A stretch of 64,000 bases of DNA from Ignavibacteria bacterium (GTDB lineage Bacteria > Bacteroidota > Ignavibacteria > Kapaibacteriales > Kapaibacteriaceae): assembly GCA_015709655.1 (NCBI GenBank), contig CP054181.1, positions 2,228,207 through 2,292,206 of the forward strand, read 5' to 3'. Positions within the stretch are counted from its first letter, which is position 1. The number at the start of each line of letters is the position of its first letter. The translations under genes were made by a program, and so were the position numbers. Shown here piece by piece: positions 1 through 64,000 of this stretch. The notes beneath the pieces were generated by a model that saw nothing but the letters and a program-made list of their open reading frames with translations, was not told where the DNA came from and ran no database searches.

Positions 1-944
1 CACTTGGACTTCATGTGAAGGGACGGTTTGACAAAGTCCGCAACATCTCACAGTGCCTAATCCAGGGCAGTACAGCCAACACATTGCTTAGTGCGGTGCA
101 TTCCATTCCGGGTCTCCGATCAGTCCCTGCGTATAATCAGCGCAGTCACGAGGGCTTCCTCCGGCATCTTACAATCAGAACCAGCCGGGCATCCGGAGCC
201 GTTCTGGGTATCCTGACCACAACCACGCCGCAGGGTGACGATGAGCAGCGTATAGTGAACGAGTTTTTGGGTCTTCTACAGCTGTTGCCTCCGGATTCCG
301 GTTTGCTTCACACCATAAACGATACCCGCAGTCCGGTTGCAACTGGTATTATTACGGCAACGGCAGGCCGACCCTTTCTTGAAGAAAATGTACTTGGTAT
401 TACCTACCGCATTAGTCCGTTTTCATTTTTTCAGACCAACAGCAGGCAAACCGAAGTGCTGGTTCAAGCCGCTCTGGATGCAGCAGGTATCACCACGCAG
501 GATGTAGTTTGGGATCTGTATTGCGGTACGGGTTCGATTAGCCTGCCGGCAGCACGGCAGGGAAGGGCTGTAATCGGTTTGGAACTGGTGCAGAGTGCGG
601 TGACTGATGCCAGACAGAATGCGGTGCTAAATAAAATTACTAATGCTGAGTTTTATGCTCTCGATCTGCATTCGAAAGGGGCTTTGGCATCCCTGGCACA
701 ATATCCCAAACCGGATACTCTTATCGTTGATCCGCCCCGGTCCGGTATGCACCCCCAGATTGTTGAACACATTTCTGCATTACGTCCTCCGCGTGTTAGT
801 TACGTTAGCTGTAATCCCGCAACTCTTGCGCGTGACCTTGCCATGCTGCAGCCTTTGTACAGCCTTGAATGGGTGCAAACAATTGATATGTTCCCGCAGA
901 CGTCGCACGTTGAGGCAGTTGCGTGCCTGCGGTTGGCGGATTAA
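1..944 (+). CDS. rlmD: 23S rRNA (uracil-5)-methyltransferase, RlmD/RumA type, 5' end outside window
   Basis: SAM-dependent enzyme that makes 5-methyluridine in 23S rRNA. The frame is open to the left edge: the codons before the GTG at 15 read LGLH, continuous with VKGRFDKV, which matches the family's conserved LGFHxxGxFD stretch, so the gene is cut by the window and 15 is not its start. The visible 314 codons hold the SAM motif DLYCGTGSISLPAA, the DPPRSGMHPQIV motif, the catalytic cysteine in YVSCNPATLARD, and the usual C-terminal MFPQTSHVEAVA. The N-terminal TRAM and iron-sulfur cysteine region lies outside, so RlmD versus another COG2265 member is inferred. The gene converges on a subtilase and the two share a TTAA at 941-944. 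Confidence 0.87.
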   Translation, partial: LGLHVKGRFDKVRNISQCLIQGSTANTLLSAVHSIPGLRSVPAYNQRSHEGFLRHLTIRTSRASGAVLGILTTTTPQGDDEQRIVNEFLGLLQLLPPDSGLLHTINDTRSPVATGIITATAGRPFLEENVLGITYRISPFSFFQTNSRQTEVLVQAALDAAGITTQDVVWDLYCGTGSISLPAARQGRAVIGLELVQSAVTDARQNAVLNKITNAEFYALDLHSKGALASLAQYPKPDTLIVDPPRSGMHPQIVEHISALRPPRVSYVSCNPATLARDLAMLQPLYSLEWVQTIDMFPQTSHVEAVACLRLAD

Positions 945-3829
945 TGCAACACCTGCACCGGACAAGCAGTGATGCCGCGTACGGTGCGCAGTACGATAAA
1001 GCAGGTACCCGATGCTGTATCCGGAATTGAAATCTGGGTGTGATGCGAACCTGCCGGCAGGATTTCTGTTTCCGGCGAAATCTTGAGCAGATTACCGAGA
1101 AGATCATAAACTTCGATGCGTGTGGATGACGGGGCCAGCAGGGAGAACGCCACGTTTACCGGGTTGGCGGCCGACACAAAGGGTCCGTTTATAACGTAAT
1201 CAATCCGGTCCGACTCATTTTCAGCTACATACCGTTTTGCGTTTAGGCCAAGCTCAGCTGCGTAATTCCTCCCGCTTTCGGTAGCTTCTGATGCCAGGCG
1301 CAGAGCACTCCCAACGCCGATAACGTACACAATCTGCTGTGATTCATTCGGCTGCAGCGTAAACGGTCCGCCGCCCAGCGTCATACTGATATCTGTAACC
1401 GAGCTGTTTGTCCGGAATTTGCCGCTCGACATAAACAGCCACTTCTCGGAACGCAGAAAGTTGTCGTAGATACCTGGTACGGCATTGGTGCCTGCATTGT
1501 CGATAGCAGTAAAATTAACCGGAAGATCCGAGGCCATGGCAACGCATACCGTGGGTAATTCCGGATCGGTTGTATTCTGAACGATAGCCATACCACGCTG
1601 CTGATCCCAGGCTACACCATCGTCCTCTCCGTTTGTGCCAAGATCCCAGTCCATAAACGATGCCGCATAAACGTTTCGTAGAACGGTGTCGGACGTATTG
1701 GTGATGGTGTAGGTGATAATTGCGCAGTCACGTAAACTGTCAGACGTATTCTGAATCACTGTATGGTTAATATTCAGACCAAGATTATATCGATCGTTAT
1801 CATCCGAGAACGTGGTTTCTGCCTTCAGGGTAGCCGAATCGCTGTTGGTTGTAACGGTGACAGGGCTGGTGCCGATAAACGAATAATCTCGGTACCGGGT
1901 GTCGGCACCGCGTGCGGCGTTAGGCAGGTAGGTGGGTGAAACGCCTATCATCAGTGCCATTTCGAACAGTAGGGTTGGCTGGTTATTCCAACAGAATCCT
2001 ACACCCTGTACGTTTTCGGAATAGTCGTTAAATCCCAGTGTTCCGGTATTGGTAACCGTAAGTTTAAGGTTATTCCCGTTGATTGTTCTGTACGACGGGT
2101 TTACGGTAGCCGAGGCAATGGCTGTTCCAACAATGTCATTACCATCGTACACCCGGATTACGACCTGGAGTTTGCCGTTCACAGGAAGTTGCTTTGGAAG
2201 CGAAATCACGAATGGATCATTTATGGTGACGGTGTCACCCGAAGCAATGAGTCCGGCCACCGCTGTTGTAACAGACACGGTGGACACAAACTGCGATGAA
2301 TCGGGGACTACCTCTACGCGTACGCTTTTCAGCGTATCGAGTGGTGCCGTAACAGCAACATGCAGGTGTACGGTATCCAATGGCTCGATCAGGTCGGAAC
2401 CATTTGCATTCACAATCACCGTCTTAACGACTTCGGCATACCGGGAGTTGGCAAACCGTACAGCGTTCAGGGCATCAATACGTCCGGCACCCAACTTGCC
2501 CTCGAACCCCGGGTTGAGTTTGTCGATATTAATTGTATTTGCTTTCAGCAGTGAATGCAGTTGTGCGGGTTTTAGTGCCGGATGCGCGCTTAGGGCCAGA
2601 GCAGCCACGCCGGCAGCCACCGGTGACGCCATGCTGGTTCCATCCTGGTAGTCGAACGTATTATTTGGCATCGTACTAAAGATGTGTACACCCGGTGCTG
2701 CAACATCGACAGACCTGTGAGTATTTGAGAAGTAGGCCCGTCTGTCGGAACTATCGGTAGCAGCCACACTCAGCACCTCGGGGTGAGCAGCAGGATAGAA
2801 CGCCTGATCGGTCCCGTCGTTACCGGCTGCGGCAACAATCAGGGCACCCATGGCTGTTACTGCCTGTACGATATCGGCATCGGCAAACGAAGCCGACGCA
2901 CTGCCAAACGAACAGTTAATGATGTTACAGCCCGCAGCCGCAGCATACAGGAGAGCCTCTGCAGTATTTTCCACGTTTCTGCTAAAGGGAGAATCCCGCC
3001 CTACTTTAATTGGGAGGACTGTAACATTTTTAGCCACCCCGGCGATTCCAATGCTGTTATTAACCTGGGCTGCAACGATACCGGCAACGTGGGTTCCATG
3101 TGAATTGCCGGGAAGGGGCGTATTATCGGGGGATGCCCCGTCTGCACCCACAAAATCCCACCCGAACCAGTCATCCACAAACCCATTCCCGTCGTCATCC
3201 TTACCGTTAAACCTTTTATCTCTCCCCGTTTCATCAGTACCGGTTTCGCCCGTATTCCGTGCAATTGATCCCTTCAGGTCTACATGTGCAGTATCTACTC
3301 CCGTATCCACAATTCCAACGATGACGGGAGCTGCAGAAGGAGGGAGTGAGTCCCAGGCCTGGAACGCCCGAATCAACGGAAGGTAGTACTGTTCGGCAAC
3401 ATAGGGATCGGACGGCAGGTCCGCCAGCTGGTATTGTGGCAGTGGCTCGATAAAGTCAAAATATGTATGGTTATGCAACTTACCGGCAAGTATATGGGGT
3501 GGCACCGGATCCTTGTAGTCAATAACGCACAGCAAGGGCAAACGTCGTATTGCTTCCGGAACGGTATGGGTGCTTAGAAGCTGCTCTACCTGCAGTGAAT
3601 ATCCCATGTGTTTATGCACGGCGCGAATCACGGCATCGGACACGTACGGACGGGTTGTGTGGGCTCCGATCAGCGATGTAAGTTGTGAAACCGGCCCCTT
3701 GCGTCCCTGCGCCATCCAGGTACGGGCAACCAACGTGTCGGCAAAGCGTACTACAACGCTCTGGGCAGCATGGAGAGTATTGTTCAGGCATACAGCGAGC
3801 AGAATAACCGAGAGGAGTTTTACCATCAT
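941..3829 (-). CDS. Secreted subtilisin-like (S8) serine protease with type IX sorting domain
   Basis: Extracellular or cell-surface endopeptidase of 962 residues. Residues 1-22 form a signal peptide (MMVKLLSVILLAVCLNN, ending HAA). The S8 triad is visible as Asp175 (GIVDTGVD), His244 (SHGTHVAG) and Ser399 (GTSMASP), with the oxyanion Asn in AAAGNDG. A long beta-rich region follows (about 460-870). The last 80 residues read NPVNVAFSLLAPSSTRIEVYDLLGNLL and have the shape of a type IX secretion C-terminal sorting domain. The start is the first of two ATGs; there is no clear Shine-Dalgarno. The substrate is unknown. A second S8 protease begins at 61925 but is not a close duplicate. Confidence 0.92.
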   Translation of the reverse strand: MMVKLLSVILLAVCLNNTLHAAQSVVVRFADTLVARTWMAQGRKGPVSQLTSLIGAHTTRPYVSDAVIRAVHKHMGYSLQVEQLLSTHTVPEAIRRLPLLCVIDYKDPVPPHILAGKLHNHTYFDFIEPLPQYQLADLPSDPYVAEQYYLPLIRAFQAWDSLPPSAAPVIVGIVDTGVDTAHVDLKGSIARNTGETGTDETGRDKRFNGKDDDGNGFVDDWFGWDFVGADGASPDNTPLPGNSHGTHVAGIVAAQVNNSIGIAGVAKNVTVLPIKVGRDSPFSRNVENTAEALLYAAAAGCNIINCSFGSASASFADADIVQAVTAMGALIVAAAGNDGTDQAFYPAAHPEVLSVAATDSSDRRAYFSNTHRSVDVAAPGVHIFSTMPNNTFDYQDGTSMASPVAAGVAALALSAHPALKPAQLHSLLKANTINIDKLNPGFEGKLGAGRIDALNAVRFANSRYAEVVKTVIVNANGSDLIEPLDTVHLHVAVTAPLDTLKSVRVEVVPDSSQFVSTVSVTTAVAGLIASGDTVTINDPFVISLPKQLPVNGKLQVVIRVYDGNDIVGTAIASATVNPSYRTINGNNLKLTVTNTGTLGFNDYSENVQGVGFCWNNQPTLLFEMALMIGVSPTYLPNAARGADTRYRDYSFIGTSPVTVTTNSDSATLKAETTFSDDNDRYNLGLNINHTVIQNTSDSLRDCAIITYTITNTSDTVLRNVYAASFMDWDLGTNGEDDGVAWDQQRGMAIVQNTTDPELPTVCVAMASDLPVNFTAIDNAGTNAVPGIYDNFLRSEKWLFMSSGKFRTNSSVTDISMTLGGGPFTLQPNESQQIVYVIGVGSALRLASEATESGRNYAAELGLNAKRYVAENESDRIDYVINGPFVSAANPVNVAFSLLAPSSTRIEVYDLLGNLLKISPETEILPAGSHHTQISIPDTASGTCFIVLRTVRGITACPVQVLH

Positions 3830-3859
3830 GCTTGAACAGACTGAGGGTGGGGAAAACGG

Positions 3860-4528
3860 TTACGGAAGAGAAATCCTTTTACGGATAATGTAGAACGAGC
3901 CAACATGAATTTCTGCAATGTAGTCGCCTCTACCCGCATATCTGCCCGCATTATTCTTCCCGTCCCAGTCAATCGTATACGTACCGGTGTGCTGAGTACC
4001 CTGAAAAAGGGTACGAACCTGTAAAGCCGACGGTGAATAGATCGTTATCCGAACCTCGCATGGCTCAGGTACGGAGTACACCAGCCTGGGTGATACATCT
4101 TCGGTCAGGCCAAGGAGGTTGCCAATGCTTGAAAACGACATCTGAAAATTACCCGAGCCCATCGGGTAGAGAAGGACGCCCGGAACATACTGGGAATTAC
4201 GGATTCCGATGGCGTGCTGAGTTCGTTCTTCAGGTGTGGGTGCTATCATCTCCGGCGTGATGGCGGCAATATTCTGCATTGCCTGCTGCCACGGACTCAG
4301 CTCGGTTTGAATTGCGGTAACGGCTGTGCTAAGCTCTAAGTACTGCCGGCACGCATCCGCAAAGCGGATGCGTGCGCTGACAGTTGTTTTCGATGCTTGT
4401 GAGAATGCACTATCTTGTGCAGTGGTATAGCCAAACTGGGTTTCCGTTCCATACAGTTTTGGCTCGGCGTACTGCGCATACAAATTCCACCTCGAGACGA
4501 GAAGAATTACAATGATCAGTGCGCGCAT
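3860..4528 (-). CDS. Secreted protein of unknown function with a FlgD-like C-terminal domain
   Basis: A 222-residue protein with a signal peptide (MRALIIVILLVSRWNLYAQ). The middle is a helical region without a recognised family. The C-terminus (about 145-222) reads VRITIYSPSALQVRTLF and then TYTIDWDGKNNAGRYAGRGDY, the FlgD-like immunoglobulin fold seen at the ends of many secreted proteins in this group. An AAGGTG lies about 5 bases before the ATG. It sits between the S1 gene (9 bases upstream) and the subtilase downstream, all on the minus strand, so co-transcription is likely. Its biochemical role cannot be read from the sequence. Confidence 0.75.
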   Translation of the reverse strand: MRALIIVILLVSRWNLYAQYAEPKLYGTETQFGYTTAQDSAFSQASKTTVSARIRFADACRQYLELSTAVTAIQTELSPWQQAMQNIAAITPEMIAPTPEERTQHAIGIRNSQYVPGVLLYPMGSGNFQMSFSSIGNLLGLTEDVSPRLVYSVPEPCEVRITIYSPSALQVRTLFQGTQHTGTYTIDWDGKNNAGRYAGRGDYIAEIHVGSFYIIRKRISLP

Positions 4529-4536
4529 TCCGCACC

Positions 4537-6102
4537 TTAACTGTTAAGCTTTGACTTATCGGTTTCGCGGAGCAGGTCGCCAATGGTTACCCCTGAGGCG
4601 GCGGGCTCGGTGTGCTTGGTTCCAGCCTGCGAATCGCGGTGACGGGAACCACCCTCGTGGACGCTGCCACCGCGCGAGCCACCGGAAAACGGAGTCCCGT
4701 CGGCATCCAGAGCAGCAATGATTACCGAGGCCGAAGCAGCATTAAGGTCAACAACGCAACACTCAATTTCGGAATTCACCTCGAACGGTGCTTTTGCGCC
4801 TTGCTTTAGCGGACCCATCTTGCTTCGCGGCATGAAACCGTCAAACTCGTCAAGCAATCTGACCACAGCCCCCTGAGGGGTAACTTTTTGGACAATGCCC
4901 TTGATGTTGGTTCCAACCGGAAGCTTTGACTCGATGTCGTTCCAAGGGTTGGGCTGGATTTGCTTGTACCCCAGCGCCATCTGATGCTTGTCCAGGTTCA
5001 GTTCAAGAATAACGACTTCGATTTCCTGGCCCACGGTGAGAACGTCAGACGGATGTTTAATACGACGTGTCCACGAAAGCTCCGACGCTCTAAGCAGTCC
5101 CTCTACACGGGATGCCACCTGAATGTATGCACCAAAATCAGTAATACGCCGCACAATACCTTTTACTACGGTACCAATCTTAAACACATCCGCAACGCTG
5201 GACCACGGATCTGCTTCGTGTTCTTTATGGCTGAGTGAAAGTTTTTTCTTTTCCTTGTCAACCTCCAAAACGGTCACCTTTATCTTGTCACCTTTCTTAA
5301 CAACCTCATCAGCGGTTGCAATCCTGGTTTTCGACAACTGGGAAATGTGAATCAGACCTTCCACACCGCCAATATTAACAAAGGCACCGAACGGCACAAC
5401 AGAGCTGACAACGGCATCATGAATGGAGCCGGGGACAATGGAATCCCACAGCTCATGGAGCAGAATGTCACGTCGGCTTACAACGGCTGTTATCAACCCA
5501 TTCTCGTCATTCTGCAGGTCGTGAATTTTCACGCTGACCGACGAACCTACTGCCTCGTTGAGTTCAGCCTCGGTTGTGTTTTTCTTTGCCGAAAAGTGCG
5601 AAGCCGGGAGGAAAACGCGCAACCCTTCAAAGTCGCACCGGAGACCACCTTTTACGCGCTCAGCAATGGTAACACTGAATGCTTCGTTATTGTTTTTATA
5701 CTCAGAAAGCTTAGCAAATGCGGCTTCACGTACTTTCTTCTCGTGCTCTTTACGCTCACGTTCTTCTTCACGACGTTTCTTTTCATCTTCCTGCATTTTT
5801 GCAAACTCTTCAGCAGAAAGCTGTCCCACAATCTGTGGTGTCGTGATTGTTGGTGTAGCCTGAATAATGGGCTTTGCCGCTGCTGCCGGGGTGGCAGGCG
5901 GTGCCGGAGCGGCCTGCGGCTGAGTGTCGGCAGTACTCCCGTCAACGGATTCAGCCGGGGTTTCGTCTGCTGCTGCGGGGCCATCAGCCGGTTGTGAAGA
6001 AGGTAAATCGGTTAAAACCGGAGCGACTCCCTCAACGGGGGATGTTGGCTCATTGTGTTCAGAAGCCTCGGTGTTGCCGAGGGCGTTGTTGGTGTCAGAC
6101 AT
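4537..6102 (-). CDS. rpsA: 30S ribosomal protein S1 (four S1 domains, Ala/Pro-rich N-terminus)
   Basis: RNA-binding ribosomal protein that helps recruit mRNA to the 30S subunit. The 521 residues start with an Ala/Pro/Thr-rich low-complexity segment (about 1-95) and a highly charged helix (EEFAKMQEDEKKRREEERERK is part of it), then four S1/OB repeats at roughly 135-210, 215-300, 303-390 and 395-475. The second and third are canonical (GAFVNIGGVEGLIHISQLS and DFGAYIQVASRVEGLL). A basic, Gly/Ser/His-rich tail follows. E. coli S1 has six repeats; shorter forms are common in this phylum. No Shine-Dalgarno precedes the ATG, as is usual for genes of the Bacteroidetes. The gene diverges from rpsF across a 275-base gap. 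Confidence 0.88.
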   Translation of the reverse strand: MSDTNNALGNTEASEHNEPTSPVEGVAPVLTDLPSSQPADGPAAADETPAESVDGSTADTQPQAAPAPPATPAAAAKPIIQATPTITTPQIVGQLSAEEFAKMQEDEKKRREEERERKEHEKKVREAAFAKLSEYKNNNEAFSVTIAERVKGGLRCDFEGLRVFLPASHFSAKKNTTEAELNEAVGSSVSVKIHDLQNDENGLITAVVSRRDILLHELWDSIVPGSIHDAVVSSVVPFGAFVNIGGVEGLIHISQLSKTRIATADEVVKKGDKIKVTVLEVDKEKKKLSLSHKEHEADPWSSVADVFKIGTVVKGIVRRITDFGAYIQVASRVEGLLRASELSWTRRIKHPSDVLTVGQEIEVVILELNLDKHQMALGYKQIQPNPWNDIESKLPVGTNIKGIVQKVTPQGAVVRLLDEFDGFMPRSKMGPLKQGAKAPFEVNSEIECCVVDLNAASASVIIAALDADGTPFSGGSRGGSVHEGGSRHRDSQAGTKHTEPAASGVTIGDLLRETDKSKLNS

Positions 6103-6264
6103 GTCGGAACCAGCAGTGAATAAACGATTAAAAGAAACGGTTAAACTTAACAGGACAGCGAAGTTAAGGGTAAAAACCCAGTCAACAACTATTGCAGGCA
6201 GAAAGTTACCGGAGCCCCTTCACTATTCGCTGCTTCGACTCTGACCGATGAATACCATTCCGTC

Positions 6265-6294
6265 TTGTAAAAACCCCCGTTTACCGTATCTTTG
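6265..6294 (+). promoter_or_regulatory. Bacteroidetes-type promoter of rpsF-rplI
   Basis: TATCTTTG at 6287-6294 matches TAnnTTTG exactly. TTG at 6265-6267 lies 19 bases upstream, the spacing expected for the -33 element of this phylum's primary sigma factor. It reads toward rpsF and would give a leader of roughly 75-80 bases. This is a motif match only; no transcript data support it. Confidence 0.6.
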
Positions 6295-6299
6295 CAGGC

Positions 6300-6377
6300 T
6301 AAAACACAATCAACAATATAAAAACCCCTGCCGCACGATTTGTCGGGCGGCTGCGAAAGCAACCACAGGAGTAACCC
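6300..6377 (+). promoter_or_regulatory. rpsF 5' leader with GC-rich hairpin, possible S6(:S18) autoregulatory element
   Basis: The untranslated stretch between the predicted start of transcription and the rpsF ATG can fold: GCCGC near 6330 pairs with GCGGC near 6349, separated by about 12 bases. It is followed by an unstructured segment carrying AGGAG just before the ATG. rpsF leaders in many bacteria carry a CCG-containing hairpin bound by S6:S18. Assigning that role here is inference, weakened by the absence of rpsR from the operon. Confidence 0.3.
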
Positions 6378-6809
6378 ATGGGAATCCGCCGGTCGTACGA
6401 AACGACCTATATCATCAATGCTGTGCTGGAGGATGCCGAAATTGAAGCAGTCATTCAGCGTGTTAATTCCTTTATCACCGACCAGGGTGGCAAAATCGTT
6501 GAAGAAAACCAGTGGGGCAGACGGCGTCTGGCCTATCCTATCGAGAAGAAGTACAATGGCTTCTATGTTCACTCTGTTTTTGAATTAGATGCCGACGTCC
6601 TTCCCCAGCTCGAACGTTACTTCAATCTGGAGGAAAGCATCATGCGCCACCTTACGATGCAGTTCGACAGCAAGCTGCATGAGTTCCGTAAAGTGCGAGC
6701 AGAAGCTCAGGCAGCCCGTGCTGCACAAATGGCTGAAGAAAGTAAGGCTGCATCCAACGGTTTTAAAAAATCTGATGAATTCGAGGATATCGAAATAGGA
6801 GAGGAATGA
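6378..6809 (+). CDS. rpsF: 30S ribosomal protein S6
   Basis: Small-subunit protein of 143 residues, normally a partner of S18 on the platform. The start MGIRRSYETTYII, the WGRRRLAYPIEKKYNGFY segment and LERYFNLEESIMRHL are standard for the family. A low-complexity acidic tail (about 110-143) extends it beyond the E. coli core. AGGAG sits 7 bases before the ATG. The 3' end overlaps the start of rplI, so the two are translationally coupled. rpsR and ssb, often found between rpsF and rplI, are missing here. Confidence 0.96.
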   Translation: MGIRRSYETTYIINAVLEDAEIEAVIQRVNSFITDQGGKIVEENQWGRRRLAYPIEKKYNGFYVHSVFELDADVLPQLERYFNLEESIMRHLTMQFDSKLHEFRKVRAEAQAARAAQMAEESKAASNGFKKSDEFEDIEIGEE

Positions 6810-7255
6810 TGAAAGTAATATTACGACAAAACGTTGAGACCCTGGGCGATATAGGTGACATTGTAACCGTTAAACCCGGCTATGCCCGGAATTTCCTCAT
6901 CCCACGGCAACTGGCCTACGTAGCCACACCCGGAGCAATTAAGGCACTGGATACCGAAAAAGCACAGTATGCTGTTAAGATGGAGAAAACCAAAATGGCT
7001 GCCGAGCACATGGCTGCGCAGCTTGCTGAACTTCAGATTACCATACCAATGCAGGTTGGCGATGAAGGACGTCTGTTCGGCTCCGTTACGAATCAAATGA
7101 TTGCACAGGAACTTGAACTGCGTGGTTTTAAAGTTGATCGCCGCAATGTGATGATTGAAGAACAAATTAAGACTCTGGGCATTTTTGAAGTTCATGTTAG
7201 ACTTCATACCGAAATCATTGCTCCGCTTAAGGTTTGGGTTATTGCCCAGGACTAA
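6809..7255 (+). CDS. rplI: 50S ribosomal protein L9
   Basis: Large-subunit protein that binds 23S rRNA near the L1 stalk base. The N-terminal half (MKVILRQNVETLGDIGDIVTV, then KPGYARNFLIPRQLA) is the conserved rRNA-binding domain. A long connecting helix (about 42-75) and a C-terminal domain follow. There are two adjacent ATGs, at 6806 and 6809. I choose 6809 because it gives the family's canonical MKVIL start and leaves about 6 bases after AGGAG at 6798-6802; from 6806 the spacing is too short. Product is 148 residues. Confidence 0.96.
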   Translation: MKVILRQNVETLGDIGDIVTVKPGYARNFLIPRQLAYVATPGAIKALDTEKAQYAVKMEKTKMAAEHMAAQLAELQITIPMQVGDEGRLFGSVTNQMIAQELELRGFKVDRRNVMIEEQIKTLGIFEVHVRLHTEIIAPLKVWVIAQD

Positions 7256-7258
7256 ATC

Positions 7259-8131
7259 ATGCGCTTTGTTTTAGTAGGTGGATCAGGATACCTGGGCACC
7301 CTGCTGTCAGAACGATTTACTGCCGACGGACATCAGGTTGTTAACATTTCACGGAGCGGACAAGGCACCCGGACTGCTCAGGGCTTTACCTATGGTCACC
7401 TTCAGCCACAGTGCGAAGGGGCTGCTGCCGTTATCAATCTGGCCGGAAGCAACTTAGGCAGGGGGCGCTGGACGGCCGAGCGGAGACATGAGCATATTAC
7501 CAGCAGGGTTGAATCTACAAAGCTCGTTGTTAACGCAATCTCACAATGTACGATTAAACCGGCTCTGATTAACGTCTCGGGAAGCCATTATTATGGCAAC
7601 ACTCTTGTGCCGACGAATGAAGCAATGGGGCATGGACAGTCTTTCCTGGCAAATCTTTGCGTACAGTGGGAAGCCGAGGCAATGAAGGCTAATGCCTTTA
7701 CCCGTGTAGCCATCATGAGAGTTGGAATGATACTGGATTCCAGTTATGGTGCCCTGCCGGCAATGGCAAAAACGATGCGGCTGTTCCTGGGAGGTCCGAT
7801 GGGAAAGGGTACGCAGTTCATTCCCTGGATCCATAAAACCGATGCTGTGGAAGCCTTTATGTGGGCGGCTACGAGTGATGCTTTTGGTCCCTACAATATT
7901 GCGGCTCCGCAGTCTGTTACGTTTAGGGAGTTTACCGCAACATTGGGTCGTGTACTGCACCGCCCTTCCTGGTTTCGGATTCCGGAGTTGCCGCTGCGAA
8001 TGATGATAGGAAGAATGGCTGAGCTGATGGTTGAAGGACAGAATCTGGTTCCGATGCGGCTCAATAATCCGCACTTTTCATTTAGGTATCCGGCGCTGCA
8101 GGATGCTCTGACGAATCTCCTCGGTTCGTAA
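7259..8131 (+). CDS. TIGR01777-family NAD(P)-dependent epimerase (SDR39U1/YfcH-like)
   Basis: Extended short-chain dehydrogenase of 290 residues. The N-terminus holds the Rossmann nucleotide-binding motif GGSGYLG. The central INVSGSHYYG matches the YxxxK-variant active region of SDR39U1 proteins, and the C-terminal DUF1731-like segment (about 240-288) ends MRLNNPHFSFRYP. The physiological substrate of the family is not established. The gene starts 3 bases after the rplI stop, so it probably belongs to the same transcript, although its function is not ribosomal. Confidence 0.85.
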   Translation: MRFVLVGGSGYLGTLLSERFTADGHQVVNISRSGQGTRTAQGFTYGHLQPQCEGAAAVINLAGSNLGRGRWTAERRHEHITSRVESTKLVVNAISQCTIKPALINVSGSHYYGNTLVPTNEAMGHGQSFLANLCVQWEAEAMKANAFTRVAIMRVGMILDSSYGALPAMAKTMRLFLGGPMGKGTQFIPWIHKTDAVEAFMWAATSDAFGPYNIAAPQSVTFREFTATLGRVLHRPSWFRIPELPLRMMIGRMAELMVEGQNLVPMRLNNPHFSFRYPALQDALTNLLGS

Positions 8132-8203
8132 GCTTTCCATAAATTGCGTTTGGCAGGACAAGTGTAAAGCCCCTTACCAAGAATTATTATAAATGGAGTT
8201 ACT

Positions 8204-10006
8204 GTGAATATCGAAGTGGTTATGCCCAAAATGGGTGAAAGCATACAGGAAGGAACAATACTTCGTTGGGTAAAGAACGTCGGCGATGTTGTAGAACGCG
8301 ATGAGGTTCTACTCGAGATTAGCACCGACAAGGTAGATACCGAGGTGCCGTCGCCTGCTGCGGGTAAAATCATAGAGCTCCGTGCTAACGAAAACGACAC
8401 TGTGGCTGTTGGAGCTGTTATTGCCGTGATTTCCTCCGATGCGAATGCCTCGGTATCTGCACCTGCGCCTGCACCTGCGCCTGCACCTGCGCCTGCACCA
8501 GTGCCAGCACCAGCACCAGCACCTACACCTACACCTACACCAGCACCAGCACCAGCACCAGCACCAGCACCAGCACCAGCACCAGCACCAGCACGTGCAC
8601 CTGTAGCAACAGGCTCGCACGGTGGTACTGAGGTGGTTATGCCCAAGATGGGTGAAAGTATTCAGGAGGGAACAATACTCCGCTGGGTAAAAAAAGTTGG
8701 TGATACGGTGGAGCGCGATGAAGCTCTCCTGGAGATTAGTACTGATAAAGTTGATACCGAAGTACCGTCACCCGCTGCCGGTGTTCTGACAGAAATTTTA
8801 TATAACGAGGGCGATGTTGTCGAGGTCGGAAAGGTAATTGCACGACTGGGCGGGGGCTCAGGAGCCACTGCGTCTGCACCGGCAGCAGCACCAGCATCGG
8901 CACCGGCAGCAGCATCTGCGCCTGCACCTGCACCTGCTCCGGTATCAGCTCCCGCTGCGGCAGCGCCATCGGTTGCTGCAATTGCTGCTGCTCCTACCTC
9001 GGTTCCCCGGATATCGGGAAACCGTTTCTACTCTCCGCTGGTGCGCAGTATAGCCAGTGTTGAAGGTGTTTCGGTACAGGAGCTTGACGCTTTAAGTGGT
9101 TCTGGTATCGAAGGGCGAGTAACCAAGGCAGATATTCTGGGATACATCGCGCAACGCGGAAGCGGAGCTGTACAGCCAGCACCCGCCGCACGTGTTAGTG
9201 CTGCACCGGCGGCACCGGCACCAGTTTCGGCTCAGGCAGGTGGAACGCGCGTTGTGTATGATGCCTTCCCAAGTATTGGCATTCCGGTAACGGATGATAT
9301 TGATGTAGTGCCGATGGACAGGGTGCGTCAGCTTATCGCCGAACACATGGTCCGTTCAAAGCATACCTCACCGCACGTTACCAGTGTAGCCGAAGCCGAT
9401 GTAACCGGCATCGTGAAACTTCGCAGCAAGGTACAAAGCAAATTCCTGGCAGCCGAAGGCTTCAAGCTTACATTCACGCCGTTCTTCGGTCTTGCAATTG
9501 TAGATGCCATTCGTGAGTTCCCCGGCATTAACGTGAGTGTTGATGGTAAGAATATCCTGCAGCACAAGAAGGTGCATCTTGGAATGGCAACAGCCTTGCC
9601 TGATGGTAATCTGATAGTGCCGGTTGTTAAGAATGCCGACGTTATGAATTTAACTGGCATGGCACGGGCAATGAGTGACCTTGCAGGACGTGCTCGCTCA
9701 AAGAAACTCTCGCCTGATGACATCTCGGGCGGAACCATTACGCTAACCAACGTTGGTGCCTTCGGATCACTGTTCGGAACACCGGTTATCAATCAGCCGC
9801 AAACAGCAATTATTGGTGTAGGTGCAATCACCAAACGTCCGGTTGTCCGCGAAGTTGACGGTGAAGACCTGATTGTAATCCGCAGCATGATGTACATCTC
9901 GATTACCTACGATCACCGTGTGATTGACGGCTCGCTGGCAACACAGGCCGTTGCTGCCATGGTGCGTTCGCTGGAACGCATGAATGAACAGAATATAACG
10001 ATTTAA
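8204..10006 (+). CDS. 2-oxoacid dehydrogenase E2, dihydrolipoyllysine acyltransferase with two lipoyl domains
   Basis: Core of a pyruvate, 2-oxoglutarate or branched-chain oxoacid dehydrogenase complex; it passes the acyl group from E1 to CoA through lipoyl-lysine. The start is the GTG at 8204, preceded by GGAG. Lipoyl domain 1 (about 1-78) carries Lys43 in STDKVDTEVP; domain 2 (about 142-218) carries Lys182 in an identical motif. Ala/Pro linkers join them. A peripheral-subunit binding domain (about 270-310, FYSPLVRSIASVEGV) is followed by the catalytic domain (about 365-600) with His571 in DHRVIDG. Substrate class cannot be fixed from sequence, and E1 and E3 are not in the window. LipA, which supplies its cofactor, is encoded at 38379. 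Confidence 0.93.
   Translation: MNIEVVMPKMGESIQEGTILRWVKNVGDVVERDEVLLEISTDKVDTEVPSPAAGKIIELRANENDTVAVGAVIAVISSDANASVSAPAPAPAPAPAPAPVPAPAPAPTPTPTPAPAPAPAPAPAPAPAPARAPVATGSHGGTEVVMPKMGESIQEGTILRWVKKVGDTVERDEALLEISTDKVDTEVPSPAAGVLTEILYNEGDVVEVGKVIARLGGGSGATASAPAAAPASAPAAASAPAPAPAPVSAPAAAAPSVAAIAAAPTSVPRISGNRFYSPLVRSIASVEGVSVQELDALSGSGIEGRVTKADILGYIAQRGSGAVQPAPAARVSAAPAAPAPVSAQAGGTRVVYDAFPSIGIPVTDDIDVVPMDRVRQLIAEHMVRSKHTSPHVTSVAEADVTGIVKLRSKVQSKFLAAEGFKLTFTPFFGLAIVDAIREFPGINVSVDGKNILQHKKVHLGMATALPDGNLIVPVVKNADVMNLTGMARAMSDLAGRARSKKLSPDDISGGTITLTNVGAFGSLFGTPVINQPQTAIIGVGAITKRPVVREVDGEDLIVIRSMMYISITYDHRVIDGSLATQAVAAMVRSLERMNEQNITI
8459..8590 (+). repeat. Hexanucleotide tract encoding the Ala-Pro linker of E2
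   Basis: Twenty-two in-frame 6-base units, mostly GCACCT or GCACCA with a few GCGCCT, GTGCCA and ACACCT, encode alternating Ala-Pro (and Thr-Pro) dipeptides between the two lipoyl domains. Unit changes come in blocks, as expected from slippage or unequal crossing-over. Changes of whole units keep the frame and alter only linker length. Confidence 0.85.
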
Positions 10007-10446
10007 CGTTCCAGAATGATGGTCACCGGGCCATCATTGATTAACGAAACTTCCATCATAGCCCCGAACATTCCGGTTGAAACCGGAAGGTAAGGGGCTT
10101 TGGTTTTAACACCCTCTACCAACGAAGTAAACATAATCAGCGCATGTTCGGGCGCTGCAGCCTGTGTAAAGGACGGACGTGTTCCTTTCTTTAATGTGCC
10201 GTATAAAGTAAACTGTGATACGAGCAGAATCTCGCCACCGGTATCAAGAATGCTTCTGTTCATTCGCCCTTCGTCATCGGCAAACACCCGCAGGCTTACC
10301 AGCTTTTCCGCCATCCATTCTGCTTCCGTCACAGTATCGGTGTGGGTAATTCCTGCCAAAACCAAAAGCCCCTTTCCGATTGAAGCAATTTGGCTTCCTT
10401 CAATTGTTACACCGGCCTGTACCACTCTTTGTACAATACAACGCAT
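10003..10446 (-). CDS. dtd: D-aminoacyl-tRNA deacylase
   Basis: Proofreading enzyme of 147 residues that hydrolyses D-aminoacyl-tRNA and thereby frees tRNA from mischarged D-amino acids. The two family signature stretches are present: SQFTLYG in the middle and NDGPVT near the C-terminus (usually NxGPxT), with the start MRCIVQRV typical of DTD. Length matches the family's usual 145-150. It converges on the E2 gene, and the two stop codons overlap in TTAA at 10003-10006. The alanine racemase gene at 30678 is a potential source of the D-amino acids it guards against, but it is far away. Confidence 0.94.
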   Translation of the reverse strand: MRCIVQRVVQAGVTIEGSQIASIGKGLLVLAGITHTDTVTEAEWMAEKLVSLRVFADDEGRMNRSILDTGGEILLVSQFTLYGTLKKGTRPSFTQAAAPEHALIMFTSLVEGVKTKAPYLPVSTGMFGAMMEVSLINDGPVTIILER

Positions 10447-10523
10447 ACGTTAAGCTACGACAGTCCCGCGTAATTTGGCAAGTTATAGGTGCAACTCATG
10501 AATGAATCAGGCATTCGAAACGG

Positions 10524-10531
10524 TATCTTTG
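10524..10531 (+). promoter_or_regulatory. TAnnTTTG -7 box four bases before the thyX ATG
   Basis: TATCTTTG is an exact match to the Bacteroidetes -7 element. Only four bases separate it from the thyX start codon, and no Shine-Dalgarno is present, so the transcript would begin at or beside the ATG. I see no TTG at the -33 position. Confidence 0.45.
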
Positions 10532-10535
10532 CCGT

Positions 10536-11375
10536 ATGGGAACAGAACTTGAGAACATTCTGGAAAAAGAATATCCGTGTTTGGATAAGGGATTTGTCCG
10601 CCTTATTGATGTAATGGGCAGCGATGACGCCATTGTACAGGCAGCTCGCGTTAGTTACGGGTCGGGAACAAAGAAGGTGCACGAAGACCGTGGTTTAATA
10701 CGATACCTGCTGCGCCATCAGCATACTACACCATTCGAAATGGTGGAGTTTAAGTTTCACGTCAAACTTCCCATTTTTGTTGCACGTCAGTGGATCCGAC
10801 ACCGAACCGCGAATGTAAACGAATATAGTGGTCGGTATTCCGAGATGAAGGACGAGTTTTATGTTCCTGAACTTGACCAGATCCGTGCGCAGAGCACGAT
10901 GAACAAACAGGGCAGGGAGTCAGAGCCGTTCCCGGAAGAAACAGCACGTGAAATCACACAGCAGATGCATGCACTGCAAACTGAAACCTATCGCCAGTAT
11001 CAGCAGTTGCTGGATACAGGCCTGGCACGGGAAGTTGCGCGCATTAACCTTCCTGTTAGCAACTACACGGAATGGTACTGGAAAATTGATCTGCATAATT
11101 TGTTTCACTTTTTGCGCCTTCGGCTGGATAGTCATGCCCAGTACGAAATTCGGGTGTACTCGCAGGCAATTGCTGAAATTGTCCGACACATTGTTCCCGT
11201 AGCCTGGGAAGCATTCGAAGATTACGCGGTCCACTCAGTCCGCTTTTCACGTTTGGAAGTACAGGCACTCAAGCGGATGATCAATACCGATGCACTGTCT
11301 GACGAAGCATTGCAGGAAATTGGGCTGAAAGGGCGAGAATTGCATGAGTTTCGTGAAAAGATATCGGCATTATAG
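10536..11375 (+). CDS. thyX: Flavin-dependent thymidylate synthase
   Basis: Converts dUMP to dTMP using methylene-tetrahydrofolate and FAD/NADPH. The 279 residues contain the ThyX signature RHRX7S as RHRTANVNEYS (Arg88 to Ser98), plus the conserved VRLIDVMGSD near residues 21-30 and RINLPVSNYTEWYWKIDLHNL later on. No thyA is seen in the window. The start at 10536 is kept because the conserved VRLIDVMG lies only 20 residues downstream. Its message may be leaderless (see the -7 box just upstream). The 3' end overlaps the peroxidase gene by 32 bases. Confidence 0.95.
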   Translation: MGTELENILEKEYPCLDKGFVRLIDVMGSDDAIVQAARVSYGSGTKKVHEDRGLIRYLLRHQHTTPFEMVEFKFHVKLPIFVARQWIRHRTANVNEYSGRYSEMKDEFYVPELDQIRAQSTMNKQGRESEPFPEETAREITQQMHALQTETYRQYQQLLDTGLAREVARINLPVSNYTEWYWKIDLHNLFHFLRLRLDSHAQYEIRVYSQAIAEIVRHIVPVAWEAFEDYAVHSVRFSRLEVQALKRMINTDALSDEALQEIGLKGRELHEFREKISAL

Positions 11376-12411
11376 AACGGGGAGGTACGCTGCATTCTGT
11401 GTGCTCATCGTGGTGATACTGATGGGGTGTGAACGCAGTATTCCCAATCCCGATCCTGATGACACATTTGGTGTAATACCGGCACACTTCCCGGCAATGC
11501 CCGTACCTGCAGACAATCCGATTACGCGTGAAAAGGCGGAGCTTGGACGCAGACTGTTCTACGAAGGCCGCTTGTCGCTGGACGGCACCGTCCCGTGTGC
11601 GTCATGCCACCGTCTTGAAGCTTCGTTTACCGATGCGCCGTTCCAACTCAGTCGCGGCGTACGGAAGCAGCAGGGCATTCGCAATGCACCAACGCTGATC
11701 AATGTTGGGTATCGTAAGGTAATGTTCTGGGATGGTCGGGCTGCCACCCTTGAAGACCAGGCGATGGCCGCTTTTCTGAATCCGGAAGAAATGGCTGCCG
11801 ATACCGTTGCGGTGGCATCACTGATGCGCTCTTCCGAGTACAGACCCGCCTGGGTATCAGCCTTTGGAGATACCGTGGTGACAATGCGCAGGGTAATGCA
11901 GGCAATTGCAACGTTCGAGCGTACCCTTGTGAGTGCCAACAGCCGGTACGACAAATTTGTTCTGGGCGATACAACGGCACTGTCTGCCGAAGAAAAAGCA
12001 GGGATGCAGTTGTTTTTTAGTGACCGTACCAAATGCTCGGAATGTCATAGCGGACCCGACCTGACCGACGACGACTACCACAGTATCGGACTGTTTCATC
12101 ACTACTTTGATACAGGAAGATTTGAGGTTACTAAAAAAACTGAAGATGAGGGCCGGTTTAAAACACCAACGCTGCGGAACGTTGCTCTTACACCGCCATA
12201 TATGGCCGGCGGAGACTACGAGAAAGGTGAGCTTTATACATTGGAACAGGCGATCGAGCGATATAACGACGGCGGTGTAAGTTTTGCGAATAAGGATCCC
12301 CGTATTATACCGCTGAATCTTACGGGCCAGGAGCAAAGTGCCCTGGTTGCATTTTTGAAAACACTGACCGATAGTACAATCTTCACCAACAGGTGGTTTG
12401 CAAAACCATAA
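11344..12411 (+). CDS. Di-haem cytochrome c peroxidase (MauG/CcpA family) lipoprotein
   Basis: Periplasmic or membrane-anchored peroxidase of 355 residues that reduces hydrogen peroxide with electrons from c-type cytochrome. It has a lipoprotein signal (VLIVVILMGC, lipobox cysteine at about residue 29). Two haem-binding CXXCH motifs are visible, CASCH and CSECH, about 150 residues apart as expected for the family. The region between (GYRKVMFWDGRA) and the C-terminal segment (TPTLRNVALTPPYM) also fit. The ATG at 11344 lies inside thyX; a GTG at 11353 is an alternative. The gene is not related in function to thyX. It converges on secA across about 48 bases. Confidence 0.92.
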   Translation: MSFVKRYRHYRTGRYAAFCVLIVVILMGCERSIPNPDPDDTFGVIPAHFPAMPVPADNPITREKAELGRRLFYEGRLSLDGTVPCASCHRLEASFTDAPFQLSRGVRKQQGIRNAPTLINVGYRKVMFWDGRAATLEDQAMAAFLNPEEMAADTVAVASLMRSSEYRPAWVSAFGDTVVTMRRVMQAIATFERTLVSANSRYDKFVLGDTTALSAEEKAGMQLFFSDRTKCSECHSGPDLTDDDYHSIGLFHHYFDTGRFEVTKKTEDEGRFKTPTLRNVALTPPYMAGGDYEKGELYTLEQAIERYNDGGVSFANKDPRIIPLNLTGQEQSALVAFLKTLTDSTIFTNRWFAKP

Positions 12412-12458
12412 CGACTGGTGAATAGAATTCCTCTCAAGTACCCGGCTGCTGAACAATG

Positions 12459-15400
12459 CTACCCGTTTCCCTTGGTGGGCGTGGCTCCGACCTTCACGCA
12501 GGTACGGTGTCCTTCGGCACCACAGCAGTTCTTGAACTTTCGGCCGGGGTACACCGGACAAGGCTCGTTCCTGCCGTAAATGCGCGCTTCATTTCGAATG
12601 GTATTGGTAACGGCGGGTTGCTGGTCTGAAGCCGACCCGTTGTCTGCCGCGGCATACGGAGTAGCTGACGAGTGCGTAAACTGCAGCGGACGGCTTGCCG
12701 ATATGGTTGAGCGAACCTTGGGAACATCAGCAGTCTGCTTCTTGGTTTGTGAGTCATCAGGCTGCTCCACGACTCGCGGGAAATATTTAAAGGCCACCTG
12801 AATGGTACCTTTATTTATTTCCTTGATCAAATCCATGAACGTATTGTAGGCTTCTGCCTTGTACTCAAGTAACGGATCTTTTTGTCCGTAAGCGCGGAGA
12901 TAGATACCTTCCTTCAAGTCATCCATATCGCGCAGATGTTCACGCCACTGTTCATCAATTGTCGACAAGAATGCGTACCGTTCTAAGGCCACCATGAAGG
13001 TACTACCCAACGACTCTTCCTTTTGCCGATAAAATTCACTTGCTGTATCGTACGCGATACTAACAATGTTTTCTTTTGACTTCTTATCAAAATCATCTGC
13101 CGTAATCGGTGGATCAACAAGAAGCGACGAACGAAGCTCGTTAATAAATCCTGTGTGACTCTTTGCTTCGTAGTGTGTGTTGTACAGGTCAGAAATGTAC
13201 TCCTGTACGTAACTCATGATCTCTGATTTCAGGCGGTCGCCCTGTAATGCATGTCTGCGTCTGTCATAAATCACTTCGCGCTGCTGGTTCATCACGTCAT
13301 CGTATTCAAGCAGTCGTTTCCGTACCGCAAAGTTGTTGCCTTCAACCTTTTTCTGTGCGTTCTCCACTGTCTTTGTGATCAGGGGGCTTTGAATTGGCTC
13401 ACCCTCGGGGACCTTGAACCGCGTCATAATCGAAGCGATACGCTCGCCCTGGAACAAGCGCATCAGGTCATCTTCAAGTGAGATGAAAAACTGAGAAATA
13501 CCAGGGTCGCCCTGACGTCCGGCACGGCCACGAAGCTGCCGGTCGATACGGCGGCTGTCGTGCCGCTCTGTCCCGATAATAACCAGCCCGCCGGCCTCTT
13601 TTACGGAGGGCTCCAGCTTGATGTCGGTACCACGGCCGGCCATGTTGGTCGCGATGGTAACCGAGCCTCTGCGGCCTGCATGTGCCACAATTTCCGCTTC
13701 ACGCTGGTGCTGTTTCGCATTCAGCACATTGTGCTGGATACCGGCACGCTTGAGCATTTTGCTCAGCAATTCCGACACTTCAACACTGGTGGTACCAACA
13801 AGGATGGCACGGTTAGCTTCAAGGTGGGTGCGGACAGCCTCGACAACGGCGTTGTATTTCTCGCGCTTTGTCCTGTAGATCAGATCGTCGAGATCTTTTC
13901 TGATAATGTGCTTATTGGTAGGGATCACCACGACGTCGAGTTTATAAATTTCCCAAAACTCCGCAGCTTCGGTTTCGGCAGTACCCGTCATGCCCGACAG
14001 CTTGCGGTACAACCTGAAATAGTTCTGAAGCGTAACAGTTGCAAACGTCTGGGTATCCTGTTCAACCACCACACCTTCCTTGGCTTCGATGGCCTGGTGC
14101 AAACCATCTGAATAACGCCTACCCTCCAGGATACGACCTGTAAATTCGTCAACAATTTTAATTTTACCATCCTGGACAACGTACTCATCATCACGCACGT
14201 ACAGCGTGTATGCACGCAGAAGCTGGTTAATAATGTGAATACGTTCGGATCGTTCAGAAAACACCAGCAGCAGCTCGTTTCGTGTTTTTGCGCGATCTTC
14301 GGCTGAAAGACTGGTATTCCCCTCTAACTCGCTCATTTGCAGGGCAATATCAGGGATAACGAACATATTTACATCTTCCTGGGCATTAGCAAGGAGCTCT
14401 CGCCCCTTTTCCGAAATATCGATCGAGTGGTTACGCTCATCCACCGTAAAGAAAAGCTCATCGTCGATAATCGACATGCGGGTTCCCTGATCTTTCAGGT
14501 ATTCCAGCTCGGTGTCGCGCATCAGTTTCATGGCATCGGGATCCTGAAGCATCTTGGTGAGCCTGCCATGTTTCGGGATTCCCCTGTATGCCCTTAGGAG
14601 ATTAACACCTCCCTGCTCTCGGTCTTCTTTTTTCCCTGTAGCAAGGAGCTTTTCTGCTTCTGCAACAATTGTATTAATAAACCGGGTCTGCACTTCTACC
14701 AGTCTGCGCACCCTGGGTACCATGTCTACAAATGCTTTTTCGGTACTGCCGGAACTAACCGGACCGCTAATGATAAGCGGTGTCCGTGCTTCGTCAACCA
14801 GCACACTGTCAACTTCGTCAACAATCGCAAACCAGTGACTGCGCTGCACCATATCATCGGCAGTGGTGACCATGTTGTCGCGTAGGTAATCAAAGCCAAA
14901 CTCATTGTTTGTTCCATAGGTGATATCAGCATTATATGCCGGCTTACGGGTTTGTGGCGGCATATTGCTTTGAATAACGTCGGTTTCAACGCCCAGCATT
15001 GTAAACAACGGTAGCATCCACTCGCGGTCGCGTCGGGCCAGGTAGTCGTTTACGGTAATCAGGTGAACTCCGCGTCCGGGTAGCGAGTTAAGGTATAAGG
15101 GCAGCGTGGCTACCAGCGTTTTCCCTTCACCTGTTGCCATTTCGGATATTTTGCCCTGGTGAAGGGCGATACCACCCATAAGCTGGACATCGTACGGCAC
15201 CATGTCCCACGTAGTATCGTTACCAACAACCATGTAATGGGTACCCACCAGTCTTCTGCATGCTTCTTTTACCACAGCGTACGCTTCGGGCAGGATTTCA
15301 TCCAGCGTCTGCTGGATTACCTCATGTTGCTCTTTCCCGTTTTGTTCCAGCTTGGCATGCAGATCTGTACGCTGTTCGTGTGACAGCACCGTATCGGTAC

Positions 15401-15614
15401 GCAACTGTTCGCGTATTGACTCTTCTTCGCGAATCAAGGGGTCAACCGCTTCGTTGATTTTTTGCTTGAATTCAGTGGTTTTACTTTTAAGCTCGTCGTC
15501 TGTAAGGCTATGTAAATCCTGGAAGATGCGGTTGATTTCATCAACAATTGGCCGCATGGCCTTTACATCTTTATCCGATTTCGAACCAAACAGAGTCCGT
15601 AGTATGTTGCGCAT
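12459..15614 (-). CDS. secA: Preprotein translocase ATPase SecA
   Basis: ATP-driven motor that pushes preproteins through SecYEG. The 1051 residues include Walker A GEGKT (162-166), the Walker B region VDEVDSVLVDEARTPLI, the preprotein cross-linking domain with a long extra segment (about 290-480) typical of Bacteroidetes/Chlorobi SecA, the second helicase motif NMAGRGTDIKL, and the scaffold/wing domains. The C-terminal zinc-binding motif is altered: it reads CPVYPG then KNCC, with Val1021 where the second cysteine of CPCGSG is expected. There is no Shine-Dalgarno before the ATG. It diverges from the small ORF and cysteine desulfurase genes. Confidence 0.96.
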   Translation of the reverse strand: MRNILRTLFGSKSDKDVKAMRPIVDEINRIFQDLHSLTDDELKSKTTEFKQKINEAVDPLIREEESIREQLRTDTVLSHEQRTDLHAKLEQNGKEQHEVIQQTLDEILPEAYAVVKEACRRLVGTHYMVVGNDTTWDMVPYDVQLMGGIALHQGKISEMATGEGKTLVATLPLYLNSLPGRGVHLITVNDYLARRDREWMLPLFTMLGVETDVIQSNMPPQTRKPAYNADITYGTNNEFGFDYLRDNMVTTADDMVQRSHWFAIVDEVDSVLVDEARTPLIISGPVSSGSTEKAFVDMVPRVRRLVEVQTRFINTIVAEAEKLLATGKKEDREQGGVNLLRAYRGIPKHGRLTKMLQDPDAMKLMRDTELEYLKDQGTRMSIIDDELFFTVDERNHSIDISEKGRELLANAQEDVNMFVIPDIALQMSELEGNTSLSAEDRAKTRNELLLVFSERSERIHIINQLLRAYTLYVRDDEYVVQDGKIKIVDEFTGRILEGRRYSDGLHQAIEAKEGVVVEQDTQTFATVTLQNYFRLYRKLSGMTGTAETEAAEFWEIYKLDVVVIPTNKHIIRKDLDDLIYRTKREKYNAVVEAVRTHLEANRAILVGTTSVEVSELLSKMLKRAGIQHNVLNAKQHQREAEIVAHAGRRGSVTIATNMAGRGTDIKLEPSVKEAGGLVIIGTERHDSRRIDRQLRGRAGRQGDPGISQFFISLEDDLMRLFQGERIASIMTRFKVPEGEPIQSPLITKTVENAQKKVEGNNFAVRKRLLEYDDVMNQQREVIYDRRRHALQGDRLKSEIMSYVQEYISDLYNTHYEAKSHTGFINELRSSLLVDPPITADDFDKKSKENIVSIAYDTASEFYRQKEESLGSTFMVALERYAFLSTIDEQWREHLRDMDDLKEGIYLRAYGQKDPLLEYKAEAYNTFMDLIKEINKGTIQVAFKYFPRVVEQPDDSQTKKQTADVPKVRSTISASRPLQFTHSSATPYAAADNGSASDQQPAVTNTIRNEARIYGRNEPCPVYPGRKFKNCCGAEGHRTCVKVGATPTKGNG

Positions 15615-15685
15615 GATTGTTGTGGGTATTCAATAAATATGGGCGAAATTACCCTAATTTGGTGCTTTATCAGCAAGCTAATGAC

Positions 15686-15934
15686 GTGAAAACAAATCTG
15701 AACGTGTATAGTCCTGAACATTTACTTGAACAGGCAGCAACAGCACAAGATCACCTTGGATATAAAGTGCTTCATTTTTATGTGAATGCCGACGGCTCGC
15801 TGGCGCGGGAGGTCACCGAAACCATGGCAGTGTTTTACTATCTCCCGTCGGGCGGAACCTTGCGCGACTCAAGGCTGAACCTTGTGTTGTACAGCGCACG
15901 GTTCGATGCCCATAAAGGTTTCAGCAAGTCATGA
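15686..15934 (+). CDS. Small hypothetical protein translationally coupled to cysteine desulfurase
   Basis: An 82-residue frame I do not recognise (from the GTG at 15686: KTNLNVYSPEHLLEQAATAQ, ending DAHKGFSKS). The frame is also open upstream to a TTG at 15617, but that lies 3 bases from the divergent secA start and would give an unlikely N-terminus. Its stop overlaps the ATG of the desulfurase gene (ATGA), which supports real translation. It has no signal peptide, transmembrane segment or cysteine pair. No clear Shine-Dalgarno was found, so the start is uncertain. Confidence 0.45.
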   Translation: MKTNLNVYSPEHLLEQAATAQDHLGYKVLHFYVNADGSLAREVTETMAVFYYLPSGGTLRDSRLNLVLYSARFDAHKGFSKS

Positions 15935-17064
15935 TTTACCTGGATCACAGTGCTACCACACCGGTTGACCCGCGTGTGACTGAGGCAATGCTACCGTGGT
16001 TTACTACTCATTTTGGGAACCCGTCAAGTATTCACGAGGTGGGGCGGACAGCGCGTGTTGCGGTTGACGAAGCCCGACAGGAGATAGCGCACGCCATTGG
16101 TGCACACCCCGCTGAGCTCATTTTTACCAGTGGGGGCACCGAGAGCAACAATGCCGTTATCCATGGTGCTATTGTGCGCTCACAGATCGCTCATTCGGTG
16201 TACTGCGGTGCTACGGAGCACCACGCCGTTCTTGATCCTGTTCATTGGATGATGGGGCAGGGGGCTCAGGCAGGCATCCTTCCGGTTACCGAATCCGGAG
16301 AACTGGTTTGGGATGAGGTGGCACTGCATAATGCACCCGATACCCTGCTGTCGGTCATGCACGTAAATAACGAAACCGGCTGTATCCATAATATCGCCAA
16401 GGTCCGCCAGCACGCTCCCGATGCAGTCATTCATACCGATGCAGTACAGTCACTCGGAAAACTGCCAATTGCGATGGCAGAACTCGGTGCCGACTTTGCA
16501 TCGTTTTCAGCACACAAAATCAATGGTCCAAAGGGCATCGGTGCACTCTTCATTCGAAAAGGGATCGACTTTAAGGCATACCAGCAGGGGGGCGGTCAGG
16601 AGCGCAACCGACGGTCAGGTACCGAGGCCGTTGCCCTGATTGTTGGCTTTAGCCATGCAGTCCGCTATGCAATGAACGAGTTTGAACAGCGTACCGGAAA
16701 ACTCCGGGAGCTCAACAGCCATCTTCGGGATCTGATCTCAGCAGTAATTCCGCAGGCCCGCATTAACAGCAGTTCGGCAGGTGCACCGCATATTGTGAAC
16801 ATCTCGTTTCCTGAAATGGATGCAACGCATGGCGAGTCACTTATTCAGATGATGGATATCCATGGTATTGCAGTTAGCAGTGGCAGTGCATGTGTGTCCG
16901 GAAGCCAGCAGCCCAGCCATGTTCTTCTTGCAATGGGGCGCAGCCGTAACGAAGCCTCGGCAACAGTACGCTTCTCACTTTCTCATCTGACAACTGTCCG
17001 CGAGCTTGATGATGCTGTTGCAATACTAAATCGGGTCATTCGTGATATGTGTGCAAACACATAA
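15931..17064 (+). CDS. Cysteine desulfurase (NifS/IscS class)
   Basis: PLP enzyme that takes sulfur from cysteine for Fe-S clusters or thiolated tRNA. The 377 residues start MIYLDHSATTPVDPRV. The PLP lysine is Lys196 in FSAHKINGPKG and the catalytic persulfide cysteine is Cys321 in SGSACVSG, on a short loop. The TEHHAVL histidine that stacks on PLP is present at about 96-101. No IscU or other Fe-S assembly genes are adjacent, so NifS, IscS or a dedicated role cannot be separated by context. The gene is coupled to the small ORF upstream. Confidence 0.93.
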   Translation: MIYLDHSATTPVDPRVTEAMLPWFTTHFGNPSSIHEVGRTARVAVDEARQEIAHAIGAHPAELIFTSGGTESNNAVIHGAIVRSQIAHSVYCGATEHHAVLDPVHWMMGQGAQAGILPVTESGELVWDEVALHNAPDTLLSVMHVNNETGCIHNIAKVRQHAPDAVIHTDAVQSLGKLPIAMAELGADFASFSAHKINGPKGIGALFIRKGIDFKAYQQGGGQERNRRSGTEAVALIVGFSHAVRYAMNEFEQRTGKLRELNSHLRDLISAVIPQARINSSSAGAPHIVNISFPEMDATHGESLIQMMDIHGIAVSSGSACVSGSQQPSHVLLAMGRSRNEASATVRFSLSHLTTVRELDDAVAILNRVIRDMCANT

Positions 17065-17091
17065 TCATTTCACCGTTAATCTTCGAACCCT

Positions 17092-17739
17092 ATGATTCGA
17101 TCAGTAATAGGCATTGTTTCCTGTGTAATCCTAGCAGTATCGGTTGCTGCCGCATCTTCAATTCCCGGCGTGAAAGCCGGAAATCAGAAGTTTTCGCTCG
17201 ACAACAAGGTTGGCAAAAACACCATTGAGTTTTTTAGTCAGGCACCATTAGAAGATATCCATGGAACGGCAAATGGCATTTCCGGGACGTTTACCCTTAA
17301 CCCCGCTAATCTGGAAGCAACGACCGGACAGCTGAAGGTTGTTGTTACAAGTATGAAAACCGATATCAGCAAGCGCGATCAACATCTGTACAGCAACGTT
17401 TGGCTGGATGCTGCCACATACCCGGAAATTGTGTACACCGTTACAGGATTAACTAATGTGACGGTTATACAGGACAATGGTAAGAGCACTGTTAACGCCC
17501 AGGCTACCGGTACGTTTACCATGCACGGTGTAACAAAGCCCCTTTCAGCACAGATTACACTTACATACGTGCCCGAAAACGCTGCCACAAAGAAGAGGGC
17601 ACCGGGAAACTTTATAATGATTACTGCAACCTTTAATGTCCGGCTGGCTGACTATAACGTCAAAGGCAAGGACGGCTCGATTGGTAGCAGCGTTGGTGAA
17701 ACCATTGCGGTGACGGCAAAGCTTTTTGCGCGATCGTAA
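17092..17739 (+). CDS. YceI-family periplasmic lipocalin-like protein
   Basis: A 215-residue secreted protein of the YceI family, whose members bind isoprenoid or other amphiphilic ligands in a beta-barrel. Residues 1-22 form a signal peptide ending in VAAA. The conserved elements are HGTANGISGTFTLN, the central MKTDISKRDQHLYSNVWLDA, and TGTFTMHGVTKP. The natural ligand is not known. The gene lies 27 bases after the desulfurase and 67 bases before the next secreted protein; there is no Shine-Dalgarno before its ATG. Confidence 0.9.
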   Translation: MIRSVIGIVSCVILAVSVAAASSIPGVKAGNQKFSLDNKVGKNTIEFFSQAPLEDIHGTANGISGTFTLNPANLEATTGQLKVVVTSMKTDISKRDQHLYSNVWLDAATYPEIVYTVTGLTNVTVIQDNGKSTVNAQATGTFTMHGVTKPLSAQITLTYVPENAATKKRAPGNFIMITATFNVRLADYNVKGKDGSIGSSVGETIAVTAKLFARS

Positions 17740-17806
17740 TTCGCATGGTTCAGCATAACCATGTTTTTCCTTACTTTACGGCATCAACTATGAGTTAGGA
17801 AAAACA

Positions 17807-20233
17807 ATGCAACGTTCATACACCGTTCTGTTTGCCATTTCACTGGTTTTCTTACTGTCAAACACTGATGTTTTCGCCTATCGCGATGGTATTATCGGAG
17901 TTTACAAACTGGGATGCGCCGGTGCTGGATGCCATGTTACCGGGCAGGGTACTCAGATTACGTTAACCGGTTCAACAACCGTGCTTGCACAATCGAATAA
18001 TAATTTCACCATTCGGGTTGCGCACCAAACATTAAATGCCGCAGGTGTAAATCTGGCGGTAGAGCAGGACGGACAAACGGCAGGTGAGTTAACTGCCGGC
18101 GATGGGTTACAAGGACTTAATAACGAACTTACTCACGCAGCACCTGCCGGATTCCGGAATAAGGGTGCGAATTTTTCGTTTAGCTGGAGAGCGCCCGCCA
18201 ATCACGGCATCTATACATTGTATGCGGCCGGTGCGGCAGTAAACTTGGATAATACCAGTGCAGGAGATGCGTTTACAACCTATAGCACTGACATTACCGT
18301 TAAAGGGGCTACGTTTACAAATCCGATGAGCGGAATGGCCTACTGTGGTGGTGAGGTATTAGTAATTCGTTGGACGCAAACCGCGGTTGGCGCGGTTCGC
18401 ATCGAGATGTCGGATGATGATTTTGAGAATACCATTCTTGTTGAGCGATCGGTTGAAGCCAATTTGGGATCGTATTCCTATACACTTCCGGATAACGTTG
18501 ATCCCAGCAATTCATACCAGCTTCGTCTTGTTGAAGTATCCACTTCTACAGAGGTAGGTCGGTCCCAGCAGTTTTCTATCAGCGACAAACCTGTGATCGT
18601 ATCCCAGCCCCAGTCACAGGATGTGTGTGAGGGTCAGGCATTCGAGCTTGTTGCGGGTGTGATTGGAAAAGATCCCGTGTATCGGTGGAAGAAAAATGGT
18701 GACGATATTCCGGGTGCAACTCTTGGTGTTTACAATATCCCGTCATGCAACGAAGCTGATCAGGGCACATATACCTGCGTTATCACGTCATGCGGAGTAC
18801 AACTGGAAACGACTCCTGCCGAAGTCACCATTAAACGCAAACCGCACGTGGTGCAGGCAACCACAGGTCCGATTGACACGTGTGAAGGGGCATCGGTATC
18901 GCTGCAGGTACAAGCCGATGGCAGCAGTCTGCGCTACCAGTGGTATAAAAATGGCGTGCTGATGCCGGAACAGGAAACATCCGTCCTTGAATTTCCATCC
19001 ATCTCACTCTTTGATGATGCTAAATATTTTTGCATTGTCAGCGGTGCATGTGAACCGTCTGACACCTCCGACCCTGTCCAAATCACAGTCTTAAACGAAC
19101 CTCAAATTACACTGCACCCGGCGAGTGCTGCCGTTACGGTAGGCGAACGGATTGATCTGATGGTAAATGCTTCCGGTAAGAAGCTACGCTATCAGTGGTA
19201 TAAGAACGGAAAACCAATACCCGGTGCTACCGAAAAGCTATATTCAATTGCAAAAGCAACACAAGCCGACGCCGGAAAATACCACTGCGAAGTAAGCAAC
19301 GTTTGCGATACCGTACAGTCACAACAATCCACCGTAACCATCAATGGTGCGCCGGGGTCAGTGGCAGTTGCTGTTACCGAACTCAGTACCGGCGATATAG
19401 GGATCTGCACAGGTTACGAGGTTGAACTGGATGACGTGATTTCAAACATCGGGCAAAACAGTATCACCATTACGGCGGTTGAAACTACGCCATCAGCCGT
19501 GATTGAGGTTCAGGGATTACAGCTTCCGCACGTGTTAAACCCCGGTGAGTATGCGTCGATCAGCGTTGCCATTACACCTGCAACTCTTGGTAAGTTTAGT
19601 GGTACCATAACAATTGTTACAACCGATGGTACGGCAACAATCAATGTGAAAGGGGCTGTGGTTTCTGACCTGCAGTTTACCGCCGATACGCTGTATTTTG
19701 CCACGGGGGTTCCCGGGACTGAACGCACGGCGCAAACCTTTCCACTGGAGTGTGACAGTGCCACCGTTCTGACTGTTGACCTGGGTGGCAGCGGCAAGAG
19801 TTCTTTCGAGATTGCAGGTGCGTTCCAGCTCCCACAGACACTGAAAATGGGTGATGTATTTACAGTTCAGGTCCGTACAACATCAGAAACCAATGCAACA
19901 GCATTTTTAGTTGTATCCAGCACTGCCGGAGCCGATACTGTGTACCTTACTCGCGGAGAAGTAAACTCGGTTACAGACGAACTGTATCTTGCGGGAATCA
20001 CCATGGCTCCCAACCCAATGAGCTCGGAGGTAACCTTTATGCTACCTGAGGATACTCCAACACGGATTAGCATTTACGATGTGTTGGGCCGGCTCTGTAC
20101 ATCGCTTGCCGGAACTGGTGTTGTGCGCTGGGATGGGCTCGCTTTGAATGGAAAGCCTGTCCCGAACGGATTATATCTGGTAAATCTTGAATATCAAGGG
20201 AAGGCAGGTCTATTAAAGTTGATTAAGAGATAG
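17807..20233 (+). CDS. Secreted multidomain protein: anchor-V/CX4CH domain, three Ig-like domains, type IX sorting tail
   Basis: An 808-residue surface protein. A signal peptide (cut after DVFA, about residue 24) is followed by a domain like the choice-of-anchor V family (about 25-165), which normally carries a CXXCH; here the motif is Cys37-X4-Cys42-His43 (CAGAGCH). Three Ig-like repeats follow between about 260 and 520, two with YQWYKNG. Next is a HYDIN/ASPM-like beta domain around 520-720. The last 75 residues (MAPNPMSSEVTFMLPE, then RISIYDVLGRL) are a type IX sorting domain. AGGA precedes the ATG. Function is unknown; adhesion or matrix binding is a guess from the Ig repeats. Confidence 0.85.
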   Translation: MQRSYTVLFAISLVFLLSNTDVFAYRDGIIGVYKLGCAGAGCHVTGQGTQITLTGSTTVLAQSNNNFTIRVAHQTLNAAGVNLAVEQDGQTAGELTAGDGLQGLNNELTHAAPAGFRNKGANFSFSWRAPANHGIYTLYAAGAAVNLDNTSAGDAFTTYSTDITVKGATFTNPMSGMAYCGGEVLVIRWTQTAVGAVRIEMSDDDFENTILVERSVEANLGSYSYTLPDNVDPSNSYQLRLVEVSTSTEVGRSQQFSISDKPVIVSQPQSQDVCEGQAFELVAGVIGKDPVYRWKKNGDDIPGATLGVYNIPSCNEADQGTYTCVITSCGVQLETTPAEVTIKRKPHVVQATTGPIDTCEGASVSLQVQADGSSLRYQWYKNGVLMPEQETSVLEFPSISLFDDAKYFCIVSGACEPSDTSDPVQITVLNEPQITLHPASAAVTVGERIDLMVNASGKKLRYQWYKNGKPIPGATEKLYSIAKATQADAGKYHCEVSNVCDTVQSQQSTVTINGAPGSVAVAVTELSTGDIGICTGYEVELDDVISNIGQNSITITAVETTPSAVIEVQGLQLPHVLNPGEYASISVAITPATLGKFSGTITIVTTDGTATINVKGAVVSDLQFTADTLYFATGVPGTERTAQTFPLECDSATVLTVDLGGSGKSSFEIAGAFQLPQTLKMGDVFTVQVRTTSETNATAFLVVSSTAGADTVYLTRGEVNSVTDELYLAGITMAPNPMSSEVTFMLPEDTPTRISIYDVLGRLCTSLAGTGVVRWDGLALNGKPVPNGLYLVNLEYQGKAGLLKLIKR

Positions 20234-20359
20234 TATCTTCACTTCATCCGTTCCGGGACCGAAGCACATACTTCAGCCTATGGTTGGATGGTACAAGACA
20301 GAGAAAACAATCAGGTTGTGGTGAACCAGGTATTTACAGTCCGCATATTTGACTCAATA

Positions 20360-20648
20360 ATGAATAAACAATACGTAAGTTCATCGGACTTATATATTGA
20401 TCATCCCGACTTTCTTTACAAACAAGGCATGTAGGCACGCTGTTTAACGAATCAGAGTATCTCGTTGAAAATGGTTGTCAGCATAAGGCTGGATTGAGTT
20501 TCGTTGAAGCTTATCGCAACAATGTGCTGTTGGCACACCATGCGATGGAAGAAAAAAAGACGATTTCTGATTGTCACGCCTTGGAGTTAAGCATTGCGGG
20601 TCCCAACGCTATTGCAGGAGGTGAATTATGACACAACATATTTCATAA
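20360..20648 (+). pseudogene. Decayed short reading frames at the edge of the mobile island
   Basis: The 703 bases from 20234 to 20936 hold no intact gene. A 24-codon frame (20360-20434, MNKQYVSSSDLYIDHPDF) overlaps a second frame that is open from 20401 to 20631 without an ATG (LFNESEYLVENGCQH ... AIAGGEL). They look like one small gene split by a frameshift. A strong AGGAGGTGAATT precedes an ATG at 20628 that overlaps the second stop as ATGA, but that third frame ends after six codons (MTQHIS). The arrangement suggests an operon truncated and worn down beside the insertion. I do not recognise the protein. Confidence 0.3.
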
Positions 20649-20813
20649 TGTGTGTCTGACGGGCTCTGCAGGGGGATCTATAGCTCTATCAGGCTGATAT
20701 CGTGCGGAAGTATCGGTTAGTTCGCTTATTGGACAAGTGTTTTCCTTTAATGAACCTGTACGCAGGCTTGTACGGGTCCGTCCGACGCTAAATATGTCAG
20801 GCTGTTGTTAGGA

Positions 20814-22099
20814 CTATGCCAGTTTCCTAGTTGAAAATCGAGAGACTATAGCTTTGGGTTGATTGTTTTGGATTCTGTTGTTTATTTCGTTTACAATCGC
20901 TCGTTGCAACATAAGCAATTTTATATAGTTGTGTACTCATCGCCATGATTGTTCTGCGTCGAGGAGAACGAGAGCTGACCACCGTAATCGCTGATCGCCG
21001 GTGGTCCATCGTGTAACGTGCCGGGTACGACGTGCCATAACAGAGTTTGCCGATTCGATCACGTTCGTTGTACCGAACGAGCCTCCGAAGACAGATCGCA
21101 TGCCGAGTCGTGTCAGGGTCAGTACGTCTTCGATGCCCTCCTTGAGTGATGCAGCAGCGGCGGGATTACTCTTCTGCAGTCGTGCTGTGAGCTCATCAGC
21201 CACAGCGCGCGCTTGTTTGTCGTCATCACAGGAAAACAGTTGTTTGAGGAGCCTACGCCATTCTGGACGTGCGTTCTCCGGCAGATGGTCAAGCACATTG
21301 CGCAACTTGTGCAATTGGCAGCGCTGAATGACGGCATATTCGCCAAAGACCTCTTCGATCGCCTTTCGAAGGCCTAGCCCGCCATCGATCACAAACAACA
21401 GGCCGTCATCGAAGCAGAAACCACGGCTGATCATCTCGCGAAACATGGTCGTGATCACACCGGCGTTCTCTGTCGTACATTGGGTTAGCCCCAGCGATAC
21501 TTCTCCCCGGCTTCAGTTACGCCAATAACCGAGACGATGTTCTGACCCTGTATGCACTTGCCGTCAATGAAGACAGCCACATAGGTTGACTCGTCAAGGC
21601 GACGCTGAAGAAACTCTTCCAGGATCGCGGCGCTGTGCTCAACGAAGAGCTCAGAAACCCGACTCTTTGAGAGTCCAAATGAATCCATCAATGCTTCGGT
21701 AACCAGCTCCAGATTACGGCTGCCGAGTCCACGAAACAACGACTCGATCACGTAGGGCGGTGGCTCCGCGGCCTGGCGCATTTCATGGTAGATCTGTGAC
21801 GAAAACGTCTTCCCGGTTTCGGCATCATACACCCTGGGTACTGCCACCGGCAGCTTCTGTCCTCCTACGGCAAGACTGCCAGGATTACGTCCCCAGCGGC
21901 TGTACCGGCCCTCGTGAGGCTTGTCATGGCTATGGCACTCCCCGGCTAGGTGCGTCACCTCCCGTTCCATCAACTGAAAGCCAACATGTCTGCTCAGCTC
22001 CAGATGATGTAACACAAGCGCAGCTACTTCGTTGCCTGCCAACTCCGCTAGTGTGTCGATAGCAGCATTATGATCTGGATGCGTATGCTTGGACCGCAT
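20814..22099 (-). pseudogene. IS256/Mutator-family transposase, broken by a frameshift and a nonsense codon
   Basis: The N-terminal part (21485-22099) contains the first catalytic Asp in VAVFIDGKCI. The C-terminal part (20937-21458) contains the second Asp in LFVIDGGLGL and the Glu in TNVIESANS, so both halves of the DDE domain are present but in different frames. At the run of four G on the coding strand (21489-21492) one missing G separates KYRWG-stop from the continuing LTQCTTENAGV in the other frame. Past the TGA at 20937-20939 the same frame goes on for 40 more codons (VHNYIKLLMLQRA) to a TAG at 20814, consistent with CGA to TGA. The element is therefore probably dead. Terminal inverted repeats were not found. 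Confidence 0.8.
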
Positions 22100-22300
22100 G
22101 GGGCTCCTTTGTTTGGTGTTTGGTTGTTTAGTTTCTCCAAATTACCAACCACAAAGCGAGCCTTTTTTATTTCAACTAACTTCCGGACATCGTCCCTGAT
22201 CAGAAATGCTATCGCATGATATAGTAAATTATGTCTATTAAACACCACATTATCTCCTTAAAAAGGCATAGTAAGTTAAATGTAGGCCATATCTAGGCCA

Positions 22301-22325
22301 TGCACCAGCTCTGACCCCTGGTGCA
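22301..22325. repeat. Perfect 8-bp inverted repeat near the IS256 remnant
   Basis: TGCACCAG at 22301-22308 pairs with CTGGTGCA at 22318-22325 around a 9-base loop. It lies about 200 bases upstream of the transposase start and could be part of the element's end, but no partner copy was seen on the other side (20640-20940). The rest of 22100-22507 holds no gene I can support. Confidence 0.4.
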
Positions 22326-22401
22326 GTGTCTGAATCAGGATTCATAGAATTCAAGGATATTCAGGATTATTACTACGCTATGCTGTTGCAGCTCATCGGG
22401 A

Positions 22402-22443
22402 GACCACGTGGCGTAGGAGCGACCACGTGGGGTCGCCCCTACG
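22402..22443. repeat. GGGGCGACC-type palindromic repeat
   Basis: GACCACGTGG occurs at 22402-22411 and again at 22421-22430, the second followed by GGTCGCCCCTACG. The same core recurs at about 23905, 23954, 24016 and (degenerate) 24320, always inside this mobile island. It is not part of the IS3 element, because it lies outside the element's ends. Confidence 0.65.
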
Positions 22444-22533
22444 GCCCCCTCCCCGGCCTCTCCCCCCGGCCCCCTCCCCAAACCCCTTCGGGCTTTAGGG
22501 AGGGGGTGGAGTGGTCCCATAAAAATGGACACA

Positions 22534-23407
22534 TTAGGGTAGGTGTTTTTGGTTACGAAAGTAGTTGTTTTCAAAGTCAACGGGGGTTGTATATCCAAGT
22601 GTTGAATGCAGTCGTCTGCGATTATAAATGTTCTCGATGTAGTGTGCTGCCTGACGCTTCAGGTGCTCGAGATCGACGAAGTTGATGTCGTTGAATTCTT
22701 CGGTCTTGAGCGTGGCAAAAGGATTCTACTGGTGCGTTGTCCCAGCAGTTTCCCTTGCGGCTCATGCTCTGCGTTGCTTTACAGTAGTCAGTCAGAAACT
22801 GGCGATAGCCTGCCGCAGCATACTGCGAACCGCGATCACTATGAATGAGCATGCCGGTGGCATAAGAACGGTTCTTCCAGGCCTTCCAGAGTGCCGTGAT
22901 GGTGAGCTGTTGCGTGATCGTCTCTGACAGATGCCAGCCAATGATGCGACGCGAGAACAAATCCATCACCACCGCCAAGTAACATAGCCAGCGTTGGTCT
23001 GTACATAGGTGATGTCGGCAGCCCAGACGGTGTTCGGTTTCGTGACGGTAAAGTTGCGATTGAGCCGATTGTCGGCCACCGGGTGCTGATGTTGCGAGTC
23101 GGTAGTTTGCACCAACGCACGCCTGGGCGTGCGCTTGACACGGATGCCGTCTTCCGCATCAGCCGGCGCATTTTGTGACGGCCTGCCCAAGGTTGCCTCG
23201 CCGCAGTTCCTTGTACATCCGGCGGCTGCCGAAGGTATGGTTGGACTTCTCATCAATCTCGCGCATGGCACGCACCAGCTTGCGCTCATCGTCACTAAGC
23301 TGAGGTTCAGGTCGCTTTAACCAGGCATAGTAGCCGCTGGCACTCACCTGCAGCACATGGCACTGCAGGCGCACCGGCCAACAGTGCCGGTGGTTGTTGA
23401 TAAACAT
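22534..23407 (-). pseudogene. IS3 orfB transposase (DDE), copy 1, multiply frameshifted
   Basis: This aligns along its length with the intact orfB of copy 2. Small deletions in copy 1 are visible: TTGTGGC to TTGGGC, GCGGGAAG to GCGGAAG, TGTGTACT to TGTTACT, and TTTTTTGCC to TTTTGCC. They split the frame into at least four pieces. Catalytic motifs survive in fragments: WAADIT, HSDRGSQY and APVESF. Most losses are one or two bases, several in homopolymers, so either genuine decay or sequencing error is possible. Confidence 0.8.
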
Positions 23408-23412
23408 GTATT

Positions 23413-23700
23413 TCAGTCCCTTCCGGCGGAGCGGCAAAGATCGACATCGCTTTTTAAAATGGCCAGTTCCATTTCTGCACGCTCAGCGCGCTTACGCAAG
23501 GCTCGTACTTCGGCGGCAAGCTCGTCAGGTGTCTTCTGCCCGGCAGCTGCTGCAGCTCCAAGCGTACGCTTCCAGTACGATAGTCGCTTGACGTCGATGC
23601 CAAGCTCACGGGCCACTGAGGCCAGCGTACGTCCCGCAGCTACCATCTCCAGGGCGCGACGTTTAAATGCTTCATCATAAATGCGAGGTGGATGTTTCAT
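23413..23700 (-). CDS. IS3 orfA (helix-turn-helix protein), copy 1
   Basis: A 95-residue DNA-binding subunit of the transposase: IYDEAFKRRALEMVAAGRTL and VARELGIDVKRLSYWKR form the helix-turn-helix, followed by a leucine-zipper-like helix (LRKRAERAEMELAILK). Compared with copy 2 the slippery A run is two bases shorter (5 instead of 7), so the frame runs directly into the orfB frame (SDVDLCRSAG) and then stops because of a further one-G deletion. The regulatory -1 frameshift of the family therefore cannot work in this copy. Confidence 0.75.
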   Translation of the reverse strand: MKHPPRIYDEAFKRRALEMVAAGRTLASVARELGIDVKRLSYWKRTLGAAAAAGQKTPDELAAEVRALRKRAERAEMELAILKSDVDLCRSAGRD

Positions 23701-23904
23701 TGCTCTTTCCTTAGATTTTTGGAAAATTACACCTTCCCCGTAGTGTCCACTTTTTCAGGACCACTCCAGGGGAGCCAGATTTATCAGATGTATGCAACGT
23801 ACTGGACGTCGGGACGCACGGCCGTGCACCCGAAATAAACAGACACATCTGTTTATATCGTTTCTTATCGTTTTATTGCGTTTTATATGGTGTTTCGTAC
23901 TGGC

Positions 23905-24345
23905 CCCCACGTGGGGTCGCCCCTACGGCTCATGGTATTGTTTATAATGGTTTGTAGGGGCGGCCACATGGGGTCGCCCCTACGATTACGCGGTATGTTC
24001 AATGTTTATTCGTGCGGGCGACCACGTAGGGTCGCCCCTACGGGTGCCCACATTACGGTTTAATACAGCCGTTCTACACGACCGAGGCACGCCAACATTC
24101 CAAGCAGACGGACTACGGCCCTCCGGGCCCCACCCCCACCTCCACCACCATCTCGCTTCACCACTTACCACTACAACCCGGCCCGTCGGCCGTGGTGTGC
24201 AGCCTACGTAAAACACCTTAGGAATTCCGGAGCAATTGTTGTGATAGAGAGTATGTCAATGACAGTGAAGTGTGACCACGTTCGTACAGTTTCGTATCGG
24301 GTTTTATAATGTTTCGTGTGGGCGACGACATGGGGTCGTTCATAC
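23905..24345. repeat. Cluster of GTAGGGGCG palindromic repeats between the two IS3 copies
   Basis: Copies at 23905-23927, 23954-23983, 24016-24037 and a degenerate one at about 24320-24345. The best one (23954-23983) is a near-perfect hairpin with arms GTAGGGGCGGCC and GGTCGCCCCTAC around a short loop. The 990 bases between the IS copies (23768-24756) otherwise hold only the 103-bp repeat pair and no gene I can support. Confidence 0.65.
24110..24212. repeat. 103-bp direct repeat, copy A
   Basis: The segment starting GGACTACGGCCCTCCGGGCC and ending CAGCCTACGTAAA is repeated 311 bases downstream (24421-24523) with only a few substitutions. The shared CCCACATTACGGTTT upstream of each copy (about 24046 and 24359) suggests an older, longer duplication of about 300 bases. 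It contains a C/A-rich run (CCCCACCCCCACCTCCACCA) and no conserved reading frame. Confidence 0.85.
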
Positions 24346-24420
24346 GGGGTTTCATACCCACATTACGGTTTTACACAAACCTTATGCACAGCCGAACCAC
24401 GTCATAAATCCCGAGAGGGC

Positions 24421-24523
24421 GGACTACGGCCCTCCGGGCCCCACCCCCACCTCCACCACCATTTCGCTTCACCACTTACCACTACAGCCCGGCCCGTCGG
24501 CTGTGGTGTGCAGCCTACGTAAA
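24421..24523. repeat. 103-bp direct repeat, copy B
   Basis: Second copy of the repeat at 24110-24212, same orientation, offset 311 bases. Differences include C to T in the CATCTCGC/CATTTCGC stretch, A to G in TACAACCC/TACAGCCC and C to T in GGCCGTGG/GGCTGTGG. Positions 24524-24756 after it contain nothing I recognise. Confidence 0.85.
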
Positions 24524-24756
24524 GAACTCTATAAATTCCAATGCGACCACATTTAGTAATATGTATCGAAGCGCGTTGCTACTGTGACACCATACGGTAT
24601 TCTCCTTCCTGATTTATGCACTAACCTTTTCTCTCCGTCACATTCCTACCCCATTCACGCACTATCTACCAGCAATTGCATCCGGATGTACTAATTCTCA
24701 CCAGAGGTCGGCGTAGCTGACTGATTCAGAAAAGGTGTGTTGCGACCTGGCAAGGG

Positions 24757-24867
24757 CTTGCCGCCGAAGTACGGGCCTTGCGTAAGCGCGCTGAGCGTGC
24801 AGAAATGGAACTGGCCATTTTAAAAAAAGCGATGTCGATCTTTGCCGCTCCGCCGGGAAGGGACTGA
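24757..24867 (+). pseudogene. IS3 orfA, 3' remnant with intact frameshift site
   Basis: Encodes only LAAEVRALRKRAERAEMELA plus ILKKAMSIFAAPPGRD before a TGA. The A run at 24822-24828 forms the slippery heptamer A-AAA-AAA followed by GCG. A -1 slip gives LKKSDVDLCRSAG and stays open into orfB (frame 24828, in phase with the ATG at 24873). This is the normal way IS3 elements make the OrfAB transposase. Confidence 0.75.
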
Positions 24868-24872
24868 AATAC

Positions 24873-25751
24873 ATGTTTATCACCAACCACCGGCACTGTT
24901 GGCCGGTGCGCCTGCAGTGCCATGTGCTGCAGGTGAGTGCCAGCGGCTACTATGCCTGGTTAAAGCGACCTGAACCTCAGCTTAGTGACGATGAGCGCAA
25001 GCTGGTGCGTGCCATGCGCGAGATTGATGAGAAGTCCAACCATACCTTCGGCAGCCGCCGGATGTACAAGGAACTGCGGCGAGGCAACCTTGTGGCAGGC
25101 CGTCACAAAATGTGCCGGCTGATGCGGGAAGACGGCATCCGTGTCAAGCGCACGCCCAGGCGTGCATGCGTGCAGACCACGGATTCGCAGCATCAGCACC
25201 CGGTGGCCGACAACCGGCTCAATCGCAACTTTACCGTCAAGGCACCGAACACCGTCTGGGCTGCCGACATCACCATTGTGCCGACCAACGGTGGCTATGT
25301 GTACTTGGCGGTGGTGATGGATTTGTTCTCGCGTCGCATCATTGGCTGGCATCTGTCAGAGACGATCACGCAACAGCTCACCATCACGGCACTCTGGAAG
25401 GCCTGGAAGAACCGTTCTTATGCCACCGGCATGCTCATTCATAGTGATCGCGGTTCGCAGTATGCTGCCACTGGCTACCGCCAGTTTCTGACTGACTACT
25501 GCAAAGCAACGCAGAGCATGAGCCGCAAGGGAAACTGCTGGGACAACGCACCACTAGAATCCTTTTTTGCCACGCTCAAGACCGAAGAATTCAACGACAT
25601 CAACTTCGTCGATCTCGAGCACGTCCAGCGTCAGGCTGCACACTACATCGAGAATATCTACAATCGCAGACGACTGCATTCAACACTTGAATATTCTACT
25701 CCCGTTGACTTTGAAAACAACGACGTTCGTAATCAAAAACACCTACACTAA
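24873..25751 (+). CDS. IS3 orfB transposase (DDE integrase core), copy 2, intact frame
   Basis: A 292-residue rve-type integrase domain. The start MFITNHRHCWPVRLQCHVL is preceded by the HTH_21-like region; the catalytic triad is Asp in WAADIT, Asp in LIHSDRGSQY, and Glu in APLESFFATLK, with the last two about 35 residues apart as in the family. The C-terminus (YNRRRLHSTLEYSTPVDFEN) is typical. In the family the active enzyme is the OrfAB fusion; because orfA is truncated here, activity is unlikely unless helped from elsewhere. Confidence 0.88.
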   Translation: MFITNHRHCWPVRLQCHVLQVSASGYYAWLKRPEPQLSDDERKLVRAMREIDEKSNHTFGSRRMYKELRRGNLVAGRHKMCRLMREDGIRVKRTPRRACVQTTDSQHQHPVADNRLNRNFTVKAPNTVWAADITIVPTNGGYVYLAVVMDLFSRRIIGWHLSETITQQLTITALWKAWKNRSYATGMLIHSDRGSQYAATGYRQFLTDYCKATQSMSRKGNCWDNAPLESFFATLKTEEFNDINFVDLEHVQRQAAHYIENIYNRRRLHSTLEYSTPVDFENNDVRNQKHLH

Positions 25752-25810
25752 TGTGTCCATTTTTGTAGGACCACACCACTGGCCATTTGGGTACCGCGTA
25801 GGATAAAATG

Positions 25811-25846
25811 ACAACACCCATCTGCCCTTGGACAGATGGGTGTTGT
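25811..25846 (-). terminator. Strong hairpin terminator downstream of gdhA
   Basis: A perfect 14-bp stem (ACAACACCCATCTG at 25811-25824 with its complement at 25833-25846) and an 8-base loop. On the minus strand it follows the gdhA stop by about 20 bases and is succeeded by CATTTTATCC, a modest U tract. It marks the right edge of the mobile island. Confidence 0.75.
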
Positions 25847-25864
25847 TGATGTCTGTGGTGTTCC

Positions 25865-27331
25865 TTAGGGGAAGATGCCCAGAAGCTCGTATGACTGACC
25901 AATTCTGCTGAGCGAATGTACAAAGGCTGCTGTTCGCATGTCATGTTGCATCCGCTTGTCGCCGCGCAGAGTTTCCATGATGTTATGATATGCATTTATC
26001 ATACTGTCTTCCAGACCTGAGTTAACCAGGTCCTCTTCGTCGGCACCGCGGGCAATTAGTTTGCGTTCGGCCAAAGTGAGGTCTTTGCCGGTAAGTCGTT
26101 CAATGGTTTCTACCAGACGGAGGTTGCTGCCTTCCTCAAAACGTTTGTCGAGTCGGCCAAACCTGACGTGCGAGATGTTTTTTAACCATTCAAAGTAACT
26201 CACCACTACACCACCGGCGTTTACAAACATATCCGGCATAACATAGATGCCCTTCTTCAGCAAAATTTCGTCGGCTACTGATGTAACCGGTCCATTTGCA
26301 GCCTCAACAACCATCTTTGCTTTAATGTTAGGAGCATTTTCTTTGTAAATCTGATTTTCGAGTGCAGCGGGAATCAGGATGTCGCATGGATATTCCAGAA
26401 CACTATTCCCGTTCTTAATGGTTTTTGCACCATGGAATCCGGTAATTGAGCCAGTATTCCTGCGGTGAGCGGCAAGTTCTTCAACATCAATTCCTTTGTC
26501 GTTGACAACTGCACCGTCGTACTCAATAATCCCAATAATGGTACCACCGCCTTCTTGCACGAACTTGGCGGTGTGGTATCCCACATTGCCAAATCCCTGG
26601 ACGATAATACGCTTACCTTCAAGGCCCACCGACATTTTTAAATGCTTCATCAGCTTCGGATCGTTTACGGCTTCGCGCAGAGAAAAGAAAACGCCCCGAC
26701 CGGTGGCTGCAGTTCTACCGCGTACGCCACCCTGGCCAACGGGTTTCCCTGTAACGCAGCCAAGCGCATTAATATCATCCTTACTGAATGTTTGATATGT
26801 ATCCGCAATCCAGGCCATTTCACGCTGACTGCTGCCGTAGTCCGGTGCGGGAACGTCAACCGAGGGGCCGATAAAATTTTTCTTAATCAGTTCAACGGTA
26901 TAGCGCCGTGTAATGCGCTCCAACTCCTCTACGGTATAGTTCTTGGGGTTGATCTTTATGCCCCCCTTGCCACCACCAAACGGTACGTCAACAACAGAGC
27001 ACTTATAGGTCATCAGTGCCGAAAGAGCTTCAACTTCTTCCTGATTTACAGCCTGATCATAGCGGATACCGCCCTTACAGGGCATTCTGTGGTGACTATG
27101 CTCGGCACGCCATGCTTCGATAACCTGAACGTCGCCCTTGACGCGTACCGGAAACCGTACATAATAGACAGAGTTGCACACCTTGATCTGGTTAAGGATA
27201 CCCTGAGGAATATTCAGGTACCTCACCGCCTTATCAAAATAGTGGTTCACCGAGTCAAGAAAAGGCTGCGAGCCAAGTGGTATTGCGTTACCGGCAGATG
27301 CTCCCTTCTTGGATTTGGAGACTTTAGCCAT
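25865..27331 (-). CDS. gdhA: Glutamate dehydrogenase
   Basis: Interconverts glutamate with 2-oxoglutarate and ammonia. The 488 residues include the substrate-binding HRMPCKGGIRY (Lys86), the catalytic Lys122 in PFGGGKGGI, and the Rossmann motif GFGNVG (about 250). Length and the GGIRYD stretch fit the hexameric bacterial class. Cofactor preference (NAD or NADP) cannot be settled by eye. AGGA lies about 9 bases before the ATG. It is followed on the same strand by hppD and hisC upstream (gaps of 53 and 17 bases), a plausible amino-acid catabolism group. Confidence 0.95.
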   Translation of the reverse strand: MAKVSKSKKGASAGNAIPLGSQPFLDSVNHYFDKAVRYLNIPQGILNQIKVCNSVYYVRFPVRVKGDVQVIEAWRAEHSHHRMPCKGGIRYDQAVNQEEVEALSALMTYKCSVVDVPFGGGKGGIKINPKNYTVEELERITRRYTVELIKKNFIGPSVDVPAPDYGSSQREMAWIADTYQTFSKDDINALGCVTGKPVGQGGVRGRTAATGRGVFFSLREAVNDPKLMKHLKMSVGLEGKRIIVQGFGNVGYHTAKFVQEGGGTIIGIIEYDGAVVNDKGIDVEELAAHRRNTGSITGFHGAKTIKNGNSVLEYPCDILIPAALENQIYKENAPNIKAKMVVEAANGPVTSVADEILLKKGIYVMPDMFVNAGGVVVSYFEWLKNISHVRFGRLDKRFEEGSNLRLVETIERLTGKDLTLAERKLIARGADEEDLVNSGLEDSMINAYHNIMETLRGDKRMQHDMRTAAFVHSLSRIGQSYELLGIFP

Positions 27332-27384
27332 GGATACAATCCTAAAAAAAATTATAAAATATAATGAACGGTTTCCGTATAGGG

Positions 27385-28509
27385 TTACAGATTCCCTCTG
27401 CGTTCCTGTTCGCGTTCTATACTTTCGAATAAGGCTTTAAAGTTACCCTTGCCGAATGACCGGGCACCTTTCCGCTGAATGACTTCGTAGAACAACGTTG
27501 GACGATCACCAACGGGCTTGGTGAAAATCTGGAGCAGGTAGCCTTCGTCATCACGGTCAACCAGGATGTTCAGACGGCGGATGTCGGCAAGATCTTCTTC
27601 GATACTGCCAACACGGTCCAGCAGGTCTTCGTAATACGTGTCGGGTACGGTAAGAAATTCAACGCCGCGCCGACGCAGTTCGCCAACGGTATGGATAATG
27701 TCGTTCGTGGCAACAGCAATATGCTGGACACCGGGTCCATGGTAAAATTCGAGGTATTCATCTATCTGACTTTTCTTCTTACCTTTTGCCGGCTCGTTAA
27801 TCGGGAATTTGATGTAGCCGTTCCCGTTGGTCATTACCTTGCTCATGAGCGCGGTGTACTCAGTTGAAATATCGTTGTCATCGAATGTCTTCAGCAGTTT
27901 AAAGCCCATGACATCTTCGTAAAAGGCAACCCACTCGTTCATTTTACCCAGTTCCACGTTGCCTACACAGTGATCTACGTACAACAGGCCAACAGGTTCG
28001 GTTACGTAGTCGTCGGAAACCGGGCTATATCCCGGCATAAAAACACCACTATAATTCTTGCGTTCAACAAAGGTGTGAACTGTTTCACCATAGGTGTGAA
28101 TGCCCGCAACAACTACTTCGCCGTGTTCATCTTTTAATATGGTTGGTTCCATAGCACTCTTTGCACCGCGACGCGTAGTTTCTTCCCAGGCTTTCTTTGC
28201 GTCGTCAACCCATAGTGCCAGAATCTTCACGCCATCACCATGCAGTTTAATATGATCACTGACCGGATGATCCGGATGCATCGGGGTGGTGATGATAAGC
28301 CTGATTTTACCTTGCTGCAGCACGTATGAAGCACGGTCACGGACACCGGTTTCGGGTCCGGCATAAGCAATAAGTTTAAATCCAAAAGCGGTCCGGTAGA
28401 AGTATGTTGTCTGCTTTGCATTACCAACATAGAATTCAATGAAGTCGGTTCCGTTGATGGGCAGGAATTCCTGATCTGTGATGGTTTGAGTTTCTGTTTC
28501 AGGTGTCAC
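27385..28509 (-). CDS. hppD: 4-hydroxyphenylpyruvate dioxygenase
   Basis: Fe(II) dioxygenase that turns 4-hydroxyphenylpyruvate, the transamination product of tyrosine, into homogentisate. The 374 residues form two vicinal-oxygen-chelate domains. The iron ligands are visible as His180 (YVDHCVGN), His263 (GVQHIAVA) and Glu342 (FYEVIQR), and the C-terminal gate helix RKGARSFGKGNFKALFESIE is intact. The start is a GTG at 28509 with GGAGGA about 4 bases upstream. Homogentisate dioxygenase and later steps are not in the window. Confidence 0.96.
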   Translation of the reverse strand: MTPETETQTITDQEFLPINGTDFIEFYVGNAKQTTYFYRTAFGFKLIAYAGPETGVRDRASYVLQQGKIRLIITTPMHPDHPVSDHIKLHGDGVKILALWVDDAKKAWEETTRRGAKSAMEPTILKDEHGEVVVAGIHTYGETVHTFVERKNYSGVFMPGYSPVSDDYVTEPVGLLYVDHCVGNVELGKMNEWVAFYEDVMGFKLLKTFDDNDISTEYTALMSKVMTNGNGYIKFPINEPAKGKKKSQIDEYLEFYHGPGVQHIAVATNDIIHTVGELRRRGVEFLTVPDTYYEDLLDRVGSIEEDLADIRRLNILVDRDDEGYLLQIFTKPVGDRPTLFYEVIQRKGARSFGKGNFKALFESIEREQERRGNL

Positions 28510-28526
28510 GGTGTCCTCCGGAGATT

Positions 28527-29633
28527 TTATCGTACAAATTGTTCGGTGTGTGATGTTAGAAATTCTTCCAGTTGCTCGTTTTGTTCGTCAGTGCCCAGTG
28601 TAATACGTACTGCGGTCGGGATTCCGAATCCTGTCAGCGGTCGTGAAATGAACCCCGCCCGGAGCAGTGTCATGTAAAACTGCTGTGCCCGGTCTGTATC
28701 GTGTAAATCAATAAAAACAAAATTGGTAATGCTTTCTGATGTTGTGTAGCCCGACGTCCGTAACGCCCCGAGTAACCTGTTCATGCCGCGCTGAGCACAT
28801 GCAACGGTTTTTTGTACATGGCCGGTATCGGATAACGCGGCCACTGCGGCAGCACAGCCAATTCCATTCGGGTCAAACGGAAGGCAGGTTTTCAGCAACC
28901 ACTGCATCAGCTCGGGATTGCCCAGAGCGTATCCAACGCGGAACGCAGCCAAACCATATGCCTTCGAGAATGTTCGGAGTGAAATCACATTGGGGTGCGT
29001 TGCATACAAGCCCTGCGGATAGGTATCCGGAGCCATTGCCACGGCATACTCATGGTAGGCTTCGTCCAACACCACAACCACGCTGTCAGGCACCCGTTCG
29101 AGCAACCAGTGTAATTTGTCGGTCGTAATGTAGGTGCCGGTCGGATTATTCGGGTTAGGGATGTAGATAATTTTTGTTGACGGCGTAATTGCCGCGGCAA
29201 GGCGCTCTACATCGAACCGATAGCCCCCTCCCAAATCCACATAATCAGGCTGACTGCCAACGGTGCGCACGGCAATACCAAAACTCACAAACCCACCCCG
29301 GCTGGAAAGAGCAGTCTCGCCGGGAAGAAGCAGGGTACGCATAAGCTGGTGGATGATGGCATCGCTGCCATTGTTCACAACGATACCCTCAAGCGGATGG
29401 TTGTGATACGTGGCAAGAGCCATACGTAAACCAAGACCACCATCGCCGTAGCGGTGCGATTGCTCCAGCGCATGCCGTGCCGCATCCAGAGCAAACGAAG
29501 AAGCGCCAAACGGATTCTCGTTTGACGCTAGTTTAACGACGTGAGTTAAACCGTACTGCTTTCGAATTTCTTCCGCACTGGTACCCGGTGTGTATGTGCC
29601 AACCTGCCGAAGGTGCTCGGGGATTGAAATCAT
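28527..29633 (-). CDS. hisC: Histidinol-phosphate / aromatic aminotransferase (HisC family)
   Basis: PLP fold-type I aminotransferase of 368 residues. Motifs: SNENPFGAS near the N-terminus, PNPNNPTGTY, LDEAYHEY, and the PLP lysine in RTFSKAYGLAAFRVGYALG. By family it acts in histidine biosynthesis, but HisC-type enzymes often transaminate tyrosine and phenylalanine. Being 17 bases upstream of hppD on the same strand, supplying 4-hydroxyphenylpyruvate is a reasonable alternative role (inference). No other his genes lie in the window. The ATG lacks a Shine-Dalgarno and follows a TAnnTTTG box by five bases. Confidence 0.88.
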   Translation of the reverse strand: MISIPEHLRQVGTYTPGTSAEEIRKQYGLTHVVKLASNENPFGASSFALDAARHALEQSHRYGDGGLGLRMALATYHNHPLEGIVVNNGSDAIIHQLMRTLLLPGETALSSRGGFVSFGIAVRTVGSQPDYVDLGGGYRFDVERLAAAITPSTKIIYIPNPNNPTGTYITTDKLHWLLERVPDSVVVVLDEAYHEYAVAMAPDTYPQGLYATHPNVISLRTFSKAYGLAAFRVGYALGNPELMQWLLKTCLPFDPNGIGCAAAVAALSDTGHVQKTVACAQRGMNRLLGALRTSGYTTSESITNFVFIDLHDTDRAQQFYMTLLRAGFISRPLTGFGIPTAVRITLGTDEQNEQLEEFLTSHTEQFVR

Positions 29634-29638
29634 AACTG

Positions 29639-29646
29639 CAAAACTA
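29639..29646 (-). promoter_or_regulatory. TAnnTTTG -7 box five bases before the hisC ATG
   Basis: On the minus strand TAGTTTTG is an exact match to the Bacteroidetes -7 consensus, five bases upstream of the start codon. The distance implies a leaderless or nearly leaderless transcript. No TTG at the expected -33 spacing was seen. Confidence 0.4.
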
Positions 29647-29676
29647 CGAATTACCTCTTCTCTCTAATTTCGTTGT

Positions 29677-30678
29677 ATGCTACCTACCATTGCAATCGTT
29701 TTTACGGGTGGAACCATTGCCTCGACACTTGACGAAGGGTTCGGTGGCGTGGTGCCAAGTTTAACGGGCGGACAAATCCTGGCCCATGTTCCAGGTCTGG
29801 ATGCCGTTGCCACCGTTATTGCCCATGAATACGGTGCTTACCCGGGTCCGCACATTACCCCGCAGCACATGCTTGAAATTTCGAAGGTGGTAGGGGGCTA
29901 TGCCACACGCAGCGATATTAGCGGCATCATTGTTACCCATGGAACCGATACGCTCGAAGAAACTGCCTACTTTTTGGACTGTACGGTAAACACCCATAAA
30001 CCCGTTGTGGTGATCGGTGCAATGCGCAATTCGTCGGAACCGGACTGGGATGGACCCCGCAATATCCGTGATGCAGTTCTGGTATGTGGCAATCCCACGG
30101 CATGCGAGAAGGGCGTGATGGTGGTGCTCGGCGGCGAGGTACTTGCTGCATCGGAAGCAACAAAGGCCGACACTGAAGATGTAAATACATTTGCAAGTAT
30201 GAACTTCGGACCGCTTGGCAGGGTAATGAACAACCAGGTTCTTATGCATCGCTCACCGCTGCACCGGGACCATTTTTCAGTAGATCACCTTCCTGAATTT
30301 GTGCCGTTGTTAAAGTGCTATGCGGGAATGGACCGGTGGTTTATTGATGAAGCCGTGCGCCATGGTGCCCGCGGCATCGTGATTGAAGCCTTTGGTGTGG
30401 GCAATGTTACTCCCTTGGTAGCTCAGGCACTTACCGATGCTGTAGCGCAGGGAATACCGGTGGTTCTGGTGTCACGCTGTCCAATCGGCCGGGTGGAACA
30501 CGTGTACGCATACGAAGGTGCCGGGAAGCAATTATATCGGAAAGGTGTGATTTTTGCCGATTACTTAAACGGACCCAAGGCACGTATCAAGCTCATGTGT
30601 GCCCTTGCCGCCAACAAAACAATGAACCAAATTCGGGAGAGTTTCGAGTGGGTAAACAGGATGGAGAGTGCTGACTAA
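29677..30678 (+). CDS. ansA: L-asparaginase, type I-like
   Basis: Hydrolyses asparagine to aspartate and ammonia. The 333 residues have the two family signatures: FTGGTIAST (nucleophile Thr13) and THGTDTLEETAYFL (Thr90, Asp91). There is no signal peptide, which suggests a cytoplasmic enzyme. The C-terminal allosteric-type domain (about 210-330) is present. It diverges from hisC across 43 bases, and its TAA shares a base with the alr ATG (TAATG at 30676-30680), so the two are coupled. Confidence 0.93.
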   Translation: MLPTIAIVFTGGTIASTLDEGFGGVVPSLTGGQILAHVPGLDAVATVIAHEYGAYPGPHITPQHMLEISKVVGGYATRSDISGIIVTHGTDTLEETAYFLDCTVNTHKPVVVIGAMRNSSEPDWDGPRNIRDAVLVCGNPTACEKGVMVVLGGEVLAASEATKADTEDVNTFASMNFGPLGRVMNNQVLMHRSPLHRDHFSVDHLPEFVPLLKCYAGMDRWFIDEAVRHGARGIVIEAFGVGNVTPLVAQALTDAVAQGIPVVLVSRCPIGRVEHVYAYEGAGKQLYRKGVIFADYLNGPKARIKLMCALAANKTMNQIRESFEWVNRMESAD

Positions 30679-31808
30679 TGCGCTGTACCGTGGCAACGAT
30701 CGATGCAGATGCACTTCGGTGGAATCTTAGCATCATTAAAAAAAAGGCCGGCCCCGCAACGGTGTGCGCAATGGTAAAGGCTAATGCCTATGGGCATGAC
30801 ATCGTTACCGTAGCACGTATCCTTCAGGCCGAAGGCGTTACCTGGTTTGGCGTTGCCTTTGCCGACGAAGCAATTGTTCTGCGCAACAACGGGATTACCG
30901 GTTCGATTATTCTGCTTACGCCTCATGAACCACACGAAGTTGAAACCGTTCTGGATTATCGTCTTGTGCCGGTGATCTGCAGCGTTCAGCAAGCACGCCT
31001 ACTTGCCGAGAAAGCGTCTGAACGCGGAGTTACCGCGTCAGCCCATCTGTACGTAGATACCGGAATGCATCGTGACGGGATAGGCGTACACGAGGCCTTT
31101 CATGCTCTGACGGAGATAGATGGGTTCAAGGGGCTTAGGGTTGATGGTGTTTGTATGCACTTTGCCACGGCTGATGTATTGCATCATCCGTTTATTCAGG
31201 AGCAGGAAAGTAAGTTTATTGAATTGTTAAAAAAAGTAGCCGATCATGGACGAACCTTCACCTATGTGCATGCTTCCAATACGGGAGCACTCTGGCAACA
31301 TGCCGGAAACATGGGTACCATGGTCCGAACCGGCATGTCGATGTACGGCTATGCCCAGCCTTCCGATCCTGCTGCCCATCTGAAACCCGTGATGTCGCTA
31401 CGGAGCAGGGTGATTGGTATTCGCCGAATCTGGCCGGGTGATTCTGTGAGCTACGGACAACGGTTTATTTCTACCACCGAAACAACGATCTGTACGGTAC
31501 CCATCGGTTATGGCGACGGGTACATGCGTTGCCTGACCGGCAAGGCATGGTGCCTTATCCGCGGTGAGAAGTATCCGGTTGTTGGAACTGTGTGTATGGA
31601 TGAAATTATGGTTGACGTGGGGAATGCCAAGGTTACCGTAGGTGACGAAGTGGTGTTAATCGGAACACAGGCTAATGCAAGTGGGAAGGTGCAAAGTATC
31701 GACGCTACCGATGTAGCGGAATGGGCAGGCACCATACCGTACGAAATCACTACCGCAGTAAGTGCAAGAGTGCCCAGACTGCTGGTTTATGACGGAAAGG
31801 GGCTGTAA
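30678..31808 (+). CDS. alr: Alanine racemase
   Basis: PLP enzyme that makes D-alanine for peptidoglycan. The 376 residues include the PLP lysine Lys34 in AMVKANAYGHD and the catalytic tyrosine region DSVSYGQRF, followed by TVPIGYGDGY and VGTVCMDEIMVDVG. Length is normal for the family. It is coupled to ansA upstream (1-base overlap) and followed immediately by scpA. Confidence 0.95.
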   Translation: MRCTVATIDADALRWNLSIIKKKAGPATVCAMVKANAYGHDIVTVARILQAEGVTWFGVAFADEAIVLRNNGITGSIILLTPHEPHEVETVLDYRLVPVICSVQQARLLAEKASERGVTASAHLYVDTGMHRDGIGVHEAFHALTEIDGFKGLRVDGVCMHFATADVLHHPFIQEQESKFIELLKKVADHGRTFTYVHASNTGALWQHAGNMGTMVRTGMSMYGYAQPSDPAAHLKPVMSLRSRVIGIRRIWPGDSVSYGQRFISTTETTICTVPIGYGDGYMRCLTGKAWCLIRGEKYPVVGTVCMDEIMVDVGNAKVTVGDEVVLIGTQANASGKVQSIDATDVAEWAGTIPYEITTAVSARVPRLLVYDGKGL

Positions 31809-31809
31809 C

Positions 31810-32586
31810 GTGCTTAATGTTCGGTTAGACAATTTTGAAGGACCTTTAGACCTGCTCCTGTTTTTTATAAAACGGGATGAATTGGATATCTACGATATAC
31901 CGATCGCCTCAATAACGTCCGAATTCCTGGAATATGTTCGGGTGATCGAGATGCTTGACTTAGACCTTGCCGGTGAGTTCGTTGTTATGGCAAGTATGCT
32001 GGTGCAGATCAAGGCTCAAATGCTTTTACCGAAGGACGAACGTGTTGGCGGTGATGACTCGCTGATTGATGATACCGACCCACGCGCAGAACTCGTGCGC
32101 CGTCTGCTCGAGTACAAGCGTTTTAAGGAAGCATCCGAACAACTGGGTACACAGGCCGACCAGCAGCGCCATATCCTGTACCGCCAGGTGTTCGAAGCCG
32201 AGGCAATTCATGCAGCCGAGAGCGGAAGCTATCGTAATGCTACACTTTTTGATCTTCTTAAAGCGCTAAAGAAGGCAATTGATCGGGCACCCGATAACAC
32301 CACTACCCATGTTGTTGAACGGTATCCAATTACAGTTGAAGAAAAAGCTGAAGAAATTGTCCACCTGCTGCGGTCCCGCCCCAGCGTGCGTTTCTTTGAA
32401 CTTGTAGGGAACCTAACGGTGCAGCATATTGTGGTAACGTTCCTGGCACTGTTAGAACTTGCAAAAAATCATCGGATACGCGTTCAGCAGGATGAACAAT
32501 TCGACGATATCGTCATTGTTCAGCGCTCCGATTCTCATGATCAGGAGTCAGAAACAACAACAGAAACGGAAGAAGTATCATCATGA
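31810..32586 (+). CDS. scpA: Segregation and condensation protein A
   Basis: Kleisin subunit of the bacterial SMC condensin. I start at the GTG at 31810, one base after the alr stop, because it gives the family's N-terminus LNVRLDNFEGPLDLLLFFI. An open frame extends upstream inside alr but has no homology. The 258-residue protein has a conserved middle (MLDLDLAGEFVVMAS) and a winged-helix C-terminus (about 185-240) that would contact SMC. An acidic Thr/Glu-rich tail follows. It overlaps scpB by ATGA. Confidence 0.93.
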   Translation: MLNVRLDNFEGPLDLLLFFIKRDELDIYDIPIASITSEFLEYVRVIEMLDLDLAGEFVVMASMLVQIKAQMLLPKDERVGGDDSLIDDTDPRAELVRRLLEYKRFKEASEQLGTQADQQRHILYRQVFEAEAIHAAESGSYRNATLFDLLKALKKAIDRAPDNTTTHVVERYPITVEEKAEEIVHLLRSRPSVRFFELVGNLTVQHIVVTFLALLELAKNHRIRVQQDEQFDDIVIVQRSDSHDQESETTTETEEVSS

Positions 32587-33428
32587 CAGAAATCGAAAAT
32601 TCGGGTTCGCCTGAGCCCCTTTCAGTTCCATATTTCTTTACTTTGGAACGCTATGATCAGCGCAGAGCGCTTGAGTCACTGATTTTTGCCAGCGAAGAAC
32701 CGCTGACACAAAAACTGATGTATAAAATCCTGGTGCTGGAAGATCCCACACAGGAGGAATCGCCCGGACAGCAGCAGCTGCCACTTGATGGTGAGGCGGA
32801 AAAGCAGGCCACGCCGGAGCGTGTTCCGTTTGAGGTACCAAGGGACTATTTTGATGAAATTATAAATGAAATTAACGATGAATTAGAGATGGGTGACCGG
32901 CCTTTCAGAGTGGTCCGTATTGCAGGTGGCTATCAGTTTGCCACCACACCACAGCACGGACAGTTAGTGCAGCGATTGTTAAAAGCGCGTAATAAGAAAC
33001 GTCTTACACAGGCAGCACTGGAAACTCTTGCCATCATCGCCTACCGTCAGCCCCTTACCAAGAGTGAGGTCGATGCCGTCCGCGGCGTTAACAGCGGTGA
33101 AGTTGTGAACTCGCTCGTCGAACGCGGTTTTGTTGATATGGTAGGACGCAGCGAAGCAATTGGGAAACCAATTCTGTACGGCACCACCGAAGAATTCCTG
33201 CGATTGTTTGGCTTAAACTCACTCTCGGACCTGCCCAAACTGCGCGAAATAGATGAGTTGTTGAAAACCGCTACCAGTATAGTAGAGGCCGATGACACAA
33301 TTTCACTAATCCCTGACCATCGCCTTCTGCGCCGCCAACTGGCCGACCTGCTTGAGCAGGGGCGGACACAGCCATTAGAACCCGGTTCGGAAGAAACTCC
33401 TGAAGTCCCGACAGATCCTACAGAGTAA
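32583..33428 (+). CDS. scpB: Segregation and condensation protein B
   Basis: Partner of ScpA in the SMC complex; two winged-helix domains. The 281 residues hold RALESLIFASEEPLTQKLM (domain 1) and the highly conserved LTQAALETLAIIAYRQPLTK with EVDAVRGVNS (domain 2). The N-terminal domain carries an acidic insertion (about 60-85), and the C-terminus is a low-complexity tail. It overlaps scpA by four bases. The 60 bases after it show no terminator. Confidence 0.93.
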   Translation: MTEIENSGSPEPLSVPYFFTLERYDQRRALESLIFASEEPLTQKLMYKILVLEDPTQEESPGQQQLPLDGEAEKQATPERVPFEVPRDYFDEIINEINDELEMGDRPFRVVRIAGGYQFATTPQHGQLVQRLLKARNKKRLTQAALETLAIIAYRQPLTKSEVDAVRGVNSGEVVNSLVERGFVDMVGRSEAIGKPILYGTTEEFLRLFGLNSLSDLPKLREIDELLKTATSIVEADDTISLIPDHRLLRRQLADLLEQGRTQPLEPGSEETPEVPTDPTE

Positions 33429-33489
33429 TTGGTAATTTTCCGGTTTTATTATTATAATTTTTGGGGTCTATACGAAAAAAAAAGAAATA

Positions 33490-34017
33490 GTGGACCAAAA
33501 CAATTCCGATATCCACCACCGCAGGTCTTTACGATTCAAAGGGTACGATTATACACACGAAGGCTTATACTTTATTACCATTTGTACTCAGGATAGGAAA
33601 TGTCTGTTTGGCAGGGTGGTGAACAGCAAAATGAAATAGAACGATGCTGGTAAAATAGCCAATCAATGTTGGTTAAACATTCCCAACCATTTTCCGGATG
33701 TGGTTCTACACGAATATGTGGTCATGCCCAATCATATTCACGGAATCATTGAAAAAACCGGATCAAAAACCGTTGGGTCGAAAAACTTTTCGCTCCTACC
33801 GTCGCGTCCGAATGGTACATCAAAAACCATAGGTTCAATCGTACGCGGATTTAAAAATGGTGTTACAAAATGGATGCGGCAAAACACAAATATTTATGAT
33901 GTGTGGCAACGTATTTATTATGAGCATATCATCCGCGATGAACAGTCGTACGATCGTATTGCAGAATACATCAAAAACAACCCTGCCAATTGGCGGGATG
34001 ATGAATTCCATACGTAG
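33490..34017 (+). pseudogene. REP-associated tyrosine transposase (RAYT, Y1_Tnp domain) with in-frame stop
   Basis: Single-strand transposase relative that processes REP palindromes. From the GTG at 33490 the frame reads RRSLRFKGYDYTHEGLYFIT and ICTQDRKCLFG, then a TAG at 33637-33639 interrupts, and the same frame continues NDAGKIANQCWLN. The HUH motif is MPNHIHGI. The C-terminal VWQRIYYEHIIRDEQSYDRI and YIKNNPANW carries the tyrosine region. Domain order and length (about 175 codons) are normal, so one stop codon is the main lesion. The segment 33758-33796 inside the frame is a REP unit, and the stop TAG at 34015-34017 is provided by another REP. Confidence 0.85.
33758..33796. repeat. REP unit embedded inside the RAYT reading frame
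   Basis: This 39-base segment matches 34090-34128 at 35 positions (CCGGATCAAAAACCGT, then a palindrome of the GGGCGAAAAA/TTTTTCGCCC type). It is translated in frame as part of GSKTVGSKNFSLLPS. Confidence 0.7.
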
Positions 34018-34222
34018 GGGCGAAAAATTTTTTGCCCCAAAACATTACGCCCGATGAAATGATGACGGACAAAACCGGTGCGAAAAATACCGGATCAAAA
34101 ACCGTAGGGGCGAAAAATTTTTCGCCCCAAACATATCGACCCAAAACATTACGCCCAATGAAATGAAATCGGTGCGAAAAAAATCGGACCAAACTAGGGG
34201 CGAAAAATTTTTCGTCCCTACT
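34015..34222. repeat. Array of three REP palindromes downstream of the RAYT gene
   Basis: Palindromes of the form TAGGGGCGAAAAA followed by TTTTTCGCCCC lie at 34015-34038, 34104-34128 and 34195-34220. The spacers share CCAAAACATTACGCCC and ATGAAATGA. Palindromes beside the RAYT gene are the expected substrate of that enzyme family. The units extend the non-coding stretch 34018-34308, which contains no other gene. Confidence 0.8.
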
Positions 34223-34308
34223 ACTATTTCTACTCAGGTATTGGAAAATCAGAAAAATAGTTGTATTATGGCACGCAACTGTTGTTCATTCTTTTGAGGA
34301 GACTTGTT

Positions 34309-35207
<899 letters not shown>

Positions 35208-35234
35208 TCATCAATGCAACTTGAAAGGTGTTTT

Positions 35235-37616
35235 ATGAAAAGCCAAGGTACTTTCTGCTTAGTTGTATGCATTTTATTGATGACAGTAGTTGTGATTAAT
35301 ACGCCAGCTCAAATGCTTGAGCGCATAACCGGCTACTCGTTTACCGGTGACTGGTATCAAACTACACCAATATCCGATAATGAATACATTATTGCTGCCG
35401 GCTATGCGAGGCTTATTCGGTGGAACGTAGATGACCGAACCTTCACCAAGTTGCCAGAAATACCGTGTATGGCACTGACATCGTTTGCTGCCTATGGCGA
35501 CTCATGGTATCTAGGAACCTGGAACGGAACCTTGCTTATTTCTACGAACCAGGGTGTAAGCTGGGAGGAACTTTATACGTTTGATACAGGAATGATGGGA
35601 GTATGGGTGTTTCACGCAACCGGCCAAAAGGTGTACGGTTTGGTTGGTGATGCCGTGTTTATCTATGATACACAAACAAAGAAAGTAAGCGTGGTACTTC
35701 AGGATCAGCCGGGCAGATATACGTGTCTTGATGTGCATGGTCAGGTACTTACCGTTGCGGGAATGACCGGAAAGGTTGTACAAAGCCATGATGATGGTGC
35801 TACGTGGGAAGTCCTGCAGTCTGACAGTGCGAACAGGATATCAGCAATCTGCAGGGTTGACGATACAACCATTGTTTTTGGCGGCAGTGCTACCCGGATG
35901 TGGACTTCGTATGATAACGGCCGCAGCATGACCTACCACACGGTTCTAAGTTCGATGTATTATAATGAAAATGATATTCCAAATATAGAGCATAGTAAAA
36001 TACTCAGCATCGTGTACACCGGTGGTAGGCTGATGGCTGTTGGCCAGATGGCAAAGCTCATGGACTTGCCACACCGTTATGGTTTGTACGTTTCAACGAG
36101 CCAGGGGCAGAATTGGGAGATGAAAACGCTACTGGAAACCCCGCAGGAGCTTCCGGTGCGGTTTCAGATTGCTAATGCAATACTACCACGATCAGACGGA
36201 TCGGTTTACGTCGTAGAGCCGGCTTTTGACGAAGATGGTACTGTTCGAATTACCAGGATTTCGATTAATTATAAAGCAAACACTGATACACTGTTCTTTA
36301 ATCTGAACGTCATGGATCCGAATCCGGTGCCAAATAGTAAAAATCTGCCCTATATTGGCAGGTATTTGTTGACAACGGATGGAACTCTGTATCGCCTTGT
36401 AATTGTTATAACTGTTTTAGATGACAAGTCCGATAATTACAGTAAAAATGAGTATCTGAATATAATCCAAAAAAGTACCGATCGGGGTGTGACATGGATA
36501 ACTACCGGTGAATTAACAACAGATCTGCGGATTAACTCATGGTATATTGGCGACGGTAATATATACGTGTATTTGGCTTCTGGAGGTGAGTCACCTCCTT
36601 ATCTGGCAGTTTCTACCGACGGCGGTTTGACGTTTACTATCTCCAAACCGGTCACGAGTTTATTGAGTAAAATAGTGGGTGATGTGCATGGCCGGCAGAC
36701 GATTGGGTACTCAGGCTATAGTAACGACACTGTCGGCTCGGTAATCCAATCAGGGTTGCTGTTTGATGTGCAAAAAGACGGAACATGTACCCGTATCGAA
36801 CTGCCGAAGCTTGCAGAAAAATTATCGGTCAGTGAGCCTGTGATATACAAAGACTCTCTATACCTAGCAGTATGCGAGTTTGATGAGGATGGTAGGGTTG
36901 CTCACGCTTGGATACTCTCAAGTTCGCTTCCTGTTTCCGACTGGAAGGTACACCTGATCCCATTTGGGTTTGATAATTTACAACCGTTTGTCAGAGTATC
37001 TTTATGGACTGTAACGGATAGGCATATCTATCTAAAATCGGGTCAGCTTCATGTGGCAGATTTCGATGCTGAATCCGGAACGGTGACGGAACAGAATGTC
37101 ATGCCTGAAGTTGATCTTACAGATCCCTGGAATCAGGCTGTGCAACTGTCGAACTTTGTAGCATTTGACGATTATTTGTTTTTTACGATAGGTCAGACAA
37201 TAAAGGTACGTTCAAGGTATGAAACCCAATGGCATTCTATTTCCCGCTGTTACGGTCCCGAGTCCGGTTTTTATATAAACATCTTTCAATTGGATTCGGT
37301 AACCTGGTTTGTTGCACGTCCCGATGCACTGTACCACCTACATCTTGATGCTCCCGCTACATCGGTATCCGAGTACCCGCAGCAGGAGAGTGATGTTCGC
37401 AGCATCGTAATTCAGCGCGATCAGCCGCTGCAGCTTGATAATGCTACGATTACAGCGGTACTTTATACAAACACCGGTGAAGCAGTGGCTACGATACCGG
37501 TAGTGAACGGGGTACCGTATGAGGTGCCGGTGTCACAGTTTGCACCAGGCGTGTACTACCTTGTTGAGAAAACACCGCAACAGCCCCGGCTGACAAAGGT
37601 TATGGTTACGCCGTAG
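35235..37616 (+). CDS. Secreted beta-propeller-like protein with sorting-domain-like tail
   Basis: About 793 residues from the ATG at 35235, chosen because AAGGTG lies about 6 bases upstream and a signal peptide follows directly (FCLVVCILLMTVVVINTPAQ). The body has repeated BNR/sortilin-like motifs (STNQGVSWEELYTF, SHDDGATWEVLQ, STDGGLTFTI, STDRGVTW), typical of multi-bladed propellers. The end (NTGEAVATIPVV, FAPGVYYLVE) resembles a divergent type IX sorting domain. It starts 27 bases after the Cys-rich gene, so they probably share a transcript. No catalytic signature is visible. Its 3' end overlaps the convergent MBL gene by 11 bases. Confidence 0.75.
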   Translation: MKSQGTFCLVVCILLMTVVVINTPAQMLERITGYSFTGDWYQTTPISDNEYIIAAGYARLIRWNVDDRTFTKLPEIPCMALTSFAAYGDSWYLGTWNGTLLISTNQGVSWEELYTFDTGMMGVWVFHATGQKVYGLVGDAVFIYDTQTKKVSVVLQDQPGRYTCLDVHGQVLTVAGMTGKVVQSHDDGATWEVLQSDSANRISAICRVDDTTIVFGGSATRMWTSYDNGRSMTYHTVLSSMYYNENDIPNIEHSKILSIVYTGGRLMAVGQMAKLMDLPHRYGLYVSTSQGQNWEMKTLLETPQELPVRFQIANAILPRSDGSVYVVEPAFDEDGTVRITRISINYKANTDTLFFNLNVMDPNPVPNSKNLPYIGRYLLTTDGTLYRLVIVITVLDDKSDNYSKNEYLNIIQKSTDRGVTWITTGELTTDLRINSWYIGDGNIYVYLASGGESPPYLAVSTDGGLTFTISKPVTSLLSKIVGDVHGRQTIGYSGYSNDTVGSVIQSGLLFDVQKDGTCTRIELPKLAEKLSVSEPVIYKDSLYLAVCEFDEDGRVAHAWILSSSLPVSDWKVHLIPFGFDNLQPFVRVSLWTVTDRHIYLKSGQLHVADFDAESGTVTEQNVMPEVDLTDPWNQAVQLSNFVAFDDYLFFTIGQTIKVRSRYETQWHSISRCYGPESGFYINIFQLDSVTWFVARPDALYHLHLDAPATSVSEYPQQESDVRSIVIQRDQPLQLDNATITAVLYTNTGEAVATIPVVNGVPYEVPVSQFAPGVYYLVEKTPQQPRLTKVMVTP

Positions 37617-38379
37617 TAATGTCCAGCTCAAGATTGTCGTAAGCAAGGGCTACGCCCACAGGGAGCCTCGCCGATGTTTCGGTGTGCAGTACCTGGTGTG
37701 CGATATGCGTGAGGTAGGTTTGGCCTGGCTGTAGTTGCTCAATAATGTGGAGTGACTCCGGTATTGAAAAATGCGTAGGGTGTTTCTTCCAGCGTAACCC
37801 GTCCAATATCAGCGTGTCCAAGCCCCTTAACAGTTCCATTGAAGAGGATGGAATGTTGTTGGTGTCGGTACAGTAAGCAAGGTTACCAATACGGTATCCG
37901 TTCACATTCATCGATCCATGTAGCAATGGTATAGGGGTTATTGGAATATCGCCGATGGTGAAGGGGGCTTGGGTAATGGTGTTCAGATGGACGTTCGGCG
38001 TGGAGGCGCCGGTGGGCTGCACTAAGCCAAACGCGTAGGGAAAGGTTGACCGGATAACGGCAAGCGTTTCGTTGGTACCGTACACTTCCACAGGGCTGCC
38101 GGAGCGGAACGAGTACGGGCGCAGGTCATCGAACCCACCGATATGATCGTAATGATGGTGGGTATAAACAACACCGTGGATATCCAGTACGGTATGAGTG
38201 AGCATCTGCTGCCTGAAGTCCGACGATGTATCAATCACAACTGTCGTTGTGTTAGAGCGTATTAACAGCGATGTTCGCAGTCTTTTATCATGAGGATCGG
38301 TGCTCAGACATGTATCGCATGTGCACGACACCGTTGGCACACCGGTACTGGTACCGCTTCCAAGGATAACGGCCTTCAT
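37606..38379 (-). CDS. MBL-fold metallo-hydrolase, PhnP/RNase Z-like
   Basis: A 257-residue metallo-beta-lactamase-fold hydrolase. The start VILGSGTSTGVPTVSC with CTCDTC is the PhnP-type extra zinc site. The HHHYDHIGGFDDLR motif is the HxHxDH dinuclear metal site, with further ligands in PIPLLHGSMNV and TYLTHIAHQ. PhnP itself is a cyclic-phosphate phosphodiesterase; the substrate here is unknown. The ATG shares one base with the lipA stop, so it is in the lipA transcript. Confidence 0.85.
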   Translation of the reverse strand: MKAVILGSGTSTGVPTVSCTCDTCLSTDPHDKRLRTSLLIRSNTTTVVIDTSSDFRQQMLTHTVLDIHGVVYTHHHYDHIGGFDDLRPYSFRSGSPVEVYGTNETLAVIRSTFPYAFGLVQPTGASTPNVHLNTITQAPFTIGDIPITPIPLLHGSMNVNGYRIGNLAYCTDTNNIPSSSMELLRGLDTLILDGLRWKKHPTHFSIPESLHIIEQLQPGQTYLTHIAHQVLHTETSARLPVGVALAYDNLELDITTA

Positions 38380-39248
38380 TACACGTGACGTTCTGCATGG
38401 TATGAGCTGCGGACGAGCGGCCCGCTTTCAACATAACCAAAGCCCATTTCCAACCCGATTTCCTTGTACTTACGGAACTCATCGGGGTGAACATACCGGT
38501 CAACCGATGTGTGGTTCTTGGTTGGCTGCAGGTACTGTCCCAGGGTTAAAACATCTACGCCAATTTGAACAATATCTTCCATCGTGCGGACAACCTCGTC
38601 GAAGGTTTCACCCAGACCAAGCATGATCCCGGTTTTCGTACGAAGGCCGGCTTTTTTACTTTCGGCCAGAACATTCAGTGACCAATCGTAGCGAGCCTGC
38701 GGACGCACGTACTTGTACAGGCGGGGAACGGTTTCGGTATTATGTCCCATGATATCGGGCATTGTCCGAAACACTCTGTGCATATTATCAAGATTGTTCT
38801 TAAAATCAGGAATCAGCAGCTCTATTGTGGTTTTCGGCGCCAGTGCCCTGATAGCACGAACCGTGTCGGCCCAGATTTCAGAACCGCCGTCCTTTAAATC
38901 GTCACGGTTCACGCTGGTAACCACGGCATGCTGAAGTTTCATTGCAACAACCGCCTCTGCAACGCGGCGTGGCTCGTCAAGGTCAACCGGCAAAGGCCGT
39001 CCGGTACGCACAGCACAGAACGAACACGATCGCGTGCAGGTATCGCCGTGAATCATGAACGTAGCAGTACCTGCATTCCAGCATTCGGTAATGTTTGGGC
39101 AGCGTGCTTCTTCACACACCGTATGCAGGGCTTTAGAGCGCATCATTCCCTTTACGCGGGCGTAGTCTTCGCCACCGGGGGCTTTTACTTTAAGCCATTC
39201 CGGACGTCGGGGAGCGGGGACAGTTGTTTCAGTTGTCTGGTTACTCAT
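38379..39248 (-). CDS. lipA: Lipoyl synthase
   Basis: Radical SAM enzyme that inserts two sulfurs into octanoyl groups on E2 or GcvH lipoyl domains. The 289 residues have both cluster motifs: Cys45, Cys50 and Cys56 (CEEARCPNITEC) for the auxiliary cluster, and Cys71, Cys75 and Cys78 (CTRSCSFC) for the radical SAM cluster. The C-terminus (VESGPLVRSSYHAERH) carries the conserved RSSYHA. It overlaps the gene before it by ATGA. Octanoyltransferase (lipB) is not in the window. The double-lipoyl E2 at 8204 would be a client. Confidence 0.96.
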   Translation of the reverse strand: MSNQTTETTVPAPRRPEWLKVKAPGGEDYARVKGMMRSKALHTVCEEARCPNITECWNAGTATFMIHGDTCTRSCSFCAVRTGRPLPVDLDEPRRVAEAVVAMKLQHAVVTSVNRDDLKDGGSEIWADTVRAIRALAPKTTIELLIPDFKNNLDNMHRVFRTMPDIMGHNTETVPRLYKYVRPQARYDWSLNVLAESKKAGLRTKTGIMLGLGETFDEVVRTMEDIVQIGVDVLTLGQYLQPTKNHTSVDRYVHPDEFRKYKEIGLEMGFGYVESGPLVRSSYHAERHV

Positions 39249-39751
39249 GGTAATGGTTTCAATAAGGCCGGATACAGTTTTTTAGCCATATCGGGCACGA
39301 CATCAAGGACAGTTTCCGGCGTTTTATAAAGATTTTTAGCTTGGTATTCAGGATCTGCCATCTTAAACTCAACATCGTACACGTATGCATTCATGAGTAC
39401 ACGTCCGCCACGACGGAAGAAATTACCCTGAACCACCTTGTCGGCCTTTAATTTTGCTACAGCGCGCCACACATCGCTTTCAAACTGGACATTGGTAGGG
39501 TCCAGGTTGAACTCGCTGGTTACCAGGTCAACAGAATCCTGCGGAATCATCACGAAGGCAGTTTGTGCGGGATCGGTATTGACCAGCATACGTCGGAGCG
39601 AATCGGCAAGATCGAACGACCATACATTCAGGCTCACTTCGCCGTCCATATTGCGGAAGGGGAGCACTACCACTCTGGTTTGAGCAACAGCGGGGAGCAG
39701 AAAACCTGCAGTGATACCAGCAAGGAGTGTCCACCAGATTGTTTTATTCAT
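39245..39751 (-). CDS. Secreted protein of unknown function preceding lipA
   Basis: A 168-residue protein with a signal peptide (LLAGITAGFLLPAVAQ). The mature part starts TRVVVLPFRNMDGEVSLN and includes KADKVVQGNFFRRGGRVLMN, the pattern seen in TolB N-terminal-like or CsgG/FlgO-type envelope proteins. AGGTGG lies about 6 bases upstream of the ATG. It overlaps lipA by four bases. The link to lipoylation is positional only. Confidence 0.65.
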   Translation of the reverse strand: MNKTIWWTLLAGITAGFLLPAVAQTRVVVLPFRNMDGEVSLNVWSFDLADSLRRMLVNTDPAQTAFVMIPQDSVDLVTSEFNLDPTNVQFESDVWRAVAKLKADKVVQGNFFRRGGRVLMNAYVYDVEFKMADPEYQAKNLYKTPETVLDVVPDMAKKLYPALLKPLP

Positions 39752-39781
39752 GATTCCACCTATTCATAATGCGATACTGAG

Positions 39782-40108
39782 TTACAAACGTTTTTGTAGT
39801 TCACCAAGCAGATCTTCAAGGTGCTTCAGCAGGACCTGAGCCCCTTCCCAGTCTCCGGATTTACAGCATTCAATAATATCTTTTCCGAGTGGGGCAAGAT
39901 GGGTAAAACCAAACTGTGCAAAAGAGCCTTTAATGGTGTGACCCAGGCGATACAACGCTTCCGGATCGGATTTGGTTACGAATAACGAGTGAGCATCGTG
40001 TAAATCCGACAGCCATTGCTGGGTAAACAGTGGCAACAGGTCAGCCAGTACCGGGTCAGTAGGCAGTGTATCGGGAAGGCGATATGGAACAGATGATGGG
40101 TTTGACAT
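39782..40108 (-). CDS. Stand-alone Hpt (histidine phosphotransfer) domain protein
   Basis: A 108-residue all-helical protein that relays phosphate in multistep His-Asp signalling. The phosphorylated histidine is His57 in RLGHTIKGSF, followed by the expected glycine-containing helix-turn (LAPLGKDIIECC). No kinase or response regulator gene is adjacent, so its partners are unknown. The ATG lies inside the P1 helix of the RNase P RNA gene and the AGGAG about 7 bases upstream overlaps that RNA's 3' part, so this gene is presumably read from the rnpB transcript. No later in-frame ATG gives a complete Hpt domain. Confidence 0.85.
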   Translation of the reverse strand: MSNPSSVPYRLPDTLPTDPVLADLLPLFTQQWLSDLHDAHSLFVTKSDPEALYRLGHTIKGSFAQFGFTHLAPLGKDIIECCKSGDWEGAQVLLKHLEDLLGELQKRL

Positions 40109-40506
40109 GGGAAGACTCCTGTAAGCCGAATTCTGTCTGCTTCACCGTAGTGAAGGAGGCAGCCATTTATCTGGGACTGCCGTTGCCGGCAGCCTCGAGC
40201 GATCTACCCGGAATGTTGCCGTGAGGCGGTGTTGGACGTCACCTGTGCCGAAGCACACACATGCCTGCTTGATCTTGCTCCGCACGGGGTTTGCCGAGCC
40301 GGATGGTCGCCCATCCGCTGGTGGGCTCTTACCCCACCATTTCACCCTTACCCGCCGGGGCGGGCGGTATCTTTCTGTTGCACTTTCCGTCGGCTTTGCT
40401 GTTCCCAGCATTACCGCCTTTCTGTTAGGAAGCGTGCTGTCCAACGGAGTTCGGACTTTCCTCATGGCGTGTTGCGCCACGCGGCTGCCCGTTGTCCCCC
40501 CGTGTC
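40104..40506 (-). ncRNA. rnpB: RNase P RNA (class A)
   Basis: Catalytic RNA that trims 5' ends of pre-tRNA. On the minus strand the universal GAGGAAAGTCCGAACTCC lies near the 5' side (about 40449-40466) and GAATTCGGCTTAC near the 3' side (about 40120-40132). The ends are set by P1: GACACGGGGGGAC (40494-40506) pairs with GTCTTCCCATGTC (40104-40116), with 12 of 13 positions paired (two G-U). The gene sits 7 bases after the COG1579 stop. Several open frames cross it (40142-40741) but are not genes. Confidence 0.92.
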
Positions 40507-40513
40507 AAACCAA

Positions 40514-41266
40514 TCATCCATTCTCTTCTTCAAATGCTGTTTCAACTTCGGTGATAACATCTTCGGTGACCAAAATACGACCGCAGTTCTCACAGGTGTA
40601 CATTTTGTCGTGATTATGTTTCATTTCCATTATGCGCTGGCTTGGTATTGCCGAGAAGCAGCCGCTGCACGAATCGCGTCGGATCGAAACAATTGCTTCG
40701 TGATGAAACGTCCGAATCCGCTCGTATTCGGCTTCGAGTGAGTCATCGATCGCAGCAATTGTCTGTAACCGCTGACTTATAAACTTCTTTAGTTCTTCGC
40801 CTGTATCGCCTTGCATTACTTCTAGCTCTTTCCGTTTATCGTCGAGCGCCTGTTGAGCTGTGTTGACCTCGGCCTGCTGAGCATCGCGTGTGGCGTGCAG
40901 ATTCTCGTCGGTAACACCAATCGTTCGCAGTTTTTCTTCAAGCTCAGCACGCTCGTTCTTGATGAACTCGATTTGCTTGGTAATAGCGTCGAACTCCTTG
41001 TTGTTGCGCACCTTGAACTGCTGACTTGAAAGTTTTGTTTCCTTATCGTTGAGCTCCAGGATGGTCACATGACCTGTTCCGTTAAGATGCTCAATCTCCT
41101 TAATCTTTTCAACTGTTTCAGACAAGGCGTTCAGTTTTTGTTCAAGAACGTCCTCCAACTGTTTTACTTGTACCGGAAGGTCGCCTAACTCTTCTCGTAA
41201 TTCGTCAAGGTGCTGGTCGATTAGCGAGAGGCGGAAAAGGAGTTTAATTTGGTCGTTCATAGACAT
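40514..41266 (-). CDS. COG1579-like coiled-coil zinc-ribbon protein
   Basis: A 250-residue protein: a long antiparallel coiled coil (about 15-180, rich in Glu, Lys and Leu heptads) followed by a C4 zinc ribbon with CSGCFS and CENCGR. The family is conserved in many bacteria and is suspected to bind nucleic acid, but has no confirmed function. There are two start options; the second ATG (41260) has the better AGGA spacing. It follows the Nif3-like gene by 28 bases, a pairing that recurs in this phylum. Confidence 0.85.
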   Translation of the reverse strand: MSMNDQIKLLFRLSLIDQHLDELREELGDLPVQVKQLEDVLEQKLNALSETVEKIKEIEHLNGTGHVTILELNDKETKLSSQQFKVRNNKEFDAITKQIEFIKNERAELEEKLRTIGVTDENLHATRDAQQAEVNTAQQALDDKRKELEVMQGDTGEELKKFISQRLQTIAAIDDSLEAEYERIRTFHHEAIVSIRRDSCSGCFSAIPSQRIMEMKHNHDKMYTCENCGRILVTEDVITEVETAFEEENG

Positions 41267-41294
41267 CCTGATTACTGTTGAAAAGCGTTTGTAG

Positions 41295-42071
41295 TTAAGG
41301 ACTGTAATACTGTACAGGGTTTGTGATAATCTGAGAAGTGTGAAATCTGATGTGGGGACATAGTGACTGAAGCTCAGAGGTCAGAGCATGAGGCACAAAT
41401 TGTTCCATTTCAAAATGCCCAGGGTCGATGATGGCTATTTGGTCTTTAGCAGCCATAAACGAATGATATTTAACATCTGCGGTGATGAATACGTCGGCAC
41501 CGGCAGCCACTGCGTCACCGTAATACGAGAAACCTGAGCCCCCTACCATTGCCACAGTATGGATATGGTCGCGGCTGCCGGCAGAAAACCGTACCGGATT
41601 GCCACAAACGGTAGCCACAGTATGCACGAAATCCATCAACGGTACCGGCTGGCGTGTCTGTGCAACGATACCCATATTCTCCTGTGGCGCAGCACGAAGA
41701 ACCCGCATCTGCAATAAGCCCAGCTTACTGCAGAGGAGGGCATTGGTTCCCTGCGGATACACGTCGAATGCAGTATGAACGCAGATCAGTGATAGATCTG
41801 CCCTAATCAGCTTTGATACCAGCCTGCCCGTTCTGTCGGATAACGCAATGCGGTGCAGTGGACTGTACACCAACGGATGGTAACTAACGATAGTATCAAC
41901 TCCCAGCGCCTCGGCTTCTTCTATCACCGCATCAGTTACATCGAGTGTAACCATGACCTCCAAAACGTTGTTTCGGGTATTCTCTACCTGGAGTCCCACC
42001 GGGTCGCCGCTAACGGCTACGTGTAATGGGAGTACTGACTCAATTGTGCTTAGGAATGAATGCACCTGCAT
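41295..42071 (-). CDS. Nif3-like dinuclear metal-centre protein (COG0327)
   Basis: A 258-residue member of the Nif3/YbgI family, which forms hexamers with two metals per subunit. The metal-binding residues lie in VSYHPLVYSPL and CVHTAFDVYPQGTN in the first half, and in TADVKYHSFM and DPGHFEMEQ in the second. The enzymatic role of the family is unproven, although some databases call it GTP cyclohydrolase 1 type 2. Its ATG has no Shine-Dalgarno, and a TAAATTTG -7 box sits seven bases before it. Confidence 0.88.
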   Translation of the reverse strand: MQVHSFLSTIESVLPLHVAVSGDPVGLQVENTRNNVLEVMVTLDVTDAVIEEAEALGVDTIVSYHPLVYSPLHRIALSDRTGRLVSKLIRADLSLICVHTAFDVYPQGTNALLCSKLGLLQMRVLRAAPQENMGIVAQTRQPVPLMDFVHTVATVCGNPVRFSAGSRDHIHTVAMVGGSGFSYYGDAVAAGADVFITADVKYHSFMAAKDQIAIIDPGHFEMEQFVPHALTSELQSLCPHIRFHTSQIITNPVQYYSP

Positions 42072-42078
42072 CGGACAG

Positions 42079-42086
42079 CAAATTTA
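42079..42086 (-). promoter_or_regulatory. TAAATTTG -7 box for the Nif3-like gene
   Basis: Exact TAnnTTTG match on the minus strand, seven bases before the ATG at 42071. It forms a divergent pair with the box at 42132-42139 in a 73-base intergenic gap. Confidence 0.4.
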
Positions 42087-42131
42087 CGGAACTGAATGGT
42101 GTTCATGCGCAATGCGTGGCTGAAACCAGCG

Positions 42132-42139
42132 TAATTTTG
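42132..42139 (+). promoter_or_regulatory. TAATTTTG -7 box for the metH upstream gene
   Basis: Exact TAnnTTTG match five bases before the ATG at 42145, which has no Shine-Dalgarno. A leaderless message is therefore likely for this gene and the metH behind it. Confidence 0.45.
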
Positions 42140-42144
42140 TTTCA

Positions 42145-42906
42145 ATGAAAATCATGAGTGCAGTTTTGCATTGGTCGGTATCACCACGGATGTGGGGGCT
42201 GCTGATGTGCATGGTGTTTGTTGTTTGCTGTCAGGTAACGCTGCAGGCACAGAAAACCGGTGAGCAGCCTCCACCTGATGACAGCGTTATCGTCTTCAGT
42301 CCTGCACTGCCTCTGCTCACTGACGAAGCGGCCGCAAAAGCAGCCATCGTTCATACGGGTGGTTTTAACCTTTTGTTTTCGCAGTCAGGATGGGGGGCAG
42401 GGGGCTTTTACTCATACAGGCTGGGCGACAACAGCTCGATTGTTGTGAGTGTGGATATCAGCGGACGCCGCAATACAGATGAGTTCGAGAATGCGTGGCT
42501 GGGTCCAATACCAGTTGTAGCCGAAAAAGTAAACCGGCTGTTTATGATACCGGCCACCATCGGCTTTCAGTATCGCCTGTTTGCCGACGACTTGCAGGAC
42601 TCGTTCCGTCCGTTTGTTATGGCCGGGTTTACACCCACGCTGATCCTGCAATCTCCATACATCAGGGACGGAATTTACTATGAGTTTTTTCAGTCGTTTG
42701 GGTATGCCAGGACGTATCTGCGCTGGGGCGGTGTATTTGGAGTTGGCTCGATGTTTGGGAATATAGCCGAAGGGTCTGTAGTGGGATTTACCGCCCGCTA
42801 CTACACCATACCCTTTGGAGGCGACGGATTGGAAAGTATGCGTGATTTCCCGATAACAAACTTTGGCGGTGTTTTTTTAACGCTTAGTGCCGGGTGGACA
42901 TGGTAA
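42145..42906 (+). CDS. Predicted outer-membrane beta-barrel protein
   Basis: A 253-residue secreted protein. After a signal peptide ([20 protein letters not shown] inside the N-terminal 40 residues) the sequence alternates polar and aromatic residues in short strands ([36 protein letters not shown]) and ends [11 protein letters not shown] with a terminal aromatic residue, the usual sign of an outer-membrane beta barrel. No specific family is recognised. Its 3' end overlaps the metH start region by a few bases, so it is in the metH transcript. Confidence 0.7.
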
Positions 42907-45900
42907 GTAACATTCTGCGGAAACGCATCATGGTTCTGGACGGAGCCATGGGAACCATGATTCAGCCCCTTGCCCTCACCGAAGAAGACTTCCGTGGGAA
43001 GCGGTTTCAAGACCATCCTATGGTGGTAAAAGGCAATAATGACCTCCTGGCATTAACCCAGCCCCAGGCACTGCGCAATATCCATGAAGCGTATCTCAAG
43101 GCCGGCAGCGACATTATTGAAACCAACACCTTCTCGTCAACCCGTATTGCACAGGCGGACTATGGGCTGGCGGACATTGCATACGAGTTAAACGTGGAAT
43201 CGGCTCGCATTGCCAGGGATCTTGCCCGGCAGTACACAGCCCTGAACCCGGATAAACCCCGGTTTGTGGCGGGTGCGATAGGGCCAACAAACAGGATGCT
43301 CTCCATATCGCCGTCGGTAACCGATCCCGGGCTTCGCTCGATAACATTTACGGAACTTAAAGATGCCTTTGCCGAGCAGGTTAGGGGACTGTTAGATGGT
43401 GGTGTTGACGTACTGCTTGTTGAAACGGTTTACGATACCTTGAACGCAAAGGCTGCGTTAAAAGCTATTGCCGAGGTATTCACGTCACGCGGGAGTTCAG
43501 TACCCGTCATGGTCTCAGGTACGATTACAGACCAAAGCGGACGAACGCTCTCCGGGCAAACCCCCGAGGCATTCTGGATAAGTATTGCCCATGCCCGTAA
43601 CCTGCTGAGCGTTGGTCTGAACTGCGCCCTGGGCACTGCCATGATGCGTCCGTACATCGCTGAGCTTAGTGCCGCATCCACGGTTTATACTTCGCTGTAT
43701 CCCAATGCCGGCCTGCCCAATGCCATGGGTGGATACGACGAAACGCCCGACTTCATGGCCGAAAACGTTCGTGAATACGCACAGGCAGGGTATGTGAACA
43801 TCGTTGGGGGATGCTGTGGCACAACACCCGACCACATTGCAGCGATTGCAGAAGCTGTCCGCACCCTACCGCCGCGTGCCATTCCTACCGTTCCCAAGCG
43901 CTTGCGCATGAGCGGCCTTGAGCCGTTAGAGGTACGTCCCGACAGCAATTTTATTAACGTAGGAGAACGCACCAACGTATCGGGCTCGCGTGCCTTTGCT
44001 GCCTTGATCCGTACAGAGAAATACGAAGAAGCCGTTACCGTTGCACGTCAGCAAGTTGAGAACGGAGCCCAAATCATTGACGTTAATATGGATGAAGGGC
44101 TTCTGGATGCCGAAGAAGCAATGACGAAGTACCTGCTGCTGGTGGCTGCCGAGCCCGACGTTGCCCGTGTTCCCGTCATGATTGACTCTTCGCGCTGGGA
44201 AGTGCTGGAGAAGGGGCTTGGGTGCATTCAGGGAAAATGCATTGTTAACTCGATATCACTCAAGGACGGTGAAGATGAATTTATACGCCGGGCGCAGATC
44301 TGCAGGGACATGGGTGCAGCCGTCATCGTCATGTGTTTTGACGAAGCCGGCCAGGCCGATACCGTGGCACGGCGGGTTGAAATCGCCGAACGCAGTTATC
44401 GCATCCTCACCGACCGGCTGAACTTCCCGCCTGAAGACATCATCATTGACCCCAACGTCCTCACCATTGGCACCGGCATGGCCGAGCATGACAACTATGC
44501 CATTGATTTTTTTAAGGCGGTAAAGCTCATTAAAGATACCCTGCCGTCGGTGTCAGTTAGCGGTGGAATCAGTAACGTATCGTTTTCGTTCCGTGGAAAC
44601 GAACCCGTCCGCCGTGCCATTCATGCCTCATTCCTGTATCACGCCATTCAGGCCGGCCTTGATATGGGCATCGTCAATGCAGGACAGTTAGACGTGTACA
44701 GCGAAGTTGATCCCGACCTGATGCAGCATGTGGAAGACCTGGTTTGGAACAAAAGGCCGGATGCCACAGAGCGGCTGCTTCAGTTGGCAGAAGCCTATAA
44801 GAAAACACAGACCACGGCTGCAACCCAGGATGCAGCATGGCGCAGTCAGCCCGTACGCGACCGCATAGTGCATGCATTGGTAAAAGGCATTACCGACTAC
44901 ATTGAGCAAGATTCCGAAGAAGCCCGAACCAGCCTCCCCTCGGCCCTTGCCGTTATCGAGGGTCCGCTAATGGACGGCATGAACGTTGTCGGCGACCTGT
45001 TCGGTGCCGGTAAAATGTTCCTGCCCCAGGTTGTGAAAAGCGCCCGGGTCATGAAGAAAGCAGTGGCCTACCTTACCCCGTTTATCGAAGCCGAAAAAAA
45101 GGAAGGGGGCTTACGCCAGGCCGGCAAGATTGTGCTTGCCACCGTTAAAGGCGACGTTCATGATATCGGCAAGAACATCGTAGGCGTTGTGTTAGGGTGT
45201 AACGGCTTTAGCGTTACCGACCTGGGCGTCATGGTCCCAGCCGAGAAAATTATCGATGCCGCTGTTGAGACCCAGGCTGATGCCATCGGTGTTTCAGGCC
45301 TGATTACGCCATCGCTCGACGAAATGATTCACGTAGCCACCGAAATGGAACGTCGGGGAATAACTGTACCCCTCCTTATTGGCGGCGCCACAACCTCGCG
45401 CACCCACACCGCCGTTAAAATCGAACCCCACTATTCGGGTCCAACTGCACATATTCTTGACGCCTCCCGGGCCGTCCCGGTGTTAACCTCCTTGCTAAAC
45501 CACGACATGCGTGGACAATTTGCACAGACACTCCGCCAGGAATATGCGGCCGTTCGGGAACAGTATTCCAGAAAAAACAAGTCCCACAAACTGGTCCCCC
45601 TGCAGCAGGCACGCCAGAGCCCCTTTCCCACCCCAGTTAAACCGGCCCCGCCACCAAGGCTACCGGGCATCCATCAGTATAACGACATCGACATCGGACA
45701 GGTACGAACGTTTATTGACTGGACCCCCTTCTTTTTGTCGTGGGAGCTTCGGGGCAAGTTTCCTGCCATTCTCAGTGACCCTGAAAAGGGAGCCGAGGCC
45801 ACAGCATTGTTCAATGACGCCCAGGCAATTCTTGATGAAATCGAAGCCAAACGGCTGCTAACTTTGCGTGCTGTATGTGGCATCTTCCCGTGTTGGCGAA

Positions 45901-46520
45901 CCCAGGATGATGTAGAAGTCGAAGGTTACACCCTGAACTTCCTGCGTCAGCAAACCCTTCGGGCTACAGGAACACCCTACCTTTCTTTGGCTGACTTTAT
46001 TGCTCCCGGCAGTGATCATATCGGAGCCTTTGTTGTAACTGCCGGACACGGAGTGCAGGAGCTTGTTACCATGTACACTGCCGAAAACGACGATTACAAG
46101 GCCATCATGGTAAAAGCCATGGCTGACAGGCTTGCTGAAGCTACCGCTGAGTGGCTCCATCACCGTGTCCGGACTGACCTCTGGGGTTATGCGCGGGAGG
46201 AAGCCCTTACGAATGAACAACTTATTGCCGAAGCATACACAGGCATACGGCCGGCCCCCGGATATCCCGCATGTCCTGACCACACCGAAAAGCACAAACT
46301 CTTTGCTCTTCTCGGAGCACAGCAGCGAACCGGCGTTGAACTCTCGGAATCTCTGGTGATGATGCCTGCCGCCAGCGTTTGCGGCTATTACATCGCCTCA
46401 GAGCATGCCCGCTATTTTGGAATCAGTCAAATTGGAGAAGATCAGCTGGAGGATTATGCCCGACGGAAAAACATGGACATCAGCGAAATACGCCGCTGGC
46501 TATCGCAACTGCTGGTATAA
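42900..46520 (+). CDS. metH: Cobalamin-dependent methionine synthase
   Basis: Transfers methyl from methyl-tetrahydrofolate to homocysteine through cob(I)alamin. Full length, about 1207 residues. The homocysteine domain carries zinc cysteines in GLNCALG (about residue 242) and GGCCGTT (305-306). The pterin domain begins [13 protein letters not shown]. The cobalamin domain has the lower-ligand histidine in [11 protein letters not shown] (about residue 754). The reactivation domain at the C-terminus includes [16 protein letters not shown] use ATG 42900; a GTG two codons earlier is the alternative. No cobalamin riboswitch was seen upstream. Confidence 0.97.
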
Positions 46521-46606
46521 CCTCATGAATCACCACTGCAGGTTAGCAGTAACTGTACCCTCCTCAAACACACAAACCCCGGATAACCAGTTAAGGAATA
46601 CCGTAC

Positions 46607-47203
46607 GTGACCCAACCACCCATCCGAATCTGTATCATGGGCAGCGGAGCAGGAACCACCGCCCAAGCCATCATGAGCGCAATAGCAGGTGTTCACTATG
46701 CCGCAATTGTGCTGATCCTGACAAACACAAGCAAGGCCGGAATCTGTTCTGTTGCCAGTGCTGCCGGAATTCCTTGTGTTGTGGTGGATCCGGCTGATGG
46801 AGCGACCATTGTCCGCGAAATGCGAAATCATGGCGTTGACCTGGTTGTTTTGGCGGGATATCTGAAATTATTGCCGGCGGACGTTATTGCTGCAATGGAC
46901 GGCAGGGTAGTGAATACCCACCCCGCACTACTACCGCGGTATGGAGGTGCAGGTATGTACGGAAAACATGTGCACCGTGCCGTTGCACATGCCGGGGATA
47001 CTGAAAGCGGTGTCACCCTTCACTGGGTTACCGCCCGGTATGACGAAGGAGCAGTAATCGCGCAGGCTCGGGTTGCCCTGAAACCCGGAATGAGTCCCGA
47101 ATCAATCGAACAAACCGTCAGACAAACCGAAAAAGAATGGTTGCCCGTCGCAATTCTGGAGCTGGCTCAATCGTTGTGGAAAAAAAGGAATTTGCTAAAT
47201 TAG
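46607..47203 (+). CDS. purN: Phosphoribosylglycinamide formyltransferase
   Basis: Third step of purine synthesis, formylating GAR with 10-formyl-tetrahydrofolate. The 198 residues include a glycine-rich MGSGAGTTAQ loop (usually SGxGSN), the catalytic region NTHPALLPRYGG with Asn and His, and the conserved Asp in VTARYDEGAVIAQ. The start is a GTG at 46607 with AAGGA about 8 bases before it. It follows metH by 86 bases; both use folate one-carbon units. purM is at 58305. Confidence 0.92.
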   Translation: MTQPPIRICIMGSGAGTTAQAIMSAIAGVHYAAIVLILTNTSKAGICSVASAAGIPCVVVDPADGATIVREMRNHGVDLVVLAGYLKLLPADVIAAMDGRVVNTHPALLPRYGGAGMYGKHVHRAVAHAGDTESGVTLHWVTARYDEGAVIAQARVALKPGMSPESIEQTVRQTEKEWLPVAILELAQSLWKKRNLLN

Positions 47204-47398
47204 TCCTTGCGTAACCTTTTACAACAACGATTGTTAATGACTGTAGAGTACATCAAAAAAAAAACTTGTCGGTTTTTTTTGATTATGTGCTTCAAATTAG
47301 TCATTTTGAGAAATTATTATGCCCAGTAGGTTGGGTGTAATATGTAAAAAATTGAAAACCAATTTAATTGTTATTCATTGTTTCATTCCGAGGTCTTC

Positions 47399-50300
47399 AT
47401 GAACCGACGAATTCTACTTCTTGTTTTTGCTGCAGGATTACTAAGCGCAACCGCACTTGTAACCGCCGGCGGAACTGACGGAGAGAACGTACAACGGAGG
47501 AGTGGCGCCAGCGTGCCTGTTGACTCTTATCCGCTTCCATTCACCAAGGGTGGACCGAACGCCCGCACCAATCCTGCGATCTCCACAGGATACTACTTTG
47601 TTGATTCGGATGACGAAGCGCCAGACTTCTGGCGGCCGGATCCTACCCAGTTTGTAGACACGCTTACCGAGTCTGCAACCTGGCGCAGAATCGTTACTGG
47701 CCCAAACCAGTTCCCGGACGGATATTGGACAGACCCCACGCAGAATACATACGGCGGGTTTGCCTATTTCCGTAATCCCGGGCAGGCCACTGACTCTACC
47801 GACGACGCGGTAGCCGGACCGATCTCCATCGGGTTCCCGTTTTATTTTAACGGAGTCCGGTACGACTCGATCTATATCTCCACGAACGGCCTTCTTGCTC
47901 TTACGAACAGAAGGTATTTCTACGAGTATGATCAGAACGGTTATCCTGTCAATAAAACTGCATTGGAAGTAGCACCCGGTGTATTCTCTGCCTACGATCC
48001 GGCATCTGATGACCTTCGTACACGTTCCGGTGACGGACAGAACGATAACACTGCCGATAACTGGGGTTATGAATATGTTGCAATGGGTGGCTCGGTGGCA
48101 TCGCCAACACGTGGTATTCGTACCCGTACCAACACCCAACTGGACGAAGGGAGCCTGGTTAACTCTAACGCATGGACCACTGTTGGCGGACAGTTTGTTC
48201 GCCCGGCTCTTATTGCGCCGTGCTGGGATGACATGCAGGTTTCGGTTTATAACTCTGAGCTCAGCTCTGTTGACGATTTTGGTCGCGTGTACTTTAAGCG
48301 CTCACCATCAAACGACAAGTTCACTGTTTACTACGTAAATCTTACCCCAATCCGTACCAAGGTTGCATCGGTTGGCGGCGGTCCGGTCTATACCGTAACC
48401 TTTGAACCTGACAACCGTCCCGGTCAAGGTGAGCACTACAGCTTTAATGTGCAGATTACGCTTGACAGGAATGATAGTTCGGTTCGGGTGCAATATGAAC
48501 GATTCTTTGGTATCGCACCGCGTGGAGCTCTTCAACAGTATCCCGCAACTGTATGGCTGCGTTGTAACTCTACGTTTGGTGTTACAGGCCCGTCACGACG
48601 GCTGAACTGGTCCGGCTTCCCGTCTTCAATGCCGGCCTCAACACTGCTTGACTACAATGCACCAAAGTACACGCAATTCACTGAATACTGGTTTGATGAC
48701 CGTAAGCCTGGATGCGGAACCTGCGGTGTACGTGCAACGTCAACAAAGAATGACTTAAACACAACACCCAAGGACTACCTTGCTGTTAAATTCAAGCAAT
48801 GGAAGAACATCCTTCGTGTAATCCAGGTCTATTATCGTACACACCCGCTGAACGGAAACTCTCCGCTCGACTTCTCGGTTGAAATTCCATCCGACAAAGC
48901 CAACAACTACGAAATTCTGGCTGGTGAATCACGTTTGGGTATCATACAGCCGGTTGCAGTTGTTCAGAACCTGACCAACGACATTCAGGGTCCGCAGGGC
49001 GTTAACTACGTAAAACAGGGCATTAATTTCAAGGTTCGCTTCCGAATCATCAATGAAGCAACTGGTGAAATTGTTTACAACACGTCCAAGGCTGTTACAA
49101 ATTCGGCACTGATGGATCCTGACCTGTCGAACATTTCACTGTGCGATATCAACGGTAAAGAGGTCCCCTACACAGCAAAGCACTTTGTAAAGCCGTACGA
49201 ATTCGTACGTGTTACCTTCCCTCCATTTGAACCCAACCCGTTTATCGATGCTCAAATTGGTCGGATGTTCACCAGCGTTGTTGCCGAGCCACGAGACTCA
49301 AACAACATTCTGCTTGGCGATGAATGGCCGTTCGACGATACCACCGGTATTCGTTTGTTCTCGATGCGCCGCCTGAATGGTTTTAATGATGACGTTACGG
49401 AATTCCACATCGTTGGCGGTGCTCCAATGCCGTCTGTGTTGAAGTGGGTAAATATTGAATCGGACGTTGTTGACGGTGATGAAGTAACCAACAATCCGCC
49501 GCCGCCACGTGGAACCTATACTGCTGCCAATTCTGCAATCTTCTCGCTGAAGTCACCGGTAATCAGAATGAACCGGATGACGCTTGGTAACAACGATATC
49601 CCTAACCTGGGTCAGTTTGGCGGTGACCAGTTACGGTCATTCCCAATTAACCTTGCAAACCGCAAGAAGGCAGTTCTGTCATTCTCCTACCAAAGGGCCG
49701 GTAAGCTTACATCAATCGCTCGCGGCTTCTCGGATAACCGTCTGATTGGCCCGGAACATTACGTTAACCTCCGTGTAATGAACAACTTCAACGCAAAAGG
49801 TAACCGTAAACCCGACCGCTTGCTGCTTGAATTTGCCACCCCATCCAACGATGGTATTAACGGTATTACCAACATTCCAACCAACAACTGGCGACTGGAT
49901 ATTGCCAAGCTTGGCGGCAACGACTACCTGCAACCATTTACAATTTGGGGTGGTGGCGGTTACGGTCGTGGGTACGATATTAAAGACTACAACATGCAGC
50001 TTGCCAACGACTACACACCGCCAACCGGTGGTTTGCGCGAAGACCTGTTCGACGATGGTAAGGACGTTGAGTTCTTTAAAGTGACTATCCCGATCCCGGA
50101 TACCGTTATGCGCTGGAAAAACGAAGGTGGACGTAACTTCCGCTTCCGCTTGTCGGTTCAGGCAATGAAGAACGCAACACCGCCAATGCCGGCTGATGAC
50201 GAAGACAACTTCTTTGTTGACAACGTTAAGATCCTCTTCCCCGATGAAGTAACCGACGTTGAGTTCTCCAACATTTCACTGATCTGGCCGTACACCATGG

Positions 50301-52168
50301 CACCTGCTTCACAGGTTACCCGTATCCCGATCCGTGTAAAACTTTCAAACAACACCAACCTTGCAGCTCCGGCATTCTCGGTACGCCTGCAAATCAAACC
50401 CTTCGGTAACGAAGTACAACAGATTTACTGCCGTACCATTACCGTTCCGACGCTTGCCGGTAACCGCGAAGTTCTGCTCCCGTTCCCGGATGCGAACTTC
50501 CGGAACACAACACCCGGCCGTTACAAGATTACCGGACGTATCTTCTTCCCGGGTAATGACTTAGATACCACCAATGACTCTACGGCAGCTGACTTTACCA
50601 TTCTGTATGGTCCGTCATTCGCCTACGAAGAAAACCCGCTCAATCCCGTTAACGATGTTCCCAAACTCCAGTTCTCCGGTGTAACCGGTAAGGGGCTTAA
50701 CCATCGTGGTTCATCGAATGGCGGTTCAGCAGGAAACTACTATGATGGCGGTTATTTCTATATCGGTGGTGCTCTTGGTGCTCAGTACACCGGTGGTTAC
50801 CTGAACGGGTATCCGGGCGGATTTGGTGCCAGTGACCAGTACGGTGCTGATGCCGGTAACGCTTCAGGTCAGATTGCAGCCCGTTTTACCCTGTATTCTC
50901 AGGATACAGTTATTGGTTATCAGGCTTACTGGGGTGAACTCAACCAGGACTATCTGAACATCTCGTTCTCGCTCTATCAGGACCAAGGCGGTGTGCCGGG
51001 TGACACGCGTGTTGCCAACAGCACCATCCTTCGTCGCCGTGGTGAAGATGAAACCGGTCAGTGGACGGAACCCCAGTTTGGTAAGTATGTCACTTATCTG
51101 CTTGAAAAGCCTGTTGTCATTGCACCGGGTGAATACTGGGTGTCGGTTGCCCAGATGGGTACTGAAGGCTACGAACTTGGTGCCTCGGCCACAAGAATGG
51201 GTATGGTTACCACACTGTTCTCTGACGTTCCAACACTTGGTATTGCCAACAGAACGCTGCTGGTTGACAAGAACTTCCGCGTTCGCAACCGGAGTGGCGC
51301 TCTTATCAATGACAACCGCTTTGCATACGAATTAACCCGATTCTCCGGAGACTGGGTACAGTTTACTCCCACAATCGGCAACCCGGGTTATCCGCACCTG
51401 AACTCACTTGGCATGAGCCTTGGCTATCCAACATTTACTCAAGGTTCATGGATTCCGCTTCTGCGTCCCTACTTCGGTCAGCGCTCCTATGCCTCACCGC
51501 CAGTCTTCGTTGACTGCTTTATTCCTGTAGAGCTCACCTTCTTCGAAGCCAAGGCACGTCAGGCTGGTATTGACCTGTTCTGGGAAACCGGATCGGAACA
51601 AAACAATCAAGGATTCAACGTAGAGCGTCGTGTACTGCGCGAAACAACGAACCTCACGTCTGGCAAAACGGGTCTGACCTGTACTGATAACAGCCCGGCC
51701 TCCGATGCTCCGTGGGAAAATATCGGCTTCATCGCCGGCGCAGGGAACAGCACCCAAACACTGAACTACCGCTTCTTCGATGACAAGGTAGAAAATGGCT
51801 ATACCTACGAATACCGTCTGCGTCAGCATGACTTCGATGGTCGTGAGTCGTTCTCGAACATTGTCAGCGTTGTTAAAACCGGTCTCGGTATTGCTCTCGA
51901 AAACAACTATCCAAACCCGGTTGCCAACAAGACTACGTTCCGCTTCCGTGTTGTTAACAACTCCAAGGTTAAACTTGAGTTGTTCGACATGATTGGGAAC
52001 CTGGTTCAAACACTGTACAATGGCGAAGTTGCCGGCTCAACCGGTGAATATGCCGTTGAGTGGAACGGTAAGAATGCCGATGGCCACGATGTTCAGTCTG
52101 GCACCTACATGTACAAGCTTACCGCTGGTGACGACATCTTGTCGAAAACACTTACGGTAGTTCGCTAA
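47399..52168 (+). CDS. Very large secreted surface protein with type IX sorting domain
   Basis: About 1589 residues from the ATG at 47399, where the signal peptide starts (MNRRILLLVFAAGLLSATAL). The upstream codons to 47378 are not needed. The body is beta-rich, with long Asn/Gly/Pro-rich segments and no catalytic motif. Near the C-terminus an FN3-like domain reads VELTFFEAKARQAGIDLFWE and QGFNVERRV, and the last 90 residues (NNYPNPVANKTTFRFRV, then LELFDMIGNLVQTLY) are a textbook type IX sorting domain. The A/T-rich 195 bases before the gene (47204-47398) hold no other gene; a strong terminator follows it. Its size and dedicated transcript suggest an abundant surface component, perhaps an S-layer protein (inference). 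Confidence 0.88.
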   Translation: MNRRILLLVFAAGLLSATALVTAGGTDGENVQRRSGASVPVDSYPLPFTKGGPNARTNPAISTGYYFVDSDDEAPDFWRPDPTQFVDTLTESATWRRIVTGPNQFPDGYWTDPTQNTYGGFAYFRNPGQATDSTDDAVAGPISIGFPFYFNGVRYDSIYISTNGLLALTNRRYFYEYDQNGYPVNKTALEVAPGVFSAYDPASDDLRTRSGDGQNDNTADNWGYEYVAMGGSVASPTRGIRTRTNTQLDEGSLVNSNAWTTVGGQFVRPALIAPCWDDMQVSVYNSELSSVDDFGRVYFKRSPSNDKFTVYYVNLTPIRTKVASVGGGPVYTVTFEPDNRPGQGEHYSFNVQITLDRNDSSVRVQYERFFGIAPRGALQQYPATVWLRCNSTFGVTGPSRRLNWSGFPSSMPASTLLDYNAPKYTQFTEYWFDDRKPGCGTCGVRATSTKNDLNTTPKDYLAVKFKQWKNILRVIQVYYRTHPLNGNSPLDFSVEIPSDKANNYEILAGESRLGIIQPVAVVQNLTNDIQGPQGVNYVKQGINFKVRFRIINEATGEIVYNTSKAVTNSALMDPDLSNISLCDINGKEVPYTAKHFVKPYEFVRVTFPPFEPNPFIDAQIGRMFTSVVAEPRDSNNILLGDEWPFDDTTGIRLFSMRRLNGFNDDVTEFHIVGGAPMPSVLKWVNIESDVVDGDEVTNNPPPPRGTYTAANSAIFSLKSPVIRMNRMTLGNNDIPNLGQFGGDQLRSFPINLANRKKAVLSFSYQRAGKLTSIARGFSDNRLIGPEHYVNLRVMNNFNAKGNRKPDRLLLEFATPSNDGINGITNIPTNNWRLDIAKLGGNDYLQPFTIWGGGGYGRGYDIKDYNMQLANDYTPPTGGLREDLFDDGKDVEFFKVTIPIPDTVMRWKNEGGRNFRFRLSVQAMKNATPPMPADDEDNFFVDNVKILFPDEVTDVEFSNISLIWPYTMAPASQVTRIPIRVKLSNNTNLAAPAFSVRLQIKPFGNEVQQIYCRTITVPTLAGNREVLLPFPDANFRNTTPGRYKITGRIFFPGNDLDTTNDSTAADFTILYGPSFAYEENPLNPVNDVPKLQFSGVTGKGLNHRGSSNGGSAGNYYDGGYFYIGGALGAQYTGGYLNGYPGGFGASDQYGADAGNASGQIAARFTLYSQDTVIGYQAYWGELNQDYLNISFSLYQDQGGVPGDTRVANSTILRRRGEDETGQWTEPQFGKYVTYLLEKPVVIAPGEYWVSVAQMGTEGYELGASATRMGMVTTLFSDVPTLGIANRTLLVDKNFRVRNRSGALINDNRFAYELTRFSGDWVQFTPTIGNPGYPHLNSLGMSLGYPTFTQGSWIPLLRPYFGQRSYASPPVFVDCFIPVELTFFEAKARQAGIDLFWETGSEQNNQGFNVERRVLRETTNLTSGKTGLTCTDNSPASDAPWENIGFIAGAGNSTQTLNYRFFDDKVENGYTYEYRLRQHDFDGRESFSNIVSVVKTGLGIALENNYPNPVANKTTFRFRVVNNSKVKLELFDMIGNLVQTLYNGEVAGSTGEYAVEWNGKNADGHDVQSGTYMYKLTAGDDILSKTLTVVR

Positions 52169-52189
52169 TCCGAAACCTGCACGCTAACC

Positions 52190-52227
52190 AAAGCCCCCTG
52201 CCAAAAACAGGGGGCTTTTCTTTTTTT
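52190..52227 (+). terminator. Rho-independent terminator after the large surface protein gene
   Basis: AAAGCCCCCTG at 52190-52200 pairs with CAGGGGGCTTT at 52208-52218 around a 7-base loop, followed by a T-rich run to 52227. It begins 22 bases after the stop codon. Confidence 0.92.
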
Positions 52228-52275
52228 GTAGCGCCACAGTGTTAATGTTGTAAACCAACGTTTAGCAATGCAATT

Positions 52276-53262
52276 ATGAGTACAGATCCCACAGAGCCGA
52301 ACCAAACACTGGAATTTGTCCGCCGGGCTTTTCAACAACAACAGGATGCAATCACACGTACGGCAGAAAGTGTCGATGCTGCGTGGGCTGATGCGGCACA
52401 GTACATCGCGGCGGCACACTCAGTTGTAACCACCGGCCTGGGTAAGTCAGGCTTCATTGCCAAAAAGATGTCGGCAACTCTTAACAGCCTGCGCATTCAG
52501 TCGGCAAGTATGCACCCTGTTGACGCTTTACACGGTGACTGCGGTTTTTTAACTCCGTCCGACGTCCTGGTGGCATTTTCGAAGAGCGGCGAAACTCCTG
52601 AGCTGATCGGGTTTGCAAAACACGCCAAAACGATTGGATTGCCTGTTGTGGCAATTACCGCAAGGCCTGAATCATCGCTTGGTGCTCTGGCTTCGGTGGC
52701 TGTTACAATTCGGGTGCCGGCAGAATTGGATTCCAATGGTATCATCCCAACGGCATCCACAACCACCATGCTTGTAGTTGCCGACATCCTGTCGCTTCTT
52801 GCATCAAAACAGCGCGGTGGAACGGTTGAAGACCTGCTGATCACGCATCCGCAGGGGGCTATTGGCTGGTCGCTCCACCAACGGGTGCAGGATGTTATGC
52901 GGTCGGGCGGGCAGCTCCCCAAGGTTTCGCTGCAGGCAACACTTACCGAGGCGCTCTCGGAACTCTCCGGTAAGGGGCTTGGAGCTGTGTGTATCGTTGG
53001 TGATGAAGACAGGCTTGAAGGAATCATCACCGATGGTGATATCCGCAGGTTTGTTGCCTCCGGGAAACCGGTTGAGCAAACCCGTGCTTCCGAGGTAATG
53101 ACCTCGGCTCCGGTAACCATACAGCCGGAGGCTCTGCTTCACGAAGCACTTGTCCTGATGGAACAGCGGGAACGCCAGATTGGCGTACTCCCTGTTACCA
53201 ACGGACGTATCTGCGTGGGGCTGATACGGATACACGATGTGGTCAAGATGTCGCAGCGGTGA
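52276..53262 (+). CDS. kdsD: Arabinose-5-phosphate isomerase (KdsD/KpsF)
   Basis: Converts ribulose-5-phosphate to arabinose-5-phosphate, the first step toward KDO for lipopolysaccharide. The 328 residues are one SIS domain (about 35-180; TTGLGKSGFIAKKMSATLNS and AFSKSGETPELI are the sugar-phosphate motifs) followed by two CBS domains (about 205-325). This layout is diagnostic of the KdsD/GutQ/KpsF family; KdsD is the default assignment. It indicates a Gram-negative outer membrane. Confidence 0.93.
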   Translation: MSTDPTEPNQTLEFVRRAFQQQQDAITRTAESVDAAWADAAQYIAAAHSVVTTGLGKSGFIAKKMSATLNSLRIQSASMHPVDALHGDCGFLTPSDVLVAFSKSGETPELIGFAKHAKTIGLPVVAITARPESSLGALASVAVTIRVPAELDSNGIIPTASTTTMLVVADILSLLASKQRGGTVEDLLITHPQGAIGWSLHQRVQDVMRSGGQLPKVSLQATLTEALSELSGKGLGAVCIVGDEDRLEGIITDGDIRRFVASGKPVEQTRASEVMTSAPVTIQPEALLHEALVLMEQRERQIGVLPVTNGRICVGLIRIHDVVKMSQR

Positions 53263-53323
53263 GGTTTGCTGGTACAGGTCTAACCGTTGCCCTTGGGTTG
53301 ATCTGACCGTACGCTGCTGTGCA

Positions 53324-54436
53324 CTACCGTGGTGGTACAGTTGGTGCAGGTGTAATCAACGGCATCGATCTGCGTGATGGTGCAGGCTTGCGTTGCTGTT
53401 GTGGCTGACGTCGTGGGTTACTCCGCACGGCATTTCGCTGTGCCGGCTGCTGGCGCGGTTTAGGCGCAACCACTGCTGGTTTCTGAGCTGCAGGTGTCTT
53501 TGGCGCAGGTGCCTTTGCAATAGGTGCTGCCGGTTGAGAATTTTGCTGAGCCTGCGGGGTAGGGGATTGCACTGGAAGTCCCTGCTGTGACGGTGGCTGA
53601 GCGCTGCTAACAACATCGGTACGCGTAATAACGATAGAGCGGACGGCTTCGCCCTTCCTGCCAAAGAGCGGCAATGGTTCTCCGTTGCGAATGAAGCGTA
53701 CACCACCAACATTCGTAACATTGAGAACAAATTTTTTATGTGCGGACCAATTATACTCGGTGCCCGGTACCAGAACCTGCTGCTGCGTACGCTCACCGTC
53801 CATCGTTATGGTAATCCAGGCTGAATCAGAAACAACGGCATCTAACCTGATACTGTCAGCATCGCCCGTACCGGATACATTGTCAGGGACGGTAATAACA
53901 TCGGCTGCCGGAACTCCGGCATCAGTAGTTGGTTCGTCCGACGAACTTGCTACCCACACAAAAATTATAATTAAAATTAATACAGCAAGGACGGCTGCTG
54001 CCATTACAAGGCGGGGTCTGTTTCCAAGTGATATGCTGTTCAGGGAACGCAGTGAACCGATTTTCTTAATGCCATCGCCCAGAACTTCCGAGGCGCGGCT
54101 AACGCCCTGCTCAACGGCTGCCGTAGCGCGTTGGACTGTTGATTCAAGACCCGATGATTTTGCAGGTGTCTCTGCAGCACGCGGTAACCGTACGGACTCT
54201 TCGTTGCCCTCGAAAGAAACGCGCATGAGCTTTTCAAGCTCGGCATGTGTAATGCCCAGGGCAGAGCCAATTGTTTTCACGAACGAACGGATATACACTG
54301 CCGGCAGGATATCATATCTGCCACGCTCCAGAGCTTCGATATATGGTTCACGAACCTTGGTAACAACAGACAGGTCTCGAATGCTTAACCCTTGTTGTTC
54401 GCGTTCTGCTTTTAGTCTCTGTGCCAGTGGATCCAT
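53324..54436 (-). CDS. RodZ-like helix-turn-helix membrane protein
   Basis: A 370-residue bitopic protein. Residues 1-65 are the RodZ-type HTH (LAQRLKAEREQQGLSIRDL and YIEALERGRYDILP). A linker (about 75-135) leads to one transmembrane helix (MAAAVLAVLILIIIFVWVA). The periplasmic part contains a DUF4115-like domain (SAWITITMDGER, WSAHKKFVLNVTNVGGV), then a Pro/Gln/Ala-rich tail. The family links MreB filaments to the cell wall machinery, so a role in cell shape is likely. No mre genes are in the window. Confidence 0.82.
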   Translation of the reverse strand: MDPLAQRLKAEREQQGLSIRDLSVVTKVREPYIEALERGRYDILPAVYIRSFVKTIGSALGITHAELEKLMRVSFEGNEESVRLPRAAETPAKSSGLESTVQRATAAVEQGVSRASEVLGDGIKKIGSLRSLNSISLGNRPRLVMAAAVLAVLILIIIFVWVASSSDEPTTDAGVPAADVITVPDNVSGTGDADSIRLDAVVSDSAWITITMDGERTQQQVLVPGTEYNWSAHKKFVLNVTNVGGVRFIRNGEPLPLFGRKGEAVRSIVITRTDVVSSAQPPSQQGLPVQSPTPQAQQNSQPAAPIAKAPAPKTPAAQKPAVVAPKPRQQPAQRNAVRSNPRRQPQQQRKPAPSRRSMPLITPAPTVPPR

Positions 54437-54495
54437 ACGGTTTAAAAGTTATCGCCAACGGAACTGCAAACATGCTTCATTTTTAGCTTGTAACA

Positions 54496-55056
54496 ATGGA
54501 ATTTAATCAACAGTTTTTCTGGCATGCCTTCTACGTTGCCCTGATGTTTGCCCTTTTACTATGGGGCGCCCTTGCTTACAGGCAGATTATCGATAATTTG
54601 TCGGTACGCAAGATCAGGCTGGGCGAAGATCTTCTCATCCTTGCAGATGGGTGGGGTGTGGTGTTTCTTGCGGGAGCTCTGGTTGTCTGGCTGGCCATCA
54701 CCGTTCAGTGCTTTGTATTCATGAAGCCCGCAATCTACACCTATGCTATACCCATGGTTCTGCTGGTACAACTGGTGCAGATTGCACTCAGGGTGTATTT
54801 TCAACGTACCCGAATCCGTACCCACGGCATCCTTATTCGTCCCGTATTCCTGGAGCGTTACAAGGCAGTTGACTATAACGATATTCTTGCCGTACGAATT
54901 GCACCACACGGTCCGGTAACCCACCTTCATCTAATTCTTCCCAATGGTGAGTTGCAGTTCCGTATTTTGTCGGTCTATACAGCCCGCCTGGAACGTATCA
55001 TTCGTGCTTCGGTGAAGGTTCCGGTGTACCGGCGGGACAGGCAAATACACGATTAA
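54496..55056 (+). CDS. Membrane protein of unknown function with three predicted helices
   Basis: A 186-residue protein with hydrophobic segments at about 8-28, 52-75 and 80-100 (ALLLWGALAYRQI, VVFLAGALVVWLA, AIPMVLLVQLVQIAL). The C-terminal half (about 110-186) is a soluble, charged beta-rich part resembling a PH-like domain (GILIRPVFLERYKAVDYNDI). No named family could be assigned. It diverges from the RodZ-like gene across 59 bases and is followed 18 bases later by the AtuA-family gene. Confidence 0.65.
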   Translation: MEFNQQFFWHAFYVALMFALLLWGALAYRQIIDNLSVRKIRLGEDLLILADGWGVVFLAGALVVWLAITVQCFVFMKPAIYTYAIPMVLLVQLVQIALRVYFQRTRIRTHGILIRPVFLERYKAVDYNDILAVRIAPHGPVTHLHLILPNGELQFRILSVYTARLERIIRASVKVPVYRRDRQIHD

Positions 55057-55074
55057 TCCTCAGAGGTTACAACC

Positions 55075-56433
55075 ATGGTTAAATCTGTTCGAATTGCATC
55101 CGGTCAGGGGTTCTGGGGTGATCTCCAGTCGGCACCGCTCCAGCAGGTTTCGCGGGGTCCGGTTGACTACCTGGTCATGGACTACCTGGCGGAGGTGACG
55201 ATGTCGATCCTTCAAAAGCAACGGATGCGCAATCCTGAACTGGGGTACGCACGTGACCTGATTGACGTTGTGCGAGACGTCCTGCCATATTTGGTAGAAC
55301 GCAACATCAAGTTAATTACCAACGGTGGCGGCGTTAATCCACTGGCGGCACGCGACAGGATTGCTCAGGTTGCTGCCGAATTGGGGATTACGGGGCTAAA
55401 GATTGGCGTGGTAACGGGAGATGATATTCTGGCGGAGATACCGGATCTGGTGGCCGGCGGACATGAAATGCGCCACATGGAGTCGGGAGAACCAATTGCA
55501 ACGGTACAGAACAAACTGCTCAGCGCAAATGTGTACACCGGAGCCTGGCCGATTGTTCAGGCCCTGGCAGAAGGAGCACAGATTGTTATTACCGGCAGAA
55601 CAACCGATACCGGTTTAACGCTGGCACCGATGATCCATGAATTCGGGTGGCAGGAGACAGAGTGGGATAAAATGGCGGCCGGAACAGTAGCCGGACATAT
55701 CAACGAATGCGGCGCTCAGGCGTCGGGCGGAAACTTTTTGGGGAACTGGAAGGATTTGCCGGATATGGACGATGTTGGCTTCCCGATCATCGAGGCGTTT
55801 GCCGATGGCACCTTCGTGGTTACCAAACATGATGGTACGGGCGGTGCGGTTACCCGCGAAACAGTATCGGAACAATTGCTGTACGAAATTGGCGATCCAG
55901 CCGAGTATATCACGCCCGACTGCGTTGCCGACTTCACTTCGATTTCACTCGAAGACCTTGGCAATAACCGGGTACGCGTTTTTGGCATTAAAGGCAAGCC
56001 CAATACACCCTTCCTGAAAGTAAGCGCATCGTACCTGGACGGCTTTGTAGCCTTCGGACAACTTACATACGCCGCCCCGGATGCCTATGAAAAAGCAGTT
56101 GCAGCGGATACGATTTTACGCAAACGCCTGGACAAGCTTGGATTGGAGTTCGACGAACTGCGTACTGAATTTGTCGGAATGAACGCATGTTACGGTCCGC
56201 AAGCCCTGCCAATCGTACCCAATGAAGTTACTATGCGTATTGGTGCCAGAGCACGTAGCAAGGCAACGATAGAACGCTTTGGGATGGAACTTGCACCCCT
56301 GATCCTGACCGGCCCACCCAGCGTTACCGGATTTTCGGGTGGCAGACCAAAACCCAGCGATGTTGTGGCATACTTCCCGGCGCTTATCAACAGAACCGTA
56401 ATCAAAATGAAGGTGCATGTTGCACGGGTATAG
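55075..56433 (+). CDS. AtuA-family (DUF1446) protein
   Basis: A 452-residue protein of the AtuA family, required for acyclic terpene use in Pseudomonas but of unproven biochemistry. Motifs are ASGQGFWGD at the N-terminus, DYLVMDYLAE, ITNGGGVNPLAARD, and INECGAQASGGNF in the middle. In other genomes the gene lies with acyl-CoA carboxylases; none is here, so the name should not be taken as proof of terpene catabolism. AGAGG lies upstream of the ATG. Its 3' end overlaps the next gene by 17 bases. Confidence 0.85.
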   Translation: MVKSVRIASGQGFWGDLQSAPLQQVSRGPVDYLVMDYLAEVTMSILQKQRMRNPELGYARDLIDVVRDVLPYLVERNIKLITNGGGVNPLAARDRIAQVAAELGITGLKIGVVTGDDILAEIPDLVAGGHEMRHMESGEPIATVQNKLLSANVYTGAWPIVQALAEGAQIVITGRTTDTGLTLAPMIHEFGWQETEWDKMAAGTVAGHINECGAQASGGNFLGNWKDLPDMDDVGFPIIEAFADGTFVVTKHDGTGGAVTRETVSEQLLYEIGDPAEYITPDCVADFTSISLEDLGNNRVRVFGIKGKPNTPFLKVSASYLDGFVAFGQLTYAAPDAYEKAVAADTILRKRLDKLGLEFDELRTEFVGMNACYGPQALPIVPNEVTMRIGARARSKATIERFGMELAPLILTGPPSVTGFSGGRPKPSDVVAYFPALINRTVIKMKVHVARV

Positions 56434-57535
56434 CGTCATTCGTGCATTGTGTTGGGGATTGTCTTCCGGCACATCAGCCGGAGCTCGCAGCCCTGCACTA
56501 ATAACCATGTTTATTATATTGGCCGGTACCAGCTTGTATGCAATACCGGTGGTGGATACGGTTTTTGCCGATACCGTACCGACAACCCTAACGGTTCATG
56601 CTTCAGGTGTTACTGAATCGGCAGATGACAGTTTGTATGTACCCCGGAGCGAGTTCACGTATGCCAATAACCAGCGGTATACATTCCTGGGTGGACGTCC
56701 GCTGCGGCACACCAACGTTCAGACTTTGCCGTTGGTGGGTATGGGAGTAGCCTATGCTGCGGTATTTACAGCCCTGCACATCAATCAAACCCAGGCATGG
56801 TGGAAGGATAAAACCGGTGGCTGGCACGTGATCGAAGATCTGGAGTACGCCCGATGGCTTGACAAATACGGGCACCTGTTCGCAGGGTACGCAATGTCCA
56901 CCCTGCCGGCTGATATCCTGATGGAAGCCGGTGTAGAGCAGGAACAGGCGCGCTGGATAGGTGCCGGACTTGGTTTACTCTATCAAACCTATGTGGAGGT
57001 TCAGGATGGTTTTGCTGCTAACTGGGGATTCTCGCCGTCGGACGAGATTGCAAACGTTGCCGGGTGCACCTACTTCCTGCTTCAGTATTACGTGCCCTAT
57101 CTTGAGAATTTTTCGCCGCGATGGAGTTATGTACCCTCTGAATGGACGGGAGGGCGTGAACTCAATGAGCGTCCGAAAACCTTTATCGATGATTACAGCA
57201 GCACAACCTTCTGGCTGGCATGCAACGTGCATAATATGCTGCCTGCTTCCTGCAAGCCATACTGGCCAGACTGGCTGATGCTTTCGGTAGGCTACGGAAT
57301 TCGTAACTATGCTACGCTAGATGCCGCCGGCAACGCACTACCCGTTCTTCAGCGGTTTATGATTGGTCTGGATTATAACTGGGTGAAAATCCTGCCAACG
57401 TCGTCGGTTGGCTTTCTGAACTACCTTCGCCAGTGCCTGAACATCATCCGGTTTCCGGGACCAACCCTGGAGTGGGGCGACGAAGGTCCATCGTTTAAAT
57501 TCCTGTACCCATTTCAGATTTCTGTACCACTGTGA
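56417..57535 (+). CDS. DUF2279-like envelope protein
   Basis: A 372-residue protein with a hydrophobic N-terminal segment (ALITMFIILAGTSLYAIPV, about 30-48) that may be a late signal peptide or anchor. The centre reads LDKYGHLFAGYAMSTLPADI and WGFSPSDEIANVAGC, which matches the DUF2279 pattern of histidine and aspartate in membrane-flanked helices (YfiM-like). The ATG at 56417 lies inside the AtuA-family gene; a later ATG at 56507 is also possible. The function is unknown. Confidence 0.65.
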   Translation: MLHGYSVIRALCWGLSSGTSAGARSPALITMFIILAGTSLYAIPVVDTVFADTVPTTLTVHASGVTESADDSLYVPRSEFTYANNQRYTFLGGRPLRHTNVQTLPLVGMGVAYAAVFTALHINQTQAWWKDKTGGWHVIEDLEYARWLDKYGHLFAGYAMSTLPADILMEAGVEQEQARWIGAGLGLLYQTYVEVQDGFAANWGFSPSDEIANVAGCTYFLLQYYVPYLENFSPRWSYVPSEWTGGRELNERPKTFIDDYSSTTFWLACNVHNMLPASCKPYWPDWLMLSVGYGIRNYATLDAAGNALPVLQRFMIGLDYNWVKILPTSSVGFLNYLRQCLNIIRFPGPTLEWGDEGPSFKFLYPFQISVPL

Positions 57536-58305
57536 TTGCTAAACCAAAGCCCCCTGACAAAGGTGACATTACGCTTAGCATTGTAGTGCCCGTGCTGAAC
57601 GAGGAGAAACTGCTCGAGCAAACCCTTCGCGTTTTTACACCGGAGCTGCAAGCCAGGTTTCAAGCAGAAATCATTGTTTCGGATGGTGGTAGTACTGACA
57701 GCTCGGTGAGCATCGCATTAACACATACGTCCAATGTTGTTGTACATTCCGGTGAACATCGTCAGACCATTGCAGAGGGACGGAATAAAGGGGCTGAGGT
57801 TGCGCAGGGGTCAGTGCTGATTTTTATTAATGCCGACACGGTTCCCGCCAACGCCGAAGGATTTCTTGCCACTATTGTTTGTTTTGCGGATAGGCAAGGA
57901 CGGTACGGCAGGGCATCCGCCCTTGCCTGTCCGGTTCACGTGAATCCATCGGAGGCCAGGCTGTTTGACTCGATTTTTCATCCGTTGTACAACACCTATA
58001 TTGCACTGTTAAATTTGCTACGAATCGGTGCCGGCCGCGGAGAGTGTCAGATTGTCCGCACTGATGTGTTCCGTGCTGTCGGAGGCTATCGGCCAGCACT
58101 TGCCGCAGGTGAAGATTTTGACTTGTTTGCCAGGATTGCTCTTCGTGCACGAGTGATGTTTGCCGGTGACCTGCTGATGTATGAATCACCGCGGCGGTAT
58201 CGCAGATTTGGATATCTTCGAATTGTATGGTGGTGGTCAGTCAATGCTCTTAGTGTTTTGTTTCGGGGAAAATCATCTTCAGAAGAATGGGAACAGGTAC
58301 GATAA
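57532..58305 (+). CDS. Family 2 glycosyltransferase
   Basis: A 257-residue GT-A fold enzyme. LSIVVPVLNEEKLLEQTL is the usual N-terminal nucleotide-binding strand and helix, VSDGGSTDSSV and FINADTVPANAEG provide the DxD-type metal site, and AAGEDFDLFARI contains the conserved ED. The C-terminus (FGYLRIVWWWSVNALSVLF) is hydrophobic and may associate with the membrane. The start is a GTG overlapping the upstream stop (GTGA). Acceptor unknown; the adjacent purM is unrelated in function. Confidence 0.87.
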   Translation: MIAKPKPPDKGDITLSIVVPVLNEEKLLEQTLRVFTPELQARFQAEIIVSDGGSTDSSVSIALTHTSNVVVHSGEHRQTIAEGRNKGAEVAQGSVLIFINADTVPANAEGFLATIVCFADRQGRYGRASALACPVHVNPSEARLFDSIFHPLYNTYIALLNLLRIGAGRGECQIVRTDVFRAVGGYRPALAAGEDFDLFARIALRARVMFAGDLLMYESPRRYRRFGYLRIVWWWSVNALSVLFRGKSSSEEWEQVR

Positions 58306-59294
58306 TGGATTATAAAAAAGCTGGTGTGAACATTGAAGCAGGCGAGCTGCTGGTTGAAAAGATAAAACCGGCAGTGGCAGCAACACGGACTGCGGGGGTC
58401 CTTTCAGATATCGGACTGTTCGGAGGCTTTTTTGATGCCCGATTTCCCGACTATCGTCACCCTGTTCTTGTAGCCAGTACCGATGGCGTTGGCACTAAAC
58501 TAAAAATTGCAATTATGGCAAACCGACACGACACGGTTGGACAGTGTCTGGTAAACCATTGTGTGAACGATATCCTTGCATGCGGTGCCAGACCGCTGTT
58601 CTTCCTGGATTACTATGCTACCGGGGCTCTAAATGCCGATGTTGCCGCAGATGTGATAACCGGAATTGCAACAGCGTGCAAACAAAATGACTGTGCAGTT
58701 CTGGGTGGAGAAACAGCCGAAATGCCGTCGATTTACGCAAATGACGATTATGACGTTGCCGGTACGATTGTTGGTATTGTAGAAAAAGATAGCATCCTGA
58801 ACGGCAGCAGGGTTGAGGTTGGGAATGTGCTGATTGGCTTACCGTCGGCAGGCCTGCATACAAACGGGTATTCCCTTGCACGCAAGGCGTTGTTTCCGCG
58901 TTATGATATTCATGACCATGTGGCGGAACTTGGCGGCAGTCTTGCCGATGCTCTCCTTGCCGTTCATACATCGTACCTGCATCCGGTAGCGCCACTCCTG
59001 AATGATAACCTGATTACTGCAATCTCGCATATTACCGGTGGCGGAATTCTTGGTAATACAAAACGGATCCTGCAACCCGGACAGCAGTTGCGGATTGACT
59101 GGGGAAGCTGGCATATACCTGCGATATTTACAATTATCCAACATGCCGGTTCGATTGCGGAGGCCGAAATGCGCCACGTGTTTAATCTTGGCGTTGGAAT
59201 CATACTCGTCGTACATAAGGGGAATGTTGATGCCGTGCTGGAACGTCTTTCGGCTCACCATCCGTTTATTGTCGGCGAGGTTGTTGGCGAATGA
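58305..59294 (+). CDS. purM: Phosphoribosylformylglycinamidine cyclo-ligase
   Basis: Fifth step of purine synthesis (FGAM to AIR, ATP dependent). I start at the ATG at 58305, which shares a base with the upstream stop (TAATG) and gives the family's MDYKKAGVNIEAGE. The open frame extends 6 codons upstream, but those lack homology. The 329 residues include DGVGTKLKIA and VNDILACGARPLFFLDY in the PurM N-domain and the GLPSAGLHTNGYSLAR motif that begins the C-domain. Confidence 0.95.
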   Translation: MDYKKAGVNIEAGELLVEKIKPAVAATRTAGVLSDIGLFGGFFDARFPDYRHPVLVASTDGVGTKLKIAIMANRHDTVGQCLVNHCVNDILACGARPLFFLDYYATGALNADVAADVITGIATACKQNDCAVLGGETAEMPSIYANDDYDVAGTIVGIVEKDSILNGSRVEVGNVLIGLPSAGLHTNGYSLARKALFPRYDIHDHVAELGGSLADALLAVHTSYLHPVAPLLNDNLITAISHITGGGILGNTKRILQPGQQLRIDWGSWHIPAIFTIIQHAGSIAEAEMRHVFNLGVGIILVVHKGNVDAVLERLSAHHPFIVGEVVGE

Positions 59295-59303
59295 TACGGT
59301 GCC

Positions 59304-61928
59304 ATGGCAAGGAACATGGAAGCAGCCCGTTCGGTGCTGAAAACGGTTTTTGGTTTTGATGACTTCCGGACTGGACAAGTTGATATCGTTACGGCTGTCC
59401 TCCAGGGTAAGGATGTTCTGGGCGTACTGCCCACCGGTGGCGGTAAGAGTCTCTGCTTTCAGGTTCCGGCCCTGGTGTTCCCGGGATGTACGCTTGTTGT
59501 TAGCCCGCTGATTGCACTGATGACGGATCAGGTGCAAAGACTTCGGCAACGGAATGTTGAAGCAGAGTGCTTACATAGCGGACAGAGTAATGCTGAGCAG
59601 CAACAGATTTTTGATAAGGCCCGCCAAGGCCTGGTAAAACTGCTCTATGTAGCACCTGAACGTTTGTCTTCATCCCAGTTTGTTCAGCAGCTGGCAGGCG
59701 TTACTGTTAGTCTGCTGGCCGTTGACGAAGCGCACTGCATTTCGGAATACGGTCATGACTTCCGGCCTGCCTACCGACTGATTCCGCGGTTGTTTTCGGT
59801 AAAAGCCAGAGTGCCAATTGTGGCACTTACGGCAACGGCAACGCCCGATGTGCGTACCGATGTTACGGCCACGCTTCAGATGATCAACCCCACCGTTATT
59901 GTACGTGGGTTCGATCGTCCGAACCTGTCGCTAAAAGTGTACGAAACGGCCCATAAGGTAGAGGCCATAGCAGCAATCGCCATAAAACACAGCACCGAAT
60001 CTATCCTGATTTACGCCGGCTCTCGAAGAACGACCGAAACGCTTGCAGCCGAACTTGGTAAACGTGGTATTTCGGCAGCAGCGTATCATGCAGGGAAGCA
60101 TCCCACGGAACGACAAACCATCCAGGAAAGTTTTCTAAATGGAACCGTACCCGTCCTGACTGCCACAAATGCCTTCGGCATGGGTATCGACAAGCCGGAT
60201 ATCAGGTTTGTAATCCATGCTGACCTCACGCTCACGCCTGAAGCATACTACCAGGAGGCTGGTCGCGCCGGCCGCGATGGGAAGCCTGCAGTATGCCTGC
60301 TGCTGTACCACGAGTCAGATCGGCGACTCATGGATTTTTTTATCGAGTGCACCTATCCAGATGAACAAACGATAAGCAAGGTATTAAACTATCTGCACTA
60401 TCAGAATTCTCAGTTGCGCCCGGGTGAGCTGCTACGCGCAGATGAGACAAAGGTGGCAGTAACCCTTCACCTTTCGCATGCACACGTGAAAGGCGTGATG
60501 AACCTGCTTGAACGTGAAGGTGCATTAGTGCGTACTTCAGCAGACGGGTATGTGCAGGTCGTGCGCAGAGCATCGGCTGACAGGTTGCAAGAATTTGCGC
60601 AGGCTGCACCGGCAACAACCCGGGAAGCTGCCCGTGCCATCAGCAGCCTGCTGATGGGTGCAGATGCACGTGATGGTGTTACCATTTCAATTCGAACGAT
60701 CTTGCAGCGTAACGGCATTTCGGTCCACGAATTCAGAGAAACACTGAAGGCAATGCTGCTTGCCCGCCTGATTTCGTATAAAGGGCGGGAATCGGATGCC
60801 GGTGTTATTTTGCTGACATCAAGCGATTCTCAAATCGGCGATATTGTGGATATGCCGCAGGTTCACCAGCGGAGGGATCGCGCAATTGGGAAATTAAACC
60901 TCGTGATTAACTACGCACAGACGGCTGAATGCAAACGTAACTATCTGCTTAATTACTTTGGCGATGTTACTCACTCGTCGCGGTGCGGACGTTGCAGCTC
61001 CTGTACCGAAACGAAACAGGTTCCTTCAATTTCGTCCCGTGATAAAGGTACCGAACGGGCAGTCGTACAGTGCGTGTATGAACTACGAAATCGGTTTGGT
61101 CGTAATGTTGTTGCTGATGTTCTCACCGGGACCGCATCCGCTAAGGTTATTCAGCACAATCTGCATCACGCAGCATCGTGGGGAGCACTGAAAAGCTATA
61201 ACAGGTCAGAAGTTATGCGGGTTATCGATGGCTCAGTCGTCCGACAAATGTTGGTGCTCACGGGGAGTCTGTTCCCCCTGCTCGGAGTGTCGGAGAAGGG
61301 GCTGCGGGCATACCGTCCGATGCCTCGGCAACTTGAGTTGCGAGCACCAGTCGTTGATGAAATGTTTGCAGCCGCCGTAAAGGCACTCCTGGATTTTCGG
61401 GACAGTACAGCCGACAGGGAAAACAAAGCCCCCTCCAGCCTCTGTTCGATGGCTGCAATCGAACGTCTTGCGTCAGATATGCCCAAATCGGTGAAGGAGC
61501 TTGTCCCGCCAGTGCATGGTGACGGTATTTTTCTGGCACACTATTCAGATGAGATACTACAAGTTCTTAATAAAGTGCGAATGCAGCAAGCGGGAAGGAT
61601 CCCTTCAGCACGAATAACTGAAACAACACGAAGGGTTGTAGCATTGGCGGAAACATCTACTTCGCTGGCCCACCTGGCAGAGCGGCTGCGTTTAACTGCG
61701 CCACAGGTTGCACAGCAACTACAGCTTGCTATCGAAGGCGGAGTATCGGTAAACCTCTCCACACTGATTCCAGCTGAGGTCTTTGAGCAGGTTGTGCGGT
61801 TTGTTCGTAACCATCGCTATGCCCGGTTACGTCAGGTCCGGGAATACTTTGGTAACGAAGTTGATTATCCGGTCTTGCGAGTTGCTGTTGCTGCTGCCCG
61901 TCGGGAACTCTACGGGGTGCCACAATGA
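59304..61928 (+). CDS. recQ: ATP-dependent DNA helicase RecQ
   Basis: 3'-5' DNA helicase. Of its 874 residues the first about 340 are the two RecA-like domains: Walker A Lys48 in LPTGGGKS, DEAH 141-144 in AVDEAHCISEYG, and motif VI in QEAGRAGRDGKP. A zinc site (CKRNYLLNYFGD, then CGRCSSC, about 535-567) and an RQC winged helix follow. The end (about 660-760) includes an HRDC-like domain, and the last 110 residues form an extra helical extension (ETSTSLAHLAERLRLTAPQV), making it longer than E. coli RecQ (about 610). It lies 9 bases after purM and overlaps the next gene by ATGA. Confidence 0.94.
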   Translation: MARNMEAARSVLKTVFGFDDFRTGQVDIVTAVLQGKDVLGVLPTGGGKSLCFQVPALVFPGCTLVVSPLIALMTDQVQRLRQRNVEAECLHSGQSNAEQQQIFDKARQGLVKLLYVAPERLSSSQFVQQLAGVTVSLLAVDEAHCISEYGHDFRPAYRLIPRLFSVKARVPIVALTATATPDVRTDVTATLQMINPTVIVRGFDRPNLSLKVYETAHKVEAIAAIAIKHSTESILIYAGSRRTTETLAAELGKRGISAAAYHAGKHPTERQTIQESFLNGTVPVLTATNAFGMGIDKPDIRFVIHADLTLTPEAYYQEAGRAGRDGKPAVCLLLYHESDRRLMDFFIECTYPDEQTISKVLNYLHYQNSQLRPGELLRADETKVAVTLHLSHAHVKGVMNLLEREGALVRTSADGYVQVVRRASADRLQEFAQAAPATTREAARAISSLLMGADARDGVTISIRTILQRNGISVHEFRETLKAMLLARLISYKGRESDAGVILLTSSDSQIGDIVDMPQVHQRRDRAIGKLNLVINYAQTAECKRNYLLNYFGDVTHSSRCGRCSSCTETKQVPSISSRDKGTERAVVQCVYELRNRFGRNVVADVLTGTASAKVIQHNLHHAASWGALKSYNRSEVMRVIDGSVVRQMLVLTGSLFPLLGVSEKGLRAYRPMPRQLELRAPVVDEMFAAAVKALLDFRDSTADRENKAPSSLCSMAAIERLASDMPKSVKELVPPVHGDGIFLAHYSDEILQVLNKVRMQQAGRIPSARITETTRRVVALAETSTSLAHLAERLRLTAPQVAQQLQLAIEGGVSVNLSTLIPAEVFEQVVRFVRNHRYARLRQVREYFGNEVDYPVLRVAVAAARRELYGVPQ

Positions 61929-64000
61929 AATGCAGTTCCGTAGTATTCTGGCTGGGTGTTTTCTGTGCTGCGTTAGCAGTGATACCTCTGCATGCTGCAG
62001 AGATGGTACTGTTGTTGCATAACCGACAGGTGTTGCCAGCAGGGGTGTCAAATCCGGAATACGTTGTCCCTGCTGAAGCTGTAAGCTCCAAACACCGTCA
62101 GATTATCCAGGCAGCTAACGGGCGATCCGTGTTTGAGCGGCTGCAGCGGTACGTTGTTGTCAGCGTCAGCGACTCAGCCGTCCATACAATCTATCACAGT
62201 CCTGCGGTAGAGCAGGCCTGGGTGTTGCGCTCGATACCGTTGCACAACGAACCATATTCGCAGGATTCTCTCTCTGCTGACCAATATGCCCTTGGTATTC
62301 TGAAAGCCGTGAAATGTTGGGAACTGGCAACCGGAAAGGGTGTCAGGGTTGCTGTTGTAGATACCGGAATCGATTGGGATCATCCGGATCTGAAAAACAG
62401 ACTGGCGGTTAATCCGGCCGAAGACATTAACAAGAACGGAACGTTTGAACCCTGGCCGTCAACAATGGAAATTAACGGAGTCACAGGTGATCTTGACGGA
62501 GCTGACAATGATGGGAATGGCTACACTGATGATGTAATTGGTTATGATTTTGTTCATCAGCGTGTGGCGAATATCGGCGATACTCGAGATCGTGATCCGA
62601 TTCCTGCCGATGAGCAGGGACACGGTACGTCGGTAGCAGGTGTGATAGCCGCTCAGGCCAACAACGACATTGGTATTGCGGGTCTGGCACATGGTGCCCG
62701 CATTGTAACGCTACGTGCGTTTGACGCTACCGGGAATGCTGACGAAGGTAACATTGCCGCTGCCATCGTGTATGCCGCACTTAACCAAATACCTGTCGTG
62801 AACATGAGTTTTGGTGACGGTGTTGACTCGCCGGTTCTCAGGGATGCTGTTCAGTTTGCAGCCGCTATGGGCTGTTTTCTTGTTGCGTCTGCCGGTAACA
62901 CCGGAACCGTATCGCGCCAGTTCCCTTCCGGCTACAATAACGTTCTGGCCGTAGGTGCAACCAATGCCAGAGATGTTCGGGCAGTATTTTCCAGTACCGG
63001 GTCACTTGTAAACATGGTTGCTCCGGGTGAAGCAATTGTTACCACCGCCGTTGGAAGCCGCTATCGTACCGTGAACGGTACGTCGTTCTCAGCACCGTAC
63101 GTTGCAGCCACCGCTGCCCTGATGCTCGAGCTGCATCCCGAACTGACGGCGCAGGAAATACGTGGGGTACTGCTTGAGACGTGCAAGGACCTTGGCGCCT
63201 CCGGGTGGGACAGAGAATATGGTACCGGACGGCTTGATTCGTATGCGGCACTTACACATGTGGGGACGTCGGCGGTTGACATTACCTATCCCGAAAATGA
63301 AACCCAAATAACAATTGCAAACACTCCGATCTCTGTAACGGGATCGGCGTATGCCACGCTGTTCAGCTCGTATCACGTGGATGTGGGCGAGGGTGTGGAA
63401 CCAGACGAATGGGTCACGGTAGCCCAGGGAGACCATGCCATAGCCTTTGGTGAACTGGCTTCGATACCGGCCTCGCTGTTTACCGGAACTGAGTACGTTA
63501 TCCGCCTGGTTGTTCGGTTAAAAACCGGCGCTGTTATCGAGTCCCGACGTCGGATCTATGCCGTAAAGCCCGCCGATACTCTCCGGATTATTCATGCCGA
63601 TGTTGTGCAGGCGTGGAAGGATGACAAACGCGTTGGCATCCTAACAGTCCAAACGTCCCGACCAGTACAGGTGGCACTGGCAGGCAGCCCGGCCAACCCG
63701 GATGACAGGGAAGTGTTCGATGCACGTGCATCCACAATGTTAAGTTTTGAGATTAACTCTGAACGATGGGGCAATAACGGCCCGATCCGGGTGCAGTGTG
63801 TAGCTCAGAATGGTGATACCGCTGACATTACCATCCCGTATTCTGTTAACCCGGAATCAGCACCGGTTTTGGGATGGCAGCAAAAATCGTCAGGCAACTT
63901 CACCGGGTACGTACTCAATACAGTGCAGGACATTACCGGCAGCGGTAACGAAGAGTTTTTAATGAGCGACTTACAGACCGGTGTATTCGGTCCGATCGTA
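61925..64000 (+). CDS. Secreted subtilisin-like (S8) protease, 3' end outside window
   Basis: Open to the right edge (692 codons, last codon GTA). Residues 1-24 form a signal peptide (VVFWLGVFCAALAVIPLHA). The triad is Asp146 (VAVVDTGIDW), His233 (EQGHGTSVAG) and Ser387 (NGTSFSAPYV), and the acidic DLDGADNDGNGYTDDVIGYD before the His resembles a calcium-binding insert, as also seen in the subtilase at 941. Beta-sandwich segments follow (about 450-680), ending SDLQTGVFGPIV, perhaps the start of an FG-GAP-like repeat. A type IX tail is expected past the window. The ATG overlaps the recQ stop by four bases. Confidence 0.9.
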   Translation, partial: MKCSSVVFWLGVFCAALAVIPLHAAEMVLLLHNRQVLPAGVSNPEYVVPAEAVSSKHRQIIQAANGRSVFERLQRYVVVSVSDSAVHTIYHSPAVEQAWVLRSIPLHNEPYSQDSLSADQYALGILKAVKCWELATGKGVRVAVVDTGIDWDHPDLKNRLAVNPAEDINKNGTFEPWPSTMEINGVTGDLDGADNDGNGYTDDVIGYDFVHQRVANIGDTRDRDPIPADEQGHGTSVAGVIAAQANNDIGIAGLAHGARIVTLRAFDATGNADEGNIAAAIVYAALNQIPVVNMSFGDGVDSPVLRDAVQFAAAMGCFLVASAGNTGTVSRQFPSGYNNVLAVGATNARDVRAVFSSTGSLVNMVAPGEAIVTTAVGSRYRTVNGTSFSAPYVAATAALMLELHPELTAQEIRGVLLETCKDLGASGWDREYGTGRLDSYAALTHVGTSAVDITYPENETQITIANTPISVTGSAYATLFSSYHVDVGEGVEPDEWVTVAQGDHAIAFGELASIPASLFTGTEYVIRLVVRLKTGAVIESRRRIYAVKPADTLRIIHADVVQAWKDDKRVGILTVQTSRPVQVALAGSPANPDDREVFDARASTMLSFEINSERWGNNGPIRVQCVAQNGDTADITIPYSVNPESAPVLGWQQKSSGNFTGYVLNTVQDITGSGNEEFLMSDLQTGVFGPIV

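Follow-up and report, generated by a model that had tools for sequence, protein, structure and literature searches.

The start codon and ribosome-binding site of an Hpt-domain phosphotransfer gene lie within the 3' strand of helix P1 of the RNase P RNA gene, rnpB, in the window (the whole stretch of 64,000 nucleotides that was analysed). Among the loci compared, a start inside P1 together with a ribosome-binding site occurred only in the window's family, referred to hereafter as f1. The explanation that we favor, with somewhat more confidence than doubt, is that rnpB is carried on an operon transcript and closed by a long P1 stem in which the Hpt start is locked; most likely, each copy of this transcript would become either ribozyme or Hpt message, not both. 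From the anatomy, conservation and covariation of the sequences we infer co-transcription, excision or processing, mutual exclusion of the two products, a low yield of Hpt and any regulation of it.

The rnpB and Hpt genes of the window

The features, all on the minus strand, are as follows.

41295 to 42071, minus strand: NIF3/DUF34 protein (PF01784, E 4e-68)
40514 to 41266, minus strand: C4 zinc-ribbon / coiled-coil (CT398-like) protein (PF02591, E 3.2e-13), stop codon at 40516-40514
40494 to 40523, minus strand: 5' arm of the extended P1 (predicted fold and family covariation), which carries the 3' end of the zinc-ribbon gene (final codons and stop)
40106 to 40500, minus strand: rnpB, class A RNase P RNA (RF00010 ends; 255.2 bits against a gathering cut-off of 100, E 2.1e-83, model positions 1-367 of 367)
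40116 to 40120, minus strand: Hpt ribosome-binding site AGGAG, on the inner 3' side of P1 (sequence)
40087 to 40116, minus strand: 3' arm of the extended P1 (predicted fold and family covariation), within which the Hpt start lies
40106 to 40108, minus strand: Hpt start codon ATG, the last three RF00010 positions (sequence)
39782 to 40108, minus strand: Hpt-domain phosphotransfer protein, 108 aa (PF01627, E 4.8e-10, residues 24-105)
39245 to 39751, minus strand: next gene of the run, a 168-aa protein without a Pfam match

By its match to the whole covariance model, 40500 to 40106 is a class A RNase P RNA gene, and it is the single rnpB copy of the 2.84-Mb genome. Two ORFs of 130 and 170 aa run antisense to it (40221-40613 and 40229-40741, plus strand) and are probably chance products of constrained sequence. 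The Hpt protein exceeded the gathering score of PF01627 (40 bits against 24.6) and contains HTIKGSF. HxxKG is the phospho-acceptor histidine motif of the Hpt domain, and HTIKG or HTVKG was present in all 15 f1 Hpt sequences. Seven bases separate AGGAG from the ATG, the G of which is the final base of the RF00010 match. Homology to other class A RNAs puts the mature 3' end of rnpB near 40106, and a cut there during maturation would fall on the Hpt start codon.

The 3' strand of P1 (minus strand 40116-40104, GTCTTCCCATGTC) paired with 40506-40494 at 12 of 13 positions, two of them as G-U; the lone unpaired position sets C40502 against A40108, the A of the Hpt ATG. The first-pass annotation had counted the same 12 pairs and had placed the ATG (40108-40106) within this strand and AGGAG just before the ATG; both observations were confirmed, AGGAG being at 40120-40116. 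Its view that P1 is genuine is upheld by the full-length RF00010 match and by pairing of the arms beyond that of shuffled sequences. An rnpB 3' end before 40117 would remove the overlap, but the covariance model ran on to 40106 at its position 367. What the annotation had missed was the outward extension of the helix, the GTG of relatives that lies behind the mismatch and the zinc-ribbon stop within the other arm.

In the predicted fold of 40530 to 40080, the closing helix is 28 bp, not 13, and joins 40523-40494 to 40116-40087. Its 5' side consists of the segments 40523-40513, 40511-40503 and 40501-40494 and its 3' side of 40116-40109, 40107-40099 and 40097-40087, interrupted by two 1x1 mismatches (U40512.C40098 and C40502.A40108). 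The Hpt coding sequence occupies the 3' arm from the start codon through codon 7 and one base of codon 8. Pairing between the 35-nt arms beyond the Rfam P1 was predicted at -29.5 kcal/mol, compared to -15.6 kcal/mol (sd 3.2) in dinucleotide shuffles, 6 of 5000 of which were as low. Rfam boundaries of RNase P RNA can understate the real closing stem.

Conservation of the overlap and of the stem

We compared 196 oriented full-length rnpB loci, comprising 22 from f1, 95 from the rest of the order and 79 from the rest of the class. The order sample used 117 of the 120 genomes with an RF00010 match (G017, G170 and G205 had partial matches and were left out) and the remainder were the best-scoring 79 of 120 genomes with a match in the rest of the class. 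The rnpB matches of G145 and G205 began at model position 12 and stopped at 321-328, with P1 unrecognised; that of G205 lay at a contig end. One genome of the class (G151) had two strong RF00010 matches, C214:2897-3332 (234 bits) and C117:14151-14549 (206 bits), reflecting either a second rnpB or contamination.

An Hpt ORF followed rnpB in 79 of the 117 order loci. By family, it was present in 16/22 loci of f1, 7/14 of f2, 7/7 of f3, 42/50 of f4, 1/1 of f6 and 6/6 of f26, and in none of the 17 loci of f5, f27, f28 and f29. No Hpt followed rnpB in the other class loci (0/79, the best 79 of 120). The first-pass annotation had asked whether Hpt always follows rnpB; within the order it usually does.

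The start codon occupied the last three model positions in all 15 f1 genomes with an intact Hpt and a full rnpB, as GTG in 14 and as ATG only in the window. AGGAG was present in the P1 3' strand of 13 of these 15, the others having AGGAA (G001) and AGGTG (G022). At the six f1 loci that lack Hpt, neither a start codon nor AGGAG was found at the P1 spot (0/6 for each), and AGGAG was absent from the P1 strand in the rest of the order (0/95) and in the other class loci (0/79, the best 79 of 120). The sixteenth f1 Hpt (G020) is broken, and AGGAG and GTG are still in its P1 as a fresh relic of the overlap. In many relatives the GTG pairs with CAC of the 5' arm; the C.A mismatch of the window arises because ATG replaces this GTG. 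Hpt has disappeared or been disrupted repeatedly within f1, two changes being the minimum forced on an rnpB-core tree that is poorly resolved, with outgroups mixed in, and from which only a lower bound was taken.

The likely Hpt starts of other families lay about 10-190 nt beyond the model end, with one exception in 63 (G163, f26), where an in-frame TTG stands at the f1 start spot without a ribosome-binding site. In f2, f3, f4, f6 and f26, Hpt is a conserved neighbor of rnpB without overlap. Aligned with eight orthologues chosen from the 63 other-family Hpts, the f1 proteins had 10-12 extra N-terminal residues, which we read as a start that moved upstream into P1. A test of frame spacing was discarded because the profile frames included rnpB sequence and a constant value was therefore built in.

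Outward pairing beyond P1 reached a median of 14.5 pairs in f1 (range 6-27), compared to 7.0 when outer arms were exchanged between genomes. The extension was 12 pairs or more in 19/22 loci and 9-27 bp in 21/22, with 6 in G002. Medians were 7 in f4 and 8 in the other class loci (the best 79 of 120), and 2 when arms were exchanged, so a modest extension appears to be widespread and a long one typical of f1. In a phylum control outside the class (15 loci from 88 genomes with a match, 2 of the 15 failing a positional motif check), the extension was 0-12 bp.

On comparative evidence, the inner pairs of the extension (k1-6) covary strongly. Over 16 distinct rows, 87 of 96 cells were paired, after manual adjustment of a 3' bulge offset in five genomes, compared to 53% after arms were swapped between genomes; none of 20000 permutations was as high. 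Three of seven nearest-relative comparisons contained 5, 4 and 5 double-compensated pairs and the other four had too few changes to be informative. For G008/G009, G016/G018 and G002/G021, own arms formed 11, 10 and 11 of 12 pairs, respectively, and swapped arms only 2, 3 and 1. Taken singly, the stem of G009 was weak (56/500 shuffles as low) and that of G002 was no better than shuffles (326/500 as low). The six Hpt-less f1 loci did not pass the swap test on their own (388/5000, n=6); four of them form one clade on the rnpB-core tree.

In these Hpt-less relatives the P1 region varies, with compensation, where the start signals sit in others. Because they keep the stem without the signals, the stem appears to belong to rnpB, and Hpt to have moved into it. 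We rejected a stem built for Hpt control, since relatives without Hpt still have the long stem. The first-pass annotation's view that the two uses of the strand conflict is supported; that this conflict regulates either product is a conjecture.

Transcript fate and alternative explanations

The zinc-ribbon ORF ended 12-42 nt ahead of rnpB in 22/22 f1 loci, and a homologue was upstream of rnpB in 154/196 loci overall. The NIF3/DUF34 gene is probably in the same operon, given the shared strand and short gap. A T-rich run followed rnpB in only 2/22 f1 loci compared to 41/50 in f4, 12/14 in f2 and 6/7 in f3. A scan of 39600-42200 detected no minus-strand terminator and no sigma-70-like promoter, a class of scan that Bacteroidota-type promoters may escape. 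TAnnTTTG, which we take to be the Bacteroidota -7 promoter box, was found within 80 nt upstream of rnpB in none of the 22 f1 loci. It was found there in 14/50 f4 loci, suggesting a possible dedicated promoter for rnpB in f4. Genes for RNase III and RNase E/G are present. Together, the zinc-ribbon spacing, the T-runs, the promoter and terminator scans and the RNase genes make co-transcription and excision of rnpB likely. Outside f1, the length of the extension was not associated with a missing T-run (p 0.28), so this comparison lends no support to a role of the stem in excision.

In folded precursors, the predicted probability that the Hpt start codon is unpaired had a median of 0.00 in the 15 f1 loci, compared to 0.50 in other families (n=49 of 63 starts, those whose ATG lies no more than 100 nt from the model end). 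The window start was about one-third open (0.34) because of the C.A mismatch. The gap was smaller for the ribosome-binding region (medians of 0.33 in f1 and 0.42 in other families), scored over five bases set one position downstream of AGGAG. When a ribosome on the upstream stop was modelled by blocking the 5' arm, mean start openness rose from 0.07 to 0.25, and that of the ribosome-binding site was unchanged (0.24 and 0.24). Removal of the 5' arm of P1 raised mean start openness from 0.07 to 0.31.

In the model that we propose, rnpB is one member of a co-directional run of NIF3, zinc ribbon, rnpB and Hpt. The outward extension of P1 pairs the end of the upstream gene with the start of the downstream one, and the long stem would probably serve rnpB as the site of its excision from operon RNA. 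In f1, the Hpt frame has been lengthened upstream, bringing its ribosome-binding site and start into the P1 3' strand. In a transcript folded and trimmed as RNase P RNA, the Hpt start would be locked or removed, and only copies whose P1 has not formed, has been opened by a ribosome or lacks its 5' arm would yield Hpt. The likely outcome would be a low yield of Hpt linked to operon transcription. Since the same strand must pair for P1 and be free for Hpt, one RNA is unlikely to be both ribozyme and message; since the start signals are kept wherever Hpt is intact, Hpt is presumably still made from the start in P1.

Harmless genome compaction, by which the overlap would be a frozen accident affecting neither product, is unlikely but has a real chance of being correct. 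The repeated loss or breakage within f1 marks Hpt as dispensable, and the GTG starts and hidden site suggest a low need for it; yet AGGAG in 13/15 and the start in 15/15 intact cases were retained at positions where P1 varies once Hpt is gone. Rather less can be said for an Hpt translated from its own RNA, beginning inside rnpB at an internal promoter or left as a trimmed 3' fragment, which we judge doubtful. With the 5' arm of P1 missing from such an RNA, the start would be free and competition would not arise. The predicted opening upon removal of that arm fits, as do RnpB molecules without the 5' side of P1 reported in S. aureus (PMC3937233), whereas the region has no sigma-70-like promoter in a scan that does not extend to Bacteroidota promoters. 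Conservation cannot reveal a separate promoter inside rnpB as the core is too constrained.

An Hpt start that is truly internal, the overlap being an annotation artefact, is hardly credible. Methionine in the other-family orthologues aligned to column 1 across a gap but, ungapped, to about residue 13 of the window Hpt, and in G015 an ATG without a ribosome-binding site adjoins that place. No f1 sequence, however, has methionine at aligned position 13, and the next in-frame ATG, GTG or TTG in the window is a TTG 72 nt downstream, also without a ribosome-binding site. We therefore ruled out an internal start near residue 13, and the overlap described in the first-pass annotation is retained. Coupling is a more substantial alternative, though an improbable one: ribosomes finishing the zinc-ribbon gene would occupy the 5' arm, keep the outer stem unpaired and free the Hpt start, and upstream translation would decide between ribozyme and message. 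The upstream stop lies within the 5' arm, 12-16 nt before rnpB, in 12/15 f1 members with intact Hpt, and the modelled ribosome opened the start somewhat. On the other hand, it left the ribosome-binding site as before, blocking had no effect in G001 and G004 (gaps of 42 and 26 nt) and the long stem is retained without Hpt.

The reading that we prefer, an operon-borne rnpB with the Hpt start locked inside its long P1, could be taken further to a switch of RNA fate, to which we give little weight. One operon transcript would become either ribozyme or message, with ribosomes coming off the upstream gene, or a cutting enzyme, deciding between the two fates at the P1 stem. If true, this would tie a phosphorelay protein to the capacity of the cell for tRNA maturation. 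Across a bacterial family, one base-paired strand has been retained both as part of an essential ribozyme and as part of a protein gene. Members of f1 with and without Hpt offer a natural comparison of how a cell splits one RNA between catalysis and translation.

Comparison with known systems

In bacterial rRNA precursors, leader and trailer pair to form a long stem that closes a structural RNA and is processed by RNase III; such stems measure roughly 20 bp or longer. The predicted stem of the window is of this length, with 28 bp and two mismatches, and likewise closes a structural RNA; here any cleavage is hypothetical, and the arms differ in encoding the end of one protein and the start of another. 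Operons also contain start codons masked by hairpins and translational coupling, in which a paired site and start may need the passage of a ribosome. The start and ribosome-binding site of Hpt are likewise paired, but the helix that hides them belongs to a catalytic RNA of 395 nt.

The RNase P RNA of S. aureus, a Firmicute, is of type B. The gpsB-rnpB locus of that organism is the nearest precedent: according to the accessible part of the report, rnpB is read through from gpsB (SA1279) and matured from a longer RNA, P1 protects the RNA ends, and the ORF SA1278, which may be untranslated, has its ribosome-binding site and start in RNase P RNA (PMC3937233). SA1278 is wholly within rnpB, whereas the window Hpt only overlaps P1, and that part of the account describes neither a conserved protein gene sharing P1 nor a long covarying stem (PMC3937233). 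A conserved protein start inside P1 was not found in the open PMC literature, to which the search was confined. The arrangement is of a known kind, the overlap of a noncoding RNA and an ORF.
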